NCBI RefSeq assembly: GCF_900111745.1
Contig: NZ_FOIJ01000016.1
Span: forward strand, 1-64,000
Length of the DNA stretch: 64,000 bases
From: Stigmatella erecta
GTDB taxonomy: Bacteria > Myxococcota > Myxococcia > Myxococcales > Myxococcaceae
Reading direction: 5' to 3'
The position numbers were made by a program, and so were the translations under genes. This document shows positions 1 through 64,000 of the stretch, piece by piece (the stretch's first letter is position 1; each line of letters opens with the position of its first letter). The notes beneath the pieces are model-generated. The model made no database searches. It was not told the DNA's origin and worked only from the letters and a program-made list of their open reading frames with translations.

Positions 1-353
1 TCCGTTGGGTTGGGGCCGGTCTTCTGCCCTCCCAGCGGCGCCTTGGTCATCGCTCCGTCCAGGCTCATCCACTTCCACTCAATGCCCCTCATCTGCTCAT
101 AGGCCACAAGCCCCAAGCGCCAGAACTCGCGGAACACTCCGGCCTCGGCCCATTCCCGGAACCTCCGGTAGGCCGAGGACGGGTGGCAGATTCCGGTGGC
201 CTTGAGCGCCTGCCACTGCATCCCCGTGCGTAACACCAAGAGGATGGCCTCCATGGCCTTTCTGTCGGGCACTCGCGGATTGTGACACCCCAGCGGATGC
301 TCGGGACGAGGGGGCAGCAGGGGCTCCAGCTTGGCCCACACCTTCTCCGGCAT
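1..353 (-). CDS. IS5-like transposase, N-terminal part (runs off the left edge)
   Basis: The reverse-strand ATG at 353 opens 117 codons that continue past the window edge. The protein begins MPEKVWAKLEPLLPP and goes on with RKAMEAILLVLRTGMQWQAL, the usual opening of IS5-like (ISL2/IS1031-type) DDE transposases. Near the edge it reaches SLDGAMTKAPLGG, where the Asp sits at the first position of the DDE catalytic triad. The remaining catalytic residues lie outside the window, so it cannot be said whether the element is intact or carries the programmed frameshift common in this group. It lies beside a truncated toxin relic, consistent with insertion or an IS-linked deletion. Longer frames overlapping it on the same strand do not encode transposase-like protein. 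Confidence 0.85.
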   Translation of the reverse strand, partial: MPEKVWAKLEPLLPPRPEHPLGCHNPRVPDRKAMEAILLVLRTGMQWQALKATGICHPSSAYRRFREWAEAGVFREFWRLGLVAYEQMRGIEWKWMSLDGAMTKAPLGGQKTGPNPT

Positions 354-396
354 CCTTCAACCATCGTCGTGCTTGGCTACTCCCATTCCACTTTTC

Positions 397-428
397 CCTC
401 CTACCTGGATAACCCCACAGGTAGGAGG
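397..428. terminator. Perfect 11-bp stem-loop flanked by T runs, upstream of the transposase
   Basis: The arms CCTCCTACCTG (397-407) and CAGGTAGGAGG (418-428) pair perfectly across a 10-nt loop. TTTT lies on both outer sides (392-395 and 429-432), so it could act as a terminator in either direction. It sits 44 bp upstream of the transposase start, between that gene and the toxin relic. A plausible role is to stop outside transcription from entering the insertion sequence, or it may lie at the element's end; both are inference. Confidence 0.5.
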
Positions 429-472
429 TTTTCTTCCCTACTGAGATAGTCTCTAAGGCTTGCCCCTGCTGA

Positions 473-628
473 ACGCGGGTGCCCAGCACCCGGATTTCGT
501 GCCACTCGCCTTCCTCATGCTCCATGCGCTTTACTACTCCTTGCAAGTCCTGTTTCGACGAATACTGGAAGACGGGCCAGTGGCCCACCGACATTGAAGG
601 GCAACCTTGCCTTGGAGGCCCACGGTGA
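473..628 (+). pseudogene. C-terminal relic of a Cys-rich lipoprotein toxin candidate
   Basis: The frame ending at TGA 626-628 is open only back to 473 (an in-frame TGA lies at 470-472) and has no start or signal peptide. Its end reads PCKSCFDEYWKTGQWPTDI then EGQPCLGGPR. This matches the C-terminus of the intact lipoprotein at 3414-3896 (CQSCWRLCERTGQWPAEA then NGKPCPGGDGQ): the same CxxC, TGQWP and G-x-PC-x-GG spacing. It overlaps the following gene by a GTGA, as the intact pair overlaps by ATGA. The family N-terminus is missing, and the IS5-like element begins a short distance upstream, so truncation by insertion or deletion is likely. Homology is recognisable only in about the last 30 codons. 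Confidence 0.7.
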
Positions 629-1125
629 GGCGTTCCCGGAAAGCGTGGTGGGACGAGATGGCGCAAGACAGGGACGCTCTCGTGCTCCTGCTGAACTACG
701 CCGAAGCGCCATTTGAGGTTACCGTGCTGGCGCACAAGGGCTTCGAGCGGAAATGCCTGCGCGGGGCGCGGACGCCTGCCGAACGGCTGCACATTCAACG
801 GCTCTCGGCCAAGGACATCCTTGTGGAAGCCTACGCCGGTGCCCAGCCCTGGAAGGATTTTGGCCCGCCCCTGCTGCGCCTGAAGCGGCTCGGGTTCCCA
901 GATATCCGGACTCACGTCCTGGCCGCCTGTCTCTATGTCCAGGCGCTGGCCCTGTTCCCGGAGCGCGCGCGAGACGCTTTCGCGCTCCTCGCGGGCGCAG
1001 AGCGCCGGATCCGGCGGATGCCCAAAACGAGCCATGGCCGTGAGCAGCTGCTCGACGGAATAACTGACGCGCGCCGCGTGGCGGAGCTGCAAGGGCTCCG
1101 CCCACTGCAGGTGGGCACGTCGTAG
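625..1125 (+). CDS. Candidate immunity protein, paralogue of the 2929-3417 product
   Basis: GTG 625 is preferred because it overlaps the stop of the toxin relic (GTGA) and gives VRRSRKAWWDEMA, aligning with MTRARKEWWASVA of the paralogue at 2929-3417. The 166-residue product has no signal peptide or membrane span and looks mostly helical. It shares RTPAERLHIQRLS, the W-x-x-FGP block, RLGF and a C-terminal DARRVAE/HARNVAE block with the paralogue. I know no named domain for it. From its position directly downstream of a lipoprotein-toxin relic, it is inferred to be a cytoplasmic immunity protein, kept after the toxin was lost. A gene keeping an open frame beside a dead partner fits continued protection against siblings that still carry the toxin. 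Confidence 0.7.
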   Translation: MRRSRKAWWDEMAQDRDALVLLLNYAEAPFEVTVLAHKGFERKCLRGARTPAERLHIQRLSAKDILVEAYAGAQPWKDFGPPLLRLKRLGFPDIRTHVLAACLYVQALALFPERARDAFALLAGAERRIRRMPKTSHGREQLLDGITDARRVAELQGLRPLQVGTS

Positions 1126-1141
1126 CGGGCTCTGGCTGTTC

Positions 1142-1444
1142 GTGAGACCTCCTCGGGCTATAACCAAGAGGTGGTCCGTTGAGGTGGAGAAAGAGCTGGA
1201 GCAGTTCTGTCAAGAGCCGCAACGGCTGAAGGCTGGGCGGCGCAGTGGCTCGTTGCCGTTCCCCGAAGCCCTGCGCGCCTTCGCGGTGCGCTACACCGAG
1301 CACATCGTGACAGCGGAAGGAACATTGACGGAAGCAGTACAGAAGCTGGGTGTATCTGGGCCGACGTTTTACCAGTGGCCAAAGAGAAGCCCCACAGGGC
1401 ACCGTCAATTATCAGAGGTGCTATCTTGTGTTCTTCGTTTTTGA
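1142..1444 (+). pseudogene. Transposase-accessory-like HTH fragment, truncated at the 3' end
   Basis: The GTG-initiated frame of 100 codons contains ALRAFAVRYTEHIV and LTEAVQKLGVSGPTFYQW. The second block resembles the helix-turn-helix of small transposase or IS66-type accessory proteins. The codons after about 1385 (KRSPTGHRQLSEVLSCVLRF) overlap the 3' end of the convergent gene at 1405-2907 in antisense and look like chance read-through. The natural end of this protein therefore appears to have been lost where the next gene's DNA begins. No inverted repeats or partner transposase were seen. The family assignment is tentative. Confidence 0.4.
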
Positions 1445-2907
1445 AAATCTAGTGCTGCCTCCTGAAGCGTCGAGTCACCCTTGGTCTCGATTATATTGAA
1501 TACATCCTTGGGGAGGACCAAATCGCCCGCGACGGGATGCTCCCACAAACCAAGACAGGCATGAACCAAATCGGGCCTACCAGATGCAAAAAGAATTTTG
1601 ACAACTGAAGCCCAATTGGTCTGAACTGAAAGCACATCAACCGGCGAGCTGATTATGTGTTTTTCAAAATCTTCAAGAAAATCCTTCAGAATACCTAGAC
1701 CCTGGCTCACTAGCTCTGATGCTTCTATAGAAGCCCCTCTTCCAGCTTCTAGTATGAAATGCGCACGCTCACGCTCAGTGAATTTAGCTATTTTTTCGGA
1801 AGAAAGCGCTTGAATATCCGCGATAGCTCTTGCCGAATCGAGTCGCCACCAAGAACCAACATCTTTGAGCGTTGCTTGAATGCGAGCGCGGTGCAACTCT
1901 GGCCAGTCGAGCTCAAGCGCCACTGAAAGCGAAATAGACAAAAGCTCAAGCGAGCTTGAAACAAGCGTCACCTCATCTGCGGTAAGAAGCCCTTTCTTTC
2001 TAAGAACAGACAACGTTCTTCTTGCAGAGCCTTCGTTAACTGAACTACGCAGCACCACCAAGACACGGCCGCGCGTCAACTCGTCGAACGCCCCATACAA
2101 ATCGGGATTATTCTCAAGCAGTGGAATGACCTCGCCCGATAGCAAGTCCGACTCAACCAAACGCTTTGTATAGCGAGCGACTAGTTTCTTCAGTTCTATT
2201 GATTGATCGGCTAGCCCGCCAAGAAATGCAATCATGTTTTTTCGTGCAACCCTCTCCGCCGGTTTTCTGGGACTCAAGGTTGCGTCCTTGCGCGCTTCTG
2301 ACAACGCTCTCAACTGCTCGATCACCGAAAGAATCAAGGCTGGATACGTGCCTTGATACAGACGGGACAACTCCGCCTTTATGATGGATTGATGGGTATG
2401 CGATTCAGGAAAGAAGGTTGCGAGCTGAACTCTATCCACCAACGCTTTGGCCTCAGTAATACCCAATTGGAGTGGCCGCGCCAAGATGAGATCTATCAAG
2501 GTGACAATACAACTGCGCGCCGTCTCCGCGTTGGGCTGAAATCCAGATGGATGGGCCGCAAGGTGCCTAGTCTCAAGCAGTGCCCGGAGTTGCTTCGCCT
2601 CTGAAGGAGTCAAAACATTCCCAGGCTTTTCGCAAAGATCTACCAAATCTCTTTCGAAAGCTCGCTGATCTTCAAATGCTTTTTCGACAGCCTCAAATCT
2701 GAGTTGAAGGTCCTTGTTTCCCGTGCCACTACTCAATAGTTCAGACACGCGGCGACGGAGATGATCCATGGCCGCTCCGAAAGCTGTTACGATTGCAGCG
2801 CGGTAAGCTTCCGCATGGTAGCAGCTCACCGCTTCCGCCATGTAGTCACGCGAATTCTCGTCTTCAATGGAGAGAAGCAGCTCTTCTAAATCCCTCAATC
2901 GCCCCAT
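1405..2907 (-). CDS. HEPN-like 500-residue protein of unknown function, candidate defence gene
   Basis: The product starts MGRLRDLEELLLSIEDENSR and has no signal peptide. Its first ~160 residues contain CYHAEAYRAAIVTAFGAAMDHL and, near residue 125, LLETRHLAAHPSGF. The latter is an Rx4H motif (R-HLAA-H) of the kind that forms the ribonuclease site of HEPN domains, in the context 'RHLxAHP' seen in several defence-associated proteins. The remainder is predominantly helical and unassigned. The gene is visibly richer in A/T and in AAA, GAA and ATT codons than its neighbours, indicating transfer. It lies between two convergent candidate immunity genes in an IS-marked island. It could be an anti-phage or abortive-infection RNase; that is inference from motif and context. 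Confidence 0.6.
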   Translation of the reverse strand: MGRLRDLEELLLSIEDENSRDYMAEAVSCYHAEAYRAAIVTAFGAAMDHLRRRVSELLSSGTGNKDLQLRFEAVEKAFEDQRAFERDLVDLCEKPGNVLTPSEAKQLRALLETRHLAAHPSGFQPNAETARSCIVTLIDLILARPLQLGITEAKALVDRVQLATFFPESHTHQSIIKAELSRLYQGTYPALILSVIEQLRALSEARKDATLSPRKPAERVARKNMIAFLGGLADQSIELKKLVARYTKRLVESDLLSGEVIPLLENNPDLYGAFDELTRGRVLVVLRSSVNEGSARRTLSVLRKKGLLTADEVTLVSSSLELLSISLSVALELDWPELHRARIQATLKDVGSWWRLDSARAIADIQALSSEKIAKFTERERAHFILEAGRGASIEASELVSQGLGILKDFLEDFEKHIISSPVDVLSVQTNWASVVKILFASGRPDLVHACLGLWEHPVAGDLVLPKDVFNIIETKGDSTLQEAALDFQKRRTQDSTSDN

Positions 2908-2928
2908 TTACTGTCTCCCCTGCATATA

Positions 2929-3417
2929 TTAACGCTCCCATTTGAGCCCGGCTGCCTCTGCGACGTTCCGGGCATGGACAATGCTCGCCATTCCCTCACG
3001 GCGTAGGTAGTGGCTCTTCCGGATGCGCTTGAGCGCCTGCTCCACTGAGGTCAATTCGGCGAATGCCCGTGGGGCTTTCTCAGGGAAGCCAGGCAGTGCT
3101 TGCACAAAGCAGCACGCCACCTCGATCCGGTGGGTCATATCCGCGAAGCCAAGCCGTTGACAACGGCGCAACAGCGGACCGAACTCGGCCCACTTGAGGC
3201 GCCGCGCGTAAGCCTCAGTGATCAGCACCGGCATCGAAAGCCGCTGGATGTGCAACCGTTCTGCGGGCGTTCTTGCCTCCCGCATGAGTTCCTTCTCTTG
3301 CGCGCGGATCGCCTGTTCGAAGTCACACCAAGGCATGTTCGCCTTGAGAAGCTTGATCAGGTGTTCATCGCGTCTCACCGCGACGCTCGCCCACCACTCT
3401 TTGCGCGCTCGCGTCAT
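2929..3417 (-). CDS. Candidate immunity protein for the upstream Cys-rich lipoprotein
   Basis: The ATG at 3417 overlaps the TGA of the upstream lipoprotein gene (ATGA), so the two are translationally coupled. The 162-residue product begins MTRARKEWWASVAVRRDEHL and lacks export signals. It carries ARTPAERLHIQRLS, KWAEFGPLLRRCQRLGF and a C-terminal HARNVAEAAG block, all also present in the product of 625-1125. Pairing with a secreted lipoprotein of polymorphic-toxin appearance suggests an immunity role, as in the myxobacterial SitA/SitI cassettes. I do not recognise a named domain, and the toxin-immunity reading rests on gene order and the paralogous second copy. Confidence 0.65.
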   Translation of the reverse strand: MTRARKEWWASVAVRRDEHLIKLLKANMPWCDFEQAIRAQEKELMREARTPAERLHIQRLSMPVLITEAYARRLKWAEFGPLLRRCQRLGFADMTHRIEVACCFVQALPGFPEKAPRAFAELTSVEQALKRIRKSHYLRREGMASIVHARNVAEAAGLKWER

Positions 3418-3896
3418 TGACCATCACCTCCTGGGCAAGGCTTCCCGTTCGCCTCCGCTGGCCACTGGCCCGTACGCTCGCACAACCGCCAGCATGACTG
3501 ACACTGACGCTCTCCATACACGCGCCATTGCGCATCCCCCTGCACGAAGTCGCTACAGCGCACGTAGTAGTCAAGGCAACGCTTCCGCCACTCCTCCCGT
3601 TCTTCAGGGGTTGGCTCGGGCGGAATGAACGGCTTGGGCCTTCGTTCGGGCTTGGGTTGGTTTTTCGGGCTGGGTTGATTTTTGGGCTGCATCTTGGGGC
3701 CAGCCATGCCCGTGCAGCGCTCCCAAGCTCCGGGGTGCTCCTTGAGGCAGCACGTCTCGGTGTCGTCGCCCGGTTGGCACCCCATCCCGTTCATGTAGCA
3801 CCCTGTCTCCAAGAGCAGGCCAGGGAGCAGCCAAAGCGCGCAACACACTACCCTGCGCGCGAACACGCCCGGCCGTCTCATGAAACGTCCCCACAT
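3414..3896 (-). CDS. Cys-rich lipoprotein, candidate kin-discrimination toxin
   Basis: ATG 3896 is supported by AAGGGAAG just upstream. Residues 1-32 form a signal peptide (MRRPGVFARRVVCCALWLL) ending in a lipobox-like LLETGC. A short Cys-containing stretch and a Pro/Lys/Gln linker (PKNQPSPKNQPKPERRPKP) follow. The C-terminal ~55 residues are Cys-rich: RKRCLDYYVRCSDF, then CQSCWRLCERTGQWP, then GKPCPGG. This layout of lipid anchor, linker and compact C-terminal domain fits toxins passed between myxobacterial cells by outer-membrane exchange, with the coupled downstream gene as immunity. Another possibility is a plain surface lipoprotein. A truncated homologue lies at 473-628. Confidence 0.65.
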   Translation of the reverse strand: MWGRFMRRPGVFARRVVCCALWLLPGLLLETGCYMNGMGCQPGDDTETCCLKEHPGAWERCTGMAGPKMQPKNQPSPKNQPKPERRPKPFIPPEPTPEEREEWRKRCLDYYVRCSDFVQGDAQWRVYGERQCQSCWRLCERTGQWPAEANGKPCPGGDGQ

Positions 3897-3936
3897 ACTT
3901 CCCTTTCGCGCGTTGCCGCTCCTCCCAAAACAGGCC

Positions 3937-5088
3937 CTACTCCCGGTCGAGGGCGTCCAGCACCGTCCGGGCTTCCGCGTCCTCGCGCTGGTGCTCTTCC
4001 ACGCGCGGCACCTCTTCCCAGCGGATCCACCCAGCCTTGGCCGCGTGCCGGGCCGCCGTCACCGTGTCGTCCACCACCATCATCTGGCTGCCCGCCTGGC
4101 GCACCTGCTCCGCGATGCGCGCCAGCTCCACCGCCCGCTTCTCCTTCGACGGCACGTTGCGGATGTACACGCACTTCACCCGCCCCGGGTACTCGCGAAC
4201 GATGGTCCGGTAGTGCTCCGCGTCCTCCTGCCCACTGTCCCCAATCAGGATGAAGGGCAGGTGCTCCAGCGTGCCCATCACCCCGCGGATCTTGTCCAGC
4301 TTGTGCCCATGTCCGCCCCCGGGCGCGAACCCGTGGCGCGACAGCCCCCAGTCCCGCAGCAGCAGCGGGCCCGCCGGAATCCGGTGCAGCGACAGGAACT
4401 CGTCCAGGTGCTCGTACAGGTTCCACGGGCTGCTGGAGACATAGAAGATGGGGTTCGTCTCCTGCCCCTGACTGCCATCGTGCAGCGCCTTGTAGAAGGC
4501 ATCCACGCCCTCGAAGGGCAGCCGCGTGCGGTGCTCCGTCAGGAACAGCGTCCACGCCCGCTTCACCGGGTTGGTGACTCCCGTGACGATGACCGTGTCG
4601 TCGATGTCGCTGATGACGCCCAGCTCCGCCTCGGCCCCCGCCACCAGCACCGGCGCGGACACCGTGGGTACCCCTTCCGGCTCCGGCGCGAGCAGCTCCA
4701 GCTTCACGAAGTTCCACCCCGGGAGCACCCCCGCCGGGGGCTCTACCCACAGCGTGAGGAAGCCCTCCTCGTCCGTGGTGCCCTCCCAGCGCTTCTCCTC
4801 CCAGTGCACCGCCACCCGCGCCCCGCCCAGCTCCCGCGTCGCATACCGCTGGTACGAGGCGATGGCGCTGCCCACCAGCGTGCGCCGCAGGTGCGCGGGC
4901 CGCACGTCCCGGTCCTCCAGCACCCGCGCCTGGATGAGCACCCGCTCCGGGGAGCCATACCCCCGGTAGGGCAGAATGCGCGGAGGCCGCGCCCACTTCA
5001 GCTGGCGCCGGACCCGGCGGCTCCATGCGTCCCACGTGGCGTCGGCTCGAACGGCGAACTCGAAGAAGGAGGACTTGAAGGCAGGCAT
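3937..5088 (-). CDS. App1-type phosphatase domain protein (DUF2183)
   Basis: The start is placed at ATG 5088 (MPAFKSSFFEFAVRAD); the open frame continues upstream but that part is not protein-like. The 383-residue product has an N-terminal beta-rich half (PYRGYGSPERVLIQARVLED, LPGWNFVKLELL). The C-terminal half carries ISDIDDTVIVTGV (the HAD-type DxDxT nucleophile motif), YVSSSPWNLYEHL and FILIGDSGQEDAEHY. This is the signature of the DUF2183/App1 family, named after yeast phosphatidate phosphatase App1. No signal peptide is seen, so it is probably cytoplasmic. Phosphatidate as substrate is inferred from the family name only. It is divergent from the sensor kinase at 5348. Confidence 0.85.
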   Translation of the reverse strand: MPAFKSSFFEFAVRADATWDAWSRRVRRQLKWARPPRILPYRGYGSPERVLIQARVLEDRDVRPAHLRRTLVGSAIASYQRYATRELGGARVAVHWEEKRWEGTTDEEGFLTLWVEPPAGVLPGWNFVKLELLAPEPEGVPTVSAPVLVAGAEAELGVISDIDDTVIVTGVTNPVKRAWTLFLTEHRTRLPFEGVDAFYKALHDGSQGQETNPIFYVSSSPWNLYEHLDEFLSLHRIPAGPLLLRDWGLSRHGFAPGGGHGHKLDKIRGVMGTLEHLPFILIGDSGQEDAEHYRTIVREYPGRVKCVYIRNVPSKEKRAVELARIAEQVRQAGSQMMVVDDTVTAARHAAKAGWIRWEEVPRVEEHQREDAEARTVLDALDRE

Positions 5089-5255
5089 GGTCGAGGGGCC
5101 TCTAGTGTACCTTGGCCTTTCCCGCAGCCCTCCATTGTCTTCGGCCCGAAGTCCCACCCCGGTTTTCCTCGCTTCATGAGAAATATGGGGTTCCCTCCTA
5201 CCCCGCTTCGCGAGTACCTTGTCTGGAGACGTCACCTGGCGAACGTCTGCACCTG

Positions 5256-5283
5256 CCGCGAAGGCCCTGAGCGGCCTTCGCGG
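5256..5283. repeat. Perfect 11-bp inverted repeat in the leader of the sensor kinase
   Basis: CCGCGAAGGCC (5256-5266) and GGCCTTCGCGG (5273-5283) are perfect reverse complements across a 6-nt spacer, giving a very stable hairpin. No T tract follows, so it is not a classical intrinsic terminator. It lies in the 259-bp divergent region, 65 bp upstream of the kinase start, and could be an operator or a leader hairpin. A longer kinase frame would translate through it, which supports the start at 5348. Confidence 0.6.
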
Positions 5284-7448
5284 GGCGCGCACTCCTCCCG
5301 GGAAAGCGTCACACACCGGACCGTTTCCACCGGGGGGGGACACAGGAATGATTCACCGCCAGGAGTTCGATCTCCGTCCGTTGGAGCACCGTGTGCCCAC
5401 CGAACCCGTCACGGCGAGCCGCAAGGCCCCTTCCCCTCCCCGCCCGCTGAACGAGCGGCTCCGGATGGAGCGCCTGCGCAGCTACGGCATCCTCGACACG
5501 TCCCCCGAGCCGCCCTTCGATGACCTCGCCCGCCTGGCGGCCCTGCTGTGCGGCGCGCCCATCGCCTTCATCTCGCTGACGGACGAGACGCGCCAGTGGT
5601 TCAAGGCCTGCCTGGGCGCGAGCGGTGCCCAGGAAGTCCCCCGCGACGAATCCTTCTGCACCCACGCCATCCTGCAGACCCAGCCCTTCGTGATTCCGGA
5701 CGCCTTGCTCGACGCGCGCTTCCGGGACAACCCCAACGTCACGGGCGGGCTGCGCATCCGCTTCTACGCGGCGGCGCCGCTGCTCACCGAGGACGGGTTC
5801 GCGCTCGGCACGCTGTGCGTCCTCGACCCCGAGCCGCGCGAGTTCTCCGCGCAGCAGGGCCGGGCCCTGGAAGCCCTGGCCCGGCAGGTGGTCAGCCAGC
5901 TGGAGCTGCGGCGCATGAACCTCCACCAGCAGCGGCTCATCCAGGAGCTGCGCACCACCAACGAGCGGCTGGAGATGATTCAGCACGCCACCAACGACAT
6001 CATCTGGGACTGGGATGTGGTGACGGGCCGGGTGGTCTGGAACTCCCGCATCACCGAGGTGCTCGGCTACCCCCTGGAGCAGGTGGGGGAGCAGTCCAAT
6101 TGGTGGTACCGCCACATCCACCCGGATGACCAGGAGCGCCTGGCCCAGAGCTTCCAGCGGGCCCTGGCCGAGGGCGCCTCGAAGTGGACGGCGGAGTACA
6201 GCCTGCGCCGCGCCAACGGCACCTGGGCCCGCGTGCTGGACCGCAGCACCATCCAGCGCGACGCGGCCGGCAAGCCCGTGCGCATCTATGGGGCGGTGGT
6301 GGACCTGAGCGAGCGCGAGGAGATGCGCACCCGGCTGGCGCTGGCCGACCGCATGGCCTCGGTGGGCACGCTCGCGGCGGGCGTGGCGCACGAAATCAAC
6401 AACCCCCTGGCCTACGTCATCGCCAACCTGGACTTCACCCTCCAGGAGGTGAACCCCGCGGGCGCCCCGGGCGCCACCCCCGTGGCCGAGCTGTGCGAGG
6501 CGCTCCAGGAGGCCCGGGAAGGCGCCGAGCGCATGCGCCTCATCGTCCGGGACCTGAAGATGTTCAGCCGGCCCGATGACGAGCGCCTGGAGCGGGTGGA
6601 CCTCTGCCATGCCATCGACTCGGCGGCGACGATGGCCTGGAACGAGATCCGCCACCGGGCGCGCCTGGTGAAGGACTACCAGCCCGTGCCCTCGCTGTAC
6701 GCGAACGAGGCCCGGCTGGGCCAGGTGTTCCTCAACCTGCTGGTGAACGCCGCGCACGCCATCCCCGAGGGGGCCGCGGACCGCAACGAGATTCACGTCT
6801 CCACGCGGCTGGATGCCGCGGGCCGCATCGTCGCCGAGGTGCGCGACACGGGCAGCGGGATTCCCGTGGAGATCCGCTCGCGCATCCTCGAGCCGTTCTT
6901 CACCACCAAGCCCACGGGCGTGGGCACGGGCCTCGGGCTGTCCATCTGCCACGGCATCGTCAGCAGCCTGCGCGGCGAGCTTCAGTTCGAGAGCGAGGTG
7001 GGCCGGGGCTCGGTGTTCCGCGTGGTGTTCCCCGTCCCGGCGCCGCGGGACACGGAGGACGCCCCCCGGGAGCCCACGCCCCAGGCCCCCCGCCGCGGCC
7101 ACATCCTGGTGGTGGACGACGAGCCCCTGGTGCTCAGCGCCCTGAAGCGCACGCTCTGCGAGGAGCACGACGTCACCGTCTTCTCCCGGGCGCGGGCGGC
7201 GCTGGAGTGGCTGGAGCAGGGCCTGCCGTGGGACCTCATCCTCTGTGACTTGATGATGCCGGAGATGACGGGAATGGACTTCCACGAGGAGCTGAGCCGG
7301 CGGATGCCCGAGCGGGCCGGCCAGGTCCTCTTCGTCACCGGGGGGGCGTTCACCGCCCGGGCCCGGGAGTTCCTCGGACGGGTGCCGAACCCGCGCACCG
7401 AGAAGCCCTTCGAGGCGCGGGCGCTGCGCGAGCTGGTGAACGCCCGGC

Positions 7449-9347
<1,899 letters not shown>

Positions 9348-9364
9348 TGCCAGGCTCCTCTGCC

Positions 9365-10450
9365 TCAGGCGAAGCGGATGATGTGCTTGATGCCGCCGGA
9401 CTTGCCGGTCACCACCTTCTGGAAGTCCTCGGGCGGATGGCGCTCGGTGAGAATCGCCTCCAGCTGCCCCGGCCAGCGCTCCTGGAAGCGCGCCAGGTCC
9501 TCCAGGGCGGCCTGGAAGTCCGCCTCCGAGGCATTCACCGTGCCCAGCACCAGCTGGTTCTTCAACACCAGCTGCTTGAGCAGCGCCGCGCCGTCCAGCT
9601 CCAGCGGCTCCTTCTTCCCGGGCACCCCGGTGAAGATGAACACCCCGTTGGGCCCGAGCACCTGAAGCACCTCGAAGCCCGCCTTCGCGGAGCCCGAGGC
9701 CTCGTACACCACGTCCACCGGGCCCGCGCGCCCGGTGAGCGCCTCCGCCCCCACCTCCTTCGAGGAGAGGTAGGGCGCCCCCACCGCCTCGGCCACCGCC
9801 GCCTTGGCGTTGGGCTTGGGCGAGCGCGAGTACACCGTGGTGTCATGGCCGGCGCGCTTCAAGGCCATGGCCCCCAGGAGCCCCACGGGCCCGGCGCCCA
9901 GCACGACCGCGTGCCCCGGCTGCTTCTTCCACGGCAGCCGCCGCTTGAGCACCTCCAGCTCCCGCAGCGCCTTCTCCGCGATGGTGAGGGGCTCGGTGAG
10001 CACCGCCACCCCGCGCAGCGCGGCGGGCACCCGGTGCAGGTAGGCCTCCTCCTCCACGAAGAACTCCGCGCAGAAGCCATGGGCCTTCTGGATGCCGCGC
10101 TCCCGGTAGTCTCCCGTCACGCAGAAGTCCGGGTTCCCGCTGCGGCACGCGGCGCAGGCCTCGTGGGGGCAGGGCCGCCGCACGCGCGGGACGACCAGGT
10201 CCCCCACCTTCAGGCCCTTCACCTGCGCGCCCACCTGCACCACCTCGCCCAGCGCCTCGTGGCCCAGGATGAGGTGGTCCTCCCCCTCCGGGGGGGCGCC
10301 GTGCTGGAACTCGGCGATCTCCTGATCCGTGCCGCACACGCCTATCTCCAGCGTGCGCACCCGCACCCCGGTGGCGGAGCTCAGCCGGGGCTCCGGCACG
10401 TCGATGACGCGCACCTCGCGGGACTTCGGAAAAACGGCGACAGCCTTCAT
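9365..10450 (-). CDS. Glucose 1-dehydrogenase-like zinc MDR dehydrogenase
   Basis: ATG 10450 gives [20 protein letters not shown]; a GTG nine bases upstream is an alternative. The 361-residue product has the catalytic-zinc region [14 protein letters not shown] with [11 protein letters not shown], a structural-zinc cluster ([17 protein letters not shown]) and a Rossmann motif [19 protein letters not shown]. The GTDQEI and [14 protein letters not shown] blocks fit the glucose dehydrogenase subgroup of medium-chain dehydrogenases, which oxidises glucose to gluconolactone with NAD(P)+. It is the first gene of a likely two-gene operon with the GH15 enzyme. Confidence 0.85.
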
Positions 10451-10483
10451 GCGGTGCACCCTCCAGGAGAAACGGCGCTCTCT

Positions 10484-10522
10484 CCCAGGCTGCGTCCGCG
10501 GCGGAAAGGAGGTAAGCCTGGG
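10484..10522. repeat. 8-bp inverted repeat in a divergent promoter region
   Basis: CCCAGGCT (10484-10491) and AGCCTGGG (10515-10522) are reverse complements separated by 23 nt that contain a CCGCGG core. The element lies between the dehydrogenase start (reverse strand) and a membrane-protein gene on the forward strand. It may be a regulatory dyad or the stem of a leader RNA. No factor can be named. Confidence 0.35.
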
Positions 10523-10667
10523 GCCATCAATGCCCTACCCCCCTGCCGGGCGCAGGACCGCTGGAGGCCGGGGGCCCGAGGGTGAACAGTCGGGCGGCCG
10601 GAGGTGCTGGAAGGTCAACGTTGCCGGCCCCCATGGATTCCAGGTGCCATGGCGGTGGGGGGGGTTT

Positions 10668-11249
10668 ATGACAGGGGCCGTGACCGCCCCTTCCTCTCAG
10701 GGAATTCCCTCGGACGACGCCCCTGCCTACCGCTCCCGGTCGCTGCGCATCAGCACCGTGGGCTTCCTGCTGCTCGCCGCGCCCTTCCTCGTCTTCGGGG
10801 GAATGATGTTCCTGCTCAAGACGCGCGTGGAGCTGCACTGCGAGCCGGGCGGATGCCAGCTCTTCCACATCAGCTGGGTGACCTCCCAGCGCGTGGAGCT
10901 CTTCCCGCTGGGGGAGCTTCAGGGGGCCCTGGTCGACCGCAACCGCAGCAGCCGGGCGGGCGCGGAGCCCCTCTACCGGCCGGTGCTGGAGACCACCCGG
11001 GGCAAGTTTCCGCTCAGCTACCGCTGGCTGAACGACGAGGCCGAGGCGGCGCGCACGGTGAGCATTGTCCAGCGCTACCTGGCCAACCCCATGGCCACGA
11101 ATGGCCGGACCCTGGTGCTCTTCCACGACCACCGGCGCACCCCGCTGTTCGTGGGCAGCGCCTTCAGCGCGGTGGGGCTCGCGCTGGTGGGGCTCAGCCT
11201 GTGGATGGCGCTCAAGCTGCGGAAGGCGTCCGCCAGTCCCAGAGGATGA
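10668..11249 (+). CDS. Membrane protein of unknown function, two spans
   Basis: ATG 10668 (MTGAVTAPSSQGIPSDDAPA) is chosen because upstream codons are not protein-like. The 193-residue product has one hydrophobic segment at about 28-48 (ISTVGFLLLAAPFLVFGGMM) and another near the C-terminus (FVGSAFSAVGLALVGLSLWM). Between them lies an extracytoplasmic or cytoplasmic loop with TRVELHCEPGGCQLF. No domain is recognised. Its last 38 bp overlap the convergent acetyltransferase gene. Confidence 0.75.
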   Translation: MTGAVTAPSSQGIPSDDAPAYRSRSLRISTVGFLLLAAPFLVFGGMMFLLKTRVELHCEPGGCQLFHISWVTSQRVELFPLGELQGALVDRNRSSRAGAEPLYRPVLETTRGKFPLSYRWLNDEAEAARTVSIVQRYLANPMATNGRTLVLFHDHRRTPLFVGSAFSAVGLALVGLSLWMALKLRKASASPRG

Positions 11250-11787
11250 CGGCCCACTCCTCCAGCGCATCCCGGTAGGTGTGCACCGTCTGGAAGCCCA
11301 CGCGCTCGTGCGCGCGCAGGGAGCGGCGGTTGCGGGTGGCCACCTCCGTGACGAGCAGGTCGAAGCGCGGCCGGTAGAGCTCCCGGTGGTGGTGGTAGAG
11401 CCGGTCGAACAGGCCCTGGCCCCGGTGGGCCTTGCCCACGCAGATCTGCCCCATCACATAGAAGCGCTCCTGCGTGAGCGGCCGGCCCTGGTACTCCAGC
11501 GTCTCGAGGAGCTGGAACATGGGCACCAGCTCCGGACACAGGGCCCGGCACTCCCGGAGCATCGTGAGCGCATACGCCACGGGCGTCTGCCCCTGGCGCA
11601 CGACGATGCTGGGCGCCAGCGCGTGCATCTGCTGGAGCGTGTCCAGGCTGTGCCGCACCGTCACGAACCCCTGGGAGTCCTCCTCCTGCTGAGGGATGTC
11701 ACCCCTCAGGTTCTCCCGTTGCAGCGCCAGGATGTGTTCGAGGTCAGCGGTGTCCCGCGCCATATCCGCCCGGTAAAGCGAGCTCAT
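11212..11787 (-). CDS. GNAT-family N-acetyltransferase
   Basis: The 191-residue product begins MSSLYRADMARDTADLEHIL. It contains the acetyl-CoA-binding motif region as QICVGKAHRGQGLFDRLYHH (motif A: R-G-Q-G) and a C-terminal TRNRRSLRAHERVGF block typical of GNAT enzymes. The substrate is unknown. The start overlaps the stop of the upstream gene by ATGA (11784-11787), so the two are likely co-transcribed and coupled. The 3' end overlaps the convergent membrane-protein gene by 38 bp. Confidence 0.85.
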   Translation of the reverse strand: MSSLYRADMARDTADLEHILALQRENLRGDIPQQEEDSQGFVTVRHSLDTLQQMHALAPSIVVRQGQTPVAYALTMLRECRALCPELVPMFQLLETLEYQGRPLTQERFYVMGQICVGKAHRGQGLFDRLYHHHRELYRPRFDLLVTEVATRNRRSLRAHERVGFQTVHTYRDALEEWAVILWDWRTPSAA

Positions 11788-12752
11788 ATCTTGGAAGAGT
11801 CATCCTCGGAGGAGGACTGTTTCGCCTGCGGCGTCCACCCGATGAAGAGGTTGGTGTCGTCGATGAAATCCGGATCGGGATTTTGCAGGCGCAGCAGCCG
11901 CTGCTTCTCGTACTTCAGCCGGCGCTCCTGCTGCTCGTTCCAATCCTCCATGGAGTAGGTGGGGTAGGCCTGCGTCTTCATCAGGATGTTCTCTTCCACG
12001 AGCACGCCGGTTCCAAACGCCAGCGAGCCGGTGCCCACCGTCTTGCAGGTGTAGCCCATGGCCTTCGAGAAGGTGGAGGGCGTCACCTTCACTTGCGTCG
12101 AGACGCGCTGGACGAACGAGAAGGGCACCTTCTTGGTGACCGCGCACAGGAGCAACCCGCCAAACGCCGCCATCGCGAAGCCCACCCCGTTCCGGAGGAC
12201 CTCGGCCTCCTTGGGGTGCTGATCCACGTTGTTGAACTCGTGCGCCAGGGTCGAGATGAACCGGCCGGGCAGGTCGCTGTCCTTGCTCATCTTGGACATC
12301 GTGTACTTGAACACGCTGTGAAACAGGACCCCTGAGTTGTAATAGAGATAGCCCGTGGGCATCGTGGGGGCGTGGGCCTGGCGGGCCGCGATGAGGTGCG
12401 CCACCCAGATGTCATACCAGTTCAGCTGGGGCGCCATCCCGAGACGTTTCTTGTTCTCGATCATCTGGTTCTGGAGCTTGGGCAGCAACGACCGGAACGA
12501 GAACATCACCGGCGACAGCGCGGGCGCGTAGAGCTGGACGTCATGCTGGGCATTCGCCTGGGCCGACGGGATGCTCGGCTTCAACTTCATGTATTCGTCG
12601 TGCGCCCGGTCCTCGAGCCGCGGCGCATCGAACGAGCGCCGCTGCTGCTGGGCCACCTTCTGGGGCAGCTCGGTGACGCGGTTGATGAAGTACTTGAAAC
12701 ACTCGAAGGCCCCCTGGGGAGGACCTCCACCGTTGTCGTTCGGGTCGCGCAT
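11784..12752 (-). CDS. Unknown 322-residue protein with an AHEFNN motif
   Basis: The product begins MRDPNDNGGGPPQGAFECFK. It carries STLAHEFNNVDQHP at about residues 175-188, which resembles the zinc-binding helix of M48-type peptidases (HExxH) but has Asn in place of the second His. A hydrophobic segment follows (VGFAMAAFGGLLLCAV). The end is charged and ends SSSEDDSSKI. It could be an inactive peptidase-like protein or unrelated. It is coupled to the downstream GNAT gene by an ATGA overlap. Confidence 0.7.
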   Translation of the reverse strand: MRDPNDNGGGPPQGAFECFKYFINRVTELPQKVAQQQRRSFDAPRLEDRAHDEYMKLKPSIPSAQANAQHDVQLYAPALSPVMFSFRSLLPKLQNQMIENKKRLGMAPQLNWYDIWVAHLIAARQAHAPTMPTGYLYYNSGVLFHSVFKYTMSKMSKDSDLPGRFISTLAHEFNNVDQHPKEAEVLRNGVGFAMAAFGGLLLCAVTKKVPFSFVQRVSTQVKVTPSTFSKAMGYTCKTVGTGSLAFGTGVLVEENILMKTQAYPTYSMEDWNEQQERRLKYEKQRLLRLQNPDPDFIDDTNLFIGWTPQAKQSSSEDDSSKI

Positions 12753-12949
12753 GTCCGGGAAGCTCTCCAGCCGGGAAGATGCCGGACTCTACCGTCTGCC
12801 CCCCACCCAGGGGGAGCCCCCCACTGGTCAGGCCCTCCGGAAGAACCCGGTGGGTGTTTCAGCCTCCCGCCTGAATGTGACGTACCCGATGGTGGCCGGA
12901 GTGCCGCGTTGACGGCCGCCCCGGAGGAAGGCTCCTGTGGCGTGAGCCC

Positions 12950-13438
12950 ATGCGCCCCCTGCCCGCCCCGACGACGTCCCCCGCTGATTCCGCCGCGCTC
13001 GACCAGGTCCGCCGTCTGGCCCGGCAGCTGGACACCTCCCTGCGGCTGCCCGGAGGGGTGCGCATCGGGTGGGACGCCGTGCTGGGCCTGATTCCCGCCG
13101 TGGGCGACTGGGCCGGCGCCCTGCTCTCCAGCTACATCATCCTGCAGGCGGTGCGCCTGGGGGCCTCCCGCGAGGTGCTGCTGCGCATGGTGGGCAACGT
13201 GGCGGTGGAGGCGCTCGTGGGCGTGGTGCCCTTCGTGGGAGATCTCTTCGATGTGGCCTGGCGGGCCAACGTGCGCAACGTGACCCTGCTCGAAAAACAC
13301 CTGGCCGCCCCCACCGCCACCCGCCGGGCCAGCCAGGCCTGGGTGTTCCTCGCCGTGCTGCTCCTGGTGGCGCTGCTGGCCCTGGCCGCGACGCTCACCG
13401 TGCTGGTCTGGCGCGCCCTGGGCCTTCACCTCTTCTGA
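12950..13438 (+). CDS. DUF4112 membrane protein
   Basis: The 162-residue product has QLDTSLRLPGGVRIGWDAVL, LIPAVGDWAGALLSSYIILQ, then VPFVGDLFDVAWRANVRN and a C-terminal membrane span (AWVFLAVLLLVALLALAATL). The paired G-D motifs (PAVGD, PFVGD) and length match the DUF4112 family, whose function is unknown. It precedes an ABC importer by 30 bp on the same strand and may share its transcript. Confidence 0.88.
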   Translation: MRPLPAPTTSPADSAALDQVRRLARQLDTSLRLPGGVRIGWDAVLGLIPAVGDWAGALLSSYIILQAVRLGASREVLLRMVGNVAVEALVGVVPFVGDLFDVAWRANVRNVTLLEKHLAAPTATRRASQAWVFLAVLLLVALLALAATLTVLVWRALGLHLF

Positions 13439-13467
13439 GCCAGCCCCTCTCCCGGGAGGTCCTTCTC

Positions 13468-14553
13468 TTGAAAAGATTGCTGACCGTCCTGGCGGTGGCC
13501 CTGTGTCTGACAGGTGCCGCGGCCGAAAGCGCCGAGGTCCCCCTGCCCGAAGGTTACCCGCCCGCCTACGCGCGCATCATCGAGGCGGCGCGCCAGGAGG
13601 GCACGCTGAGCATCTACTCGGCCACCGACGCGAGCGAGGCCGCGCCGCTCATCCGCGAGTTCGAGGCCACCTACCCCGGCGTCCGCGTCGAGTACGCGGA
13701 TCAGAACTCCACGGAGATTTACAGCCGCTTCATCGCGGAGGTGGCGGCCGGGCAGGGCACCGCGGACCTCGTGTGGAGCTCGGCGATGGACCTTCAGGTC
13801 AAGCTCATCCACGACGGCTACGCGCAGGCGTATGCCTCGCCGGAGACGCCGAACCTGCCCGGCTGGGCGGTGTGGAAGAACGAGGGCTATGGCACCACCG
13901 CCGAGCCGCTCGTCATCGCCTACAACAAGCGGCTGATGCCCGCCGGGGACGTGCCGCGCACGCGCGCGGACCTGGAGCGGCTGCTGCGCGCGAAGAAGGA
14001 CTTCTACCAGGGCAAGGTCGCCAGCTACGACCCGGAGCGCAGCGGCGTGGGCTTCCTGTTCATCTCCCAGGACGTGCAGCTCAGCCAGGACACCTGGCGC
14101 CTGGTGGAGGCCATGGCCGGCACCGGGCCCCGGCTCTACACCTCCACCGGCGCGATGATGGAGCGGCTCGTCTCCGGCGAGCACCTGCTCGTCTACAACA
14201 TGATCGGCTCCTATGCGCTGCGGCGGCAGAAGCAGGATCCCTCGGTGGGCATCGTCTTCCCGGCCGACTTCACGCTGACGCTCTCGCGCATCGCCTTCAT
14301 TCCCACCGAGGCGCGCCACCCCAACGCCGCGAAGCTGTTCCTGGACTTCCTGCTGTCCAAGCGAGGCCAGCGCCTGCTGGCCGGGCGCGACATGGCCCCC
14401 GTGAGGACCGATGTGGACACCACCGGCGTGCCCATGCCACCCGCCGGGCAGGTGCGGGCCATCCGCCTGGGCCCACAGCTCCTCACCCACCTCGACCCCC
14501 TCACCCGCCTGCGCTTCCTCAAGCAGTGGAAGCGCATCGTGCGCGGCCGTTGA
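13468..14553 (+). CDS. ABC transporter substrate-binding protein, iron (AfuA/FbpA) type
   Basis: The start is TTG 13468, behind CGGGAGG. It gives a clear signal peptide (MKRLLTVLAVALCLTGAAA) and a 361-residue product. The mature protein begins near ESAEVPLPEGYPPAYARIIE and continues with EGTLSIYSATDASEAAPLIR and FEATYPGVRVEYAD, typical of extracellular solute-binding family 1 proteins for Fe(III). Further matches are ADLVWSSAMDLQ, YNMIGSYALRRQK and AFIPTEARHPNAAKLFLDFL. The permease and ATPase genes follow directly. Iron is the likely but unproven substrate; phosphonates or other anions are alternatives in this clan. Confidence 0.88.
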   Translation: MKRLLTVLAVALCLTGAAAESAEVPLPEGYPPAYARIIEAARQEGTLSIYSATDASEAAPLIREFEATYPGVRVEYADQNSTEIYSRFIAEVAAGQGTADLVWSSAMDLQVKLIHDGYAQAYASPETPNLPGWAVWKNEGYGTTAEPLVIAYNKRLMPAGDVPRTRADLERLLRAKKDFYQGKVASYDPERSGVGFLFISQDVQLSQDTWRLVEAMAGTGPRLYTSTGAMMERLVSGEHLLVYNMIGSYALRRQKQDPSVGIVFPADFTLTLSRIAFIPTEARHPNAAKLFLDFLLSKRGQRLLAGRDMAPVRTDVDTTGVPMPPAGQVRAIRLGPQLLTHLDPLTRLRFLKQWKRIVRGR

Positions 14554-14572
14554 GCCTCCAGGACTTTTCCTC

Positions 14573-16243
14573 ATGAACCGCTCGGCGCGCATCGCGGTTG
14601 TCCTGGCCTCTGCTCTCGCCATCCTCGCCCCGCTGCTGCTGGTGGTCTGGCAGAGCTTCCTGGATGGCCCCTTCTTCGCCCGCAACGTGCACCCCTCGCT
14701 GGGGGCCTACCAGTTCGTCTTCGAGGATCCGGACTTCTACCGCGCGCTGGGCAACTCGGTGCTGGTAGCCGGGGGCATGACGCTCATCGCCGTGCCGGTG
14801 GGGGCGCTGCTCGCCTTCCTGCTGGTGCGCACCGACCTGCCCGGCCGGCGGTGGATGGAGCCGCTCCTCCTCACGCCGATGTTCATCTCCTCCATCGTGC
14901 TGGCGTTCGGCTTCGTGGTGGCCTTCGGGCCGGTGGGCCTCGTCAGCCTGTGGGTGAAGGGCTGGGCGGGCTCGCTGCCGTGGGATTTGTACTCCCGGCC
15001 GTCGCTCATCCTCCTGGCGGGCCTCACGCACGCGCCCCACGTGTTCCTCTACGCCGCCACGGCGCTGCGCAGCCTGGGCTCGGACGTGGAGGAGGCGGCG
15101 CGCTCCATGGGCGCGGGGCCGCTCCGGGTGGCGGCCACCATCAGCCTGCCCATGATTCGCCCCGCGCTCTTGTACGCGGGCGTGCTGGTCTTCTTCCTGG
15201 GCTTCGAGCTGTTCGGCCTGCCGCTGGTGCTGGCAGACCCCCAGGGGGAGCTGGTGCTGGCCACCTACCTCTACAAGCTGACCAACGTGCTGGGCATCCC
15301 CTCCTACCAGCTCATGGCGGTGGTGGTGATGGTCATCGTCTTCATCGCGGTGCCGCTCGTGTGGCTGCAGAACCGGCTGCTCCAGGGCGCTAACCGCTAC
15401 GTGTCCATCCAGGGCAAGGCCCAGAGCGCGCGGCCCATCGCGCTGGGCGTGTGGCGCTGGCCCGCCGCGGCGCTCATCGCGCTGTGGCTCTTCACGGTGG
15501 TGGTGGCACCCGTGTGCGGGCTGGTGCTGCGCGCCTTCGTGTCGAGCTGGGGCGAGGGCGTGGACCTGGCCGGCGCGCTGACGCTGTCCCACTTCCGCGA
15601 GCTGGCCCACTACCCCAACCTGATGCGCGGCATCACCAACACCCTGGTGCTGGCCGCGGTGGGCGGGGCCGCGTCGGTGGCCGTCTACACCGGTATCAAC
15701 CTCGCGATGCACCGCTGGCGCTCGGCCTGGGCGCGGGCCATCGACTACCTCGTGCTGCTGCCGCGGGCCATGCCGGGCATCGTCGCGGGCCTGGCCATCT
15801 TCTGGGTGTTCCTCTTCTTCCCCCCGCTGCAGCCGTTCCGGCAGACGCTGCTGGCCATGTGGGTGGCCTACACGCTGGTGTGGATGGCTTATGGCATGCG
15901 CCTGGTGTCGAGCAGCCTGCTGCAGATCGCCCCGGACCTGGAGGAGGCCGGCCGGGTGGTGGGAGCTTCCCCGGGCCGCGTCACCCGGGATGTCACGCTG
16001 CCGCTCATCCGCGCGGGGCTCGTGGGCAGTTGGATGCTCGTCTTCGTCACCTTCGCACGCGAGTACTCCACGGGCGTGTACCTGCTGGGGCCGGGCACGG
16101 AGGTGATTGGCTCGCTGCTCGTGTCACTCTGGGCCACCGGCGCCGTGGACACCGTCGTGGCCCTGTCGGCCGTCAACATCGCGATGGTCGGCGCGGGCCT
16201 CGTGTTGCTCACCCTGTTCAGAAGGAAGGCCCACCCTGGCTAA
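14573..16243 (+). CDS. ABC transporter permease, fused two-domain (FbpB/ThiP-like)
   Basis: ATG 14573 starts MNRSARIAVVLASALAILAP. The 556 residues hold about 12 membrane segments in two homologous halves. Each half has a permease-ATPase contact loop: EEAARSMGAGPLRVAATISL in the first and EEAGRVVGASPGRVTRDVTL in the second (EAA motif). Such fused permeases serve iron and thiamine importers. It follows the binding-protein gene by 19 bp and overlaps the ATPase gene start, giving a standard three-gene operon. Confidence 0.92.
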   Translation: MNRSARIAVVLASALAILAPLLLVVWQSFLDGPFFARNVHPSLGAYQFVFEDPDFYRALGNSVLVAGGMTLIAVPVGALLAFLLVRTDLPGRRWMEPLLLTPMFISSIVLAFGFVVAFGPVGLVSLWVKGWAGSLPWDLYSRPSLILLAGLTHAPHVFLYAATALRSLGSDVEEAARSMGAGPLRVAATISLPMIRPALLYAGVLVFFLGFELFGLPLVLADPQGELVLATYLYKLTNVLGIPSYQLMAVVVMVIVFIAVPLVWLQNRLLQGANRYVSIQGKAQSARPIALGVWRWPAAALIALWLFTVVVAPVCGLVLRAFVSSWGEGVDLAGALTLSHFRELAHYPNLMRGITNTLVLAAVGGAASVAVYTGINLAMHRWRSAWARAIDYLVLLPRAMPGIVAGLAIFWVFLFFPPLQPFRQTLLAMWVAYTLVWMAYGMRLVSSSLLQIAPDLEEAGRVVGASPGRVTRDVTLPLIRAGLVGSWMLVFVTFAREYSTGVYLLGPGTEVIGSLLVSLWATGAVDTVVALSAVNIAMVGAGLVLLTLFRRKAHPG

Positions 16244-17291
16244 CTTGCTCGTCGAGGACATCCACGTCCGGCTCGGCGCCCATGACATCCTGAAGGGCAT
16301 CCGCGCGGAGTTCCGCGACGGCGACGTGGTGGCGCTGCTGGGCCGCTCTGGCTGCGGCAAGTCGACGCTGCTGCGCTCCATCGCCGGCCTGGAGACGCCC
16401 GGGCGGGGCCGCATCCACATCGGCGGCCGGACGGTGTTCGACGCGGCGGCGAAGGTGAACCTGCCACCCGAGCAGCGCGACCTGGGGCTCGTCTTCCAGT
16501 CCTATGCGCTGTGGCCCCACAAGACGGTGTTCGACAACATCGCCTACGGCCTGCGGCTGCGAAAGCAACCCAAGGAGGCCGTGGACCGGGCGGTGCAGGA
16601 GGTGATGGCGGGCGTGGGCCTGGAGGGCTATGGCGAGCGCCTACCCAGCCAACTGTCCGGAGGCCAGCAGCAGCGCGTGGCCCTGGCGCGGGCGCTCGCC
16701 TACAGGCCCCCCATCGTTCTGCTGGATGAGCCCCTGTCCAACCTGGACGCCAAGCTGCGCGAGGAAGCCCGCATCTGGATCCGCGGCCTCATCAAGCGGC
16801 TGGGGCTCACCGCCCTCTTCGTCACCCATGACCAGGTGGAGGCCATGGCCATCGCCGACCGCATCATGCTGATGGACGGAGGGCGCATGGTGCAGGACGG
16901 CACGCCGGAGCAGCTCTACACGGAACCCCAGAGCCTCTTCGCGGCGAACTTCATGGGCGTGAACAACACCCTGCCGGGCCGCGTGGTGGAGCGCCGCGGC
17001 GGCGAGGCCCGGCTGGAGGTGGGCGGGCTGTCGCTGTGGGGCCAGCAGCGCGGCGGTACGGGCACCGAGGGAGCCGCCACGGGCGTCATCCGCGTGGAGG
17101 AGCTGGAGCTGGCCTCCGGCCCTGGCGAGAACCGGCTGCCCGCGCAACTGGACAGCTCCATCTACGTGGGAGGCCGCTGGGAGCACCAATTCCAGCTCGC
17201 GGGCCACGCGCTCCGGGCCACCACGCGGGGAGCCCTCGCGCCTGGAGCCTATACGCTCGCGTTTCCCAGGGAGCGCCTGTGGATCTTCTGA
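16236..17291 (+). CDS. ABC transporter ATP-binding protein (FbpC/PotA-like)
   Basis: The start is unusual: the best-spaced codon behind GAAGGAAGG is CTG 16236, giving (M)ANLLVEDIHVRLGAHD; TTG 16245 is the alternative. Either start overlaps or lies next to the permease stop (TAA 16241-16243). The protein has Walker A (GRSGCGKST), the Q-loop at FQSYALWPHKTVFDNIAYGL, the signature LSGGQQQRVALARAL, Walker B (VLLDEPLSNLD) and the H-loop (TALFVTHDQVEAM). A C-terminal TOBE-like region follows, as in Fe(III) and polyamine importers. It energises the permease encoded upstream. Confidence 0.92.
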   Translation: MANLLVEDIHVRLGAHDILKGIRAEFRDGDVVALLGRSGCGKSTLLRSIAGLETPGRGRIHIGGRTVFDAAAKVNLPPEQRDLGLVFQSYALWPHKTVFDNIAYGLRLRKQPKEAVDRAVQEVMAGVGLEGYGERLPSQLSGGQQQRVALARALAYRPPIVLLDEPLSNLDAKLREEARIWIRGLIKRLGLTALFVTHDQVEAMAIADRIMLMDGGRMVQDGTPEQLYTEPQSLFAANFMGVNNTLPGRVVERRGGEARLEVGGLSLWGQQRGGTGTEGAATGVIRVEELELASGPGENRLPAQLDSSIYVGGRWEHQFQLAGHALRATTRGALAPGAYTLAFPRERLWIF

Positions 17292-17316
17292 GCCGCCGCT
17301 GAGAATCCATTGGTCT

Positions 17317-17466
17317 CTCAACAATTGAGCGAGCAGCGTCTCTTCACCTGTCCGGGTGAGCAGTACCCGAAAGACTGATGGGGCTGCCGAGCCCAACTGA
17401 AGCGCCCCTCGAAAAAACCGGGCCCCTTCGTCCCCGTTGGTTAGTCTGCCGCGCCCAAACGGCAGA
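17317..17466 (+). other. Hairpin-rich leader upstream of the GH3 gene
   Basis: The 255-bp gap before the GH3 gene holds four short perfect stems: CTCAA/TTGAG (17317-17329), CGGGT/ACCCG (17353-17369), GGGCT/AGCCC with a GCCG loop (17381-17394), and TCTGCCG/CGGCAGA (17445-17466). The first could be the tail of the ABC operon; the others lie closer to the GH3 start. The density of stems suggests a structured leader or small RNA. I compared it mentally with common riboswitch consensus cores (TPP, cobalamin, GEMM, ZTP, fluoride) and found no match. Confidence 0.4.
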
Positions 17467-17546
17467 TCGAGGATGAACGCATGGAGTTGCGGACCAGTCA
17501 GCAGGGGCAGCACGGAATCCCGCTCGCACGAGAGGGAGGAGGAACC

Positions 17547-19772
17547 ATGCACCCGGCTCCCTCCAATTCTCAGCTCGCCGGAGCAGACCTCCTCCGCCGC
17601 GTTGAAGCGCTGCTGGAGCAGATGACGCTCGAGGAGAAGGCGGGCCAGCTCGCGCAGTACTCCGTGGGGACCCCTACCGGGCCTGGCACCGGCCGCAACG
17701 ACTACGAGACGCTCGTGCTCACGGGTGCCGCCGGTTCGCTGCTCAACGTGGTGGGCGCCCAGGAGACCAATCGCTACCAGCGCATCGCGGTCGAGCAGAG
17801 CCGTCTCAAGATTCCCCTGCTGTTTGGCTTCGACGTCATTCACGGCTACCGCACCATTCTGCCCATCCCCCTGGGCATGGCGGCGAGCTTCAACCCCGCC
17901 CTGGTGGAGCAGGCCGTTCGCCTGTCCGCGGTGGAGGCCGCCGCCGAGGGGATCCGCTGGGCCTTCTCGCCCATGGTCGACATCGCGCGGGACGCACGGT
18001 GGGGCCGCGTCGCCGAGAGCTCGGGAGAGGATCCCCACCTGGGAGCCGCTCTGGCGCGCGCGTATGTCCGGGGGTACCAGGGCACTTCGCTCTCCGAGCC
18101 CACCTCGGTGGCTGCCAGCGTGAAGCACTTCGCCGGTTATGGCGCGGCGGAAGGTGGCCGGGACTACAACACCGTCGACATGTCCGACGTGAGCCTGCGG
18201 CAGATTTATCTGCCTCCCTTCCAGGCAGCCGTCGAAGAGGGGGTGGCGACCCTGATGAGCGCCTTCCATGCGCACAACGGGGTGCCCGCCACGGCCAATG
18301 GCTATCTCATGACCCGCATCCTGCGGGAGGAGTGGGGCTTCAACGGCTTCGTGGTCAGTGACTGGGGGGCGGTGGGCGAGCTGCTGAAGCATGGCGTCGC
18401 CCTCGACGGCGCCACCGCCGCGCGCAAGGCCCTGAGCGCGGGCGTCGAGATGGACATGGAGGCGCACCTCTACGGGCCCGAGATTCCCCGGCTCGTACGC
18501 GAGGGGAAGCTCAGCGAGGCGGTGGTGAATGAGGCCGTGCGCCGCGTGCTGCGCGTCAAGTTCGCGCTCGGCCTGTTCGAGAACCCGTTTGTGGACGAGA
18601 AGGCCGCGGCCTATGTGGCCACCCCGCAGAAGCGCGAGCTTGCCCGGCGCATGGCGGAGGAGTCCTTCGTCCTGCTCAAGAACGAGGGCAGTGTGCTGCC
18701 CCTACCCCCCTCGGGCCGGAAGATCGCCCTGGTGGGCCCCTTGGCGGATGCGGCATCCGGCATGCTGGGCATCTGGAGCGCCAAGGGAGAACCCCAGGAC
18801 GTGGTGACCCTGCGTGCCGCGCTGGAGCGCCTGCTGAAGGACAAGGGGACCCTGCGCTATGCCCAGGGGACCGGCGTCCTGTCGAACGACACCGCGGGCT
18901 TCCAGGAAGCGTTGGCGGCAGCGGCGGCCTCGGACGTGGTGATCGCCGCGATGGGCGAGGACGAAAACATGAGCGGCGAGGCCGGTTGCCGGACGCGGCT
19001 CGAACTGCCTGGCAACCAGCGCCAGTTGCTTGAAGCGCTGGCCTCCACAGGCAAGCCGGTGGTCCTGATTGTCTTCAGTGGCCGTCCGATGGCCCTCACG
19101 GAGGTGCAAGGCTTTGCATCGGCCATCGTGCAGGCATGGCAGCCCGGCATCGAGGCAGGCCCCGCACTGACGAACCTGCTGTGGGGCCAGGTGAACTTCA
19201 GCGGCCGGCTCCCGGTGACTTTCCCCCGGAGCAGCGGACAGGTCCCACTCTATTACAATCATTTCAACACTGGCCGCCCGCCGGGAACGACAGACCTGAC
19301 GCGCCCACCCTCGAACCCAGCGGAGAAGTATGTCTCGCGCTACATCGACGAGTGCAACATCCCGCTCTACCCCTTCGGCCACGGCCTCTCGTACACCACG
19401 TTCAGCTTCTCCGAACCCACGCTGAGCGCCTCGGCCCTCAAGGCCCACGAGGTCCAGAAGCAGGGCAAAAACGTGCTGCGCGTGAAGACCCAGGTGCGCA
19501 ACACGGGCAAGGTCCAGGGCACGGTGGTGGCGCAGCTCTACCTGCGCATCCACGGCGCGAGCACCGCGCAACCCGTGCGCCAGCTCGCGGGCTTCCAGCG
19601 CATCGCACTGGCCCCAGGCGAGTCACGGGACGTGGAGTTCCCCCTGGGCTTCCAGGAGCTGTCCTTCATCGACACGTGCTCGGTGCGCGGCGTGGAGCCC
19701 CACACGCGCTATGACGTCTGGGTGGGTGACAGCTCGGAAGCCACTCAGCACGCCTCCTTCACGATGGAGTAA
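17547..19772 (+). CDS. Glycoside hydrolase family 3 beta-glucosidase (BglX-like)
   Basis: ATG 17547 follows AGGGAGGAGGA with good spacing and gives MHPAPSNSQLAGADLLRRVE, 741 residues, without an obvious signal peptide. The N-terminal barrel has LLEQMTLEEKAGQLAQYS, FGFDVIHGYRTILPIPLGMA, ASVKHFAGYGAAEGGRDYN and the nucleophile Asp in GFVVSDWGAV. The second domain has GEDENMSGEAGCR and LPGNQRQLLEAL, expected to supply the acid/base Glu. A fibronectin-III-like C-terminal domain (PFGHGLSYTTFSFSEPTLSA) completes the family layout. It probably removes terminal glucose from beta-glucosides. Confidence 0.93.
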   Translation: MHPAPSNSQLAGADLLRRVEALLEQMTLEEKAGQLAQYSVGTPTGPGTGRNDYETLVLTGAAGSLLNVVGAQETNRYQRIAVEQSRLKIPLLFGFDVIHGYRTILPIPLGMAASFNPALVEQAVRLSAVEAAAEGIRWAFSPMVDIARDARWGRVAESSGEDPHLGAALARAYVRGYQGTSLSEPTSVAASVKHFAGYGAAEGGRDYNTVDMSDVSLRQIYLPPFQAAVEEGVATLMSAFHAHNGVPATANGYLMTRILREEWGFNGFVVSDWGAVGELLKHGVALDGATAARKALSAGVEMDMEAHLYGPEIPRLVREGKLSEAVVNEAVRRVLRVKFALGLFENPFVDEKAAAYVATPQKRELARRMAEESFVLLKNEGSVLPLPPSGRKIALVGPLADAASGMLGIWSAKGEPQDVVTLRAALERLLKDKGTLRYAQGTGVLSNDTAGFQEALAAAAASDVVIAAMGEDENMSGEAGCRTRLELPGNQRQLLEALASTGKPVVLIVFSGRPMALTEVQGFASAIVQAWQPGIEAGPALTNLLWGQVNFSGRLPVTFPRSSGQVPLYYNHFNTGRPPGTTDLTRPPSNPAEKYVSRYIDECNIPLYPFGHGLSYTTFSFSEPTLSASALKAHEVQKQGKNVLRVKTQVRNTGKVQGTVVAQLYLRIHGASTAQPVRQLAGFQRIALAPGESRDVEFPLGFQELSFIDTCSVRGVEPHTRYDVWVGDSSEATQHASFTME

Positions 19773-19821
19773 CAGATTCCAGAGCTGGCTTTCCCCGGTG
19801 ACGGCAGAAGAAGCTCACCCC

Positions 19822-20466
19822 ATGGCTGGCACGGACTCACACATGCGGACCCTCACGGTTTCAGCAAGAATCACTGCTTCACTCCTCAGTGTCATGCTCA
19901 TTTCGTGTGGCTCTTCCCGCTATACCGCCCGAGCCCATCCTGAACAGCTCTCCCACTTCGTGCTCTTCATCCAAGACCAGCCCGACGGCACGGTGACTCA
20001 TTCTTGGCGGCGAGCGGAAGAAGTTGATCTTTCGCAATATTCACCCATGGCATCCCAGCACATCGTGCTCACCATGGGCCGCAAGCGTGACTGCGATGAG
20101 GAAAACCGCGAGTGCATCCGGGAGTGCATGAGCCGCCCACTTCCACAAGGTTTTGGGCATATCACTTCAGGAAGAAAGGGGCGCGGTGGCAAGGAAGAGT
20201 ACTGTAACAATAAATGTATGCAGCCGTACCTCGACTGCACGAAACTACAAGAACTAGAGCCTCATGAATTCAGTGCCGCAGACAAAGCGGTGGATTGGCT
20301 GAAGCGCCATTACAAACCGGTTTTGCTAGGAAGCGTGGTCATCATCGCAGGCGTGGCTTTCGTCGTGCTCTCCGCAGGCACGGGGCTCGTCATTCTCGCT
20401 CCAGCCGTACTCCTGGCCTCTCCCACAGCCGGGACTCAACATTACATGGTGGAGGCAGCACCATGA
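19822..20466 (+). CDS. Cys-rich lipoprotein with C-terminal membrane segment, candidate toxin
   Basis: ATG 19822 is chosen for the upstream AGAAGAAG; ATG 19843 is an alternative. A lipoprotein signal ends at SVMLISC. The 214-residue product has a central Cys cluster (RDCDEENRECIRECM, later YCNNKCMQPYLDC). It continues with FSAADKAVDWLKRHYKPVLL and a hydrophobic C-terminal segment (GSVVIIAGVAFVVLSAGTGL, then VILAPAVLLAS). The downstream gene overlaps by ATGA. The architecture and coupling resemble myxobacterial lipoprotein toxin plus immunity cassettes, but the protein is not related in sequence to the 3414-3896 lipoprotein. The membrane segment could mean a pore-forming action; that is speculation. 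Confidence 0.65.
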   Translation: MAGTDSHMRTLTVSARITASLLSVMLISCGSSRYTARAHPEQLSHFVLFIQDQPDGTVTHSWRRAEEVDLSQYSPMASQHIVLTMGRKRDCDEENRECIRECMSRPLPQGFGHITSGRKGRGGKEEYCNNKCMQPYLDCTKLQELEPHEFSAADKAVDWLKRHYKPVLLGSVVIIAGVAFVVLSAGTGLVILAPAVLLASPTAGTQHYMVEAAP

Positions 20467-21038
20467 AACTGGGAGAACTCTCTCTGGAGACTCAGGAGCT
20501 TCTTGGGCAGCATCGGGAAGCCGCCCACTCCGCTGAAGAGAAGGAGCGGTTCCTGGTGGCCATGGATGCGCTCAAGTTCATCGCTGCTACTGGCCAATCC
20601 CAGGACTTCGAAGACTATCGCAAAAGCTTGGACACCCATGCTCCCCCTCTTGTACTTGCGGCCTTCGGTACGCGCGAAGAAGCCGAGGCTTGGTTGAATG
20701 GCCATGCCAAGCCACCGCACCTTGCTTATGTCTTGATTGCTGGCGCGTATCACGTGGTCATGCATGTCCCCGACCTCAATCACCGCAGGCTGATTTCCCA
20801 TCCTGTTCTCGAGTTCTATCTCGCAGAGATGATCCGGGAAGGGATTCCCGCCCCGATGGCCACCTTCCACACGCAAGAAGAGGCGAGGACGTGGCTTGAG
20901 CATCAGTCTGAGCCGCCTCGCCAGGTCTTCATCCACATTGGCGGGGAGCCTCACCTCGTGGCGTACCACCACAGGATTGGCCTCCGCGCGATGTATCCCC
21001 TCTCCATGGCCGCACCGCTGAAACAAGCAGACGAGTGA
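20463..21038 (+). CDS. Partner (candidate immunity) protein of the upstream lipoprotein
   Basis: ATG 20463 overlaps the lipoprotein stop (ATGA). The 191-residue product (MKLGELSLETQELLGQHREA) has no signal peptide. It contains two copies of a short unit: FGTREEAEAWLNGHAKPPHL plus AYVLIAGAYHVVMHVPDL, and FHTQEEARTWLEHQSEPPRQ plus VFIHIGGEPHLVAYHH. An internal duplication of a helix-strand module is therefore clear. I know of no characterised member. Coupling to a secreted toxin-like lipoprotein suggests immunity by analogy with SitI; otherwise the function is unknown. Confidence 0.65.
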   Translation: MKLGELSLETQELLGQHREAAHSAEEKERFLVAMDALKFIAATGQSQDFEDYRKSLDTHAPPLVLAAFGTREEAEAWLNGHAKPPHLAYVLIAGAYHVVMHVPDLNHRRLISHPVLEFYLAEMIREGIPAPMATFHTQEEARTWLEHQSEPPRQVFIHIGGEPHLVAYHHRIGLRAMYPLSMAAPLKQADE

Positions 21039-21119
21039 GCACACTGGCTTCTCATCTGATAGACTGGGGTTCTTCACGAGCACTGGCCGGGGGCTCGCAC
21101 ACCTCAGGGAATCCCTGTC

Positions 21120-21752
21120 ATGAGCCTCCGGCGCCTCGCGTCCCCCTTGCTGCTGCTGTGCGTCCTTCCAGCGGCCGCCCTGGCGGAACCACCGCACCAG
21201 AAGCCCGCCGCTGAAGCGCCGCTATGTTTTCGAGGAGGGCCCTTGCCGGAGTGCCAGGGCTTCCTGTTGACGGAGTTCGCGGCCGCCATCGCGCGGCCAT
21301 CGGACTACCGCCGGCCTCCCGTCAACGCCATCTGGGAGCTGGGCTACATGCACAACCTGGAGGAGGCGCAGCTGGCGTTCGGGGGAACCCTGTTTTTCGT
21401 CTACGACGACAAGGAGCGTATCCTGTTCGGCTTCAAACCCCGGCTGCGGCGATGGTTGACGCCGTGGCTGAGCGCCGAGGTGGGCCCGGGAATCGTCCTT
21501 GGCGGAGGGAACGGCGGCAGCTTCGCCCCCTCCTACCCCGCCTTCAGTGGCCACGCGGCCCTCAACTTCGGAGACGTGGTCTCCGTGAGCGCCCAGCTGG
21601 AGGTGCTCCCGCTCACCGAGATGTCGAACGTCAATCCCCAGGGGCGGGAAGTCACTGGCTACATCGGCCTGCGTTTCGGCTCCTACGCGGGCATGGTTGC
21701 AGGTCCCCTGGCGGGTGCTTTCTTGGTGTGGGCGAACGGGGTCAGCGACTGA
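21120..21752 (+). CDS. Secreted outer-membrane beta-barrel-like protein
   Basis: ATG 21120 gives a signal peptide (MSLRRLASPLLLLCVLPAAA) cleaved near LAEPPHQ. The 210-residue product then has alternating amphipathic strands such as AIWELGYMHNLEEAQLAFGG, WLSAEVGPGIVLGGG and EVTGYIGLRFGSYAGMVAGP, as in small outer-membrane barrels. A Cys pair occurs in CFRGGPLPEC near the mature N-terminus. No specific family is recognised. It stands alone between a cassette and a YcnI-like gene. Confidence 0.75.
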   Translation: MSLRRLASPLLLLCVLPAAALAEPPHQKPAAEAPLCFRGGPLPECQGFLLTEFAAAIARPSDYRRPPVNAIWELGYMHNLEEAQLAFGGTLFFVYDDKERILFGFKPRLRRWLTPWLSAEVGPGIVLGGGNGGSFAPSYPAFSGHAALNFGDVVSVSAQLEVLPLTEMSNVNPQGREVTGYIGLRFGSYAGMVAGPLAGAFLVWANGVSD

Positions 21753-21890
21753 GCCGGCCGGGCATTGCCCTTTCCGCCGAGACGAGTGTCCGCTTCCGTG
21801 GATTCCCAGCCCTGCGACAACATGTCCCATCCCCCCGGTGCGCGCCTGGGCCCTAGAAGGCGCCTGCCACTCTTTACCGGGGGAACCTGC

Positions 21891-22598
21891 ATGAACGCAT
21901 CTCCACGTCTGTTATTGGCCGCCGTGGCCACCCTGCTGTGCACCGCCGCCGAGGCCCACATCTCTGTCCTCTCCGGGCCCTTCATCGCCGGCAATTCCCA
22001 GGAGCTCACGTTCAACATCGCCCATGGCTGCTCGGGCGTGGACACGTTCCGCATCGAGATCCACCTCCCCGAAGGCGTGACGTCGGTGCGCCCCCTGGAC
22101 TCGGTGTTTGGCAAGGCCGCCCTCTCCAAGGACGCCAACGGCGCCGTGAAGTCCGTGGTCTGGACCAAGCCCGCCGCGGAGGTGCTCCCGGGGGACACCC
22201 ACCTGTACCGCGTGGGCCTGAGCGCACTGCTGCCCAACAAGCCCTTCACCACGCTGTACTTCCCCACCTTCCAGTCCTGCCGCGCCGCGGATGGCACCGA
22301 GTCCACCGTCGAGTGGAGCGCCACCCGTGGTGGCCATGACCACGGCGGGGGAACCGGCCCCTCGGCGAATCCCGCCCCCGCGGTGTTCCTGCTTCCCGAG
22401 CGCGCCCCCGGCTGGAACAAGTACACCGTGGATCAGCACGTCCACGACATGGGGGTCTTCAAGGACGCGCAGATCGTCTGGGCGGGAAAGACCGCCTACA
22501 GCCCCAACCCCCTCGTCCGGAGCCTCATCGAGCGGGAGCCGGACACCCAGATGCTTCAGGAGATTCATCCCGGCACCGAGATCTGGATCAAATACTGA
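21891..22598 (+). CDS. YcnI-like copper-binding protein (DUF1775)
   Basis: ATG 21891 lies behind GGGGGAA. A signal peptide (MNASPRLLLAAVATLLCTAA) is followed by AHISVLSGPFIAGNSQELTF; after cleavage His becomes residue 1, the copper ligand of YcnI-type proteins. The DUF1775 core continues with FNIAHGCSGVDTFRIEIHLP. A His-rich stretch (RGGHDHGGGTG) and a C-terminal domain (DQHVHDMGVFKDAQIVWAGK) could bind further metal. The 235-residue length is normal. A small lipoprotein gene follows 9 bp downstream, suggesting a two-gene unit acting in the cell envelope. Confidence 0.85.
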   Translation: MNASPRLLLAAVATLLCTAAEAHISVLSGPFIAGNSQELTFNIAHGCSGVDTFRIEIHLPEGVTSVRPLDSVFGKAALSKDANGAVKSVVWTKPAAEVLPGDTHLYRVGLSALLPNKPFTTLYFPTFQSCRAADGTESTVEWSATRGGHDHGGGTGPSANPAPAVFLLPERAPGWNKYTVDQHVHDMGVFKDAQIVWAGKTAYSPNPLVRSLIEREPDTQMLQEIHPGTEIWIKY

Positions 22599-22607
22599 GA
22601 GGCTTCC

Positions 22608-22823
22608 ATGCGCCCCTTGCTCATCCTGACCGCCCTGTCGTGGCTGTGCGCGTGTTCCAGTGACAGCAGCACTCCGGCCCCCCCTCCGGGAGGGCCGCCG
22701 CCGGAGGTGCCCCCGCGCTCCTCCGTGGAGGCCCCTCCCACCGCCCAGCTCGATGCGGAGCTGAAGCCCTCCGCCTTCCAGGCCGGGGCGGGCCTGCCGG
22801 CCTCCCTCAAGCCGCCCCAATGA
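22608..22823 (+). CDS. Small Pro-rich lipoprotein
   Basis: The 71-residue product has a lipoprotein signal (MRPLLILTALSWLCAC) and a Pro/Ser-rich remainder (PAPPPGGPPPEVPPRS). It starts 9 bp after the YcnI-like gene and is probably in the same transcript. No domain is recognised. It may be an envelope accessory of the copper protein; that is inference from position. Confidence 0.65.
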   Translation: MRPLLILTALSWLCACSSDSSTPAPPPGGPPPEVPPRSSVEAPPTAQLDAELKPSAFQAGAGLPASLKPPQ

Positions 22824-22885
22824 AGCCCGGCCGCGCCGGGGGGAGAAGGGTTGAGGTCCCCCGGCCCGGTCACTAGCTTGCCCCC

Positions 22886-23203
22886 ATGAGCCCTGCTCGC
22901 CCTGTTCGCCCTCCGTGGAAAGCCGGCGTGGTGCTGGTGTGCCGGAAGTGTTCCGGCAACAAGACGCTGGATTTGCGCGGCTGGCTCAAGGACCGGCTCA
23001 AGGAGGATGGCCACAAGGGCCAGATCCGCATCCTTCGCGTGGGCTGCCTGGACATCTGTCCCAAGAAGCGCGTGATGGCCCTGGTGCAGCCGCTGCCGGG
23101 CCATGCCGGGGGCGGCTGTTTCGCGGTGGAGCCGAAGGAGGAGGGGGAGGACTTCTACCGCCAGGTGCTGAAGCTCCTGGAGAAGGCCCCCTCCCCACGT
23201 TAG
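22886..23203 (+). CDS. Thioredoxin-fold [2Fe-2S] ferredoxin-like protein
   Basis: The 105-residue product has VVLVCRKCSGNKTLDLRGWL near the N-terminus and VGCLDICPKKRVMALVQP in the middle. The Cys pairs (C-x2-C and C-x3-C) and the strand-helix order match (2Fe-2S) ferredoxin-like proteins of the thioredoxin clan, such as the CbiX-associated or NuoE-like type. It has no signal peptide, so it is cytoplasmic. The redox partner is unknown and no neighbour suggests one. Confidence 0.75.
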   Translation: MSPARPVRPPWKAGVVLVCRKCSGNKTLDLRGWLKDRLKEDGHKGQIRILRVGCLDICPKKRVMALVQPLPGHAGGGCFAVEPKEEGEDFYRQVLKLLEKAPSPR

Positions 23204-23206
23204 GCC

Positions 23207-24061
23207 TCAGCGGCCCTGCTGCTGGAAGGTGTCACACGCCTCGAGCGTGCCCTGCTCCAGGCCCCGGCGGAACCAGGCGACGCGCTGCGCCGAGGAGCCG
23301 TGGGTGAAGGACTCGGGCACCACGTGCCCCCCCGCCCGGCGTTGCAGGGTGTCATCCCCGATGGCCGAGGCCGCGTTGAGCCCCTCCTCCACATCCCCCG
23401 GCTCCAGCACCTGGCGCTGCTGCTGGGCGTGGTGGGCCCAGATGCCGGCGTAGCAGTCCGCCTGCAGTTCCTGGAGCACGGACAGGGCGTTGGCATCCGC
23501 CCGGCTCCGGGCCCGCAGCTGCTGCACCCGCTGCGAGGTGCCCATCAGGTTCTGCACGTGGTGTCCCACCTCATGCGCCACCACGTACGCCTGCGCGAAG
23601 TCCCCGGAGGCGCCCAGCCGCCGGTCCAGCTCTCCGAAGAAGGTCAGGTCCAGGTACACCCGCTGGTCCCCCGGACAATAGAAGGGGCCCACCGCGCTCT
23701 CTTGGAAGCCGCAGGCGGACTCCACCGCGTCCGAGAAGAGCACGAGGCGCGGCTCCTCATAGGTGACGCCCACCCCGGAGAGCAGCGCGGGCCAGGTGTC
23801 CTCGGTGTCCGCCAGGATGACGGAGACGAACTCCTTGAGGGGCTCCTGGGCCGGGTCCACCGGCGCCCCCGAGCCTCCCACCCCGGAGGAGGGGGACTGG
23901 GGCGCCTGGGACACGAAGTCCCCCGGGTCGCCGCCCAGCAGGTACACCAGCACCGCGATGACCAGCGTCGCCGCCCCGCCTCCCACCGCCAGCGGGCGCC
24001 CCGCGCCCATGCCCCGGCGATCCTCGATGTTCGAGCTGCGACGGCCTCCTTGCCACCTCAT
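23207..24061 (-). CDS. Neutral zinc metallopeptidase (YpfJ/KPN_02809 family)
   Basis: ATG 24061 (MRWQGGRRSSNIEDRRGMGA) matches the family's usual start, which carries R-SxNIEDRRG before a single membrane span (LAVGGGAATLVIAVLVYLLG). The periplasmic part of the 284-residue protein has CGFQESAVGPFYCPGDQRVYLD split by Cys, and the zinc site VAHEVGHHVQNLMG (HExxH), followed by ELQADCYAGIWAHH with the third ligand Glu. This is a complete family architecture. The substrate is unknown. It converges on the ferredoxin-like gene with 3 bp between. Confidence 0.92.
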   Translation of the reverse strand: MRWQGGRRSSNIEDRRGMGAGRPLAVGGGAATLVIAVLVYLLGGDPGDFVSQAPQSPSSGVGGSGAPVDPAQEPLKEFVSVILADTEDTWPALLSGVGVTYEEPRLVLFSDAVESACGFQESAVGPFYCPGDQRVYLDLTFFGELDRRLGASGDFAQAYVVAHEVGHHVQNLMGTSQRVQQLRARSRADANALSVLQELQADCYAGIWAHHAQQQRQVLEPGDVEEGLNAASAIGDDTLQRRAGGHVVPESFTHGSSAQRVAWFRRGLEQGTLEACDTFQQQGR

Positions 24062-24449
24062 GGGACACCCCTCCTGTCCCCTCCCAAGGTAGGCAGCCCC
24101 CTTGCCTCTATCGACCCGCCCCGTTCCCTCCCGGGAGCGGGCCTGAACGGGGGGCAGGCCGCCGGGCGGGCGCCTGATTTCATCGGGGGTGATGATTTCC
24201 CGGCTGGCCATTTTCACGCATCGCCCTCATGCCGGTGAACCCGAGACAGGCCCGTGAAACAAACCCACACATTCACCGCATGTTTTCCAGGCGCGGTGGA
24301 GCATTAAGTCCCGCCTGTTGTGTAGCGCCATCCGTCACAACCCGGGCGCAAGGCTTTGAAGACAATCTTCATTCCTTGCTCAAATAAGCTGTTGCTCCCT
24401 GTTCCATGCCTGTATCATCCCGTCCGCCGAACCGACAGGAGCCCCATCC
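24062..24449. other. 388-bp non-coding divergent region
   Basis: No convincing gene is present. The half nearer 24450 is A/T-richer, around 24290-24420 (for example CTTTGAAGACAATCTTCATTC and CAAATAAGC). This is the expected promoter of the secreted protein at 24450. A small dyad GAAGA/TCTTC lies at 24358-24370. CAGGAG at about 24436 serves as ribosome binding site for ATG 24450. The half nearer 24062 is GC-rich and shows nothing specific. Confidence 0.5.
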
Positions 24450-25646
24450 ATGCGCCCTCTCCCCTTGTCTCTTGGCTTTCCCTCTCCCCGTCTCTCGCGT
24501 GTGAAAGACAGTCTTTCCAAGCTGCTGCTGGCCGTGAGCCTTTGCGGTCCCCTGGCCGCGAGTGCCCATACCGTCGTCATCACCGTGGACCTGGAGCCCA
24601 TCGAGGATGCGATGGTGACCTCCGCGATGCCGTACACCAACTACGGACATCAGCCGAGCTTCGAGATTTCCCCGGTCTGGCGCCCCTTCGTCGATTACTC
24701 CCGCGAGAGCTTCCTGAAGTTCGACCTGAGCGGGATTCCCGAGGGCGTCCAGGTGCTCTCCGCCAGGCTTCAGGCCACGGCGTACGATGGTTTCGCCTAC
24801 GGGGGAGACGGCAGCGTTTACACACATTTCGTACCGGATGACTCCTGGAGCGAAGGTTCCCTCATCTGGCTCAACAAGCCCGCCATTTCGGGGCAAGCCC
24901 TGGGCTCCTGGTGGCTCTGGTATGACTTCCGGAACGGGCAGCCCCGGCCGGAGCAGTTCGGCAGCGCCGAGTCCGCGGCGCTCGCCGCCCAGGTCCAGGC
25001 CGAGGCGGACCAGGACAACCTCTTGAGCCTACGGCTGTCCTCGTCTGGGTATGAGACGTTTTATCACTCGTCCGAGTCCGCCGATGCCACCAAGCGCCCC
25101 AAGCTGCGCGTCCGCTACTCGGCCCCGGCTTGCAGCTTCGAGCGGCCCGCGCCCACGCTGACCGTGAATGGTTCCCTGGAGATGACGCTGGAGTGCGGCG
25201 CGAGCACCTGGCAGGACCCGGGCGCCTCGGCCACGGATGCCTGCGGCCCCGTGACGGTGGAGCGCTACAACTCGGGCGAGGATGCCTACGGCCCCGGCCC
25301 CAACCCGAACGCCGAGGGCACCTACTCGGTGCAGTACATCGCCCGGAACAACAACGGTGAAGCGAGCGCCGTGCGCACCGTCGCCGTGCAGGACACCCTG
25401 GCGCCCCAGCTCGCCTTGAACGGCGAGCCGGAGATGACGCACACGTGCGGCACCGCGTTCGTGGATCCCGGCGTCACGGCCCAGGACGTGTGCTACGGCG
25501 ACCTCACGCACTCGGTGCAGGTCTTCGGGTATGTGAATGGCTGGGTCCCCGGCACCTATACGGTCGAATACGTCGTCACGGACGGCGGCGGCAACGCGGC
25601 CGCGCCCCTGACGCGCACGGTGACCGTGGCCCACTGCCCCTGGTAA
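24450..25646 (+). CDS. Secreted DNRLRE-domain protein with two Ig-like (DUF5011) repeats
   Basis: ATG 24450 follows CAGGAG. A signal peptide ends near LCGPLAASAHT. Residues ~40-230 form a DNRLRE/CBM96-like domain (YTNYGHQPSFEISP, ESFLKFDLSGIPEG, LSARLQATAYDG). Two related Ig-like repeats follow: LTVNGSLEMTLECGASTWQD with PGASATDACGPVTV, and LALNGEPEMTHTCGTAFVDP with GVTAQDVCYGDLT. Such proteins are secreted and often bind polysaccharide. No catalytic domain is seen. The strong leader and isolated position suggest its own promoter. Confidence 0.85.
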   Translation: MRPLPLSLGFPSPRLSRVKDSLSKLLLAVSLCGPLAASAHTVVITVDLEPIEDAMVTSAMPYTNYGHQPSFEISPVWRPFVDYSRESFLKFDLSGIPEGVQVLSARLQATAYDGFAYGGDGSVYTHFVPDDSWSEGSLIWLNKPAISGQALGSWWLWYDFRNGQPRPEQFGSAESAALAAQVQAEADQDNLLSLRLSSSGYETFYHSSESADATKRPKLRVRYSAPACSFERPAPTLTVNGSLEMTLECGASTWQDPGASATDACGPVTVERYNSGEDAYGPGPNPNAEGTYSVQYIARNNNGEASAVRTVAVQDTLAPQLALNGEPEMTHTCGTAFVDPGVTAQDVCYGDLTHSVQVFGYVNGWVPGTYTVEYVVTDGGGNAAAPLTRTVTVAHCPW

Positions 25647-25750
25647 GCGCTCCCTCGGACGGCGGCCCCCGCAGCAGCCGGGCAGGCAGGCTGCCGTCCC
25701 TCGTGGGCCGGGCAAGCAAGACGTAGGGACAATTCCTACGTTGTGGGTGA

Positions 25751-26626
25751 ATGTTCCGAGCCCTGCTGGCCCGTTGGAAGAACTCCCTCAAGCACCTGCG
25801 CCCCACGCGGGTGTCCGCCGAGCGCGCGAAGATCGCCGTGGCGCAGGTGGACTACGCCTACGCCAACAAGGTCGTCGCCCTGAAGAACGTGAACCTCAAC
25901 GTTCACTCGGGGGAGTTCGTCTGTCTGCTGGGCCCCTCGGGCTGTGGCAAGTCCACGCTCCTGTATGCGCTGGCCGGGCAGCTCGTGCCCACCGGCGGCA
26001 CCGTCTCCATCGATGACCAGCAGATTCGCGGGCCCGGGCCCGACCGGCTCCTCATGTTCCAGGAGGCCGCGCTGTTTCCGTGGATGACGGTGCTGGGCAA
26101 CCTCCAGTTCGCCCTCGCCGCGCGCGGGGTGCCCCGGGCCGAGCGCAAGGCGCGGGCGCTCGAGTTCATCCAGCGCGTGCACCTGTCCGGCTTCGAGAAC
26201 ACCCTGCCCCACCAGCTCTCCGGCGGCATGAAGATGCGGGTGAGCCTGGCGCGGGCGCTCGCCACGGACCCCGCCGTGCTGCTGATGGACGAGCCCTTCG
26301 GCGCGCTGGATGCCCAGACGCGCATCCACATGCAGGAGCTGTTGCAGTCCATCTGGCTGCGCACCCGCAAGACGGTGGTGTTCGTCACCCACGACGTGCA
26401 CGAGGCGCTGATGCTCGGCACCCGGGTGGTGCTCATGGCGCCGCGCCCCGGCCGCATCGTGCAGGACCTGGAGGTCCACCTGCCCATGCCCCGCTCGCTG
26501 GAGGACCGCTCGCTCAACGAGATGGCCCGGTACCTGCGCATGCAAATGCGCCAGGTGGATGCGCCCACCTCGAGTTCCGCGTTCGCGTCCCTGGACTCCG
26601 GTGAGCCGGCGAGCCTGCATCATTAG
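25751..26626 (+). CDS. ABC transporter ATP-binding protein (SsuB/TauB/NrtD-like)
   Basis: The 291-residue product starts MFRALLARWKNSLKHLRPTR. It has Walker A (LGPSGCGKSTLLYALAG), the Q-loop (LLMFQEAALFPWMTVLGNLQ), a signature written LSGGMKMRVSLARALATDP, Walker B (VLLMDEPFGALD) and the H-loop (VVFVTHDVHEALML). The sequence is of the nitrate/sulfonate/taurine importer type. The permease and binding protein follow, so this is the first gene of a complete importer operon. The N-terminal ~30 residues are an extension over the usual family start. Confidence 0.9.
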   Translation: MFRALLARWKNSLKHLRPTRVSAERAKIAVAQVDYAYANKVVALKNVNLNVHSGEFVCLLGPSGCGKSTLLYALAGQLVPTGGTVSIDDQQIRGPGPDRLLMFQEAALFPWMTVLGNLQFALAARGVPRAERKARALEFIQRVHLSGFENTLPHQLSGGMKMRVSLARALATDPAVLLMDEPFGALDAQTRIHMQELLQSIWLRTRKTVVFVTHDVHEALMLGTRVVLMAPRPGRIVQDLEVHLPMPRSLEDRSLNEMARYLRMQMRQVDAPTSSSAFASLDSGEPASLHH

Positions 26627-26652
26627 CAAGAGCCAGGAGCAAGGAGCGGCAC

Positions 26653-27414
26653 ATGAAGCGCTGGGCACAGAAGCTGGGAATGCTGGTGCTGCTGCTGGGC
26701 GTCTGGGAGCTGCTGGCGCGCTCCGGCCTCTGGTCCCCTCACCTCTTCCCGGGGCCGGTGACGGTAGTCCAAAGCCTCGTGCACCTGGTGGCCACCGGGC
26801 AGATGGGCGGCGCGGTGCTGCGCTCCCTGGGGCGGCTGGGGCGCGCGTACCTCATCTCGGTGGGCATCGGCGTGCCCCTGGGCCTGGCCATCGCCCGGCT
26901 GTCGTTCTTCCGCGAGGCGGTGAAGCCCGTGGTGGCGGGCTTGCAGGCCCTGCCCTCCATCTGCTGGCTGCCGCTGGCGCTCCTGTGGTTTGGCCTCAAT
27001 GACTCGGCCATCCTCTTCGTCGTCGTCATGGGCAGCGTGCTCGCCATCGCCATCGCCGTGGAGGATGGGGTGAAGAGCATCGACCCCCAGCTCATCCGCG
27101 TGGCCCACACGCTGGGGGTGCGGGGCGCCCGCTTCTCGTTCGGCGTGCTGCTGCCCGCGGCCCTGCCGGGCATCATCACCGGGCTGAAGCTGGGGTGGAG
27201 CTTCGCCTGGCGCGCGCTGCTCGCGGGCGAGCTGCTCTTCGTCTCGGGCGGCCTGGGGCAGCTGCTCACGCTGGGCCGGGAGCTCATGGACGTGCCGCAG
27301 GTGATGGCGGTGATGCTGGCCATCATCGCCCTGGGCATGCTCGTGGACCGGCTCCTCTTCCAGACGGTGGAGACGCGGGTGCGGCGGCGCTGGGGCCTGC
27401 AGCCCCAGCTGTGA
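26653..27414 (+). CDS. ABC transporter permease (SsuC/TauC-like)
   Basis: ATG 26653 follows AAGGAG. The 253-residue product has about six membrane segments and the ATPase-contact loop VAHTLGVRGARFSFGVLLPA, plus LPSICWLPLALLWFGLNDSA, the typical block of sulfonate/nitrate permeases. It lies 26 bp after the ATPase gene and just before the binding-protein gene. Confidence 0.92.
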   Translation: MKRWAQKLGMLVLLLGVWELLARSGLWSPHLFPGPVTVVQSLVHLVATGQMGGAVLRSLGRLGRAYLISVGIGVPLGLAIARLSFFREAVKPVVAGLQALPSICWLPLALLWFGLNDSAILFVVVMGSVLAIAIAVEDGVKSIDPQLIRVAHTLGVRGARFSFGVLLPAALPGIITGLKLGWSFAWRALLAGELLFVSGGLGQLLTLGRELMDVPQVMAVMLAIIALGMLVDRLLFQTVETRVRRRWGLQPQL

Positions 27415-27466
27415 GGTGGCCGACGCCCGGCGCCTGGGGCGATTGCCTCCCGCCCCCGGCAAGGCG

Positions 27467-28480
27467 ATGTGCACGGCGATGGACGTGCATCGCCGCCGCT
27501 GTCTCGTGGGCCTGTTGGCCCTGTCCGCCACCCCCTGGCTGGGCTGCAAGAAGGCTCCGAAGGACGGGGGCCCGCTGCGCCTGGGCTTCTTCCCCAACAT
27601 CACCCATGCGCAGGCGCTCGTGGGCAACGCCGAGGGCGCCTTCGCCGCCGGGCCCGGCGTGGGGCCCCTGGAGGTGAAGCAGTTCAACGCGGGGCCCGCC
27701 GCCATGGAGGCCCTGGTGGCCGGCTCCCTGGACGTCTCGTATGTGGGCACCGGCCCCGCCATCAACACCTTCCTCAAGGCGGGCCGGGAGCTGCGCATCA
27801 TCGCCGGCGCGGTGAACGGGGGCGCGGTGTTCGTCACCCGCACGGTGAAGACGCCCGAGGGGCTCAAGGGAAAGAAGCTGGCCTCGCCCCAGATTGGCAA
27901 CACCCAGGACATCGCGCTGCGCTACTGGCTGAAGCAGCAGGGGCTGCGCGCCACCGGGGGCCCGGATGACGACGTGCAGGTGTTTCCCCTGACCAACCCG
28001 GACATCCTCGGCCAGTACCTCCATGGCGGAATCGAGGGGGCCTGGGTGCCCGAGCCCTGGGGCTCGCGCATGCTCACCGAGGGCGGCGGCCACATCCTCG
28101 TGGACGAGCGGGACTTGTGGCCCGGGCGAAGCTTCCCCACCACCGTGGTGGTGGCCACGAAGCGCGCCGTGGAGACGCGCAGGCCCCAGCTCGTGGCCCT
28201 GCTGCGCGCGCACGTGCGGCTGACGGAGCGCTGGCGCGCGAACCCCGCGCAGTTCCAGGACGAGGTGAATGCCGCCTTGAGCCTGCTCACCCACAAGCCC
28301 CTGCGCGCCGAGGTGCTGAAGGCCGCGTTCTCCCGGCTGGAGCCCTCGCTGGAGCCGGGCGGCGCGGCCCTGGCCGCCGCGGCACGGCATGCCCGGGAGC
28401 TGAACTACCTCACCAGCGATGACATCTCGGGGCTGGTGGACCTCAGCCTGCTCGGCGAGGCGCGCGTCCCAGCCCCCTGA
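27467..28480 (+). CDS. ABC transporter substrate-binding lipoprotein (SsuA/NrtA-like)
   Basis: ATG 27467 or 27479 gives a lipoprotein signal (RRRCLVGLLALSATPWLGC). The mature part of the ~337-residue protein has LRLGFFPNITHAQALVGNAE, DVSYVGTGPAINTFLKAG and LYWL-type closing-hinge segments such as TQDIALRYWLKQQGL, typical of NMT1/SsuA-like proteins. It completes the importer operon. Aliphatic sulfonate, taurine or nitrate are possible ligands; the sequence does not decide. Confidence 0.88.
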   Translation: MCTAMDVHRRRCLVGLLALSATPWLGCKKAPKDGGPLRLGFFPNITHAQALVGNAEGAFAAGPGVGPLEVKQFNAGPAAMEALVAGSLDVSYVGTGPAINTFLKAGRELRIIAGAVNGGAVFVTRTVKTPEGLKGKKLASPQIGNTQDIALRYWLKQQGLRATGGPDDDVQVFPLTNPDILGQYLHGGIEGAWVPEPWGSRMLTEGGGHILVDERDLWPGRSFPTTVVVATKRAVETRRPQLVALLRAHVRLTERWRANPAQFQDEVNAALSLLTHKPLRAEVLKAAFSRLEPSLEPGGAALAAAARHARELNYLTSDDISGLVDLSLLGEARVPAP

Positions 28481-28504
28481 GGTGCCACCGTCAGGGGCCC
28501 TGCG

Positions 28505-30568
28505 TTACTCCGCGCGCGGCGTGGTGGCCTCGCACAGGTGCTCCAGGAACTCCGGCAGCAGGCCGGAGGAGATGATCCACAGCACGCCCTCGCCCAGGTC
28601 CGCCAGCGCCGCGCGCTCGGCGTACTCCACGTTGGTGCACTCCACGTAGTGGATGAAGAGGCGGCGGTTGCGCTCGCGGAACCACTCGGCCGCGCGCGTG
28701 AGCAGGCCGAACATGCCCTTCTGCGCCTCGGGCCGCGTGTCGTCGATGAGCGGGATGATGCGCACGCTGTCGAGGATCTGAAACAGGTTGAAGCCCGGGG
28801 TGGCCGTCTCGGCGATGCCGATCGCCACCGGCTTGCCGTCGATGCGGGCGACGAACGCCTCGCGCTCACGCGACAGCTGGGCGCTGTTCCACAGCGCGCG
28901 CGTGGCCTGCATGTCGAAGCGCTCGGGCACCAGGTCCAGCGCCTCGCGGAACGCCAGGGGCTTGGTCTTCTCCACGTGCTTGAAGAACACCGCCAGCTCT
29001 TCGGGCGTGGGCGTGCCCACCTCTACCCCGGCCGGGATGGGCTCCCAGGCGCGGTCCGTCTCGCCCTCCATCAGCCGGAAGTCGATGGCGGCCGACTGCC
29101 CGGTGTGCTCGTACCACGAGGCGAAGTCGAACATCGCGTAGCGCGACCAGCGCACCCGGGCCTCGAAGTACCCGAAGAACCACTTCACGTCCGGGTCGAG
29201 CTGCGCCGGCTCGTAGCCGCGCAGGTAGATGTCGCGCAGCGCCTCGCGCGCGGAGACCTTCTTGCCCTCCAGGCCGGTGGGGTGCTGGCGCGCCACCATG
29301 TGCGTCATCCAGCTGGTGCCGTAGGGCTTGGCCACCGAGATGGAGGCCTCCACCTTGGAGCCATCCAGCGGCTTGACGATGCGGAAGCCCAGCCGCGGCC
29401 GGCCCACCAGCTTGTTCTGCGTCTCGTAGAACTCGCGCTTGAAGGCGTCGAACTTCGTGGGGTCCTTGCCCGAGAGCCGGAAGTACCCGGACTTCTCGTA
29501 CATGTCCCACACCGCGTCGTTCCAGTCGCCCGCGGTGCGGGTGCGCGGGTGGATCTGCTCCTCCACCATGGCGCGCCAGGCCACGCCGTGCTCCTCGTTG
29601 ATGGGGCACACCCACATGCCGCAGCGGCGGCCCTTGGGGGTGGTGGAGATGTTGCGCACCTCGGCAAGAAGCTTCACCGGGGCGCGGTTGGGCATCTCCA
29701 CCTCCATCACCGGCACGCGCATGCCCGGGTAGAGCAGGTCCTCGCCCGGCTCGGTCATGAAGGACAGCCCCTCGTAGGAGATGTCCATCAGCGAGCGGCG
29801 CACGCTCACCTGCGGCCAGAGCGGGTGGCTGAAGGAGAGGAAGCAGTCGATGGTGATGGGGGCGCGGCGCAGCCAGCGGTGGCGGAAGCGCGTGAGCTCC
29901 ACCGGCAGCGGCATCACCCACAGCCCGCCCTCTTCGTGCGCCCGGTCCACGCGGAAGTGCAGCACCGAGCTGTAGCCGAAGGCCTCCATCGTGAAGGGGC
30001 GCCTGGGCACCGGCACCTCGGCCGCCCAGCCGATGGTCCCGTCGTACTTGTCGAACAGCGCCGCGCGGACCTCCACGCGGGTGCCGTCCTCCAGCCGCGC
30101 CACGCCGCGGGTGCTGCGCGCCGCCAGCGCCTCGCTGATGCGGAGGATCCGGTCCTCGCGGGTGATGACTTCCTTCCACACCGGGCGGGCCTCGGGCACC
30201 ACCAGGTGGCCGCTCTCGCGCAGCACCTCCAGCGCGGAGACGATCTGCCGGCCCGTGTCCAGCGGGGGCGCCACGAAGCGCAGGCTCAGCTCGGGCGACA
30301 TCTCCGGCCCGCCCATGGACACGTCCATCACCTCGGCCTGCAGCGACGGGGTGCAGCGGTTGCCCAGCCCCAGCACCACGGAGGCCGCCTGGCCCGGGCG
30401 CAGGGAGGTGCACGAGGCCATGTGCAGCGTCAGGTGCTCCAGCGACAGCTGCACCAACCGGCCCTCGGAGCCCTGCTCATCGCCGAAGGAGGCGACCGCC
30501 GACAGCGCCGTGCCCATCCGGTAGCCCAGAATTGACTCTCGGGTCGACATCCGGTTGTCCGACTGCAT
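28505..30568 (-). CDS. PilZ protein with GNAT-like C-terminal region
   Basis: ATG 30568 (MQSDNRMSTRESILGYRMG) is preferred, with GGAGCTCC upstream; ATG 30550 is an alternative. In the 687 residues, an N-terminal PilZ-like unit has a degenerate LQAEVMDVSMGG. A better PilZ domain spans about 245-360, with RRAPITIDCFLSF and VRRSLMDISYEGLSF supplying the R-x-x-x-R and D-x-S-x-x-G c-di-GMP-binding pattern. The C-terminal ~250 residues (EAFVARIDGKPVAIGIAETA, MFGLLTRAAEWFRERNRRL) look like a GNAT acyltransferase fold. A c-di-GMP-controlled transferase is plausible. No signal peptide is seen. It is divergent from a PEGA kinase. Confidence 0.8.
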   Translation of the reverse strand: MQSDNRMSTRESILGYRMGTALSAVASFGDEQGSEGRLVQLSLEHLTLHMASCTSLRPGQAASVVLGLGNRCTPSLQAEVMDVSMGGPEMSPELSLRFVAPPLDTGRQIVSALEVLRESGHLVVPEARPVWKEVITREDRILRISEALAARSTRGVARLEDGTRVEVRAALFDKYDGTIGWAAEVPVPRRPFTMEAFGYSSVLHFRVDRAHEEGGLWVMPLPVELTRFRHRWLRRAPITIDCFLSFSHPLWPQVSVRRSLMDISYEGLSFMTEPGEDLLYPGMRVPVMEVEMPNRAPVKLLAEVRNISTTPKGRRCGMWVCPINEEHGVAWRAMVEEQIHPRTRTAGDWNDAVWDMYEKSGYFRLSGKDPTKFDAFKREFYETQNKLVGRPRLGFRIVKPLDGSKVEASISVAKPYGTSWMTHMVARQHPTGLEGKKVSAREALRDIYLRGYEPAQLDPDVKWFFGYFEARVRWSRYAMFDFASWYEHTGQSAAIDFRLMEGETDRAWEPIPAGVEVGTPTPEELAVFFKHVEKTKPLAFREALDLVPERFDMQATRALWNSAQLSREREAFVARIDGKPVAIGIAETATPGFNLFQILDSVRIIPLIDDTRPEAQKGMFGLLTRAAEWFRERNRRLFIHYVECTNVEYAERAALADLGEGVLWIISSGLLPEFLEHLCEATTPRAE

Positions 30569-31057
30569 GGGAGCTCCGTCGCCGGGTGAATTGGCTTTTT
30601 CGTTATAGCAGAACAATTTCATAACACGGTTCTGCGGTATTCCCCTAAGGGAATTTTTTTCCCTATCAGGGTTAGCAGCTTTTATGCGGGGCGCATCTGC
30701 CTCGGACCCCAGGGCAAGGTCCACTGCTTTTTGGGTGTGCGGAACTCCGCAGAATGTCCGGAAGCCGATCGTCCTCTAGGGGGGTTGAACTGTCCACTGC
30801 TGGGCCCTGAGGGCTGCTTCCTCCCTTGCTCGCCCCCCCCGGTGCCAGCGCGGTTGCAGCCTGTTCCTGGAATTCTGGTTTATTGCCCGGGGCTTGTCCA
30901 TCCCCCGGAAAATCCATGGTTTACGGATTCAACACGTTCAGATCCTATTGAAGAAGACCGCCCGAGGTGGATCTGCCCTGGGGGGAGGGGCGGGTGTTCG
31001 CCGCACCGCGTCCCATCGAATTGGGCGCCTCTTGCGGTATACACTCCACTTCCTCAC
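30569..31057. other. 489-bp divergent region between the PilZ gene and a kinase gene
   Basis: No convincing gene is seen. The part next to the PilZ gene is A/T-rich (CGTTATAGCAGAACAATTTC), the likely promoter side for that gene. It contains the hairpin described at 30640-30660. The middle is GC-rich with no clear structure. The kinase start at 31058 has only a weak ribosome-binding sequence. Confidence 0.5.
30640..30660 (+). terminator. Hairpin TTCCC-CTAA-GGGAA followed by seven T
   Basis: TTCCC (30640-30644) pairs with GGGAA (30649-30653) over a CTAA loop and is followed directly by TTTTTTT (30654-30660). This is an intrinsic-terminator layout for forward-strand transcription, although no forward gene precedes it. 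The dyad can be extended by one A/T pair (ATTCCC...GGGAAT), so it may instead be an operator for the reverse-strand PilZ gene. Confidence 0.4.
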
Positions 31058-33454
31058 ATGGGCGGTTCCACGCTGCAGCTCACGACGGACGCGTTCAGCG
31101 GCCGGAAGCTGGGCAAATACGAGGTGCTCTGCCGCCTGTCCACGGGCGGAATGGCGGAGATTTTCCTCGCGTCGCAGCGGGGCCTGGCCGGGTTCCGCAA
31201 GCTCGTGGTGCTCAAGCAGATCCTCCCGGACATCCGGGGCGAGGAGGAGTTCGTCCGGATGTTCCTGGACGAGGCGAAGGTGACGGCGGCCTTCAACCAC
31301 CCGCACATCGCCCAGGTGTTCGATCTGGACATCGCCGAGGGCGAGCTGTTCCTGGCCATGGAGTTCGTGCCGGGCGCCACGCTGGTGGAGGTGGCCAAGG
31401 CGTGCCGGCTCGCGGGCGAGCCCATCCCCATGGGCCTGTCCCTGGCCGCGGCGCGCGACACGGCGCTGGCGCTGCACTACGCGCACACCTTCACGGACCC
31501 GCTGGGCCGGCCCTCGCCCGTCATCCACCGGGACGTGGCCGAGAAGAACATCATGGTGACGTACGAGGGCGTCACCAAGCTCCTGGACTTCGGCATCGCC
31601 AAGAACCTGGCGCGGGGGGGCCGCACCCAGGTGGGCATGGTGAAGGGCACCAGCGGCTACATGTCCCCGGAGCAGCTGCTCGGCGAGCCGCTCGACTCGC
31701 GCACGGACCTGTTCAGCCTGGGCGTGGTGCTGCACGAGTGCCTCACCGGCCTGCGCCTGTTCCACGCGAAGACGCCCGAGGCGGGCGCCGGCGCGGTGCT
31801 GCACGGCCAGGTGCCGCCCCCCTCGCGCGGCAACAGGGCGGTGCCCCCGGAGCTGGACGCCATCGTCCTCAAGGCGCTCGCGCGCAAGCGCGAGGACCGG
31901 TACGCCACCTCGCTGGAGTTCGCGCGCGCGCTGGAGCGGGCCGTGGGCCCCCTCATCTGGCACCCGGAGCAGAACGGCGAGCTGATGCAGCGGCTGTTCG
32001 CCGACCGGCGCGAGCAGACCCGGCAGCTCCTGATGTCCGGGCAGGACCTGAGTGGCGACACCACCGGCGAGGTGCGCCTGTCGCAGATCTTCGCCCTGCC
32101 CGCGCCCCCCGAGCCGCAGGCCCCCTCGGGTCTGCCGCAGATCACCCCCGCCCTGCCCAACCCGCCGCCCCGGATGACCTCCGCCTCGGCGCTCACCGTG
32201 CCCTCCGCCGTCCTGCCCTCCCCTTCCGAGGAGACGCAGATCGCCTCCAAGCCGCAGGCCCCGGAGCCCCCCCCCCGCCCACCCGCCGGGCCGCGCAGGT
32301 CCACGAGCAGCACGCCCCCGCCGGGCGTGCCTTCGGAGCCTCCCCGCCGGCGCACGAACAGCGCGCTCCCGCCGGCAACGCCCAGGCGCCCCGCCCCCGC
32401 GGAGCCCGCCTCCCCGGAGCCCTCCGCCCGCCCACAGGTTCCCGACGAGGGCACCCGCAAGGGGCCTCCCGCCCGGCCCCGCTCGGCCTCCAGCGAGCGG
32501 ATTGCCCGCACGACGGGCACCTTCCAGGCCCGGCCCTCCCAGTCCCGCCCCCCACCCACCCCGGCCCCTGTCCCCACCCCGGCCCCCGTCCCGGCCCCGC
32601 CCGAGGATGAGGACGCGTCCGGGGACTTCATCACCCGCCCCTACCAGGTGCTCCCGCTGGCCGGGGACGAGGAGCCGGCCGATACCAACGAGACGCCCCT
32701 GCCCGAGGGCGAGCTCGCCGGCGAGGATGAGACGAACATCATCACCGGCTCGTACGGGGGGCCCGGCACGAAGCCCAGGCGCCGCGGGCTGCTCTTCGCG
32801 GGCGTGGCCGCGCTCCTGGCGATGGGCGGTGGCATCGCCGCGGCGGTGATGCTCGGGTGGGACGTGCGCTCGGTGGAGACCCTCTGGGCGGAGGAGGAGG
32901 CGCCGCCGCGGGGCCTGCTGGAGCCCCTGCCCACGGCCAAGCCCGCCCCGGCCGCCCCCCCACCCGCCCCCAGTGCCCCTCCCGCGCCGGCGCCCGAGGC
33001 GGTGGCCGAGGCCGCACCGCCCGTCGCGGCCCCTCCCGGCGCCGCCCTGGCCGAGCCTCCTCTGGCCGAGCCCGCAGCTCCAGCCGAGCCCTCCCCGGAC
33101 AGCGCGCCCGAGGGCAGCGCCCCCGAGGCCGCCCCCGAGCCCCTCGAGCCGCCCACGCTGGAGCCGCAGCGCCCCGCCAAGCGGGCCCGCAAGGACGCGA
33201 AGCCCTCCGCGCCTTCCCCCGCCCCCTCCGCGGGCCTGGGCTCGCTCACCCTCGTCACCGAGCCCTACGCCAAGGTCTACCTGGGCAAGCGTTTCCTGGG
33301 GGAGACGCCCTTCTTCAACCTGGACTTCCCGCCCGGCCGGCACGCCCTGCGGCTCGTCCACCCCAACGGCAAGAACCTTCGGCTCGCGGTGGAGGTGAAG
33401 AGCGGGGAGAACAGCTCGGTCCGCGTTCCCCTGGAGCAGCTCGCCCCGGAGTAG
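31058..33454 (+). CDS. Ser/Thr protein kinase with C-terminal PEGA domain
   Basis: ATG 31058 starts MGGSTLQLTTDAFSGRKLGK, 798 residues. The kinase domain (about 20-300) has the Gly-rich loop LSTGGMAEIF, Lys ~53 (LVVLKQIL), HRD Asp ~159 in VIHRDVAEKNIMV, DFG Asp ~177 (LLDFGIAK) and SGYMSPEQLLGEPLDSRTDL. A long Pro/Ala-rich region follows, one membrane span at about 577-597 (GLLFAGVAALLAMGGGIAAA), another Pro/Ala-rich stretch and a PEGA domain at about 727-795 (GSLTLVTEPYAKVYLGKRFL, then GETPFFNLDFPPGRH). Catalytic residues are intact. The PEGA domain is probably outside the membrane, where it may bind the envelope. Confidence 0.93.
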   Translation: MGGSTLQLTTDAFSGRKLGKYEVLCRLSTGGMAEIFLASQRGLAGFRKLVVLKQILPDIRGEEEFVRMFLDEAKVTAAFNHPHIAQVFDLDIAEGELFLAMEFVPGATLVEVAKACRLAGEPIPMGLSLAAARDTALALHYAHTFTDPLGRPSPVIHRDVAEKNIMVTYEGVTKLLDFGIAKNLARGGRTQVGMVKGTSGYMSPEQLLGEPLDSRTDLFSLGVVLHECLTGLRLFHAKTPEAGAGAVLHGQVPPPSRGNRAVPPELDAIVLKALARKREDRYATSLEFARALERAVGPLIWHPEQNGELMQRLFADRREQTRQLLMSGQDLSGDTTGEVRLSQIFALPAPPEPQAPSGLPQITPALPNPPPRMTSASALTVPSAVLPSPSEETQIASKPQAPEPPPRPPAGPRRSTSSTPPPGVPSEPPRRRTNSALPPATPRRPAPAEPASPEPSARPQVPDEGTRKGPPARPRSASSERIARTTGTFQARPSQSRPPPTPAPVPTPAPVPAPPEDEDASGDFITRPYQVLPLAGDEEPADTNETPLPEGELAGEDETNIITGSYGGPGTKPRRRGLLFAGVAALLAMGGGIAAAVMLGWDVRSVETLWAEEEAPPRGLLEPLPTAKPAPAAPPPAPSAPPAPAPEAVAEAAPPVAAPPGAALAEPPLAEPAAPAEPSPDSAPEGSAPEAAPEPLEPPTLEPQRPAKRARKDAKPSAPSPAPSAGLGSLTLVTEPYAKVYLGKRFLGETPFFNLDFPPGRHALRLVHPNGKNLRLAVEVKSGENSSVRVPLEQLAPE

Positions 33455-33544
33455 GCCCGGGCAAGGCAATGGCTCCGCCGTCCGGGCGTACGCATGGAGG
33501 AAGGGGCCCGTGGAAGGCCCCGTTCCCGCCTGGAGCCCTCCGCC

Positions 33545-34231
33545 ATGAAGACCCTGCGTGTTGCCGCCACCCTCCCCGCCCTCCTGCTGTCCTTCAGCGC
33601 CCTCGCCGAGGAGCAGACGCGCCAGACCGGGGACTTCCAGGGCATCTCGGTGGGCGGCGGCCTCAAGGCCCGCGTCACCGTGGGCCCCACGTCCGTGCGC
33701 CTCTCCGGCGACCCCCAGGCCCTGGAGCATGTCCAGACCGAGGTGGAGGACGGCACGCTCGTGGTGCGCTCGAAGCGGGGCCCCTGGAAGGGCTCCTCCC
33801 GCATCACCCTCACCATCTCCAGCCCTCAGATGACACGCGTGGAGGCCACCGGCGGCGCCGCGGTGGAGGCCGAGGCCACCGCCACACCCACCTTCACCAT
33901 CGAGTCCAGCGGCGGCAGCACCGTGTCCGTGAGCGGCCTGGACTCCGCGCGCGTCGAGGTGGACGCCAGCGGTGGAACCAACGTGACACTCAAGGGGCGC
34001 GCGGACCTGCTCGCCGCGGAGGCCAGCGGCGGCTGTCAGGTCTACGGCGAGGCGCTGAGCCTCAAGGCGCTCGAGGCCGAGGCCAGCGGCGGCTCCGAGG
34101 TACGTGCCAATCCCACCGAGCGCGTCACGGCCGAGGCCAGCGGCGGCTCCACGGTCCAGGTTGACTCACAGCCCGCTCAGCGGCATGTCTCCACCTCCGG
34201 TGGCTCGAAGGTGCGCTTCCCCCGTCCGTGA
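33545..34231 (+). CDS. Secreted DUF2807 (head GIN domain) beta-helix protein
   Basis: ATG 33545 gives a signal peptide (MKTLRVAATLPALLLSFSAL) and 228 residues. The mature part starts with TGDFQGISVGGGLKARVTVG and then repeats a short unit, (D/E)ASGG(S/T/C)-x-V, five times between about 120 and 215 (for example AEASGGSEVRA, AEASGGSTVQV). This is the right-handed beta-helix of DUF2807. It has no known enzymatic role and is probably a secreted or surface protein. It lies 90 bp after the kinase gene on the same strand. Confidence 0.88.
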   Translation: MKTLRVAATLPALLLSFSALAEEQTRQTGDFQGISVGGGLKARVTVGPTSVRLSGDPQALEHVQTEVEDGTLVVRSKRGPWKGSSRITLTISSPQMTRVEATGGAAVEAEATATPTFTIESSGGSTVSVSGLDSARVEVDASGGTNVTLKGRADLLAAEASGGCQVYGEALSLKALEAEASGGSEVRANPTERVTAEASGGSTVQVDSQPAQRHVSTSGGSKVRFPRP

Positions 34232-34299
34232 CGGTGTCCCGGGGACGCTGGCGCCCACCCCCACCTACCTGCGCGGAGTCGGAGGCAGATGGTAGGGAT

Positions 34300-34350
34300 G
34301 TGAAAATTTCACGCCCCTATTGAAATCTGATCCGGGTTGTCGTCGATAAT
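34300..34350 (+). promoter_or_regulatory. Palindrome and sigma-70-like promoter for the oxidase-fusion gene
   Basis: GTGAAAATTTCAC (34300-34312) is a perfect palindrome with one central base. Next comes TTGAAA (34320-34325) as a -35 candidate and GATAAT (34345-34350) as a -10 candidate. The spacing is 19 bp, longer than ideal. The stretch is strikingly A/T-rich for this genome. Start ATG 34394 follows with CAGGAG upstream. The palindrome is well placed to act as an operator. Confidence 0.45.
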
Positions 34351-34393
34351 GGGGAACCCGTTGCCCCACTCGCCGTTTACCCAGGAGTCCTCC

Positions 34394-35722
34394 ATGACCT
34401 CTTCCTCGCCGTCGAAGTCCTCCCCGCTCTGGCAGACCCGGGCGCGGCCCCAGGTGGTGACGCACAAGGCCACCGAGAAGCTGGACGTCGTCATCGAGCG
34501 CGTCCCGCAGGCGCAGCCCTCGCTGCTCGCGGCGCTGGCCTCCTCACCGGCCGCGGAGTTCCTGGCGCCCGAGGGCCTGGAGAACACGCTGGGCCAGGAC
34601 GTGGCGGTGGTGGACCGCGCCTCGGGCCGCACGGTGGCCTTCGCCAGCGTGCTCGCCGCGGAGGGCACGGACTTCCAGAAGCGCACGCGCCTGGCCGACA
34701 GCGCCCTGCAGCGCGCCGCCTACTTCACCCGCGTGCACCTGGCGCCGGATGCGCCGGCCGGCACGCAGGCGGTCCTCATGTACGCCGCGCTCCGCGCCGC
34801 GCGCGCCTGGGGCCGCGATGTGGCCGCCTTCCTGATGGCGGACGATGACACCCCCACCTCGCGCCGCTATGGGCTCATCAACCTCTCCAACGTGGCGCGC
34901 GTGGACGTGCCGGGCAAGGGCGCCTTCCGCGCCAAGTCGCAGCGGCTGGACCTTCTTCTGCACCAGACCTCCGAGGAGGCCGCCCAGGCCGGCCAGCCCC
35001 TGGCGCCCTCGTTCCTCGTGCACGAGATTCTGGACACCCTGCAGCACCAGCTCTTCACCCCGGTGACGCAGGCGCGCTTCTTCACCGCGGTGGAGGCGGG
35101 CACCCTCACGCGCGAGCAATACATCTACTCGCTCACCCAGCTGCACCTGTTCGTGCGTTTCACCACGCGGCTGCTGGGCCGGTGCGTGGGCTACTCGCCC
35201 ACCACGGAGCTGCGCACGCACTTCATCAGCCACCTCACCGGCGAGGTGAACCATGAAATCATCATCGAGCGCGACCTGGAGCACCTGGGCGAGAACCCCT
35301 CGTACGTGAAGGAGATTGCCCAGCCCAACGTGCCCACGCGCGAGTTCATGGCCTCGCAGGAGAGCGCCATCGGCTTCTACCAGGACCCGCTCTTGCTGCT
35401 CGTGGCGCCCCTGGCCGCCGAGGGCGTCACCGGGCACCTGGCCCCCGGCTTCATGGAGAAGCTCAACGCGTGCGTCGCCTCGTGGGGGGTGAAGGACCCA
35501 CAAAAGGCCACCCGCTTCCTCAGCTCGCACATCGAGTATGACGGCGGCGAGGACGGGCACTGGCAGGGCAACCTGGACCTGCTGTCCAAGCACCTTCACA
35601 ACGAGACGTTGCTGCGCCGCTTCCTGACGCTCTTGCGCGTGGCGGCCGAGGGCACGCTGCGCCAGTGGGACAGCTACGTGGGCGATGTGGAGTTGTGGAC
35701 GGCTCGCCCGCAGGCCCAGTAA
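34394..35722 (+). CDS. Acyltransferase-like / heme-oxygenase-like diiron oxidase fusion
   Basis: ATG 34394 (MTSSSPSKSSPLWQTRARPQ) follows CAGGAGTCC. The N-terminal ~200 of 442 residues resemble GNAT-fold N-acyl-amino-acid or autoinducer-type synthases (DVAVVDRASGRTVAFASVLA, YFTRVHLAPDAPAGTQAVLM). The C-terminal half (EILDTLQHQLFTPVTQARFF) is an all-helical, heme-oxygenase-like domain. It has E284-x2-H287 in LTGEVNHEII and H379-x3-D383-x5-H389 in SHIEYDGGEDGHW, a ligand layout like the UndA/CADD diiron oxidases. A two-step enzyme (acylation then oxidative chemistry) is inferred. The first gene of a possible biosynthetic set. Confidence 0.65.
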   Translation: MTSSSPSKSSPLWQTRARPQVVTHKATEKLDVVIERVPQAQPSLLAALASSPAAEFLAPEGLENTLGQDVAVVDRASGRTVAFASVLAAEGTDFQKRTRLADSALQRAAYFTRVHLAPDAPAGTQAVLMYAALRAARAWGRDVAAFLMADDDTPTSRRYGLINLSNVARVDVPGKGAFRAKSQRLDLLLHQTSEEAAQAGQPLAPSFLVHEILDTLQHQLFTPVTQARFFTAVEAGTLTREQYIYSLTQLHLFVRFTTRLLGRCVGYSPTTELRTHFISHLTGEVNHEIIIERDLEHLGENPSYVKEIAQPNVPTREFMASQESAIGFYQDPLLLLVAPLAAEGVTGHLAPGFMEKLNACVASWGVKDPQKATRFLSSHIEYDGGEDGHWQGNLDLLSKHLHNETLLRRFLTLLRVAAEGTLRQWDSYVGDVELWTARPQAQ

Positions 35723-35803
35723 GCATCGCAACGCTGTAGCACCGGGATTCCAGGAGGGTGGGGAGTTTCCTTTCCACCTTCCCTCGCTTTGGTGCAGGAT
35801 AAC

Positions 35804-35818
35804 GCCCTCGAAGAGGGC
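35804..35818 (+). terminator. GC-rich hairpin between two genes of the possible locus
   Basis: GCCCTC (35804-35809) and GAGGGC (35813-35818) form a perfect stem with a GAA loop. Only TT follows, so termination strength is uncertain. It lies 71 bp before the start of the next gene, in a 166-bp gap. Confidence 0.3.
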
Positions 35819-35888
35819 TTGCCTTCTACCGCCCGTACCCTCTCCGGCGGCCCCAGGCCCTCGTTACTCGTCGAGGAGTGAGGGCGTT

Positions 35889-36329
35889 GTGACGACTGCA
35901 TTCAAAGCCGATGTGATTGACCGGATCTTCTTTGCCCGGTACCCCCAACCGCCGTCCAAGGACACCATCGCGGCGGTGCTCGCGCTCGTGGCGGCCGCCC
36001 AGCAGCGGATGGGCCAGCCGCTCATCTACGTCGGCTCCATCGACTCCAAGTCGAAGGTCCCCAACGCCGAGGAGCGCAACAACCTCAACACCCTGCTGGC
36101 CGACCTGCGCCCGTACTGCGAGGCCATCAACCTCATCATCGAAGGCTCGGAGCTGCAGAACAGCCTCCAGCGCGTCGTCATCTCGGGGATGATTATCTTC
36201 ACGCGCACCTACGACAACTTCGCGGTGCACAAGAGCATCGACGGCGTCACGGCGGACCTGGCCGAGCGGCTCAAGAAGGATGTGAGCCCGCTCATCAAGC
36301 TGGCCCGCGACCGTGGCCTGGTGATGTAG
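35889..36329 (+). CDS. Small cytoplasmic protein, paralogue of the 38284-38727 product
   Basis: GTG 35889 lies behind GAGGAGTGAGGG and gives VTTAFKADVIDRIFFARYPQ, 146 residues. The core, GQPLIYVGSIDSKSKVPNAE then LIIEGSELQNSLQRVVISGM, recurs almost intact in the paralogue at 38284-38727. The alternating strand-helix pattern with a central 'LIIEG' strand recalls STAS-like folds, but I cannot assign a named family. The two paralogues flank an FAD hydroxylase gene, so a regulatory or accessory role for that enzyme is a guess from context. Confidence 0.75.
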   Translation: MTTAFKADVIDRIFFARYPQPPSKDTIAAVLALVAAAQQRMGQPLIYVGSIDSKSKVPNAEERNNLNTLLADLRPYCEAINLIIEGSELQNSLQRVVISGMIIFTRTYDNFAVHKSIDGVTADLAERLKKDVSPLIKLARDRGLVM

Positions 36330-36607
36330 CCGCCAGGCGCACCCTCTGCCCCGTTGAGCGTCCTGAAACGCCCACCGGGGGCCCCCTCCCGCAGCCGCAG
36401 TTCCCCGCTTCCCGGGGCCTTTACGGCCAAGGTCCCCGCCGCCCCCCGCCTTGCCCGCGTGCACCGGAAGGGTGCCAGGCGAGCCATCTCCCGGAAGACT
36501 CCCGCTCAAGGGAGCCGGGGGCGAGGGGCGAAGAATTCTGGACATCCGTTTAGACTTCCGCGTCAGTCCTTGCCCCCGCGGCGGGACGCCCTCTTCCCGG
36601 AGATGTG

Positions 36608-38248
36608 ATGTCCGCTGAGACTGTCGACGTAATCATCGTGGGGTGTGGCCCGGTGGGCGCCATCACCGCCAACTACCTGGGACAGGATGGAGTACGGACG
36701 CTCATCATCGACCGGGAGCTCCACGCCCATACCCAGCCCCGGGCCTTCTCGTGTGACGACGAGACGCAGCGCAACTTCCAGTCCGCGGGCATGGTGGACG
36801 AGCTGGCGGTGAGCCTCTACCACTGCCCCCGGATGGACTACATCGACGGGCAGCGCAACGTGCTCGCCTCGGCGGTGTTCAAGGGGCTGGACTTCGGACA
36901 CGGCCACACGGCGCTGGCCTTCTTCAGCCAGCCGCAGCTCGAGGGGGTGCTGCGCCAGGGCCTGCGCCGCTTTCCGCACGTGGAGCTGCGGATGGGGCAC
37001 GAGGTGGAGTCCTTCACCCAGGACGACGGCGGCGTCACCGTGCACATGACCGAGCGGCTCACGGGGCGCAAGCGCACCGTGCGCGCCCAGTACCTGCTGG
37101 GCTGCGATGGCTCGCACAGCAGCATCCGGGAGATGCTGCAGATTCCCATGAAGGGCACCTCCTACGGCGTGCCGTGGATCACCATCACCGCCACCACGCC
37201 CACGCCCGAGCCCATCTACACGTATTACGTGTGCGACCCGGAGCGGCCCGGCTTCGCCACGCGCGGCGCGCTGAATGAGATCCGCATGGACCTGCTGCTG
37301 CGCGGCAACGAGCGCACGGAGGTGGTGGAGAAGAAGGAGGTGGTCGAGCGCATCATCGGCGCGTTCATGGACACGAGCCGGGTGACCATCGTCCGGGCCG
37401 CGGTCTTCACCTTCCACAGCAAGGTGGCGCAGCGCTGGCGCGCCGGCCGCGTGTTTCTCCTGGGCGATGCGGCCCACCTGATGCCCCCCTTCCTGGGCCA
37501 GGGCATGTGCTCGGGCATCCGCGACGCGGTCAACCTCACCTGGAAGCTGGCGCTGGCGGTGAAGGGCGCCGCGGGCGACGCGCTGCTCGACACCTACGAG
37601 CGCGAGCGGCGCCCCCACGCGGTGAACATGATCAACGCCACGGTGAAGATGGGGCAGATCTTCCTGTCCCGCTCGAAGTTCGTGGCGGCCCTGCGCAACA
37701 AGGTCATGCAGTGGATCTGGCGCAACCCGAAGACGCGGCCCCTCTTGCGCGACTGGAAGGTGAAGCAGCCCATCGTGCTCACCCACGGCTTCATGGCGGG
37801 CGGCAAGCACAAGAAGGGCCTGTCCGCGGGCACCTACTTCCCCCAGCCCACGGTGGGGCTCGCGGGCGGCTCCCGGGCCGCGCTGGACACGCTGTTCAGC
37901 AACCGCTTCGCGGTGCTGTGCATGGCGGACGCGGCCGAGCCGGTGCGGCGCTCGGCCGAGGCCCTGGCGAGGGATCTCCACGGCGTCCTGCTGCGCGTGC
38001 TGCCCGCGGCCCGGGCCCACGAGGCCCGCAACGGGGACGTGGTGGACGAGGGCGGCCAGCTCTCCGCGTGGTTCTCGCTGCACCAGGCCGACACGGCGGT
38101 GGTCCGCCCGGACCGCTTCGTCTACGGCGCCTCGCTCGGCGGTGAAATCGATCAGTTGCGCGAGCAGATCCGGGAGTTCATCCAACCGCTGCCGTCCGAG
38201 CGCATCGAGGAGGCTCCCCTGCCCTCCCGCATGTCGTCCATCGCATGA
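36608..38248 (+). CDS. FAD-dependent aromatic monooxygenase (MhpA/PheA-like)
   Basis: ATG 36608 (MSAETVDVIIVGCGPVGAIT) is preferred over the GTG one codon upstream. The 546-residue protein shows the FAD GxGxxG (VIIVGCGPVGAITANYLG), the DG motif region (YLLGCDGSHSSIREML) and the GD motif (RVFLLGDAAHLMPPFLGQGM), with GIRDAVNLTWKLALAVKG after it. This is the PHBH-type class A flavin hydroxylase layout. The C-terminal thioredoxin-like domain (FAVLCMADAAEP, VVRPDRFVYGASLG) fits MhpA-type enzymes acting on phenolic substrates. The substrate here is unknown; a role in tailoring a metabolite is inferred from neighbours. Confidence 0.88.
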   Translation: MSAETVDVIIVGCGPVGAITANYLGQDGVRTLIIDRELHAHTQPRAFSCDDETQRNFQSAGMVDELAVSLYHCPRMDYIDGQRNVLASAVFKGLDFGHGHTALAFFSQPQLEGVLRQGLRRFPHVELRMGHEVESFTQDDGGVTVHMTERLTGRKRTVRAQYLLGCDGSHSSIREMLQIPMKGTSYGVPWITITATTPTPEPIYTYYVCDPERPGFATRGALNEIRMDLLLRGNERTEVVEKKEVVERIIGAFMDTSRVTIVRAAVFTFHSKVAQRWRAGRVFLLGDAAHLMPPFLGQGMCSGIRDAVNLTWKLALAVKGAAGDALLDTYERERRPHAVNMINATVKMGQIFLSRSKFVAALRNKVMQWIWRNPKTRPLLRDWKVKQPIVLTHGFMAGGKHKKGLSAGTYFPQPTVGLAGGSRAALDTLFSNRFAVLCMADAAEPVRRSAEALARDLHGVLLRVLPAARAHEARNGDVVDEGGQLSAWFSLHQADTAVVRPDRFVYGASLGGEIDQLREQIREFIQPLPSERIEEAPLPSRMSSIA

Positions 38249-38283
38249 GCCCCCGGGCCACGGCAGGGCGGAGGGAAGAGGCC

Positions 38284-38727
38284 ATGGGCACGGCATTCAA
38301 GGCGGCCCTCATCGACCGCGTCTTCTTCGCGCGATACGTCCGGCCCCCGGCCCGGGACGATGTCGCCCAGCTCGAAACCCAGCTCGCCGAGGCGCGCGAG
38401 CGCCTGGGGCAGCCACTGCTCTACGTGGCCTCCATCGTGGCAACGGTGAAGGTGCCCAACCTCGAGGAGCGCACCCACCTCAACCTGCTGCTGGCCACCG
38501 TGCGCAAGTACTCCGAGGTGGTGCACCTGATCATCGAGGGCTCGGAGCTCCAGAACAGCCTTCAGCGCGTCATCATCTCCGGCATGCTCATCGTCACCCG
38601 GACGTATGACGATGGGCTGGCGGTGCACAAGTCCATCACCGCCGCCACCAGTGACTTGTCCGAGCGGCTCCATCGCGACGCGGCGCCGCTCATCCAGGAG
38701 GCCCGCGAGCGGGGCCTCGTGCTCTGA
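38284..38727 (+). CDS. Small cytoplasmic protein, paralogue of the 35889-36329 product
   Basis: ATG 38284, 35 bp after the hydroxylase gene, gives MGTAFKAALIDRVFFARYVR, 147 residues. It shares GQPLLYVASIVATVKVPNLE and LIIEGSELQNSLQRVIISGM with the first copy, and ends RERGLVL where the other ends RDRGLVM. The close similarity along the whole length shows a duplication within the locus. The family is unassigned. It converges on the aldo/keto reductase gene with 4 bp between stops. Confidence 0.75.
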   Translation: MGTAFKAALIDRVFFARYVRPPARDDVAQLETQLAEARERLGQPLLYVASIVATVKVPNLEERTHLNLLLATVRKYSEVVHLIIEGSELQNSLQRVIISGMLIVTRTYDDGLAVHKSITAATSDLSERLHRDAAPLIQEARERGLVL

Positions 38728-38731
38728 GGCC

Positions 38732-39754
38732 TCAGGACGGGGGCTTGGGAGAGCGGTCCTCGCTCTGACGGGCCACCATCCAGCCCGGGTACTCGGCGGG
38801 CAGCGCGGAGGCGGTGTTCAGCGCGGTGAGCTGCCCGGCGGTCAGCTTCAGCTTGGGCGTTTCGAGGTTGTCCTCGAGCTGCTCGGGCGTCTTCGCGCCG
38901 ATGATGATCGACGTCACGTGGGGCTGGTGCAGCAGCCACGCCAGGGCCACGCGCGCCACGGACGTCTGGTGCTGCTGGGCGATGCCATCCATGACGTCGA
39001 CGACGGTGTAGGCGCGCTCCCGGTCCACGGGCGGGAAGTCGAAGGAGGCCCGCCGGGAGCCCTCAGGGCCTTGCTGCCCGCGGCGGTACTTGCCGCTCAG
39101 GAAGCCGCCGGCGAGCGGGCTCCACACCATGAGCCCCACCTGCTGGTCCTTCATGAGCGGCACCAGCTCACGCTCCAGGTCCCGCCCGGCGATGCTGTAG
39201 TAGGCCTGGAGCGACTCGAAGCGCGACAGCCCCCGGTGCTCGCTGATGCCCAGCGCCTTCATGAGCTGCCAGGCCGCCAGGTTGGAGGCCCCCAGGTAGC
39301 GCACCTTGCCCTGGCGCACGAGATCGTCGAGCGCGCGCAGCGTCTCATCCAGCGGCGTGACGGGATCGAAGCCGTGAATCTGGTACAGGTCGATGTAGTC
39401 CGTGCCCAGCCGCTTCAGGCTCGCGTCCACCGAGTCCAGGATGTGGCCGCGCGACAGGCCCAGCTGGTTGACGCCCGGGCCCACGCGCCCGCGCACCTTC
39501 GTGGCCAGGATGACGTCCTTGCGCCGCGCGCCCAGCGCCTTGCCGAGCAGCTGCTCGCTGACGCCGTTGGAGTAGATGTCCGCGGTGTCGAAGAAGTTGA
39601 TGCCCGACTCCAGGCAGCGGCCCACCAGCGTGTCGGCCTCCGCCTGGCCCGAGGTGCCAATCGCCTTCCAGATCCCCTCTCCTCCGAACGTCATCGCTCC
39701 GAAGCACAGCTCCGATACGTACAGGCCCGTGCGGCCCAGCAACCGGTAGTTCAT
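38732..39754 (-). CDS. Aldo/keto reductase
   Basis: ATG 39754 (MNYRLLGRTGLYVSELCFGA) is the family's usual start. The 340-residue protein has FFDTADIYSNGVSEQLLGKA with the catalytic Asp and Tyr, ATKVRGRVGPGVNQLGLSR with the Lys, and TDYIDLYQIHGFDPVTPLDE with the His. The substrate-pocket and NADP(H)-binding end is SIIIGAKTPEQLEDNLE. It reduces carbonyl compounds in the cytoplasm; the substrate is unknown. The reading frame continues upstream but is not protein-like. Confidence 0.93.
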   Translation of the reverse strand: MNYRLLGRTGLYVSELCFGAMTFGGEGIWKAIGTSGQAEADTLVGRCLESGINFFDTADIYSNGVSEQLLGKALGARRKDVILATKVRGRVGPGVNQLGLSRGHILDSVDASLKRLGTDYIDLYQIHGFDPVTPLDETLRALDDLVRQGKVRYLGASNLAAWQLMKALGISEHRGLSRFESLQAYYSIAGRDLERELVPLMKDQQVGLMVWSPLAGGFLSGKYRRGQQGPEGSRRASFDFPPVDRERAYTVVDVMDGIAQQHQTSVARVALAWLLHQPHVTSIIIGAKTPEQLEDNLETPKLKLTAGQLTALNTASALPAEYPGWMVARQSEDRSPKPPS

Positions 39755-39836
39755 GTGGCGCCTCCCAGTCCGTGGTGACAAACGGCACCGATGTAACGCG
39801 CGCGCTTCCTCCACCGCATGGCCATATGCTGCGGAC

Positions 39837-40553
39837 GTGCGTTTCCTGGGTTGGGATTTGAGCGATCCGTTCGCCCGCTGCCCGAGGCCCGTGGACGTGG
39901 CGGTGCTGGAGGCCACGGGCCCGGTGCGCTTCGAGGCGTGGCCCTGGCCCCCGGTGGATTCGCGGGGCGGGCTCGGCCCGGAGGCGCTGGCCTCTGCCTT
40001 CCCCGTGGGGCCGGAGGATCTCGCCGTGGTGGATGGCCCACAGGCCCTGGCCCTGCCCGGCGCCCGGGTGCGCGAGGCCGAGCGGCTCCTGCGGGCGCCC
40101 GGGAGGACGCCAGACGTGCTTCCCCTGCCCGGCGGCCCCTTCCAGGGCTTCGTGCGGGGCAGCGTGCTGCTCTTCGCGGCGCTGCGCGGGGGACAGGGGG
40201 CAGCGCCCCTGCTGGACGTCGACACGCCCGAGCCCGGACAGGCCCGGCTGTTCGAGGCGTTTCCCGGGGCCACCTGGCGCCGGATGGCTGTGGAGAAGTT
40301 GGGGAGAAAAGGCTCCCCCGGCGGACGGGCCCAGCGCCAGGCCTTGCTCGAGGCCGAAGGGCTGCGCTTTGCCCCCGGCGCGCGGCCCACGCACGATCAA
40401 CTCGACGCGGCGCTGTGCGCCTGGCTGGGCCGGCTCACCCGGACGGCCCCGGAGCGCCTCCACGCCGTGGGCACGCCCCTGTGGGTGGATGAGGCGGGGG
40501 CCCTCCGGGAGGGCCGCATCCTCGATCTGCGGGAGCCCTCCCTCAGCCGGTGA
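39837..40553 (+). CDS. DUF429 family protein (predicted RNase H-like)
   Basis: GTG 39837 gives VRFLGWDLSDPFARCPRPVD, 238 residues. The start matches the D-x-S first strand of DUF429; the Asp in FLGWDLS and Asp in DLAVVDGPQALALP are placed like RNase H-fold metal ligands. HDQLDAALCAWLGRL near the C-terminus is the usual HD-x-x-D/E-A helix of the family. Function is unknown. Its end overlaps the convergent acetyltransferase by 11 bp. Confidence 0.75.
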   Translation: MRFLGWDLSDPFARCPRPVDVAVLEATGPVRFEAWPWPPVDSRGGLGPEALASAFPVGPEDLAVVDGPQALALPGARVREAERLLRAPGRTPDVLPLPGGPFQGFVRGSVLLFAALRGGQGAAPLLDVDTPEPGQARLFEAFPGATWRRMAVEKLGRKGSPGGRAQRQALLEAEGLRFAPGARPTHDQLDAALCAWLGRLTRTAPERLHAVGTPLWVDEAGALREGRILDLREPSLSR

Positions 40554-41073
40554 CGTGCTCGAAGACGAGCTCCTCCCCGTCCACCTCGTCCCACCGGGAG
40601 CCCGTCCGCGTGAACCCGAGCTTGCGCACCATCGCCAGGGAGGGGGCGTTGCCGGGGCTCACCGAGGCCACGAAGTGGCGGATGCCGTGCTCCCGCTGGG
40701 CCCAGGCCATCACCGCGCGCACCGTCTCCCACGCGTAGCCCTGGCGGCGGTGTTCCGGAAACACCTCGTAGCCCAGCTCCACGGCCCCCCGCTCATCCGG
40801 GGCCCCGTGAAAGTTCACATATCCCACCATGAGGCGCCCGGCCCCGGGCCGCACCAGGGCGCGCAGCAGCCAGGGCTGGAGCGAGGCGTCCCCCTCCAGG
40901 TCCTCCAGGCGCATGCGCAGCAGGGGCGCATGCGTTCCCGGCCACTCCCGGGGGAGCTCAAAGCCTCCGAGCTGCTCCGCCCGGGCCCGCTCCCCGGCGA
41001 GGGAGGCGGCCAGGAAGTCCTTCGACAGGGAGACCAACTCCAACCGCTCGGTGGTGAGAACCGGAACCTGCAT
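40543..41073 (-). CDS. GNAT acetyltransferase, RimJ/RimL type
   Basis: The 176-residue product opens MQVPVLTTERLELVSLSKDF. It has AVELGYEVFPEHRRQGYAWE (the acetyl-CoA motif A, RRQGYA) and VASVSPGNAPSLAMVRKLGF with TRTGSRWDEVDGEELVFEH, the usual ending of this type. It probably acetylates an amino-terminal or amino-acid substrate. The 3' end overlaps the DUF429 gene by 11 bp. Confidence 0.9.
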   Translation of the reverse strand: MQVPVLTTERLELVSLSKDFLAASLAGERARAEQLGGFELPREWPGTHAPLLRMRLEDLEGDASLQPWLLRALVRPGAGRLMVGYVNFHGAPDERGAVELGYEVFPEHRRQGYAWETVRAVMAWAQREHGIRHFVASVSPGNAPSLAMVRKLGFTRTGSRWDEVDGEELVFEHVTG

Positions 41074-41094
41074 GGCCCCCAGGATAGCCGGGTC

Positions 41095-43281
41095 TCACGG
41101 CGCCCCGTTCACCGGCAGTTCGTGGTGTCCGTGGCCCGGCCCCCCGAAGGTGCCCGGCCAGGGGGCCGCCGTGGGCCGCAGGCCCTTGAGCGGGAAGCGC
41201 TGGAAGCGGGCCCGGCTGTAGGCGAACGGCGGATCGCACTGCCCGCACTCGCTCGAGCCATCCATCAGCACCAGGCGCTCCGGCCCCAGCTCGAAGAGCT
41301 GCTGCACCGAGAGCGGCTCATAGGACAGCGGGCACTGGAAGGCCTCCGAGCCATCCCGCGTCCGCACCCCCACGAGCGTGGGCGTGGTGCCCTCCGAGGC
41401 GAAGCCCAGCGCCAGCGTCTCCGGGCCCTGGGAGCCCCACGGCAGCGTGTCCGCCAGCCGCAGCTCCTTCGAGGTGAAGCGCTGCCCGGCGGGCAGGGTG
41501 TACGTCCACAGGGTATCCAGCCCCGGCACCGCGTAGCCCTTCAGCTCGGAGGCGGCCGCCTCGCCCCCCTCGGGGTTCACGGTGGTGCCCGCGGGGCTGG
41601 GCACCAGCACGTCCCGCGTGGCCACCGCCCGGCCCAGCTCCGCCACCGGGCCCAGCTCCGTGCCGTCCAGCGTGCGCAGCGGCGTGGTGGCGTACTCGGG
41701 CAGGAGCAGCCCGCGCACCGTGCCCAGCTCGCCGCCCGCCATGGGCAGCATCCGCCGCCAGCGCTCCACGCCATCCGCCGAGTAGGCCAGGAGCAGCGTG
41801 GGCGCGCCCGCCTGCAGGGGCGCCCCCGGGTTCACCGTCGGCGAGAAGGCCACGAAGAGATCCCCCTCCGTGTTGGACGCCAGGCCGAAGGGGTGGGGGT
41901 GGTTGCACACGGACAGCAGCGGATCCTCCAGCAGCTTGCCCGAGACGAGGCCGCCCTTCGCGTCCAGCACCACCAGGAAGTACACCCGGCACTGCGTGCC
42001 CTCCTCCGCGTTCGCCGGGTACGCTTCGAAGAGCGCCGCCAGCCGGTCCGGCGCCATCACCGCCAGCCGGGCCATGAACATCGTCGTCGCCTGGGCCGCC
42101 AGGTCCGGCCGCGCCGCCGTCAGGGTGAAGGTCCACCGGGGCACGCCCGTGTTCCGGTCCAGCAGGGACACCGTGCCCTGCTGCGGGAAGTCCATGCACA
42201 GCAGCCGCTCGTTCCACAGCATGCAGCGCCGGCCCGTGCCCTGCGCGCTCACCGGAAACTCCCCCGTCGCATCCAGCAGCGGGCTGGAGAAGAAGCCCGA
42301 CAGCGTCACGCTCCCATCCGGCCACACCATGATGTCGTGCAGATCCCGGCTCCGCTCGGCCGCGTCGTACGTCCAGTCCGGCTCCAGCGCGAGCGCGGCG
42401 GGCCGCGCGCACACGGGGCCCTGGCAGCGGCCCTCCTCCTGGCACGGCGTGCTGGGCGCGCAGACGAAGCCGTCCGGCAAGTCGCGCACCACGCACGCCC
42501 CATCCACGCACACGTCCGCCACGTCACACCCGCGCCGGGCCCCGCAGAAGGTGCCGTCCACCGCCCGGGCCAGCCCGCAGCCCGTGGCCGGATCGCACAC
42601 GCCCACCTGGCACTTCCCGTCCCCGGGGCAGGGCGGCGCGAGCACGGCGGTGCACCCATCCAGCGGGTTGCACACATCGGTGGTGCAGGCGTTGCCGTCG
42701 TCACACACCCGCTCCTGGCCCTGGCACTGGCCCCCCAGGCAGCGGGCGTTCAGCACGCACTCGTTGCCCGGATCGCACTGCGTCCCGTCGCCCAGGGCCT
42801 CCGCCACGCACCGCTCCGTGGCCACATCGAAGGTGGCGCGGAAGCACGTCCCCGGCGAGGGGCACTCGGGCACGGGCCGGGCCTCGCCCGACAGCACCAG
42901 CGACACCGTGCCGCCCTCCGGCGAGGTGCCCACGAGCGTGGCGGTATAGGTGCCCACCGCCCCGGGCGCGAAGCGGATCCGGACGGGGGCCTCGCCCGCG
43001 GCCAGCCGCTCCGGCAGGCCCTCCACGGAGAAGGGCGCCTCCACCCGTGTCCACGTCACGCGCAGGGGCGAGCGGCCCGCGTTGAGCACCCGCACCGTCT
43101 CCTCGCGCGTCTGCCCAGGGTAGGTGGGGGGGAACGTCACCGCCGCGGCGGACAGCCGCAGCCGGCCCGAGGCCCCCACCAGCGGGGGGTTGTCCCGGCA
43201 GCCTCCGCCCACCAGGGCCGCCAGCAGCCCCATGAGGAGCAGCGCCTGGCCTGCCCCGCCCTGCATCGTCCTGCGTCCCAT
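41095..43281 (-). CDS. Large Cys-rich lipoprotein with Ig-like, disulfide-repeat and propeller-like parts
   Basis: The lipoprotein signal is near residue 28 (LLAALVGGGC). Residues ~40-140 form an Ig-like 'choice-of-anchor' domain (RLRLSAAAVTFPPTYPGQTR, RFAPGAVGTYTATLVGTSP). Residues ~150-300 contain ~20 Cys in EGF-like or Dictyostelium-type repeats (CDDGNACTTDVCNPLDGC, CPGDGKCQVGVCDPATGC). The C-terminal ~400 residues look like a beta-propeller with WDG-type turns (LLDRNTGVPRWTFTLTAARP). The 728-residue protein is probably on the cell surface. Myxobacteria encode many such proteins; the role is unknown. Confidence 0.85.
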   Translation of the reverse strand: MGRRTMQGGAGQALLLMGLLAALVGGGCRDNPPLVGASGRLRLSAAAVTFPPTYPGQTREETVRVLNAGRSPLRVTWTRVEAPFSVEGLPERLAAGEAPVRIRFAPGAVGTYTATLVGTSPEGGTVSLVLSGEARPVPECPSPGTCFRATFDVATERCVAEALGDGTQCDPGNECVLNARCLGGQCQGQERVCDDGNACTTDVCNPLDGCTAVLAPPCPGDGKCQVGVCDPATGCGLARAVDGTFCGARRGCDVADVCVDGACVVRDLPDGFVCAPSTPCQEEGRCQGPVCARPAALALEPDWTYDAAERSRDLHDIMVWPDGSVTLSGFFSSPLLDATGEFPVSAQGTGRRCMLWNERLLCMDFPQQGTVSLLDRNTGVPRWTFTLTAARPDLAAQATTMFMARLAVMAPDRLAALFEAYPANAEEGTQCRVYFLVVLDAKGGLVSGKLLEDPLLSVCNHPHPFGLASNTEGDLFVAFSPTVNPGAPLQAGAPTLLLAYSADGVERWRRMLPMAGGELGTVRGLLLPEYATTPLRTLDGTELGPVAELGRAVATRDVLVPSPAGTTVNPEGGEAAASELKGYAVPGLDTLWTYTLPAGQRFTSKELRLADTLPWGSQGPETLALGFASEGTTPTLVGVRTRDGSEAFQCPLSYEPLSVQQLFELGPERLVLMDGSSECGQCDPPFAYSRARFQRFPLKGLRPTAAPWPGTFGGPGHGHHELPVNGAP

Positions 43282-43535
43282 CCATGAACCTCGTCCGCTG
43301 GCCTATAGCCCCCGGCCGCCCCGCGTGCGAGGCAGCACCGGGGGCCCCGGGCGTGCATGCCTGTTGTCCAGCCACCGGTCCCCGCCCTGGGACTGTTGCC
43401 GGGGTATTTCCCTTCGGTCCCGTACGAAGTCCTGCCTCGGACTGTCATTTCTACCGGCGCCCGACCCACACATCCGCCAAGTGCCTGGAATCCTTGAAGC
43501 CGGGGAAGGTACGTTTCTAGCAACAGTGCGCAGCC

Positions 43536-43841
43536 ATGGACAGTGTCGACTCCATTGATTCGCTTGGCTTCGAGCCCCGGCCGCGCGCCTTCACCGTGCT
43601 GATTCCGCGGGCCCTGCAGCCCTTCGTGGACCGGTTGCCCCCGGAGACGCGCCAGTACGTGATGGCGGAGCTGTTCCGCCTGGCGGCGCAGAGCAGCTGC
43701 CGCATCTCCGGCGACAACGGCAGCTTCACCTCGGCGCTCAACCTGGAGGTGGCCGACTGCCTGGTGCGCGTGGAGATGGACGTCGCGCGCTCGCGGCTGA
43801 TGCTCACCCAGCTCGTCTGGCAGAAGAAATTCCGGTCCTGA
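43536..43841 (+). CDS. Unknown 101-residue protein
   Basis: ATG 43536 gives MDSVDSIDSLGFEPRPRAFT, without a signal peptide. It has LPPETRQYVMAELFRLAAQS and a predicted helix-strand-helix pattern. Codon use is G/C-biased like the neighbours, so it is probably real. It is followed 16 bp later by another small gene on the same strand; the two may form an operon. No family is recognised. Confidence 0.6.
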   Translation: MDSVDSIDSLGFEPRPRAFTVLIPRALQPFVDRLPPETRQYVMAELFRLAAQSSCRISGDNGSFTSALNLEVADCLVRVEMDVARSRLMLTQLVWQKKFRS

Positions 43842-43857
43842 CCGGTTCTTCGCCGTA

Positions 43858-44184
43858 GTGCCGTTCCAACCCTCTCTCGAACGAATCATGCAGCGAGCCG
43901 CCGGCTACACCGAATCCGGAAGACTGACCCAGCTCATCGAGCAGCTCCGGGAGCGGCTGGGGGCGGGCAGCTTGCTACAGGTCGATTTCACCCAGGAGCT
44001 GGAGGCGGTGCTCGCCCGGCTCTTGATGCGCAACCAGCGGCTCCGGGTGCTGCAGCGGATGACGCGCAACTGCGTCTCCCTGGAGAGCGCCGCCGCGATC
44101 CGCACCGTCATCGAGCAGCTCGACGAGCAACTGCTCCAGGAGCTGCCCCCCTTGCTGGAGCGCCTGGAGCAGCAGCACGCCTGA
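43858..44184 (+). CDS. Unknown helical protein
   Basis: GTG 43858 or, more conservatively, ATG 43888 (MQRAAGYTESGRLTQLIEQL). The product is almost entirely amphipathic helix (VLARLLMRNQRLRVLQRMTR, IEQLDEQLLQELPPLLERLE), perhaps a coiled coil or helical bundle. No domain is recognised. It is probably co-transcribed with the upstream small gene. Confidence 0.55.
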   Translation: MPFQPSLERIMQRAAGYTESGRLTQLIEQLRERLGAGSLLQVDFTQELEAVLARLLMRNQRLRVLQRMTRNCVSLESAAAIRTVIEQLDEQLLQELPPLLERLEQQHA

Positions 44185-44244
44185 GCGCCCTGCTTCCTCT
44201 ACGAGAAGGTAATAGAAGAGAGGATCTAAGTAGTAGCGACAGTA

Positions 44245-44279
44245 GGCGGCTCAGACTTGGGGAAAAGTCTGTAAGCGCC
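44245..44279 (+). terminator. Stem-loop after the small-gene pair
   Basis: CAGACTT (44252-44258) and AAGTCTG (44265-44271) are a perfect 7-bp stem with loop GGGGAA. An outer GGCG (44245-44248) can pair with CGCC (44276-44279). No T run follows, so it is a weak terminator candidate or part of a leader for the kinase gene 180 bp downstream. Confidence 0.4.
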
Positions 44280-44340
44280 CGAAGGGACTGAAGAATCTCG
44301 GAAATGCTACATGTGGGCAAGTGGGCGGTTTCCCCCGGGC

Positions 44341-44409
44341 ATCCACAGCCCCCCCCGTTGCCCCGGGGTTTTCCACAGGCATCCCCGTCTCCTCCACAGG
44401 CCATCCACA
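44341..44409 (+). promoter_or_regulatory. Four same-strand DnaA-box-like repeats (TCCACA cores)
   Basis: The core TCCACA occurs at 44342-44347, 44372-44377, 44393-44398 and 44404-44409, always in the same orientation. The second is TTTTCCACA, one mismatch from the DnaA box TTATCCACA; the others are CATCCACA or CTCCACA. The distances (30, 21 and 11 bp) are close to multiples of one helical turn, so all could lie on one face. They end 51 bp before the kinase start and may bind DnaA or another regulator. There is no dnaA, dnaN or gidA nearby to support an origin. Confidence 0.45.
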
Positions 44410-44460
44410 GGTATTCTGGGGGACAAGGCCCCAGCGGAAGACAGGGCTGTAGGAAAGTCC

Positions 44461-46104
44461 ATGGACCTCTACCGGGGCGAGCAGATTGGGAAGTACGAGG
44501 TCATCACCCGGCTGTCGGTGGGCGGCATGGCGGAGCTCTTCCTGGGCTTCACCTCGGGCCCGGGTGGCTTCCGCAAGTACGTGGCCCTCAAGCGCATCCT
44601 CCCGGACGTGCGCAGCAACGAGCAGTTCGAGCGCATGTTCCTGGACGAGGCGCGCATCACCGCGGCCTTCAACCACCCGAACATCGCCCAGGTGTACGAG
44701 CTGGGAGAGGAGGACGACGGGCTGTTTCTGGCCATGGAGTTCATCGCCGGCCAGAATCTGGATCAGCTCACCGACGCGTGCCTGCGCCGCCGGCAGCCCC
44801 TGCCCCTGGGCATGAGCCTGGCGGTGGGCCGGGACGTGTGCCTGGCGCTGCACTACGCGCACTCGTTCACCGGGCCCTCGGGCCGCCCCAGCCCCGTCAT
44901 CCACCGGGACGTCGCCCAGAAGAACATCATGGTGACGTACGACGGGGTGGTGAAGCTGCTGGACTTCGGCATCGCCAAGGCGCGCGGCAGTCTGGAGCGC
45001 ACGCACGTGGGCACGGTGAAGGGCACCGCCGGGTACATGTCGCCCGAGCAGGTGCGGGGCGATCCGCTGGATGGGCGCAGCGACTTGTTCAGCCTGGGCG
45101 TGGTGCTCTGGGAGCTCGTCACCGGGCAGCGCCTGTTCGCCGGCGAGACCGAGCGCGACGAGATGCTGAACATCCTGGAGGCGCCCATCCCCTCCCCGCG
45201 CCAGCGCGCCAGCCACGTGTCCGAGGAGGTGGCCGCCGTCATCCTCAAGGCGCTGGAGCGCAACGCGGGGGACCGCTGGCAGAGCGGCCGGGACATGGCG
45301 CGGGCGCTGGACGAGGCCTCCGGGCGGATGATGTTCGACCTGGAGCGGCGCGCCTCGCTCATGCGCTCGCTGTTCCAGGCGAAGATGGCCTCGACGCAGG
45401 CCTTGCTGGACAGCGCGGATGAGCGCAAGGCGTCCGCCCCCTCCGGGCCGGAGCCCGCCGTCATCGTCTCCCCGGACGTGGCCGAGCCCGAGGGGTGGGA
45501 CCGGACCCCCGCCCGGAGCGCCGCGGACGAAGAGCTGGCGGCGCAGGCCGCGGCCCTGAGCGCCCGGGCCAGCGCGATGCCCGAGGACGCCGCCACGCGC
45601 GATGTCGCCCGGGGGCCGTGGGCCGTGCTGCTGCTCGCGCTGGTGGTGGCCGGAGGCCTGCTCGTCTGGAAGCTCGTGCCCGCGCTGGACGAGGACGTGG
45701 AGCCCGAGCCCACCGTGCCCGCGTACATGGACCCGCGGCTCAGGCAGTTCCCCGAGCCGGGCCAGCCCCCCGTGCCGCCCCCACCCGTGCCCGACGCGGG
45801 GAGCGCGGTGGCCGGGAGCGGGGAGCCGCCGGAGCCCCGGCCCAAGGAGGGCGACAAGTCCCCGCGCAACCGGAAGTCCATGCAAGAAGGCCGGCTGACG
45901 CTCATCATCAAGCCCGAGGCCGAGGTGTTCCTGGGCCTGAAGTCGCTGGGCTTCACGCCGCTGCGCAACAAGACCCTGCCCAAGGGCAAGCAGTCGCTGC
46001 GCATCGAGGGCCAGGACGGAACGCACCGCGAGCTTCAGATCTACATCCCGGCGGGCGGGTACATCGAGAAGACGCTGTTGCTCGATGACATTCCCCTGCG
46101 CTGA
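44461..46104 (+). CDS. Ser/Thr protein kinase with C-terminal PEGA-like domain
   Basis: ATG 44461 starts [20 protein letters not shown], 547 residues. The kinase domain (about 10-290) has Lys ~44 (YVALKRIL), HRD Asp ~150 in [16 protein letters not shown] Asp ~168 ([11 protein letters not shown]) and [21 protein letters not shown] linker leads to one membrane span at about 387-405 ([20 protein letters not shown]). A second, Pro-rich linker is followed by a PEGA-like domain at about 477-545 ([20 protein letters not shown]). Catalytic residues are intact. It is closely similar in layout to the kinase at 31058, but shorter. Its leader holds DnaA-box-like repeats. Confidence 0.93.
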
Positions 46105-46221
46105 GGGCGCCGGGGTGCAGGTGGCGCTGGACGGGAGGGGCCGGCTCTGGCCTTCTGCACCCTGTTCACCCCCTGCGTGCCCTGCCGCTTCAGGACACCC
46201 ACCCGGATACGGTTTCCCGCC

Positions 46222-47178
46222 ATGGCACCGCTCACCCTTGGCTTCCTCATGGACCCGCTGGAGCACGTGCGGGTGGACCATGACTCCACGTTCGCGATGA
46301 TGGTGGAGGCGCACCGCCGGGGGCACCGGGTGCGCTACTTCGAGCAGGGCTGGCTGCGCTTCAACGGCCGGTGCGCCGAGGCGCGCATGCGCACGGTGGC
46401 GGTGCGGCCCGAGGCGGGCCGGCACTTCGAGGTGCTGGAGGAGGCGGTGCACCCCATCTCCAGCCTGGAGGTGCTGTTCCTGCGCAAGGATCCGCCCGTG
46501 GACGTGGACTTCCTGCACGCCACGCAGCTCGTGGAGCTGTGCGCGGGCAAGTCCCCGGTCTACATCAACCGCCCCGCGGCGCTGCGCGAGGCGAACGAGA
46601 AGCTCTTCACGCTGCACTTCCCGGACCTGATGCCCGAGACGTTCGTCGCCCGGGAGATGCAGGCGCTGGCGGACTTCATCACCCGGCACCCCGGCGGGAC
46701 GATCCTCAAGCCCATCGACGGCTTCGGGGGCAAGGGCATCGTCTTCCTGGGGCAGCAGGACCGCAACATGCGCTCCATGCTGGAGCTGCTCACGCGCGGG
46801 GGCCAGGAGGCCATCATGGCCCAGGCCTACGTGCCGCAGGCGCGGCTGGGCGACAAGCGCATCATCCTGGTGAACGGCGAGCCCCTGGGCGCGGTGCTCC
46901 GGGTGCCCTCGGACGATGACCACCGGGGGAACATGGCCGCGGGGGGCAAGCCGGTGAAGACGCAGCTCACCGCGCGCGAGAAGGAGATCTGCGCCCGGCT
47001 CAAGCCCGTGCTGCTGGAGCGGGGGCTGTACCTGGTGGGCATCGACGTGCTGGGCGACTACCTCACGGAGGTGAACGTGACGAGCCCCACGGGGCTGGTG
47101 GAGATCGACCGGCTGGATGGCGTGAGCATCGAGTCCCACGTCATTGATCTCGCGGAGCGCCTGGCCGCGAACCGGTGA
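46222..47178 (+). CDS. gshB: Glutathione synthetase
   Basis: ATG 46222 (MAPLTLGFLMDPLEHVRVDH) fits the family start. The 318-residue product has STFAMMVEAHRRGHRVRYFE, then FLRKDPPVDVDFLHATQLVE, INRPAALREANEKLFTLHFP and the ATP-grasp block GGTILKPIDGFGGKGIVFLG, with VTSPTGLVEIDRLDG at the end. These are the diagnostic blocks of GshB, which joins gamma-glutamylcysteine and glycine. The next gene overlaps the stop by GTGA. No gshA is visible here. Confidence 0.93.
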   Translation: MAPLTLGFLMDPLEHVRVDHDSTFAMMVEAHRRGHRVRYFEQGWLRFNGRCAEARMRTVAVRPEAGRHFEVLEEAVHPISSLEVLFLRKDPPVDVDFLHATQLVELCAGKSPVYINRPAALREANEKLFTLHFPDLMPETFVAREMQALADFITRHPGGTILKPIDGFGGKGIVFLGQQDRNMRSMLELLTRGGQEAIMAQAYVPQARLGDKRIILVNGEPLGAVLRVPSDDDHRGNMAAGGKPVKTQLTAREKEICARLKPVLLERGLYLVGIDVLGDYLTEVNVTSPTGLVEIDRLDGVSIESHVIDLAERLAANR

Positions 47179-47948
47179 GCCTCCCTCCGCCGGAAGGGCC
47201 CGGGCCGGACGAGACGCTGGATGCCATCGGCACCTCGGGCGTCCGGGTGCTGCAGCGCCGCGAGGGGTACCGCTTCAACCTGGACGCGGTGCTGCTGGCC
47301 CACTTCGCCGCCACGGAAGGCGCGCGGGAGGGGCGCGTGCTGGAGCTGGGCGCGGGCAGCGGCGTGGTGTCCTTCCTGCTCGCCCGGCAGTTCCACCGGG
47401 GCCCGGTGGATGCCCTGGAACTGCAGCCCGCGGTGCACGCGCGGCTGGCGCGGGGCGTGGGGCTCAACGGCCTGGAGGGCCAGGTCCACCCGCTGCTCGG
47501 AGACTTGCGCGAGGCCCGGACGCTGCTGCCCCCGGGGGGCCATGCCCTCGTCGTCTCCAATCCCCCGTTCCGCCGCGCGGGCGCGGGCATGCGCAGCCCG
47601 GACCCCGAGCGGGCCCTCTCGAAAGAGGAGCTGGCATGTGACGCGGCGGCGGTGGTGGCGGCGGCGCGCCATGCCCTGGCGCCGGGGGGCGGGGTGAGCC
47701 TGGTGTACCCGGCGGCGCGGCTGACGGAGGTGCTGGGGCTGCTCACGGCGGCGCGGCTCTTTGCCCGGGCGCTGCGCCTGGTGCACGCGCGGGTGGAGGC
47801 GCCCGCGACGCGCTTCCTCGTGCACGCGCTGAGGGACCAGGACCGGGGGCTGGAGGTGCGCCCGCCGCTCATCGTCCACGGCGAGGGGCCCGGCGGGTAT
47901 GGGCCCGAGGTGGCCGCGCTGATGGACCCGCCCCGGACGGCTTGCTAG
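47175..47948 (+). CDS. TrmN6-like N6-adenine methyltransferase
   Basis: GTG 47175 overlaps the gshB stop. The 257-residue product has EGYRFNLDAVLLAHF, the SAM motif VLELGAGSGVVSFLLA and the N6-methyltransferase motif VVSNPPFRRAGAGM. Its layout resembles TrmN6, which methylates A37 of tRNA(Val). Assignment to tRNA as substrate is by family resemblance only. It is translationally coupled to gshB. Confidence 0.82.
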   Translation: MSLPPPEGPGPDETLDAIGTSGVRVLQRREGYRFNLDAVLLAHFAATEGAREGRVLELGAGSGVVSFLLARQFHRGPVDALELQPAVHARLARGVGLNGLEGQVHPLLGDLREARTLLPPGGHALVVSNPPFRRAGAGMRSPDPERALSKEELACDAAAVVAAARHALAPGGGVSLVYPAARLTEVLGLLTAARLFARALRLVHARVEAPATRFLVHALRDQDRGLEVRPPLIVHGEGPGGYGPEVAALMDPPRTAC

Positions 47949-47957
47949 GCAGGGGCC

Positions 47958-48815
47958 GTGGCGATCCTCTCCATCCAGTCCCATGTGGCCTACGGGTACG
48001 TCGGCAACCGGTCCGCGGCCTTCCCCCTTCAGCGCCTGGGCCATGACGTGTGGCCGGTGAACACGGTGCAGTTCAGCAACCACTCGGGCTACGGCCAGTG
48101 GCGGGGGCAAGTCTTCGAGGCGGCCCACGTGGCGGACGTCGTCGCCGGCATCGCCGACCGCGGGGTGATGGCGCAGTGCCAGGCGGTGCTCTCCGGGTAC
48201 ATGGGCGATGCGGCCACCGGGGCGGTGATTCTGGACGCGGTGGCCCAGGTGCGCGCGGCCAACCCCCGGGCCCTCTACTGCTGCGACCCCGTCATCGGGG
48301 ACGTGGGCCGGGGCGTCTTCGTGCGGCCGGGGATTCCGGAGTTCATGCGGGAGCGGGCGGTGCCCGCCGCGGACCTCACCACCCCCAACCAGTTCGAGCT
48401 GGAATACCTGACCGGGCGCACGGTGCGCACGCTGGAGGACGCGCTGGCGGCCACCGCGACGCTGCGCGCGCTGGGCCCGAAGGTGGTGCTCGTCACCAGC
48501 CTTCAGCCGGAGGGGGCCACGCCTGGCACCGTGCAGATGCTGGCGGCCACCGCCGAGGGCGCCTGGCGGGTGACGACCCCGCTCCTGCCCATCCAGCCGC
48601 CGCCCAACGGCGCGGGGGATGCGGTCGCGGCGCTCTTCCTCGCGCACCGGCTGAGCGGGCGCGCGGCGCCCGAGGCGCTCGGGGAGACGGCCGCCTCCAT
48701 CTTCGGCATCTTCACGGCGACCCAGGCGGCGGGCTCCCGGGAGCTGCAGCTCATCTCCGCGCAGGAGGAACTGGTGGCGCCCCGCCGCCGCTTCGCGGTG
48801 GAACAGGTGGCCTGA
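47958..48815 (+). CDS. pdxY: Pyridoxal kinase
   Basis: GTG 47958 gives (M)[20 protein letters not shown], the characteristic start of PdxY. The 285-residue protein has [56 protein letters not shown] and the catalytic end [20 protein letters not shown] (GAGD). It phosphorylates pyridoxal to PLP. It follows the methyltransferase gene by 9 bp and may be in one operon with gshB. Confidence 0.93.
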
Positions 48816-48922
48816 GCCCCGGAAGCCTGGAGGGCGCCCGGGCCCTCGCGAGGCGTGCTGGTGGAACGGCGGAATCGTGGGCAGGATGAGCCTCGCCGCC
48901 TCGCCTGCACGAGGACACCCCC

Positions 48923-50095
48923 ATGGCCCAGCCTCCCTTTCCGCCACCGGAACACCCGCTCCAGAAACACCTGCGCCGCATGCTGGAAGCCCTCGCCGAG
49001 GGCGAGCGGCGCCACAACGAGCGGATGAAGCAGTGGGAGCGGCTGGGCGACAAGAACTGGGAGCGGTGGTCGCAGCAGCGGGCGCAGGGCTGGGAAGCCT
49101 GGGCGGAGAAGCACGCGGCGGGTGTGGAGAAGTGGGCGCAGGAGCAGCTCAAGGACGTGGAGAAGAAGTGGTCGGCGAAGGTGAACGCCGGGTCCTTCGA
49201 CACGCAGAGCAAGCGCGAGCGCCGCCGGGAATTGAAGCGGCTGCGGCGCGAGCAGCGACGCCAGCGGGAGCGGGACCGGAAGCGCCAGCGGCAGCTCCAG
49301 GAAGCCAACCCCGTGGTGGGGTGGCTCTTCGCGGTGGCGGCGCTGGTGATGACGGGGGCGGCCTTCACCTCGGAGCAATGGGGGCTGCTCTTCGCGGCGT
49401 TCGGCCTGGCCTGGTGCTCGGCGAGCATCCTGGGCCGCGTCCGGGAGCGCGAGCTCGCCCAGGGCGCGGTGGCCCAGGCCCTGCCGCAGGAAGCCCCCCG
49501 CGAGGTGAGCCCGGTGTCCGCGCAGGAAGCCTCCCCCGCGAAGGCCGAGGATCCCCGCACGGTGCGGGTGAACGCCCTGTGCGACAAGCTCCTGGCGGAG
49601 CTGCGCTCGGGGCCGGGGGTGCTGCGGGACGTGGTGCACCAGCCCGAGCAGACGGTGGAGGGGCTGCGCAAGAGCTGCCACGAGCTGGTGCGCCGCGAGG
49701 CGGAGCTGCGCGCGCTGAACTCCCCGGAGGATGAGCGCAGGCTGGAGCAGGAGCGCGCGGGGCTGGCGGCGCGGGTGGCCTCCGAGCAGGACGCGGTGGT
49801 GAAGGAGCGGCTGGAGAAGGCATTGCGGCTGGTGGACGAGCAGCGCAAGCAGCGGGCGGAGCTGGCCACCTCGGCCTCGCGGCTGGAGGCCGAGCACACG
49901 CGGATGTACTACACGCTGGAGCACCTCTACACGCAGGTGCTGCGGGTGCGCTCGGCGGACGTGGCGGGCGCGGACGTGGCGAGCGCGAGCCTGCGCCAGA
50001 GCGTGGAGCAGCTGGGCCTGGAGATGGACGCGGTGGCCGAGGCCCTGGAGGAAGCCCACGACGATGCTCCCCGCTCGCGCGTGCCGGTGCGGTAG
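48923..50095 (+). CDS. Charged coiled-coil protein with two membrane segments
   Basis: ATG 48923 gives MAQPPFPPPEHPLQKHLRRM, 390 residues. A Trp/Lys/Glu-rich helical N-terminus (WAEKHAAGVEKWAQEQLKDV) and a very basic segment (KRERRRELKRLRREQRRQRE) precede two hydrophobic spans (VVGWLFAVAALVMTGAAFTS and WGLLFAAFGLAWCSASILGR). A long C-terminal coiled coil (EDERRLEQERAGLAARVASE, KALRLVDEQRKQRAELATSA) follows. No catalytic motif. It is probably a membrane-anchored scaffold; the role is unknown. Confidence 0.8.
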   Translation: MAQPPFPPPEHPLQKHLRRMLEALAEGERRHNERMKQWERLGDKNWERWSQQRAQGWEAWAEKHAAGVEKWAQEQLKDVEKKWSAKVNAGSFDTQSKRERRRELKRLRREQRRQRERDRKRQRQLQEANPVVGWLFAVAALVMTGAAFTSEQWGLLFAAFGLAWCSASILGRVRERELAQGAVAQALPQEAPREVSPVSAQEASPAKAEDPRTVRVNALCDKLLAELRSGPGVLRDVVHQPEQTVEGLRKSCHELVRREAELRALNSPEDERRLEQERAGLAARVASEQDAVVKERLEKALRLVDEQRKQRAELATSASRLEAEHTRMYYTLEHLYTQVLRVRSADVAGADVASASLRQSVEQLGLEMDAVAEALEEAHDDAPRSRVPVR

Positions 50096-50130
50096 TCACG
50101 GCAGGGTTTGCGAAAGGAAGAGAGGAACAG

Positions 50131-50892
50131 ATGAGACAGACACGGATGCTCATGGCCGCCGCGGCGGCGCTCACGGTGGGGCTGTTCGCGTGCTCGGATG
50201 ACAAGGAGGAAGAGGCCCCCTTCTCCGGGGATGCCATCTCCACCTCGCGGGGAAAGCTGACCCTCCACCCGGTGAACCACGCCAGCTTCGTCATGTATTG
50301 GGGGGGCAAGACGCTCTACGTCGATCCGGTGGGCGAGGCCTCGCTGTATGAGGGCCTCCCCCGGCCGGATGCCATCTTCGTGACCGACATTCACGGCGAT
50401 CACCTGAGCGCGAATACCCTGGCGGCCCTGGTGCAGGACGGAACGGTCATCGTGGCGCCCCAGGCGGTGAAGGATGCCCTGCCCGCCGCGCTCCAGGAGA
50501 AGGTGCAGGTGCTGGCGAACGGCGGAACGCTGAAGGTGGTGGACGTCTCCACCGAGGCGATCCCCATGTACAACCTCACGCCCGAGCGCCTTCAGTACCA
50601 CGCGAAGGGCCGGGGCAATGGCTATGTGCTGACGTTCGGGGCCACGCGCGTCTACATCGCGGGCGACACGGAGGACATCCCCGAGATGCGGGCGCTGACC
50701 GGCATCGACGTGGCGTTCCTCCCGATGAACCTGCCGTACACCATGACGGTGCAGCAGGCGGCGGACGCGGTGCGCGCGTTCAAGCCCAAGGTGGTCTATC
50801 CCTATCACTTCCGGGACAGCGACTTGGCCGAGTTCACCCGGCTGGTGGGCACGGACGTGGGCGTCGAAGTGCGCGTGCGGGACTGGTACTAA
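50131..50892 (+). CDS. UlaG-like metallo-beta-lactamase-fold lipoprotein
   Basis: ATG 50131 after AGAGG gives a lipoprotein signal (MAAAAALTVGLFACSDD). The mature domain has LTLHPVNHASFVMYWGGKTL, then FVTDIHGDHLSANTLAALV, where H-x-D-H ligands of the metal site are seen, and VYIAGDTEDIPEMRALTGID with the bridging Asp. The order matches beta-lactamase-superfamily hydrolases related to UlaG. The 253-residue protein is anchored in the envelope. The substrate is unknown. Confidence 0.88.
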   Translation: MRQTRMLMAAAAALTVGLFACSDDKEEEAPFSGDAISTSRGKLTLHPVNHASFVMYWGGKTLYVDPVGEASLYEGLPRPDAIFVTDIHGDHLSANTLAALVQDGTVIVAPQAVKDALPAALQEKVQVLANGGTLKVVDVSTEAIPMYNLTPERLQYHAKGRGNGYVLTFGATRVYIAGDTEDIPEMRALTGIDVAFLPMNLPYTMTVQQAADAVRAFKPKVVYPYHFRDSDLAEFTRLVGTDVGVEVRVRDWY

Positions 50893-50905
50893 AAACCCGG
50901 GCCCG

Positions 50906-51373
50906 TTACGGGGAGGGCGGCTTGGCGGCATCCCCCATCAGGTAGCGGGCCCCCGGGCCGCCGTTCGCCGCCGCGTCTCCCGGGTTGTAGAGGTGGCAGT
51001 TCTTCAGGGACAGGCACCCGCAGCCGATGCAGGAGCTGAGCTTGTCCCGCAGCCGCTCGAGCTGGGCGATGCGCTCGTCCAGCCGGTGGCGCCAGGCCCG
51101 GGAGAGCTGCTCCCAGTCGGCCTGGTTCGGCGTGCGTGAGCCCGGCAGCGAGGCCAGCGCCTCCCGGACCTCCTCCAACGTCAGCCCGAGCTGCTGCGCT
51201 GCCCGGATGAAGGCCACCCGCCGCAGCTCGCTGCGTGGAAAGCGGCGCTGGTTGCCTCCGGTCCGCTCCGCGTGGAGCAGGCCCTCGCTCTCGTAGAACC
51301 GGATCGCCGAAGCGGCCATGCCGCTCCGGGCCGCCAGCTCGCCCACCGTGAGCATCGGGGGAAGTGTCGTCAT
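50906..51373 (-). CDS. soxR: Redox-sensitive transcriptional regulator SoxR
   Basis: ATG 51373 (MTTLPPMLTVGELAARSGMA) is the family-like start; the frame continues upstream through the operator and is not coding. The 155-residue protein has a MerR-type DNA-binding helix (LTVGELAARSGMAASAIRFY) and wing (ESEGLLHAERTGGNQRRFPR). It ends with the [2Fe-2S] cluster signature CIGCGCLSLKNC (C-x2-C-x-C-x5-C). SoxR senses redox-active compounds through that cluster. It is divergent from a split transketolase across a SoxR-type operator (51388-51418), so it probably controls that pair and itself. Confidence 0.95.
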   Translation of the reverse strand: MTTLPPMLTVGELAARSGMAASAIRFYESEGLLHAERTGGNQRRFPRSELRRVAFIRAAQQLGLTLEEVREALASLPGSRTPNQADWEQLSRAWRHRLDERIAQLERLRDKLSSCIGCGCLSLKNCHLYNPGDAAANGGPGARYLMGDAAKPPSP

Positions 51374-51387
51374 GCCTCGAATATGGG

Positions 51388-51418
51388 TTGACTTGAAGTT
51401 CACTTCAACTTGCATGTT
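51388..51418 (+). promoter_or_regulatory. SoxR-type operator in a 19-bp-spaced promoter
   Basis: TTGACT (51388-51393) and CATGTT (51413-51418) lie 19 bp apart, the overlong spacing typical of MerR-family promoters. Between them is the inverted repeat TTGAAGT-TC-ACTTCAA (51393-51408). Its centre AAGTTCACTT matches the SoxR operator core AAGTTAACTT of enteric soxS at nine of ten positions. The transketolase start is 8 bp downstream of the -10 position, so the leader would be very short or absent. Confidence 0.7.
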
Positions 51419-51425
51419 GTGGGGC

Positions 51426-52121
51426 ATGACACTCTCAACACCGTCTCTGCCCTACGGGGAGCTTGGCCGGTTGTTGTCGCTGATGACCGGTGACGAGAAG
51501 CATGCCCCCAGCGCCACCTCGACCCTGGATGTGCTCTGGGTGCTCTACGACCAGGTGCTCCGGGTCTCCCCCTCCACGATGGGGGATCCCGAGCGGGACC
51601 GCTTCGTCCTCTCCAAGGGACACGGGCCCATGGCGTACTACGCCGTGCTGGCCGCCAAGGGCTTCGTGCCCCTCGCGGAGCTGAAACGCTTTGGCGCCTA
51701 TGACGCGCTGCTCGGGCACCACCCGGACCGGGTGCTGGTGCCCGGCGTGGAGGTGGGCAGCGGCTCGCTGGGCCACGGGCTGCCCATCGCCGTGGGCATG
51801 GCGCTTGGCCTGCGCATCCAGGAGCGCTTCCGGCCCCGGGTGGCCGTGCTGCTGGGAGACGCGGAGCTGGACGAGGGCAGCAACCACGAGGCGATCGCCG
51901 TCGCGGGACGCCTGGGGCTGGACTCGCTCACCGCCATCGTCATCGACAACCAGTCGGCCTCTCATGGGTGGCCCGGGGGCATCGCCGCCCGCTTCAGCGC
52001 CGAAGGCTGGCATGCGCAGACGGTGAGCGGCAGAGACCATGCCGCCCTCGCCCGCGCCCTGACCCTTCCCCGCGACGGCCGCCCTCAGGCCGTCGTCGCC
52101 ACCGTCGAACCAAAATGGTGA
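51426..52121 (+). CDS. Transketolase, N-terminal subunit
   Basis: ATG 51426 (MTLSTPSLPYGELGRLLSLM) gives 231 residues. It has DRFVLSKGHGPMAYYAVLAA, VGSGSLGHGLPIAVGMALGL and VLLGDAELDEGSNHEAIAVA with the TDP-binding GDAELDEGS..E motif, then IVIDNQSASHGWPGG. These are the TPP-binding part of split transketolases. It is slightly shorter than the usual ~270 residues. The C-terminal subunit gene follows 3 bp later. Expression is likely under SoxR. Confidence 0.9.
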   Translation: MTLSTPSLPYGELGRLLSLMTGDEKHAPSATSTLDVLWVLYDQVLRVSPSTMGDPERDRFVLSKGHGPMAYYAVLAAKGFVPLAELKRFGAYDALLGHHPDRVLVPGVEVGSGSLGHGLPIAVGMALGLRIQERFRPRVAVLLGDAELDEGSNHEAIAVAGRLGLDSLTAIVIDNQSASHGWPGGIAARFSAEGWHAQTVSGRDHAALARALTLPRDGRPQAVVATVEPKW

Positions 52122-52124
52122 TCC

Positions 52125-53015
52125 ATGGAAACCATGCGTGAACGCTTCGTCGCCACCACCCAGGCCCTGCTCGGCACGGACCTGCGCCTCGCCGTCGTCC
52201 TGGCGGACATCTCCGGCGATGTCTTCGAGCCCGCCCGGCGCCAGTACCCTCGCCGCGTCATCAACGTGGGCATCCGCGAGCAGTTGATGATCAGCGTCGC
52301 CTCGGGCCTCGCGCTCGAGGGGCTGCGGCCCATCGTCCATTCCTACACGCCGTTTCTCATCGAGCGGCCCTACGAGCAGCTCAAGCTCGGCCTGTGCCAC
52401 CAGGACGTGGGCGCGGTGCTCGTGAGCATCGGCGGCTCCTATGACTGGCCCGCCGGTGGCCGCACCCACCAGGCGCCGGGGGATGTCGCCCTGCTGGACG
52501 CGCTGCCCGGCTGGACGGTGCACGTGCCCGGCCACCCCGGCGAGGTGGAGACGCTGCTGCGCCACGCCCTCCCGGGCCGGGACCGGGTGTACCTGCGGTT
52601 GTCGCTCCAGATGAACGCGGCCCCCCGCCCCATCGTGCCCGGGAAGTTCGAGGTGCTGCGCCAGGGCACCCGGGGCACCGTCCTCGCGGTAGGGCCGCTG
52701 CTCACCCACGTGCTGAACGCGGTGGCGGAGGAGGACCTCACCCTCCTGTACGCCGCGACCATCCGCCCCTTCGATGCCGAGACGCTGCGCGCCACGCTGC
52801 GCGAGCCCAGCGTCATCCTCGTGGAGCCCTACCTGGAGGGCACCTCGGCGCATGAAGCCGCGCGGGCGCTGGCGCACGTGCCGCACCGGCTCCTGTCCCT
52901 GGGGGTGGGCCGCACCGAGCTGCGCCGCTACGGGAAGATGGCGGAGCACGAGGCCGCGCACGGCCTGGATGCGCGGAGCCTGCGCGAGCGCATCACGTCC
53001 TTCCTCCGGCCGTGA
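52125..53015 (+). CDS. Transketolase, C-terminal subunit
   Basis: ATG 52125 (METMRERFVATTQALLGTDL) gives 296 residues. It has VINVGIREQLMISVASGLAL, where the Glu is the conserved activator of TPP, then FLIERPYEQLKLGLCHQDVG and a C-terminal domain (TVLAVGPLLTHVLNAVAEED). Together with the upstream subunit it forms a complete enzyme that moves two-carbon units between sugar phosphates. Co-transcription is certain from the 3-bp gap. Confidence 0.9.
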   Translation: METMRERFVATTQALLGTDLRLAVVLADISGDVFEPARRQYPRRVINVGIREQLMISVASGLALEGLRPIVHSYTPFLIERPYEQLKLGLCHQDVGAVLVSIGGSYDWPAGGRTHQAPGDVALLDALPGWTVHVPGHPGEVETLLRHALPGRDRVYLRLSLQMNAAPRPIVPGKFEVLRQGTRGTVLAVGPLLTHVLNAVAEEDLTLLYAATIRPFDAETLRATLREPSVILVEPYLEGTSAHEAARALAHVPHRLLSLGVGRTELRRYGKMAEHEAAHGLDARSLRERITSFLRP

Positions 53016-53092
53016 AGCGGCCAGGGGAGCATCTCGGCCATCGTCGGGGGTTCCCCTTCCCGTCTGCTGGGGCCGCTCGCATCTTGGCCCTC

Positions 53093-53365
53093 ATGGCCCT
53101 ATCGACCGTGTTGGATGTGTCCGGCAGGAAGTCCTGGCTCAAGCGCGCGGGGCTCATTGCCATTCCCGCCATCCTGAGCCGGAAGAAGCACGGCGCGGGG
53201 CTTTCGCGCTTCTGGGTGATGGGGGCCCTCTCCCTGCTGGGCTTCGGCCTGCGGCAGCTGGCCCGGACGAAGGGCGGCCATGCAGGCGTCAGCCGCTGGA
53301 AGCTGCCCCAGGGGGGCGCGGTGATGTCAGAGGAGTTCGCGGCCTCGGCGGCCTCGGGACGCTAG
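53093..53365 (+). CDS. Small membrane-associated protein of unknown function
   Basis: ATG 53093 (MALSTVLDVSGRKSWLKRAG) gives 90 residues; a GTG at 53012 overlapping the transketolase stop would add 27 residues that are not protein-like. It has a hydrophobic segment (LSRFWVMGALSLLGFGLRQL). No family is recognised. It may be the last gene of the SoxR-linked operon. Confidence 0.55.
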   Translation: MALSTVLDVSGRKSWLKRAGLIAIPAILSRKKHGAGLSRFWVMGALSLLGFGLRQLARTKGGHAGVSRWKLPQGGAVMSEEFAASAASGR

Positions 53366-53466
53366 CGCTTCAGCCGTGGGCTTGCCTGCCGGGCAGCCGG
53401 GCAATCCCGTCCAGGGCCGCCATGTTTCTCTCCGGAGGGGACCGCCGTCCGTAAGATGCGCCGCCC

Positions 53467-54960
53467 ATGGTCCCCTCTGTCCTGTTGCTGCTGGCGCTGT
53501 CCCAGACGCCCGCCTCGCCCCCGCCTCCCGCCGCCCCGCCCTCCCCTGCCACGCAGGAGGCGGTGCGCGATGCCAGCCGCCGGGGCGCCGCCGTGATGCA
53601 CCAGCTGGCCGTGGAGCTCGCCGCCGAGGCGCGCGCGAGCCTGATGCAGGAGCACGGCCGCTCGGCGGATGAGCACTTCGCCCGGGGCGTCGAGGCCCTG
53701 AAGGCGCGCGATGCGGCGGCGGCCATCGACGAGCTGTCCCAGTGCGTGGCGCTGCGGCCCACGAGCGTGGAGTGCCGCTGGGAGCTGGGCTGGGCCTACT
53801 CCCTGGCGAACCGGTGGACCGAGGCGCTCGCGGAGTGGACGGAGGTGGGCAAGCTCAAGCCGGACCAGCCCGACTTGCAGGACGTGCTCGCCCAGGCCCG
53901 GGCCCAGGTGGCGCTCCAGGAGCGGCTGTCGAGGCCGCCGGACACCACCCCGCGGCCCCCGCCCCCCGCGGATGCCCGGCTGCGCCTGCGCGCCGTGGGG
54001 GACGTGATGCTGGGCACCACGGTGCCCGAGGGCTACCTGCCCCCCGAGGGCCCCGCGAGCGTCATCAGCGGGGTGAAGGGGCTCCTGGAGGACGCGGACC
54101 TGACGTTCGTGAACCTGGAGGGGCCGCTGTGCGACGGGGGCAAGACGAACAAGTGCCGCTCGGATCGCAACTGCTACGCGTTCCGCTCGCCCACGGAGTA
54201 CGGGCAGACGCTCCGGGAGGCCGGGGTGGACGTGGCCTCCACGGCGAACAACCACGCGGGGGATTTCGGAGAGGAGTGCCGCCGGCAGACGGAAGCCACG
54301 CTGGACGCGCTGGGCATCGCCTGGAGTGGGCCGCCGGGGACGGTGGCCACGGTGGACCGCAACGGTTTGCGGATTGGACTGGTGGCGTTCCACTCCTCGC
54401 CCACGGGCAATCATCTCAACAACTTGCCCACAGCCACGGCGCTGGTGCAGTCGGTGGCGGCGGCGCACGACCTGGTCATCATCTCGTTCCACGGAGGGGC
54501 CGAGGGCGGCAAGGCGCTGCACGTGCCGCACGGGAAGGAGAAGTTCATGGGCGAGGACCGGGGCGACCTGCGCACCTTCACCCGGGCGATGGTGGACGCG
54601 GGGGCGCACCTGGTGCTGGGCCACGGGCCGCACGTGGCGCGGGCGATGGAGTTCTACAAGGGCCGGCTCATCGCGTACTCGATGGGGAACTTCGCCACCT
54701 ACGGGCGCTTCAACCTCCAGGGCCCGCAGGGGCTGGGCATGGTGCTGGAGGTGGAGCTGGACCGGGAGGGGCGCTTCCTCTCGGGAAAAATCCTCCCCAC
54801 GCGCCAGGTGGGCGAGGGCCTGGCGGTGCCGGATCCGAAGGGCGCCGTGTTGAAGCTGGTGCGCAAGCTGACCGCGGAGGACTTCCCGGACTCAGGGGTG
54901 CGCATCGAGGAGGATGGCACGGTGTCGCCGCGTGAGAAGGCGCGGGCGTCCGTCCCCTGA
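53467..54960 (+). CDS. CapA-like (PGA_cap) metallophosphatase-fold protein with TPR-like N-terminus
   Basis: ATG 53467 gives a short hydrophobic start (MVPSVLLLLALSQ), then a Pro-rich and a TPR-like region (RGVEALKARDAAAAIDELSQ, CRWELGWAYSLANRWTEALA). From ~175 the CapA domain has LRAVGDVMLGTTVPEG, FVNLEGPLCDGG, ASTANNHAGDFGEECRRQ, IISFHGGAEGGKALHV and LVLGHGPHVARAMEFYKGRL, matching the family's metal-binding and catalytic motifs. It may act on capsule or cell-wall polymers. The last ~25 codons lie in the first copy of a 47-bp repeat, next to an inserted gene. Confidence 0.85.
   Translation: MVPSVLLLLALSQTPASPPPPAAPPSPATQEAVRDASRRGAAVMHQLAVELAAEARASLMQEHGRSADEHFARGVEALKARDAAAAIDELSQCVALRPTSVECRWELGWAYSLANRWTEALAEWTEVGKLKPDQPDLQDVLAQARAQVALQERLSRPPDTTPRPPPPADARLRLRAVGDVMLGTTVPEGYLPPEGPASVISGVKGLLEDADLTFVNLEGPLCDGGKTNKCRSDRNCYAFRSPTEYGQTLREAGVDVASTANNHAGDFGEECRRQTEATLDALGIAWSGPPGTVATVDRNGLRIGLVAFHSSPTGNHLNNLPTATALVQSVAAAHDLVIISFHGGAEGGKALHVPHGKEKFMGEDRGDLRTFTRAMVDAGAHLVLGHGPHVARAMEFYKGRLIAYSMGNFATYGRFNLQGPQGLGMVLEVELDREGRFLSGKILPTRQVGEGLAVPDPKGAVLKLVRKLTAEDFPDSGVRIEEDGTVSPREKARASVP
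54886..54932 (+). repeat. 47-bp direct repeat, copy 1 (inside the end of the CapA-like gene)
   Basis: This stretch encodes PDSGVRIEEDGTVSPR at the end of the CapA-like protein. It recurs at 55420-55466 with four mismatches, in the same orientation. The gene at 54992-55414 lies between the two copies. Confidence 0.85.
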
Positions 54961-54991
54961 GCGTGTTTGCATAGGACCCCGAGGACACACC

Positions 54992-55414
54992 ATGGCCAAG
55001 AAGGCGCAGATCAAGACGCAGAAGACGAAAGTCTCGGTCGCCGAGTTCATCGCAGGCGTGGAGGATGAGCAGAAGCGCGCGGACGCCAAGGCGATCGACA
55101 AGATGCTGCGCGAGATCACCGGCGAAAAGCCCGCCATGTGGGGGCCGTCGATCATCGGCTATGGTAAGTACAAAAATAGCAATACCTTGGGCGAAGCGGA
55201 TTGGCCGAAGATCGGTTTCTCGCCGCGCAAGGGCAACACCGTGCTCTACATGATGCCGGATTTTCTGGCGTCTGATCCGCTGATGAAGAAGCTCGGCAAG
55301 TGCAAGCTCGGCAAGAGCTGCCTCTACATCAACAAGCTCGCCGACGTGGACCCGAAAGTGCTGCGCGAACTGGCGGCGCGCTCCTGGGAGGCGATGACGC
55401 AGAAGTACGGCTAG
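54992..55414 (+). CDS. DUF1801 family protein, apparently inserted
   Basis: ATG 54992 (MAKKAQIKTQKTKVSVAEFI) gives 140 residues, with DEQKRADAKAIDKMLREITG, AMWGPSIIGYGKYKN and the C-terminal DPKVLRELAARSWEAM, all DUF1801 features (YdhG-like, function unknown). Codon use differs from the neighbours: it uses AAA, AAT, ATA and TTG more (AAAAATAGCAATACCTTGGG), indicating foreign origin. It sits between two copies of a 47-bp repeat derived from the CapA-like gene's 3' end. Confidence 0.85.
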   Translation: MAKKAQIKTQKTKVSVAEFIAGVEDEQKRADAKAIDKMLREITGEKPAMWGPSIIGYGKYKNSNTLGEADWPKIGFSPRKGNTVLYMMPDFLASDPLMKKLGKCKLGKSCLYINKLADVDPKVLRELAARSWEAMTQKYG

Positions 55415-55419
55415 ACAAG

Positions 55420-55466
55420 CCGGACTCCAGGGCGCGCATCGAGGAGGATGGCACGGTGGCGCCGCG
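55420..55466 (+). repeat. 47-bp direct repeat, copy 2 (relic of the CapA-like gene end)
   Basis: Same sequence as 54886-54932 except for four mismatches. Translated in the matching frame it reads PDSRARIEEDGTVAPR, followed by different residues and a stop further on. It has no start of its own and is a relic left by the insertion or duplication. Confidence 0.85.
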
Positions 55467-55492
55467 CCGCAGCCTCTCAAGGGGACTGAACG

Positions 55493-55792
55493 CTAGCAAT
55501 CATCCCATTGGGCGCTCACGTAACCCATGTTGTGATTGGAGCACCAGAACTTGCTGTAGTTCGCGCAGTTGCCGTACGTGATTTTCTTGAACGGGCCATG
55601 CCACTTCTGGTCGGAGCACTTGGCGTAGCAGCATGCGGCTTCGGCCGTCACCGGATCAGGCTCCTCCAGGGACTGTTGCGGCTCCTGCATGTCCAGGGGC
55701 TCCGGTTCCATGCCGCCGCAGCCAGCTACCAGAAGCGTACCCAGCAACACCAGACCGAAACCCTTGAATGCATTGTTCATGATGGATTCCAT
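55493..55792 (-). CDS. Small Cys-rich lipoprotein, paralogue of the 55796-56146 product
   Basis: ATG 55792 (MESIMNNAFKGFGLVLLG) or ATG 55780. The lipoprotein signal ends at LLVAGC. A Glu/Pro-rich linker leads to a C-terminal domain with CCYAKCSDQKWHGPFKKI, NCANYSKFWCSNHN and a final WDDC. The upstream gene encodes the same pattern (CCHVKCADGKWYGPFPSV, NCKAYGKYYCPAHK, WKGC). Seven conserved Cys, one near the end, suggest a disulfide-stabilised fold. The role is unknown; a secreted peptide or toxin-like module is possible. Confidence 0.75.
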   Translation of the reverse strand: MESIMNNAFKGFGLVLLGTLLVAGCGGMEPEPLDMQEPQQSLEEPDPVTAEAACCYAKCSDQKWHGPFKKITYGNCANYSKFWCSNHNMGYVSAQWDDC

Positions 55793-55795
55793 GGA

Positions 55796-56146
55796 CTAAC
55801 ACCCCTTCCAACCGTGGCTCGCGTAATTTCCGTGTTTGTGAGCGGGGCAATAGTATTTGCCATACGCTTTGCAGTTATCGAACTTGACGCTGGGGAACGG
55901 TCCGTACCACTTCCCGTCCGCGCATTTGACGTGGCAACACGCCATGAGCCCCTCCACCTCGTCCGGACTGGGTTCTTCGGATTGCTGAGCGGGCTCCTCC
56001 GGCGGGATGGAGGCAGAAGGCTCCTCGCCTTCGGCGGTGCTGGCGAAGGAGGCCTCTTCCATCTGCTGGGGCCCGTAATTGCCACAGCCCATGGCAAGGA
56101 CCCCGCCCATCATCAATAGACACGTGATACCCAGCCTCGTCTTCAT
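55796..56146 (-). CDS. Small Cys-rich lipoprotein, paralogue of the 55493-55792 product
   Basis: ATG 56146 (MKTRLGITCLLMMGGVLAMG) gives a lipoprotein signal ending at LAMGC, a Glu/Ser/Pro-rich linker (EEPSASIPPEEPAQQSEEPS) and a Cys-rich C-terminal domain shared with the downstream gene (GPF, NC-x2-Y-x-K-x2-C-x2-H, and final W-x2-C). The genes are 3 bp apart and co-transcribed. A recent duplication is likely given the shared domain; the linkers have diverged. Confidence 0.75.
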   Translation of the reverse strand: MKTRLGITCLLMMGGVLAMGCGNYGPQQMEEASFASTAEGEEPSASIPPEEPAQQSEEPSPDEVEGLMACCHVKCADGKWYGPFPSVKFDNCKAYGKYYCPAHKHGNYASHGWKGC

Positions 56147-56294
56147 GGCTTATTCCCCCGGTGAGCCGCCGAGATCGGCCTGGCGTTCACGGGCGGGAGA
56201 TGACTCGATTCGGCCACCCGGCACAAACGGCCTTCAGTCGTGGCAGCGTGTTGGAAGCGCTACACATCAGACAAGGTTTTGCCCCAGGACAGCC

Positions 56295-56888
56295 TCATGG
56301 CTGTTCAGAATTCCCAGAGGGGACCGGGGCGAGAACAGGGTAATAACAAACACCCCGCCACTCGTAGTTTCGGTCTCCGCACGGTGGCGTCGCCTCGCGG
56401 GGCAGGCCCCAGCACCCGCCGTTGATTTCGATCTCACGCTTCCGGCAGGGCGGCTTGGCCTGGCCGGGCAGGGGTTTCTTCGGAACGTCGAGACCGATGC
56501 GATCCAGACCAGACGTGGGGGCTTGGGCGGACTCGCTGACCGGCAGAGCGTCCTGCGCGAGCCCTGTGGTCTCGGTGGGGCCTCCGGCGAGCCGGGCGGG
56601 ATGGCACCACAGGGTCCAGGCGCCAGGAAGGAGCAGGGAGGCGGCGAGCCCAGCCGCTGCTGCCAGCCAGAGGCCCGTTAGGCGGGAGACACCGGTGGAG
56701 GCGGGGTGGCGGGTGATGGGCTGATCCGCCTGCGGTCCAGCGGCGGCTGCCGCCTGTTCGAGCGCTCGTGCCACCATCGAGGCGCTGACCCGGGCCGAGG
56801 GCTTCTTCGAGAGCATCTGCCGGAGGAGCTTCGCCAAGAACAGTTCCCAGATGTGAGGATGCAGTGGCACCGGGATACTCTATGCGAC
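56295..56888 (-). pseudogene. C-terminal relic of a Ser/Thr kinase
   Basis: On the reverse strand, LRQMLSKKPSARVSASMVAR and ALEQAAAAAGPQADQPI match the end of a kinase domain. A membrane span (LTGLWLAAAAGLAASLLLPG) and an extracellular tail follow, with KPPCRKREIEINGGCWG and PPCGDRNYEWRGVCYYPVLA, a tail common to myxobacterial kinases. The catalytic lobe (Lys, HRD, DFG) is absent and the frame begins abruptly at about 56870. It is therefore a 5'-truncated relic, even though the remaining frame is open for 191 codons. Confidence 0.7.
56840..56888 (+). repeat. 49-bp direct repeat, copy 1 (at the broken end of the kinase relic)
   Basis: Matches 58289-58337 with five mismatches. It includes GCAGTGGCACCGGGA. 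In both places it is the upstream edge of a kinase tail on the reverse strand. Confidence 0.75.
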
Positions 56889-56975
56889 GGCGGCCTGTGC
56901 CAATGGTGAGGCACGCCGTGGACGTTGGAAGGGGCTCCTTGCTAGCGTCAGCCGAATTTTCAGGGAGATGGACGC

Positions 56976-57188
56976 ATGCGATGGCTTCGCACGGGAACCG
57001 GCGCACTGGCTCTCATGGTGCTGACAGGCTGCCCGTCTGAATTTGGCAAGGAGGGCCGTGTCTCCAAGGCTGTCCGCCGGGACTCTTTGGAGATCGTCCG
57101 CAAGTACTGCTCAGAGAAGGATTACAAGACCTTCTGTGAGGGCGGCAGGGAACACACGCCCGAGTGCATCGACAAGTGCGGTCAATAA
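56976..57188 (+). CDS. Small Cys-rich lipoprotein
   Basis: ATG 56976 behind CAGGGAG gives MRWLRTGTGALALMVLTGC, a lipoprotein signal, and 70 residues in total. The mature part has four Cys (KYCSEKDYKTFCEGG, ECIDKCGQ). No family is recognised. It overlaps the next gene's start and is probably co-transcribed with it. Confidence 0.65.
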   Translation: MRWLRTGTGALALMVLTGCPSEFGKEGRVSKAVRRDSLEIVRKYCSEKDYKTFCEGGREHTPECIDKCGQ

Positions 57189-58066
57189 GCTGGCACACCC
57201 TCTGTGGCGTCCTCGTGGGCGTCCTTTTGCCGATCCCCTTGGTCCTGTTGCTGGGCGTCCTGCAATGTCCCGAAGTGAACCACCCCACCTCCGGAAATAA
57301 GCCCATCAGCCCGGTGCTCTCCTCCCAAGAGCGCATGCGGTTGACGACCTACGGCCGCCTCTGCGGGACCAGCTCCGAGTGCGACCCCCCTCTCGGTTGT
57401 TTCCTCGAAGTCCGCGCCTACCGGCAGTACTGCACGGACAGCCGGTGCATCACGGACTCACAGTGCCCGGAAGGCCAGGTCTGCCAAGGCCTTGCCACGG
57501 CGGGCGATGGGCCGCTGGTGCGCTTCTGCGTCCCCATCGGCGTGCGCCAAGAAGGCGAGAGTTGCCTGGAACTGCCCCGGGAAAAGGAGGCCGCGTGCGC
57601 GCGCGGACTGGTGTGCGGTGGCCGTGACGGTTGGTGCGCGCGTCCGTGCCACAAGGACGCTCCAGCGGATTGCCCCACCGGCTTCTTTTGCGCGGATACC
57701 TCTCCCCAACCGGTGTGCTTGCCCAACTGCGGGGTGCAAGGGTGCCCCTTGGGCGAGGACTGCATCCGGTTCGATGAGGGAACCTCGGTATGCGCGCGAG
57801 TGTATGGGGCGCAATGTCAGCAATCGCCCTGTCCGGAAGGCCGCAAGTGCGAAGTGCGCATCGAGCCCACGCTTCCAGGAAAAGTGTGGATGGAGTGCGT
57901 TGAGCGATGCGGTGAGGGATTCGCCCCCTGTCAGGAGGGGAAGATTTGCGACGGCTGGCAATGCAAACCCTCTTGCAATCCCCAGGACCCTGACCCCTGC
58001 GGTGACGGTTATCGTTGCAGAAAGCGCAGACCCGACAGTCTCTATGCGTGCCAGCCAAACGGGTAG
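57164..58066 (+). CDS. Secreted Cys-rich protein
   Basis: GTG 57164 or GTG 57176; both overlap the end of the previous gene. A signal segment (LCGVLVGVLLPIPLVLLLGV) is followed by about 240 residues with over 30 Cys (LCGTSSECDPPLGCF, CITDSQCPEGQVCQG, CVERCGEGFAPCQEGKICDG). The pattern is of small disulfide-bonded modules as in many myxobacterial surface proteins. No catalytic motif. It lies between two kinase relics. Confidence 0.75.
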   Translation: MHRQVRSISWHTLCGVLVGVLLPIPLVLLLGVLQCPEVNHPTSGNKPISPVLSSQERMRLTTYGRLCGTSSECDPPLGCFLEVRAYRQYCTDSRCITDSQCPEGQVCQGLATAGDGPLVRFCVPIGVRQEGESCLELPREKEAACARGLVCGGRDGWCARPCHKDAPADCPTGFFCADTSPQPVCLPNCGVQGCPLGEDCIRFDEGTSVCARVYGAQCQQSPCPEGRKCEVRIEPTLPGKVWMECVERCGEGFAPCQEGKICDGWQCKPSCNPQDPDPCGDGYRCRKRRPDSLYACQPNG

Positions 58067-58224
58067 CGCATGGCGTCTTTTCACGGACACGAAACCCTCA
58101 TTTATTTCCCCGGTGGCCTTGTTTCACCCTGCTGGAGCCCTTCCTTCGGGCTCTTGCGTTGCGCGGCGTGAAATCCCATCCAGCACCGGTCCGGGCATTG
58201 ACCTACCACGCGCCCACCTTCTCC

Positions 58225-58337
58225 AGTCCAGCGGATGCCGTCGCCTGTTCGAGCGCCTGGGCCACCTGCGTTCCCGGCGCAAGGCAGGACAGTTCCCAGG
58301 CGTGAGGGTGCAGTGGCACCGGGACACTCTATGTGAC
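58225..58337 (-). pseudogene. Second, shorter kinase-tail relic
   Basis: On the reverse strand, ALEQATASAGLE (compare ALEQAAAAAGPQ of the relic at 56295) is followed soon by a stop. The flanking repeat (58289-58337) matches the broken end of the first relic, but a stretch of about 40 bp between the two conserved blocks is missing. Nothing here can encode a working product. With 56295-56888 it brackets two Cys-rich protein genes. Confidence 0.55.
58289..58337 (+). repeat. 49-bp direct repeat, copy 2
   Basis: Same sequence as 56840-56888 with five mismatches and the same orientation. It lies at the upstream edge of the second kinase-tail relic. Confidence 0.75.
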
Positions 58338-58371
58338 CCGCGTGAAGCAATCGCTGGAAGAGTTGGACGTC

Positions 58372-58941
58372 TCAAAAGACGCCGAGCTTCTTCTTGAGCA
58401 GCGCAGCTGAAACAGCCAATCCATTGAGAGAGAGCCGGTCCAACACCTCCAAGAGGGTTTTGGGAGGATTCTTCAAGCTGGCGGTCTGTTCCCTGACAAC
58501 CCTCGTGACGTGGGCTGCATCCCAGCTGATGAGGCCTTGCACGAAATCGTCGGGATGTTGTGCCTCGATGCCGTAGCGTTCGAGGGCGGACCTGGGAAAG
58601 TCCTTGAGGTTGAAGGTGACGATGCGCTGGGCGCCACAGCGAATGGCGGCTGCGACGACGTGGCGGTCGTCCGGATCGGGCATCCCGGTGATTCCATCAA
58701 TGAGTTCTTCGTGGCCCGTCACCTCGACATCGAGAATGGCCTGCTCCAAGAGTTGACGGCTCTTGGCGAGGCGCTCGGCGGTCAGGTCCCTCCGCTGTCG
58801 CAGAATGCTGCGGAAGCATTCATCCAGAATCTGCCGTGACCATTTCGCTTGGTAGAGCTGGGTGCGCCCCAGTCTGACGAGAAGGTCTCGAAGGGGCGCT
58901 GGATGGAGGACACACGCATCGTAGACCACGGCCAGGGGCAC
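58372..58941 (-). CDS. PIN-domain toxin
   Basis: GTG 58941, behind GGAGGG, gives (M)PLAVVYDACVLHPAPLRDLL, 189 residues; the longer frame upstream is not coding. The first Asp in VVYDACVL, the QILDECFRSIL helix, PDPDDRHVVAAAIRCGAQ with two acidic residues, and VTFNLKDFP are the PIN-domain signatures. Members act as RNases, with a partner antitoxin nearby. Here the partner lies on the opposite strand at 59151, instead of upstream in one operon. Confidence 0.88.
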   Translation of the reverse strand: MPLAVVYDACVLHPAPLRDLLVRLGRTQLYQAKWSRQILDECFRSILRQRRDLTAERLAKSRQLLEQAILDVEVTGHEELIDGITGMPDPDDRHVVAAAIRCGAQRIVTFNLKDFPRSALERYGIEAQHPDDFVQGLISWDAAHVTRVVREQTASLKNPPKTLLEVLDRLSLNGLAVSAALLKKKLGVF

Positions 58942-59150
58942 CCAGACCCTCCTACCCGGCAGGAAGCAAGGACTTCTTCCTACCCATCGGGTCGTGCGTT
59001 GGCAATGCCTGAATCCGAAGCACGCCTGCCCGCTCTTCGAACAACCTGCGTACAGGAGCGTACCTTGCGCCACGGTTCGAGATTGCCTACATCTGTTTCG
59101 GATATTTCGAATACGCCGGGAGGTCCGCCGGCCGTTCGTGGAGCAACGCG

Positions 59151-59618
59151 ATGGGGACGACACGGAACCAGGGGGAGGCCACGCCTCCCAGCGAGCGTGA
59201 GGTCCGGGAGGCAGCACATGCTGTCCGGGTGCTGGCGCCGTTGCTCACGCCCTCCAGCTCCCGCGTCTTCCTGCGGCCCGAGGGAGGCACGGAAGGGCAG
59301 GAACCTGTCTCCGTTCCCCGGGCCGTGTTCGAACGCTTGCTCGAGCTTCTGGAGCACACCGCCCGGGGCCAGGCGGTCACGGTGGTGCCCCTCAACGCGG
59401 AGTTGACGACGCAGGAGGCTGCCCAGCTCTTGAACGTGTCGCGCCCCTACCTGGTGGGGCTCCTGGAGCAGGGGAAGGTTCCGTTCCACAAGGTGGGAAC
59501 GCACCGGCGTGTCCGCTTCGAGGATCTCCTCGCTTACAAACGCGAGACGGAGGCGCGCCAAGAGCAGGCGCTGGACGAACTGGCCGCCGAGGCCCAGAAG
59601 CTCGGACTCGGTTACTAG
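59151..59618 (+). CDS. HTH (excisionase-type) antitoxin of the PIN module
   Basis: ATG 59151 gives MGTTRNQGEATPPSEREVRE, 155 residues. The C-terminal half has NAELTTQEAAQLLNVSRPYL, VGLLEQGKVPFHKVGTHRRV and RFEDLLAYKRETEARQEQAL, the HTH_17-type domain of antitoxins partnered with PIN toxins. It ends AAEAQKLGLGY. In most relatives the antitoxin precedes and overlaps the toxin; here they are divergent and 209 bp apart. The intergenic stretch is the probable control region. Confidence 0.85.
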   Translation: MGTTRNQGEATPPSEREVREAAHAVRVLAPLLTPSSSRVFLRPEGGTEGQEPVSVPRAVFERLLELLEHTARGQAVTVVPLNAELTTQEAAQLLNVSRPYLVGLLEQGKVPFHKVGTHRRVRFEDLLAYKRETEARQEQALDELAAEAQKLGLGY

Positions 59619-59726
59619 CGCCTCGCTTCCGCGCGGCTTCCGTCGAGCAACCCCCTTGGTGCCCCAACAGTGGGACCCATGCCCACCGCGCGCGCGTCGG
59701 GACCCTGCGTTACAAGGGACGCTCCC

Positions 59727-60962
59727 GTGTCCACCCTCCGCCTGCCCCGCATCTCCTCGTTTCGCGCCTTCGAGCACCCGGGCTACTTCGCCGTCTGGGC
59801 CGGCTCCCTCGTGTCCAACGTCGGCACCTGGATGGAGACCGTGGCCCTCGGCGTCTACGTCACCGAGGTGACCGGCAAGGCCGAGTGGACCGGCGGCGTC
59901 GTCGCCCTCTCCTACCTGCCAGGCCTCGTGCTCTCTCCCCTCGGCGGGGCGCTCGCCGACCGCTTCGACCGGCGCACCTTCCTTGGCCTCGGAATCCTCC
60001 TCCAGGGGCTGCTCGCCGTCCTGCTCACGGTGCTGGCCTTCACCCATCAGCTCACCGTGCCCGCCGTGGCCGTCATCTCGTTCTTCAACGGCTGCATCAA
60101 CATGATGATGGGCCCGGCCTTCAACGCGCTGCTCGCCGAGCTCGTCCCCCCCGAGGACTTGCACAGCGCGATGAGCCTCAGCTCCGCCCAGTACAACCTC
60201 GGGCGCGTCATCGGTCCCATCCTCGCCGCCGCGGTGCTGGGCGCCGGCGGCATCGCCTGGGCGCTGCTCGTCAACGCCCTGTCCTTCCTGGCCGTCCCCG
60301 TGGCCCTGTCCCGCGTCCGCCCGCCCCCGCGCGCGTCCGCCCCCTCCACCACGGGCCTGTGGGCGGACATCACCCGGGGTGCCCATGTGGCCCGCGAGGA
60401 TCCCGGCATCCGCCTGATGCTGATGACCACCTTCGCCGTCGCCCTGCTCGTGGCCCCCTTCATCGGGCTCGTGCCCGTGTTCGCCATCCGCGTCTTCGGC
60501 CAGGGCGCCGGGGCCACCTCCCTGCTCGTCACCTGCCAGGGCGCCGGCGCGGTGACGGCCGCCGTGGCCGTGGGTGCGCTCCTGGATGCCTTCGGGCGCA
60601 AGCGCGTGCTCGCGGGCGTGCTGCTCGTGCTGGGCCCCGTGGCCACCCTGTACTGGCTCTCCCCCACGCTGCCGCTCGCCTCCCTGAGCATCTTCCTGCT
60701 CGGGGCCAGCTACCTCATGGCCCTCTCCGGCATTCACACCATCTGTCAGGTCCGCGCCCCCCCTGCCTTGCGCGCCCGCGTCAGCAGCCTCTACGGCATG
60801 GTGCTCAACGGCGGCTATGCCCTGGGCGTGTGGCTCCTGGGCGCCCTGGCGGACCGGCTCTCCGTGCGCTCCGTGACCGCCACGGCCAGCCTCCTGTTCC
60901 TGGTGCTGATGGTCTCCTTTCGCGTGCTGCGCCCGCGTGCCTTCGACGCCACCGAGGCCTGA
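59727..60962 (+). CDS. MFS exporter (EntS-like, MFS_3)
   Basis: GTG 59727, behind AAGGGA, gives (M)STLRLPRISSFRAFEHPGYF, 411 residues; ATG 59670 is an alternative. About 12 membrane segments. Motif A is seen as GGALADRFDRRTFLGLGILL, and a second at VGALLDAFGRKRVLAGVLLV. The sequence WAGSLVSNVGTWMETVALGV is typical of EntS-like exporters. It could export a siderophore, drug or metabolite. Confidence 0.88.
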   Translation: MSTLRLPRISSFRAFEHPGYFAVWAGSLVSNVGTWMETVALGVYVTEVTGKAEWTGGVVALSYLPGLVLSPLGGALADRFDRRTFLGLGILLQGLLAVLLTVLAFTHQLTVPAVAVISFFNGCINMMMGPAFNALLAELVPPEDLHSAMSLSSAQYNLGRVIGPILAAAVLGAGGIAWALLVNALSFLAVPVALSRVRPPPRASAPSTTGLWADITRGAHVAREDPGIRLMLMTTFAVALLVAPFIGLVPVFAIRVFGQGAGATSLLVTCQGAGAVTAAVAVGALLDAFGRKRVLAGVLLVLGPVATLYWLSPTLPLASLSIFLLGASYLMALSGIHTICQVRAPPALRARVSSLYGMVLNGGYALGVWLLGALADRLSVRSVTATASLLFLVLMVSFRVLRPRAFDATEA

Positions 60963-61028
60963 GCCCCGCCCGGAAAAAACCGGCCGTCCGGCTTGGCCGT
61001 CCGGCGCGCGGTCTGCTTAGAAGAGGGG

Positions 61029-64000
61029 ATGCTGTCCGCCCTCGCCCTCTCGCTCCTGGTGGCCGCGGTCCCCGAGCCCTCCCCGGCGTCCTCCCCTCAT
61101 CCCGACCATCCCCTGGCCTTCATCCTCAGCGGGGGGGTGAGCCTGGGCAGCTACGAGGCGGGGCTGGCCTGGGCCTCGGTGCGCTTTCCCCAGGTGGCGA
61201 GCGCCCGGGGCCTCGGCGGCGCGAGGCAGCGCGTGCCCCGCCTCACCGCCGTCACCGGGGCCTCCGCCGGCAGCATCAACGCCCTGCTGGCGGCGCTCAT
61301 CTGGTGCGAGTCCGGGGACACCACCGCGGATGCCTCCGTGGACAGCAACCTCTTGCACGACTTGTGGCTGCCCGTGGGGCTGGAGCGGCTGCTGCCGGAG
61401 GACCCCGCCGTCTACTCGGAGGGGGATGCGCTCCTGTCCACCCTGCCCCTCACCGAGGCGCTCGCCCGGCTCGAGCGCAAGCTCCTGCCCTCGGACCCTT
61501 CCCGCAAGTTCCAGCCCGGGTGCCGGCTGCCCGTGGGCTTCACCGTGACGCGCGTCACGCCGGAGACCCGCCTCATCGCCGGCCTGCCCACCCTGACGCA
61601 GAAGTTCGTGCTGCCCTGGGTCCTGGAGGTGACGCGCGAGGGGCAGCCCCGCCTGCGCCAGCAGCCCCTCACGGCCAGCCGCGACGCCGGGGACAACGTG
61701 CTGCAACTGCCGGTGCTCGCCAGCAGCCCGCCCCAGGAGGGACACTTTGGCTGGGGCCAGAGCTGGCAGGCCCTGCTCGCCTCGGGCGCCTTTCCCCTGG
61801 CGTTCGCCCCCCGCCCGCTCTGCGACTGCGCGGTGGAGTGCCCCGGGGACCAGGAGGTGGCGCCGGAGGCGTGCCAGGGCCCCGGCCAGACGCTGCCGCC
61901 CCTGCGCTGTGAGGCCCCCTCCTCCAAGGGGCCCCCGCTGAAGCTGTGCCGCCGGCGCTACGTGGATGGGGGCATCTTCGACAACGCCCCCGTGGGCCTG
62001 GCCATCGACCTGACGGAGTCCACGTACGCCTCCACGCCCCTGCGGCCCGTGCGCTACCTCTTCGTCGATCCGGACCTGCGCCGGCTGTCGCCCTACCGGC
62101 CCCCCTCGGCGAGCCCCGCGGCGGAGGGCAGCGGCCTGAGCGCGGGCCTCCAGCTCATGGGCAGCCTCGTCTCCACGAGCCGCAACGTGGACCTGGCCCG
62201 CGCGGTGCGCGCCGGCCGCTGGAACCGCACCACCCAGGGGCTGCTGCGGGAGACCGCCGCGTCCCTGTTGCCCTTCATCTTCGTGCACCTCCAGCTCCAT
62301 GCCCTCCGGGAGGGCACCTCCGTGGAGCTGCTGGCGCCCCCGCGCGCCTTTCCGGACATCGCCCAGCATGGGCGCTTCGGAAGGCTCCTGCTGGAGTGCT
62401 TCGGGGAGACGCCCTCCGAGCAGCCCGAGCACTGGCACGCCTGTGCCCAGCGCATCGCCGCCCTGGCCCAGGAAGGGGTGCCGGCTCAGGACAACACGCC
62501 GCCGCTGTCGAGCGAGGAGGTGATGCTGCTCGCCGAGCGCGTCACCGGCCGCGCCACCCGCCAGGGCCCCCCGCGCTGGGAGTCCGCCCCGCACGGGCGG
62601 CTGCCCCCTCCTTATATCTGGAAGCAGGAGTTCATCGACCGGCTCATCTGCGGCACGGCGGCCCTCTACTTCCTGGCGGACGAGGTGGATGGGCTGGCCG
62701 GCAGCACGCTGGCCCCGGAGCGCCTGCTGCGGCTGAAGGCGGCGCTGCTCTCCGTGGTGCAGATTGGCCAGCAGCTCTCCGGCGCCACGAATGCCGCCGC
62801 CAACGTGCTGCTGCGCGAGGCCCTCGCCCCCTTCGAGGCGGACACGGCGCTCGCGCCGCGGGCCACCCAGGCCCGGCAGGCACTGGAGGCACTGGAGGCC
62901 GGCGCGCTCTTCAGCCCGGCAGACCTCCAGCCCCTGCTCACCGTGCTCGCCACGCGCGCCCCGGAAGCGGGCGAAGCGGGCCCCGTCCTGGACGCGCAGG
63001 CCCGGCTCCGGCACCTGGTGAACCTCCACCCCCACCTCCAGCGCGCCAGCGCCCAGTCCGAGGCGCTCGGCCGCGAGGCGCAGGAGCTGCAGGAACAGCG
63101 CGGGGGCGAGCGCGCCTTGACGCTCTCCAGCCGCTTCTCGCCCCTGGGCAGCTCGCACCTGTTCAACTTCGCGGGCTTCCTGGACCGGCCCCTGCGCGAG
63201 TTCGACTACTACGCCGGCGTGTACGACGCCGCCCAGGCCATCGGCATGACGATCTGCTCCACGCCCGAGCTGGCGCCGAGCCCGCCCATGCGCCAGCTCC
63301 ACCTCGCCAACGCCCTGGACCTGAGCGAGCCCGGCACCCAGCGCTGCCTGGGGCACGCGCTGCGGTACGTGACCGAGACGCTGGGGCTGGCCAGCTCGCC
63401 CAAGGCCCGGTACGTGGTGGGGCGGCTGGCGCGCCTGGAGCTGGCCGCGGCGCTCGACAACCCGGCGCTCGCCTCGGAGCTCGAGCGTGAGCCGGCGTGG
63501 GCGTGGCTGAAGGACTTCTCGGCCGGCGCCCCGGATCCGGCGATGGCGGCCGTGGCGGGGGCCCTGCTGTCGCGCAAGGCGCCCTGCACGGAGAAGTCCC
63601 CGGAGGCCCTGTGCGTGGAGGATCTGCCCTTCGAGGCCTTCATCGCCGCGCTGCGCGAGCACGGCTACACGCCCCAGAGCGAGCCCATGCGGCAGGCGAT
63701 GGAGGACGTGAACGGCTGGGCCATGCGCACGCTGCGCCGGGTGCTGGACCGCTCGCACACCATCGAGCGCCAGGAGCCCGCGCGGAGCACCGGGGTCCGC
63801 AGCGCCGTGCTGCTGGCGCACTCGGCGGGGCAGCTCTGGCTGCGGCGCGCCGAGGACCTGGCCCCCACCTACCCGCGCCTCGTGTGGGACCTGTCCACCA
63901 TCCCCGGCACGAACGCGGCGGGCCGGGGCGGCGGGCTGCGCGCCGCGGCGCACCTCTTGCCCTACCGCATGTCGTTCGACGTGGCGCACGGGGGCATCGC
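61029..64000 (+). CDS. Large secreted patatin-like phospholipase (runs off the right edge)
   Basis: ATG 61029 behind AGAGGGG gives a signal peptide (MLSALALSLLVAAVPEPSPA). The frame stays open to the window end, 990 codons. The oxyanion motif is ILSGGVSLGSYEAGL (Gly ~35), the nucleophile Ser ~79 in VTGASAGSINALLAAL, and Asp ~313 in RYVDGGIFDNAPVGLA completes the patatin dyad. The spacing between Ser and Asp is longer than usual, with an insertion between. About 650 more residues without a recognised domain follow. The likely role is hydrolysis of lipids outside the cytoplasm, fitting predation. Confidence 0.88.
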   Translation, partial: MLSALALSLLVAAVPEPSPASSPHPDHPLAFILSGGVSLGSYEAGLAWASVRFPQVASARGLGGARQRVPRLTAVTGASAGSINALLAALIWCESGDTTADASVDSNLLHDLWLPVGLERLLPEDPAVYSEGDALLSTLPLTEALARLERKLLPSDPSRKFQPGCRLPVGFTVTRVTPETRLIAGLPTLTQKFVLPWVLEVTREGQPRLRQQPLTASRDAGDNVLQLPVLASSPPQEGHFGWGQSWQALLASGAFPLAFAPRPLCDCAVECPGDQEVAPEACQGPGQTLPPLRCEAPSSKGPPLKLCRRRYVDGGIFDNAPVGLAIDLTESTYASTPLRPVRYLFVDPDLRRLSPYRPPSASPAAEGSGLSAGLQLMGSLVSTSRNVDLARAVRAGRWNRTTQGLLRETAASLLPFIFVHLQLHALREGTSVELLAPPRAFPDIAQHGRFGRLLLECFGETPSEQPEHWHACAQRIAALAQEGVPAQDNTPPLSSEEVMLLAERVTGRATRQGPPRWESAPHGRLPPPYIWKQEFIDRLICGTAALYFLADEVDGLAGSTLAPERLLRLKAALLSVVQIGQQLSGATNAAANVLLREALAPFEADTALAPRATQARQALEALEAGALFSPADLQPLLTVLATRAPEAGEAGPVLDAQARLRHLVNLHPHLQRASAQSEALGREAQELQEQRGGERALTLSSRFSPLGSSHLFNFAGFLDRPLREFDYYAGVYDAAQAIGMTICSTPELAPSPPMRQLHLANALDLSEPGTQRCLGHALRYVTETLGLASSPKARYVVGRLARLELAAALDNPALASELEREPAWAWLKDFSAGAPDPAMAAVAGALLSRKAPCTEKSPEALCVEDLPFEAFIAALREHGYTPQSEPMRQAMEDVNGWAMRTLRRVLDRSHTIERQEPARSTGVRSAVLLAHSAGQLWLRRAEDLAPTYPRLVWDLSTIPGTNAAGRGGGLRAAAHLLPYRMSFDVAHGGI

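Follow-up and report, generated by a model that had tools for sequence, protein, structure and literature searches.

Near one end of a contig, in an IS-marked island, lies a gene that stands out by its base composition, and the question that this locus raises is whether it constitutes an anti-phage system on its own. A first-pass annotation of the sequence had suggested as much, on the grounds of a HEPN-type Rx4H motif and of signs of transfer. The window analysed here comprises bases 1-64000 of contig C16 in an assembly of 9.2 Mb; since it starts at contig base 1, the contig end is only 1.4 kb from the gene. The explanation we favour, at a probability of about 0.72, is that its product belongs to the PD-T7-3 family and acts as a single-protein effector, in which a HEPN RNase joined to a helical solenoid would protect by abortive infection, and that the gene would have been acquired horizontally.

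An intact gene of foreign composition

The open reading frame on the reverse strand was borne out with the exact coordinates first assigned to it (Table 1): it encodes 500 amino acids, opens with ATG and contains no internal stop. Its GC content of 49.8% is the minimum among 625 tiles of 1.5 kb across a window of 69% GC, so that the label "A/T-rich" holds relative to the genome (49.8% versus 69%) but not in absolute terms. GC3 is 48%, whereas the phosphatase gene and a kinase-like gene (a name given by eye) to the right reach a GC3 of 93-94% and have an overall GC of 71%. The gene is thus intact, foreign in composition and without a full-length homologue in its congeners, and it is the single HEPN-solenoid gene of the PD-T7-3-type family in this genome. 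Pfam, NCBIfam and PHROGs returned for the protein only matches that are below cut-off, weak or unnamed, and a structure search of BFVD gave nothing better than E 0.11.

Table 1. Coordinates of the features at and around the HEPN-solenoid gene (window positions)
Feature	Position	Strand	Evidence
Stretch with IS4/5-type transposase fragment, contig end	1..420	-	PF13340 E 5e-21, 116-aa piece; 7 genome matches including itself
Second copy of partner gene, on the other side	607..1125	+	44% identical, E 1.9e-33
Short ORF, weak transposase HTH similarity	1142..1444	+	HTH_Tnp_1 E 0.028, below Pfam cut-off
HEPN-solenoid gene, putative divergent PD-T7-3-family member	1405..2907	-	ORF; PADLOC PDLC04108 E 3.3e-15; AF2 pLDDT 82, pTM 0.64
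C-terminal all-helical HEAT/ARM-like solenoid (predicted), residues 150-500, proposed sensor	1408..2460	-	AF2 model; 14% vs 33% identity
N-terminal HEPN domain (predicted), residues 1-149	2461..2907	-	AF2 pLDDT 92.5; 2hsb Z 11.6; 'Dandelion-hepn' 9wx2 E 6.4e-26
Motif R114-HLAA-H119-P120 (Rx4HP)	2548..2568	-	R, H, P invariant 36/36; N/H/D after R 36/36
Shine-Dalgarno-like GGGGAG	2915..2920	-	7 bases 5' of ATG; read by eye in the sequence
162-aa partner gene	2929..3417	-	Ends 21 bases before HEPN start; 8 genome matches including itself
Cys-rich lipoprotein-like gene overlapping partner gene	3414..3896	-	ORF; no Pfam match at E 0.01
Conserved flank: phosphatidate phosphatase (APP1_cat) gene	3937..5034	-	PF09949 E 3.9e-51; 7/7 genus genomes searched, own included

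A predicted HEPN bundle at the N-terminus

Structure prediction and comparison with HEPN folds, the check proposed in the first-pass annotation, returned a HEPN bundle as the predicted N-terminal fold. The AlphaFold2 model of residues 1-149, for which 19 sequences served as input, reached a pLDDT of 92.5. Upon re-ranking of the Foldseek list with VIA-align, rows 1 to 11 were all HEPN or HEPN-type proteins (Z 9.1-11.6, rmsd 2.7-3.5), headed by 2hsb (Z 11.6, rmsd 3.1, 115 aligned) and including 2q00 (Z 11.0), the HEPN domain of sacsin (Z 10.7) and the toxin-antitoxin structure 7bxo (Z 9.6). Entries 2q00, 2jpu, 1ufb, 7bxo and 5yep we take to be HEPN proteins, though their titles do not say so. 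The Roquin ROQ domain followed in row 12 (Z 8.9), with Csm6 (7.8), AbiV (7.6) and the best de novo design (6.8) further down. Foldseek alone, run with the HEPN part against the PDB, also placed a HEPN protein in its top row, with an E-value of only 0.2, and at the profile level the HEPN part matches a solved domain that its depositors named 'Dandelion-hepn' (9wx2) at E 6.4e-26. Because Z-scores of about 9-12 are modest for helical bundles, we base the fold call on the agreement among the top matches together with the 9wx2 profile match; on these grounds residues 1-149 are predicted to form a HEPN-superfamily helical bundle.

Pfam DUF4145 (PF13643) reaches 14 bits on the window protein and thus remains below its gathering cut-off of 23.1; for the members of a 13-sequence alignment (A4) it is listed at E <= 0.1 in seven cases, the best at 6.7e-6. 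In fold, the window protein is similar to DUF4145 and to the HEPN domains of HepT, AbiV and Csm6, as the Z-scores above for 7bxo, AbiV and Csm6 illustrate. It differs from HepT- and Csm6-type arrangements in that the 162-residue partner has no Pfam nucleotidyltransferase match and the window protein itself no CARF match.

The Rx4H motif and six invariant residues

The Rx4H motif reported initially is present as RHLAAH at residues 114-119, slightly before the position "near residue 125" first given for it, and the preceding helix CYHAEAYRAAIVTAFGAAM spans residues 29-47. In the AlphaFold2 model, R114 is located within helix 101-118 and H119 follows directly, which places the motif where the third main helix ends. 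For HEPN domains with a retained motif, Rx4-6H is described as closing helix 3, with a polar N, D or H after the arginine (Anantharaman et al., PMC3710099). The presence of the motif proves little by itself, because the window protein contains two Rx4H matches (R114 and R444) where 0.85 are expected from its composition. Conservation among homologues, on which the first-pass annotation had staked its reading, was found to be complete: R114, H119 and P120 are kept in 36 of 36 sequences. Exactly six columns are invariant in the alignment of the window protein with 35 homologues, namely Y30, R36, E85, R114, H119 and P120, and over 36 divergent proteins they represent a compact set of residues to mutate. 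The motif arginine is followed by N in 28 sequences, H in seven and D in one, and the proline after Rx4H falls at residues 110-127.

The homologues were drawn from whole genomes, plasmids, viral contigs and genome contigs; the plasmid search gave 27 records at E <= 0.01, of which 13 were taken. For 21 of the 36 rows (the window protein, two whole-genome, seven viral and 11 plasmid sequences) no motif-bearing pattern was involved in their retrieval, whereas the other 15, from the genome-contig scan, may have been found using one. Y30 and R36 are not independent in the 22 viral and genome-contig rows, since those scans could use a pattern that covers both residues. Excluded before the count were the near-copies L014, L017, L019-L023, L025 and L039, a 281-residue ORF (L033), one relative split over two frames (L008/L009), five proteins of another architecture with a C-terminal HEPN domain (L005, L006, L007, L046, L061), a doubtful homologue with a 67-residue match (L048) and L002 (E 0.3).

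The HEPN domain could also be a non-catalytic binder of RNA or nucleotides, with the solenoid as the acting part, for example by binding a phage protein, so that protection would come without RNA cutting. Some HEPN domains are indeed thought to be inactive (PMC3710099), and in the literature examined we met no enzymatic test of the PD-T7-3-type family. Those thought non-catalytic are, however, described in the same source as lacking the motif (PMC3710099), whereas here the arginine, the histidine and the polar residue after the arginine are kept in all 36 sequences, as in motif-bearing HEPN domains, and we consider such a binder unlikely.

Probable kinship with PD-T7-3, Dandelion and BxaP

The catalytic, single-protein effector that we favour is placed in a known family by its profile matches. 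The PADLOC model for PD-T7-3 (PDLC04108) matches the window protein at E 3.3e-15 (54 bits, residues 6-145, PADLOC coverage rules not applied), a match that covers only positions 5-152 of the 432 in the model. The near relatives L003, L030 and L034 likewise match only positions of about 5-178, while for L018, L028, L004, L045, L047 and L062 the match extends over most of the model. All 13 members of alignment A4, the window protein included, match this model. Among 14 control genomes the model found a match in one, M. jannaschii. The best PD-T7-3 match among the proteins scanned, the Pantoea plasmid protein L062 (E 1.6e-93), served as a stand-in for the E. coli PD-T7-3 sequence.

L062 is a clear relative of a solved protein called 'Dandelion' (9wxf, E 3.4e-46). 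The A4 profile, with the window protein included, gives an E-value of 1.2e-33 against 9wxf, spanning profile positions 5-393, and the window protein alone matches Dandelion at E 2.8e-4 to 5e-4 over the HEPN part and slightly further. Within the Dandelion entries (9wxf, 9wx2 and 9wwz), the RHLSAHP of 'Dandelion-hepn' aligns with RHLAAHP of the window protein. The full-length entry 9wxf of this PD-T7-3-family protein has 12 chains. Our literature searches, which extended to myxobacterial HEPN anti-phage proteins and were judged from the listings, found no paper describing Dandelion or the window protein.

PD-T7-3 was obtained by selection from E. coli isolates; it is reported to defend E. coli, with protection that is stronger for T-even phages than for T7 (PMC9519451; Vassallo et al. 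2022), and it is counted among HEPN systems (PMC10952713). BxaP (ORF376), which was chosen for its structural likeness to PD-T7-3, a known single-gene system, is described as giving about 1000-fold protection against T4, likely via abortive infection, and as combining an N-terminal DUF4145 with weak C-terminal HEAT similarity; its P121A exchange lowers protection (PMC10799925). PD-T7-3 itself is stated there to be absent from defence islands (PMC10799925).

The window protein shares with PD-T7-3 an N-terminal HEPN domain, and the stand-in L062 has all six invariant residues; it differs in length, exceeding the 432-position model by 68 residues, and its match ends at residue 145. The layout of HEPN domain plus helical solenoid is modelled for the window protein, and for PD-T7-3 it is assumed via the likeness to Dandelion and BxaP. 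With BxaP, compared by its published description, the window protein shares the DUF4145-type HEPN domain, the HEAT-like C-terminus and the likeness to PD-T7-3; BxaP sits in a type 3 BREX system, whereas neither BREX nor type I restriction genes were seen, by eye, among the ORFs in the first 12 kb of the window, where the contig ends 1.4 kb from the gene on one side; genes of these types do occur near the relatives L034 and L044. As the proline falls at residues 110-127 across the 36 sequences, BxaP P121 is probably the proline of Rx4HP, and P120 of the window protein would then correspond to a residue whose mutation weakens defence.

A maximum-likelihood tree of the 36 rows, rooted at the midpoint, groups the window protein with L003 from another genus of the same family (39% identity, support 99/97); the two then join L030, a Myxococcales record (support 98/88). 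This trio belongs to a 22-row part of the tree, which separates with 100/100 support from the 14 rows that include L062. Inner placements are unsure, and several branches are long. Judged by these sequence comparisons, the protein is a new, divergent member of the already known single-gene defence family PD-T7-3, which would extend the family to a divergent clade common to another Myxococcales genome. A blastn search with L018, L028 and L062 against an E. coli genome collection gave zero matches, as did tblastn of the window protein against phage records.

A predicted, divergent C-terminal solenoid

The remainder of about 340 residues, initially left unassigned, is predicted to form a solenoid of the HEAT/ARM-like kind. 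The full-length AlphaFold2 model (pLDDT 82, pTM 0.64) is all helical past residue 147, and its C-terminal part matches solenoids of the HEAT, ARM and PUF types, the best with Z 10.4 over 189 residues at 6.7 A. Such matches would show a kind of architecture and no specific relative. Foldseek with the whole model pointed to importin-type repeat proteins, which were set aside at TM-scores of <= 0.3.

Mean identity to the 35 homologues is 33% for the HEPN domain and 14% for the solenoid (8-31% in the alignment), the solenoid being lower in 35 of 35 comparisons, and tblastn with the C-terminal part alone against plasmids found zero relatives. A conserved HEPN domain combined with a diversifying solenoid is the pattern that would be expected if an effector were coupled to a sensor that diversifies; a faster drift of the structural repeat would give the same contrast in identity. 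If specificity resides in the solenoid, swaps of this part between family members should shift the range of phages recognised. Since the PD-T7-3 match of the window protein is confined to the HEPN domain and its C-terminal part is divergent, the trigger may differ from that of its relatives, or the solenoid may have another role.

A proposed mechanism

From its relatives and from HEPN chemistry we infer RNase activity, a solenoid that acts as sensor, abortive infection and protection against phage. The active site would consist of Rx4HP (R114, H119 and P120); Y30, R36 and E85 are invariant as well. Before infection, the HEPN nuclease would be held in an inactive, autoinhibited state. Upon infection, a phage product or assembly might act on the solenoid, which would permit activation of the HEPN domains and the consequent cutting of RNA; the infected cell would then stop before phage release, an abortive infection.

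The upstream partner gene

Directly upstream of the HEPN gene lie a 162-residue partner gene and a Cys-rich lipoprotein-like gene, and a second copy of the partner is found on the other side (Table 1). This arrangement allows the HEPN protein to be read as the toxin of a toxin-antitoxin module, in which the partner or the lipoprotein pair would be the antidote or regulator and defence would be secondary. The partner lies on the same strand with a gap of 21 bases to the HEPN gene, and a toxin-antitoxin HEPN structure, 7bxo, is among the close structural matches (Z 9.6). The partner belongs, however, to a separate family with eight matches in the genome, which is paired with a lipoprotein at L052 and L054, whereas the HEPN-solenoid gene is single; in the homologue L003 a DUF3800 gene takes the upstream position of the partner, and PD-T7-3 and BxaP are described as single-gene systems (PMC10799925). 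A toxin-antitoxin module is in our opinion quite improbable. At both L052 and L054 a similar lipoprotein directly precedes the partner, and by homology the lipoprotein-like gene of the window appears not to be part of the HEPN system. Further matches of the partner gene in this genome are located at L050-L052 and L054-L056.

A variable site beside the phosphatase gene

For the HEPN-solenoid effector, transfer into the locus had been proposed from its base composition and its position in an IS-marked island. The IS mark is real: an IS4/5-type transposase fragment is present within bases 1-420. Collinearity with six congeners ends at window positions 3932-3956, which is the end of the phosphatase gene; G040 says little on this point, because its contig ends about 170 bases past the break point. 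In the closest congener, G037 (95% identity on the right), collinearity resumes over 92 bases (window 453-544), so that the block differing from G037 spans about 545-3931.

The gene content of the site was worked out for G036, G037 and G038, and G039, G040 and G041 were used for collinearity only. G037 has one lipoprotein-like gene at this site. In G038 a distance of 15 bases separates the end of the next ORF from the phosphatase gene, and this ORF also occurs close to the site in G036 and G037. G036 carries a pair of genes for an AAA ATPase and a DUF4276 protein (L079:5908-7505, -) that match HEC-01A at E 1e-42 and HEC-01B at E 1.5e-12. From these contents the site is variable and has taken up a defence-like pair in one relative. 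At a threshold of E 0.001, the window protein had no match in five of the six congeners, and the sixth, G041, has only a weak one (E 8.2e-5) to a 249-residue protein of another architecture. Composition, the lack of a full-length homologue in the six congeners and the IS fragment thus all back transfer, and on these sequence data the HEPN gene most likely arrived by horizontal transfer, at a variable site adjoining the phosphatase gene.

The IS fragment and the weak transposase-like ORF on one side might raise the suspicion that the gene is decaying or cryptic island cargo without present function; 500 intact codons, a Shine-Dalgarno-like site and all six family-invariant residues make this very unlikely.

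The lipoprotein-like gene of G037 (L077:10882-11382, -), also beside the phosphatase gene, is different from that of the window and has a similar Cys pattern; since G037 carries a different lipoprotein-like gene there, the site seems to exchange lipoprotein cassettes. In layout, the lipoprotein/partner pair of the window is similar to the SitA/SitI kin-discrimination (toxin-immunity) cassettes of myxobacteria (PMC5562445). SitA/SitI comprise an outer-membrane lipoprotein with a C-terminal toxin domain and an immunity gene, whereas the window lipoprotein has no recognised domain. That the HEPN gene forms one operon with this cassette, the solenoid sensing a non-self lipoprotein delivered by another cell instead of a phage and the HEPN domain killing the recipient, would join kin discrimination and phage-type immunity in a single operon, and we regard it as far-fetched.

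Defence genes beside the relatives

A survey of the neighbourhoods of homologues, likewise suggested in the first-pass annotation, gave a mixed outcome for the PD-T7-3-type effector. Matches to defence models lie within 10 kb at at least five of 15 genome loci of relatives, a raw count derived from ten proteins picked by eye (of which L034:90-1157 had no match) and three for L030 (two matched). The neighbours are QatA, QatC and QatD at L030, BrxH/HmaA-like and HmaB/PglX-like proteins at L034, a Septu-like ATPase and a DNA methyltransferase at L038, a type I restriction subunit at L044, and a type III methyltransferase and a TIR protein at L045. The two genes that flank the closest homologue, L003, matched no PADLOC model; the one directly upstream is the DUF3800 gene (L003:225-1418, +). 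In the window, no other defence gene was found among four PADLOC-scanned proteins or, by eye, among the ORFs of the first 12 kb.

Two of the 13 plasmid records have a neighbour annotated by a defence name (JetD; DndB), and three more have suggestive neighbours (AIPR; an AAA ATPase with a helicase; a PD-(D/E)XK nuclease with a UvrD helicase). Among the 14 viral contigs, we take L018 and L019 to be P2-type prophages by their look, with gene identities assigned by eye. Defence genes beside some relatives, together with the homology to PD-T7-3 and the variable insertion site, speak for the single-gene anti-phage system that was originally suggested.

A shorter form with a C-terminal HEPN domain of the same RN..AHP type exists in L005, L006, L007, L046 and L061 (about 200-320 residues). 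The L007 gene, whose protein has no PADLOC match, is located beside a type I methyltransferase look-alike identified by eye, and in several cases a second gene of about 200-260 residues precedes the shorter HEPN form.
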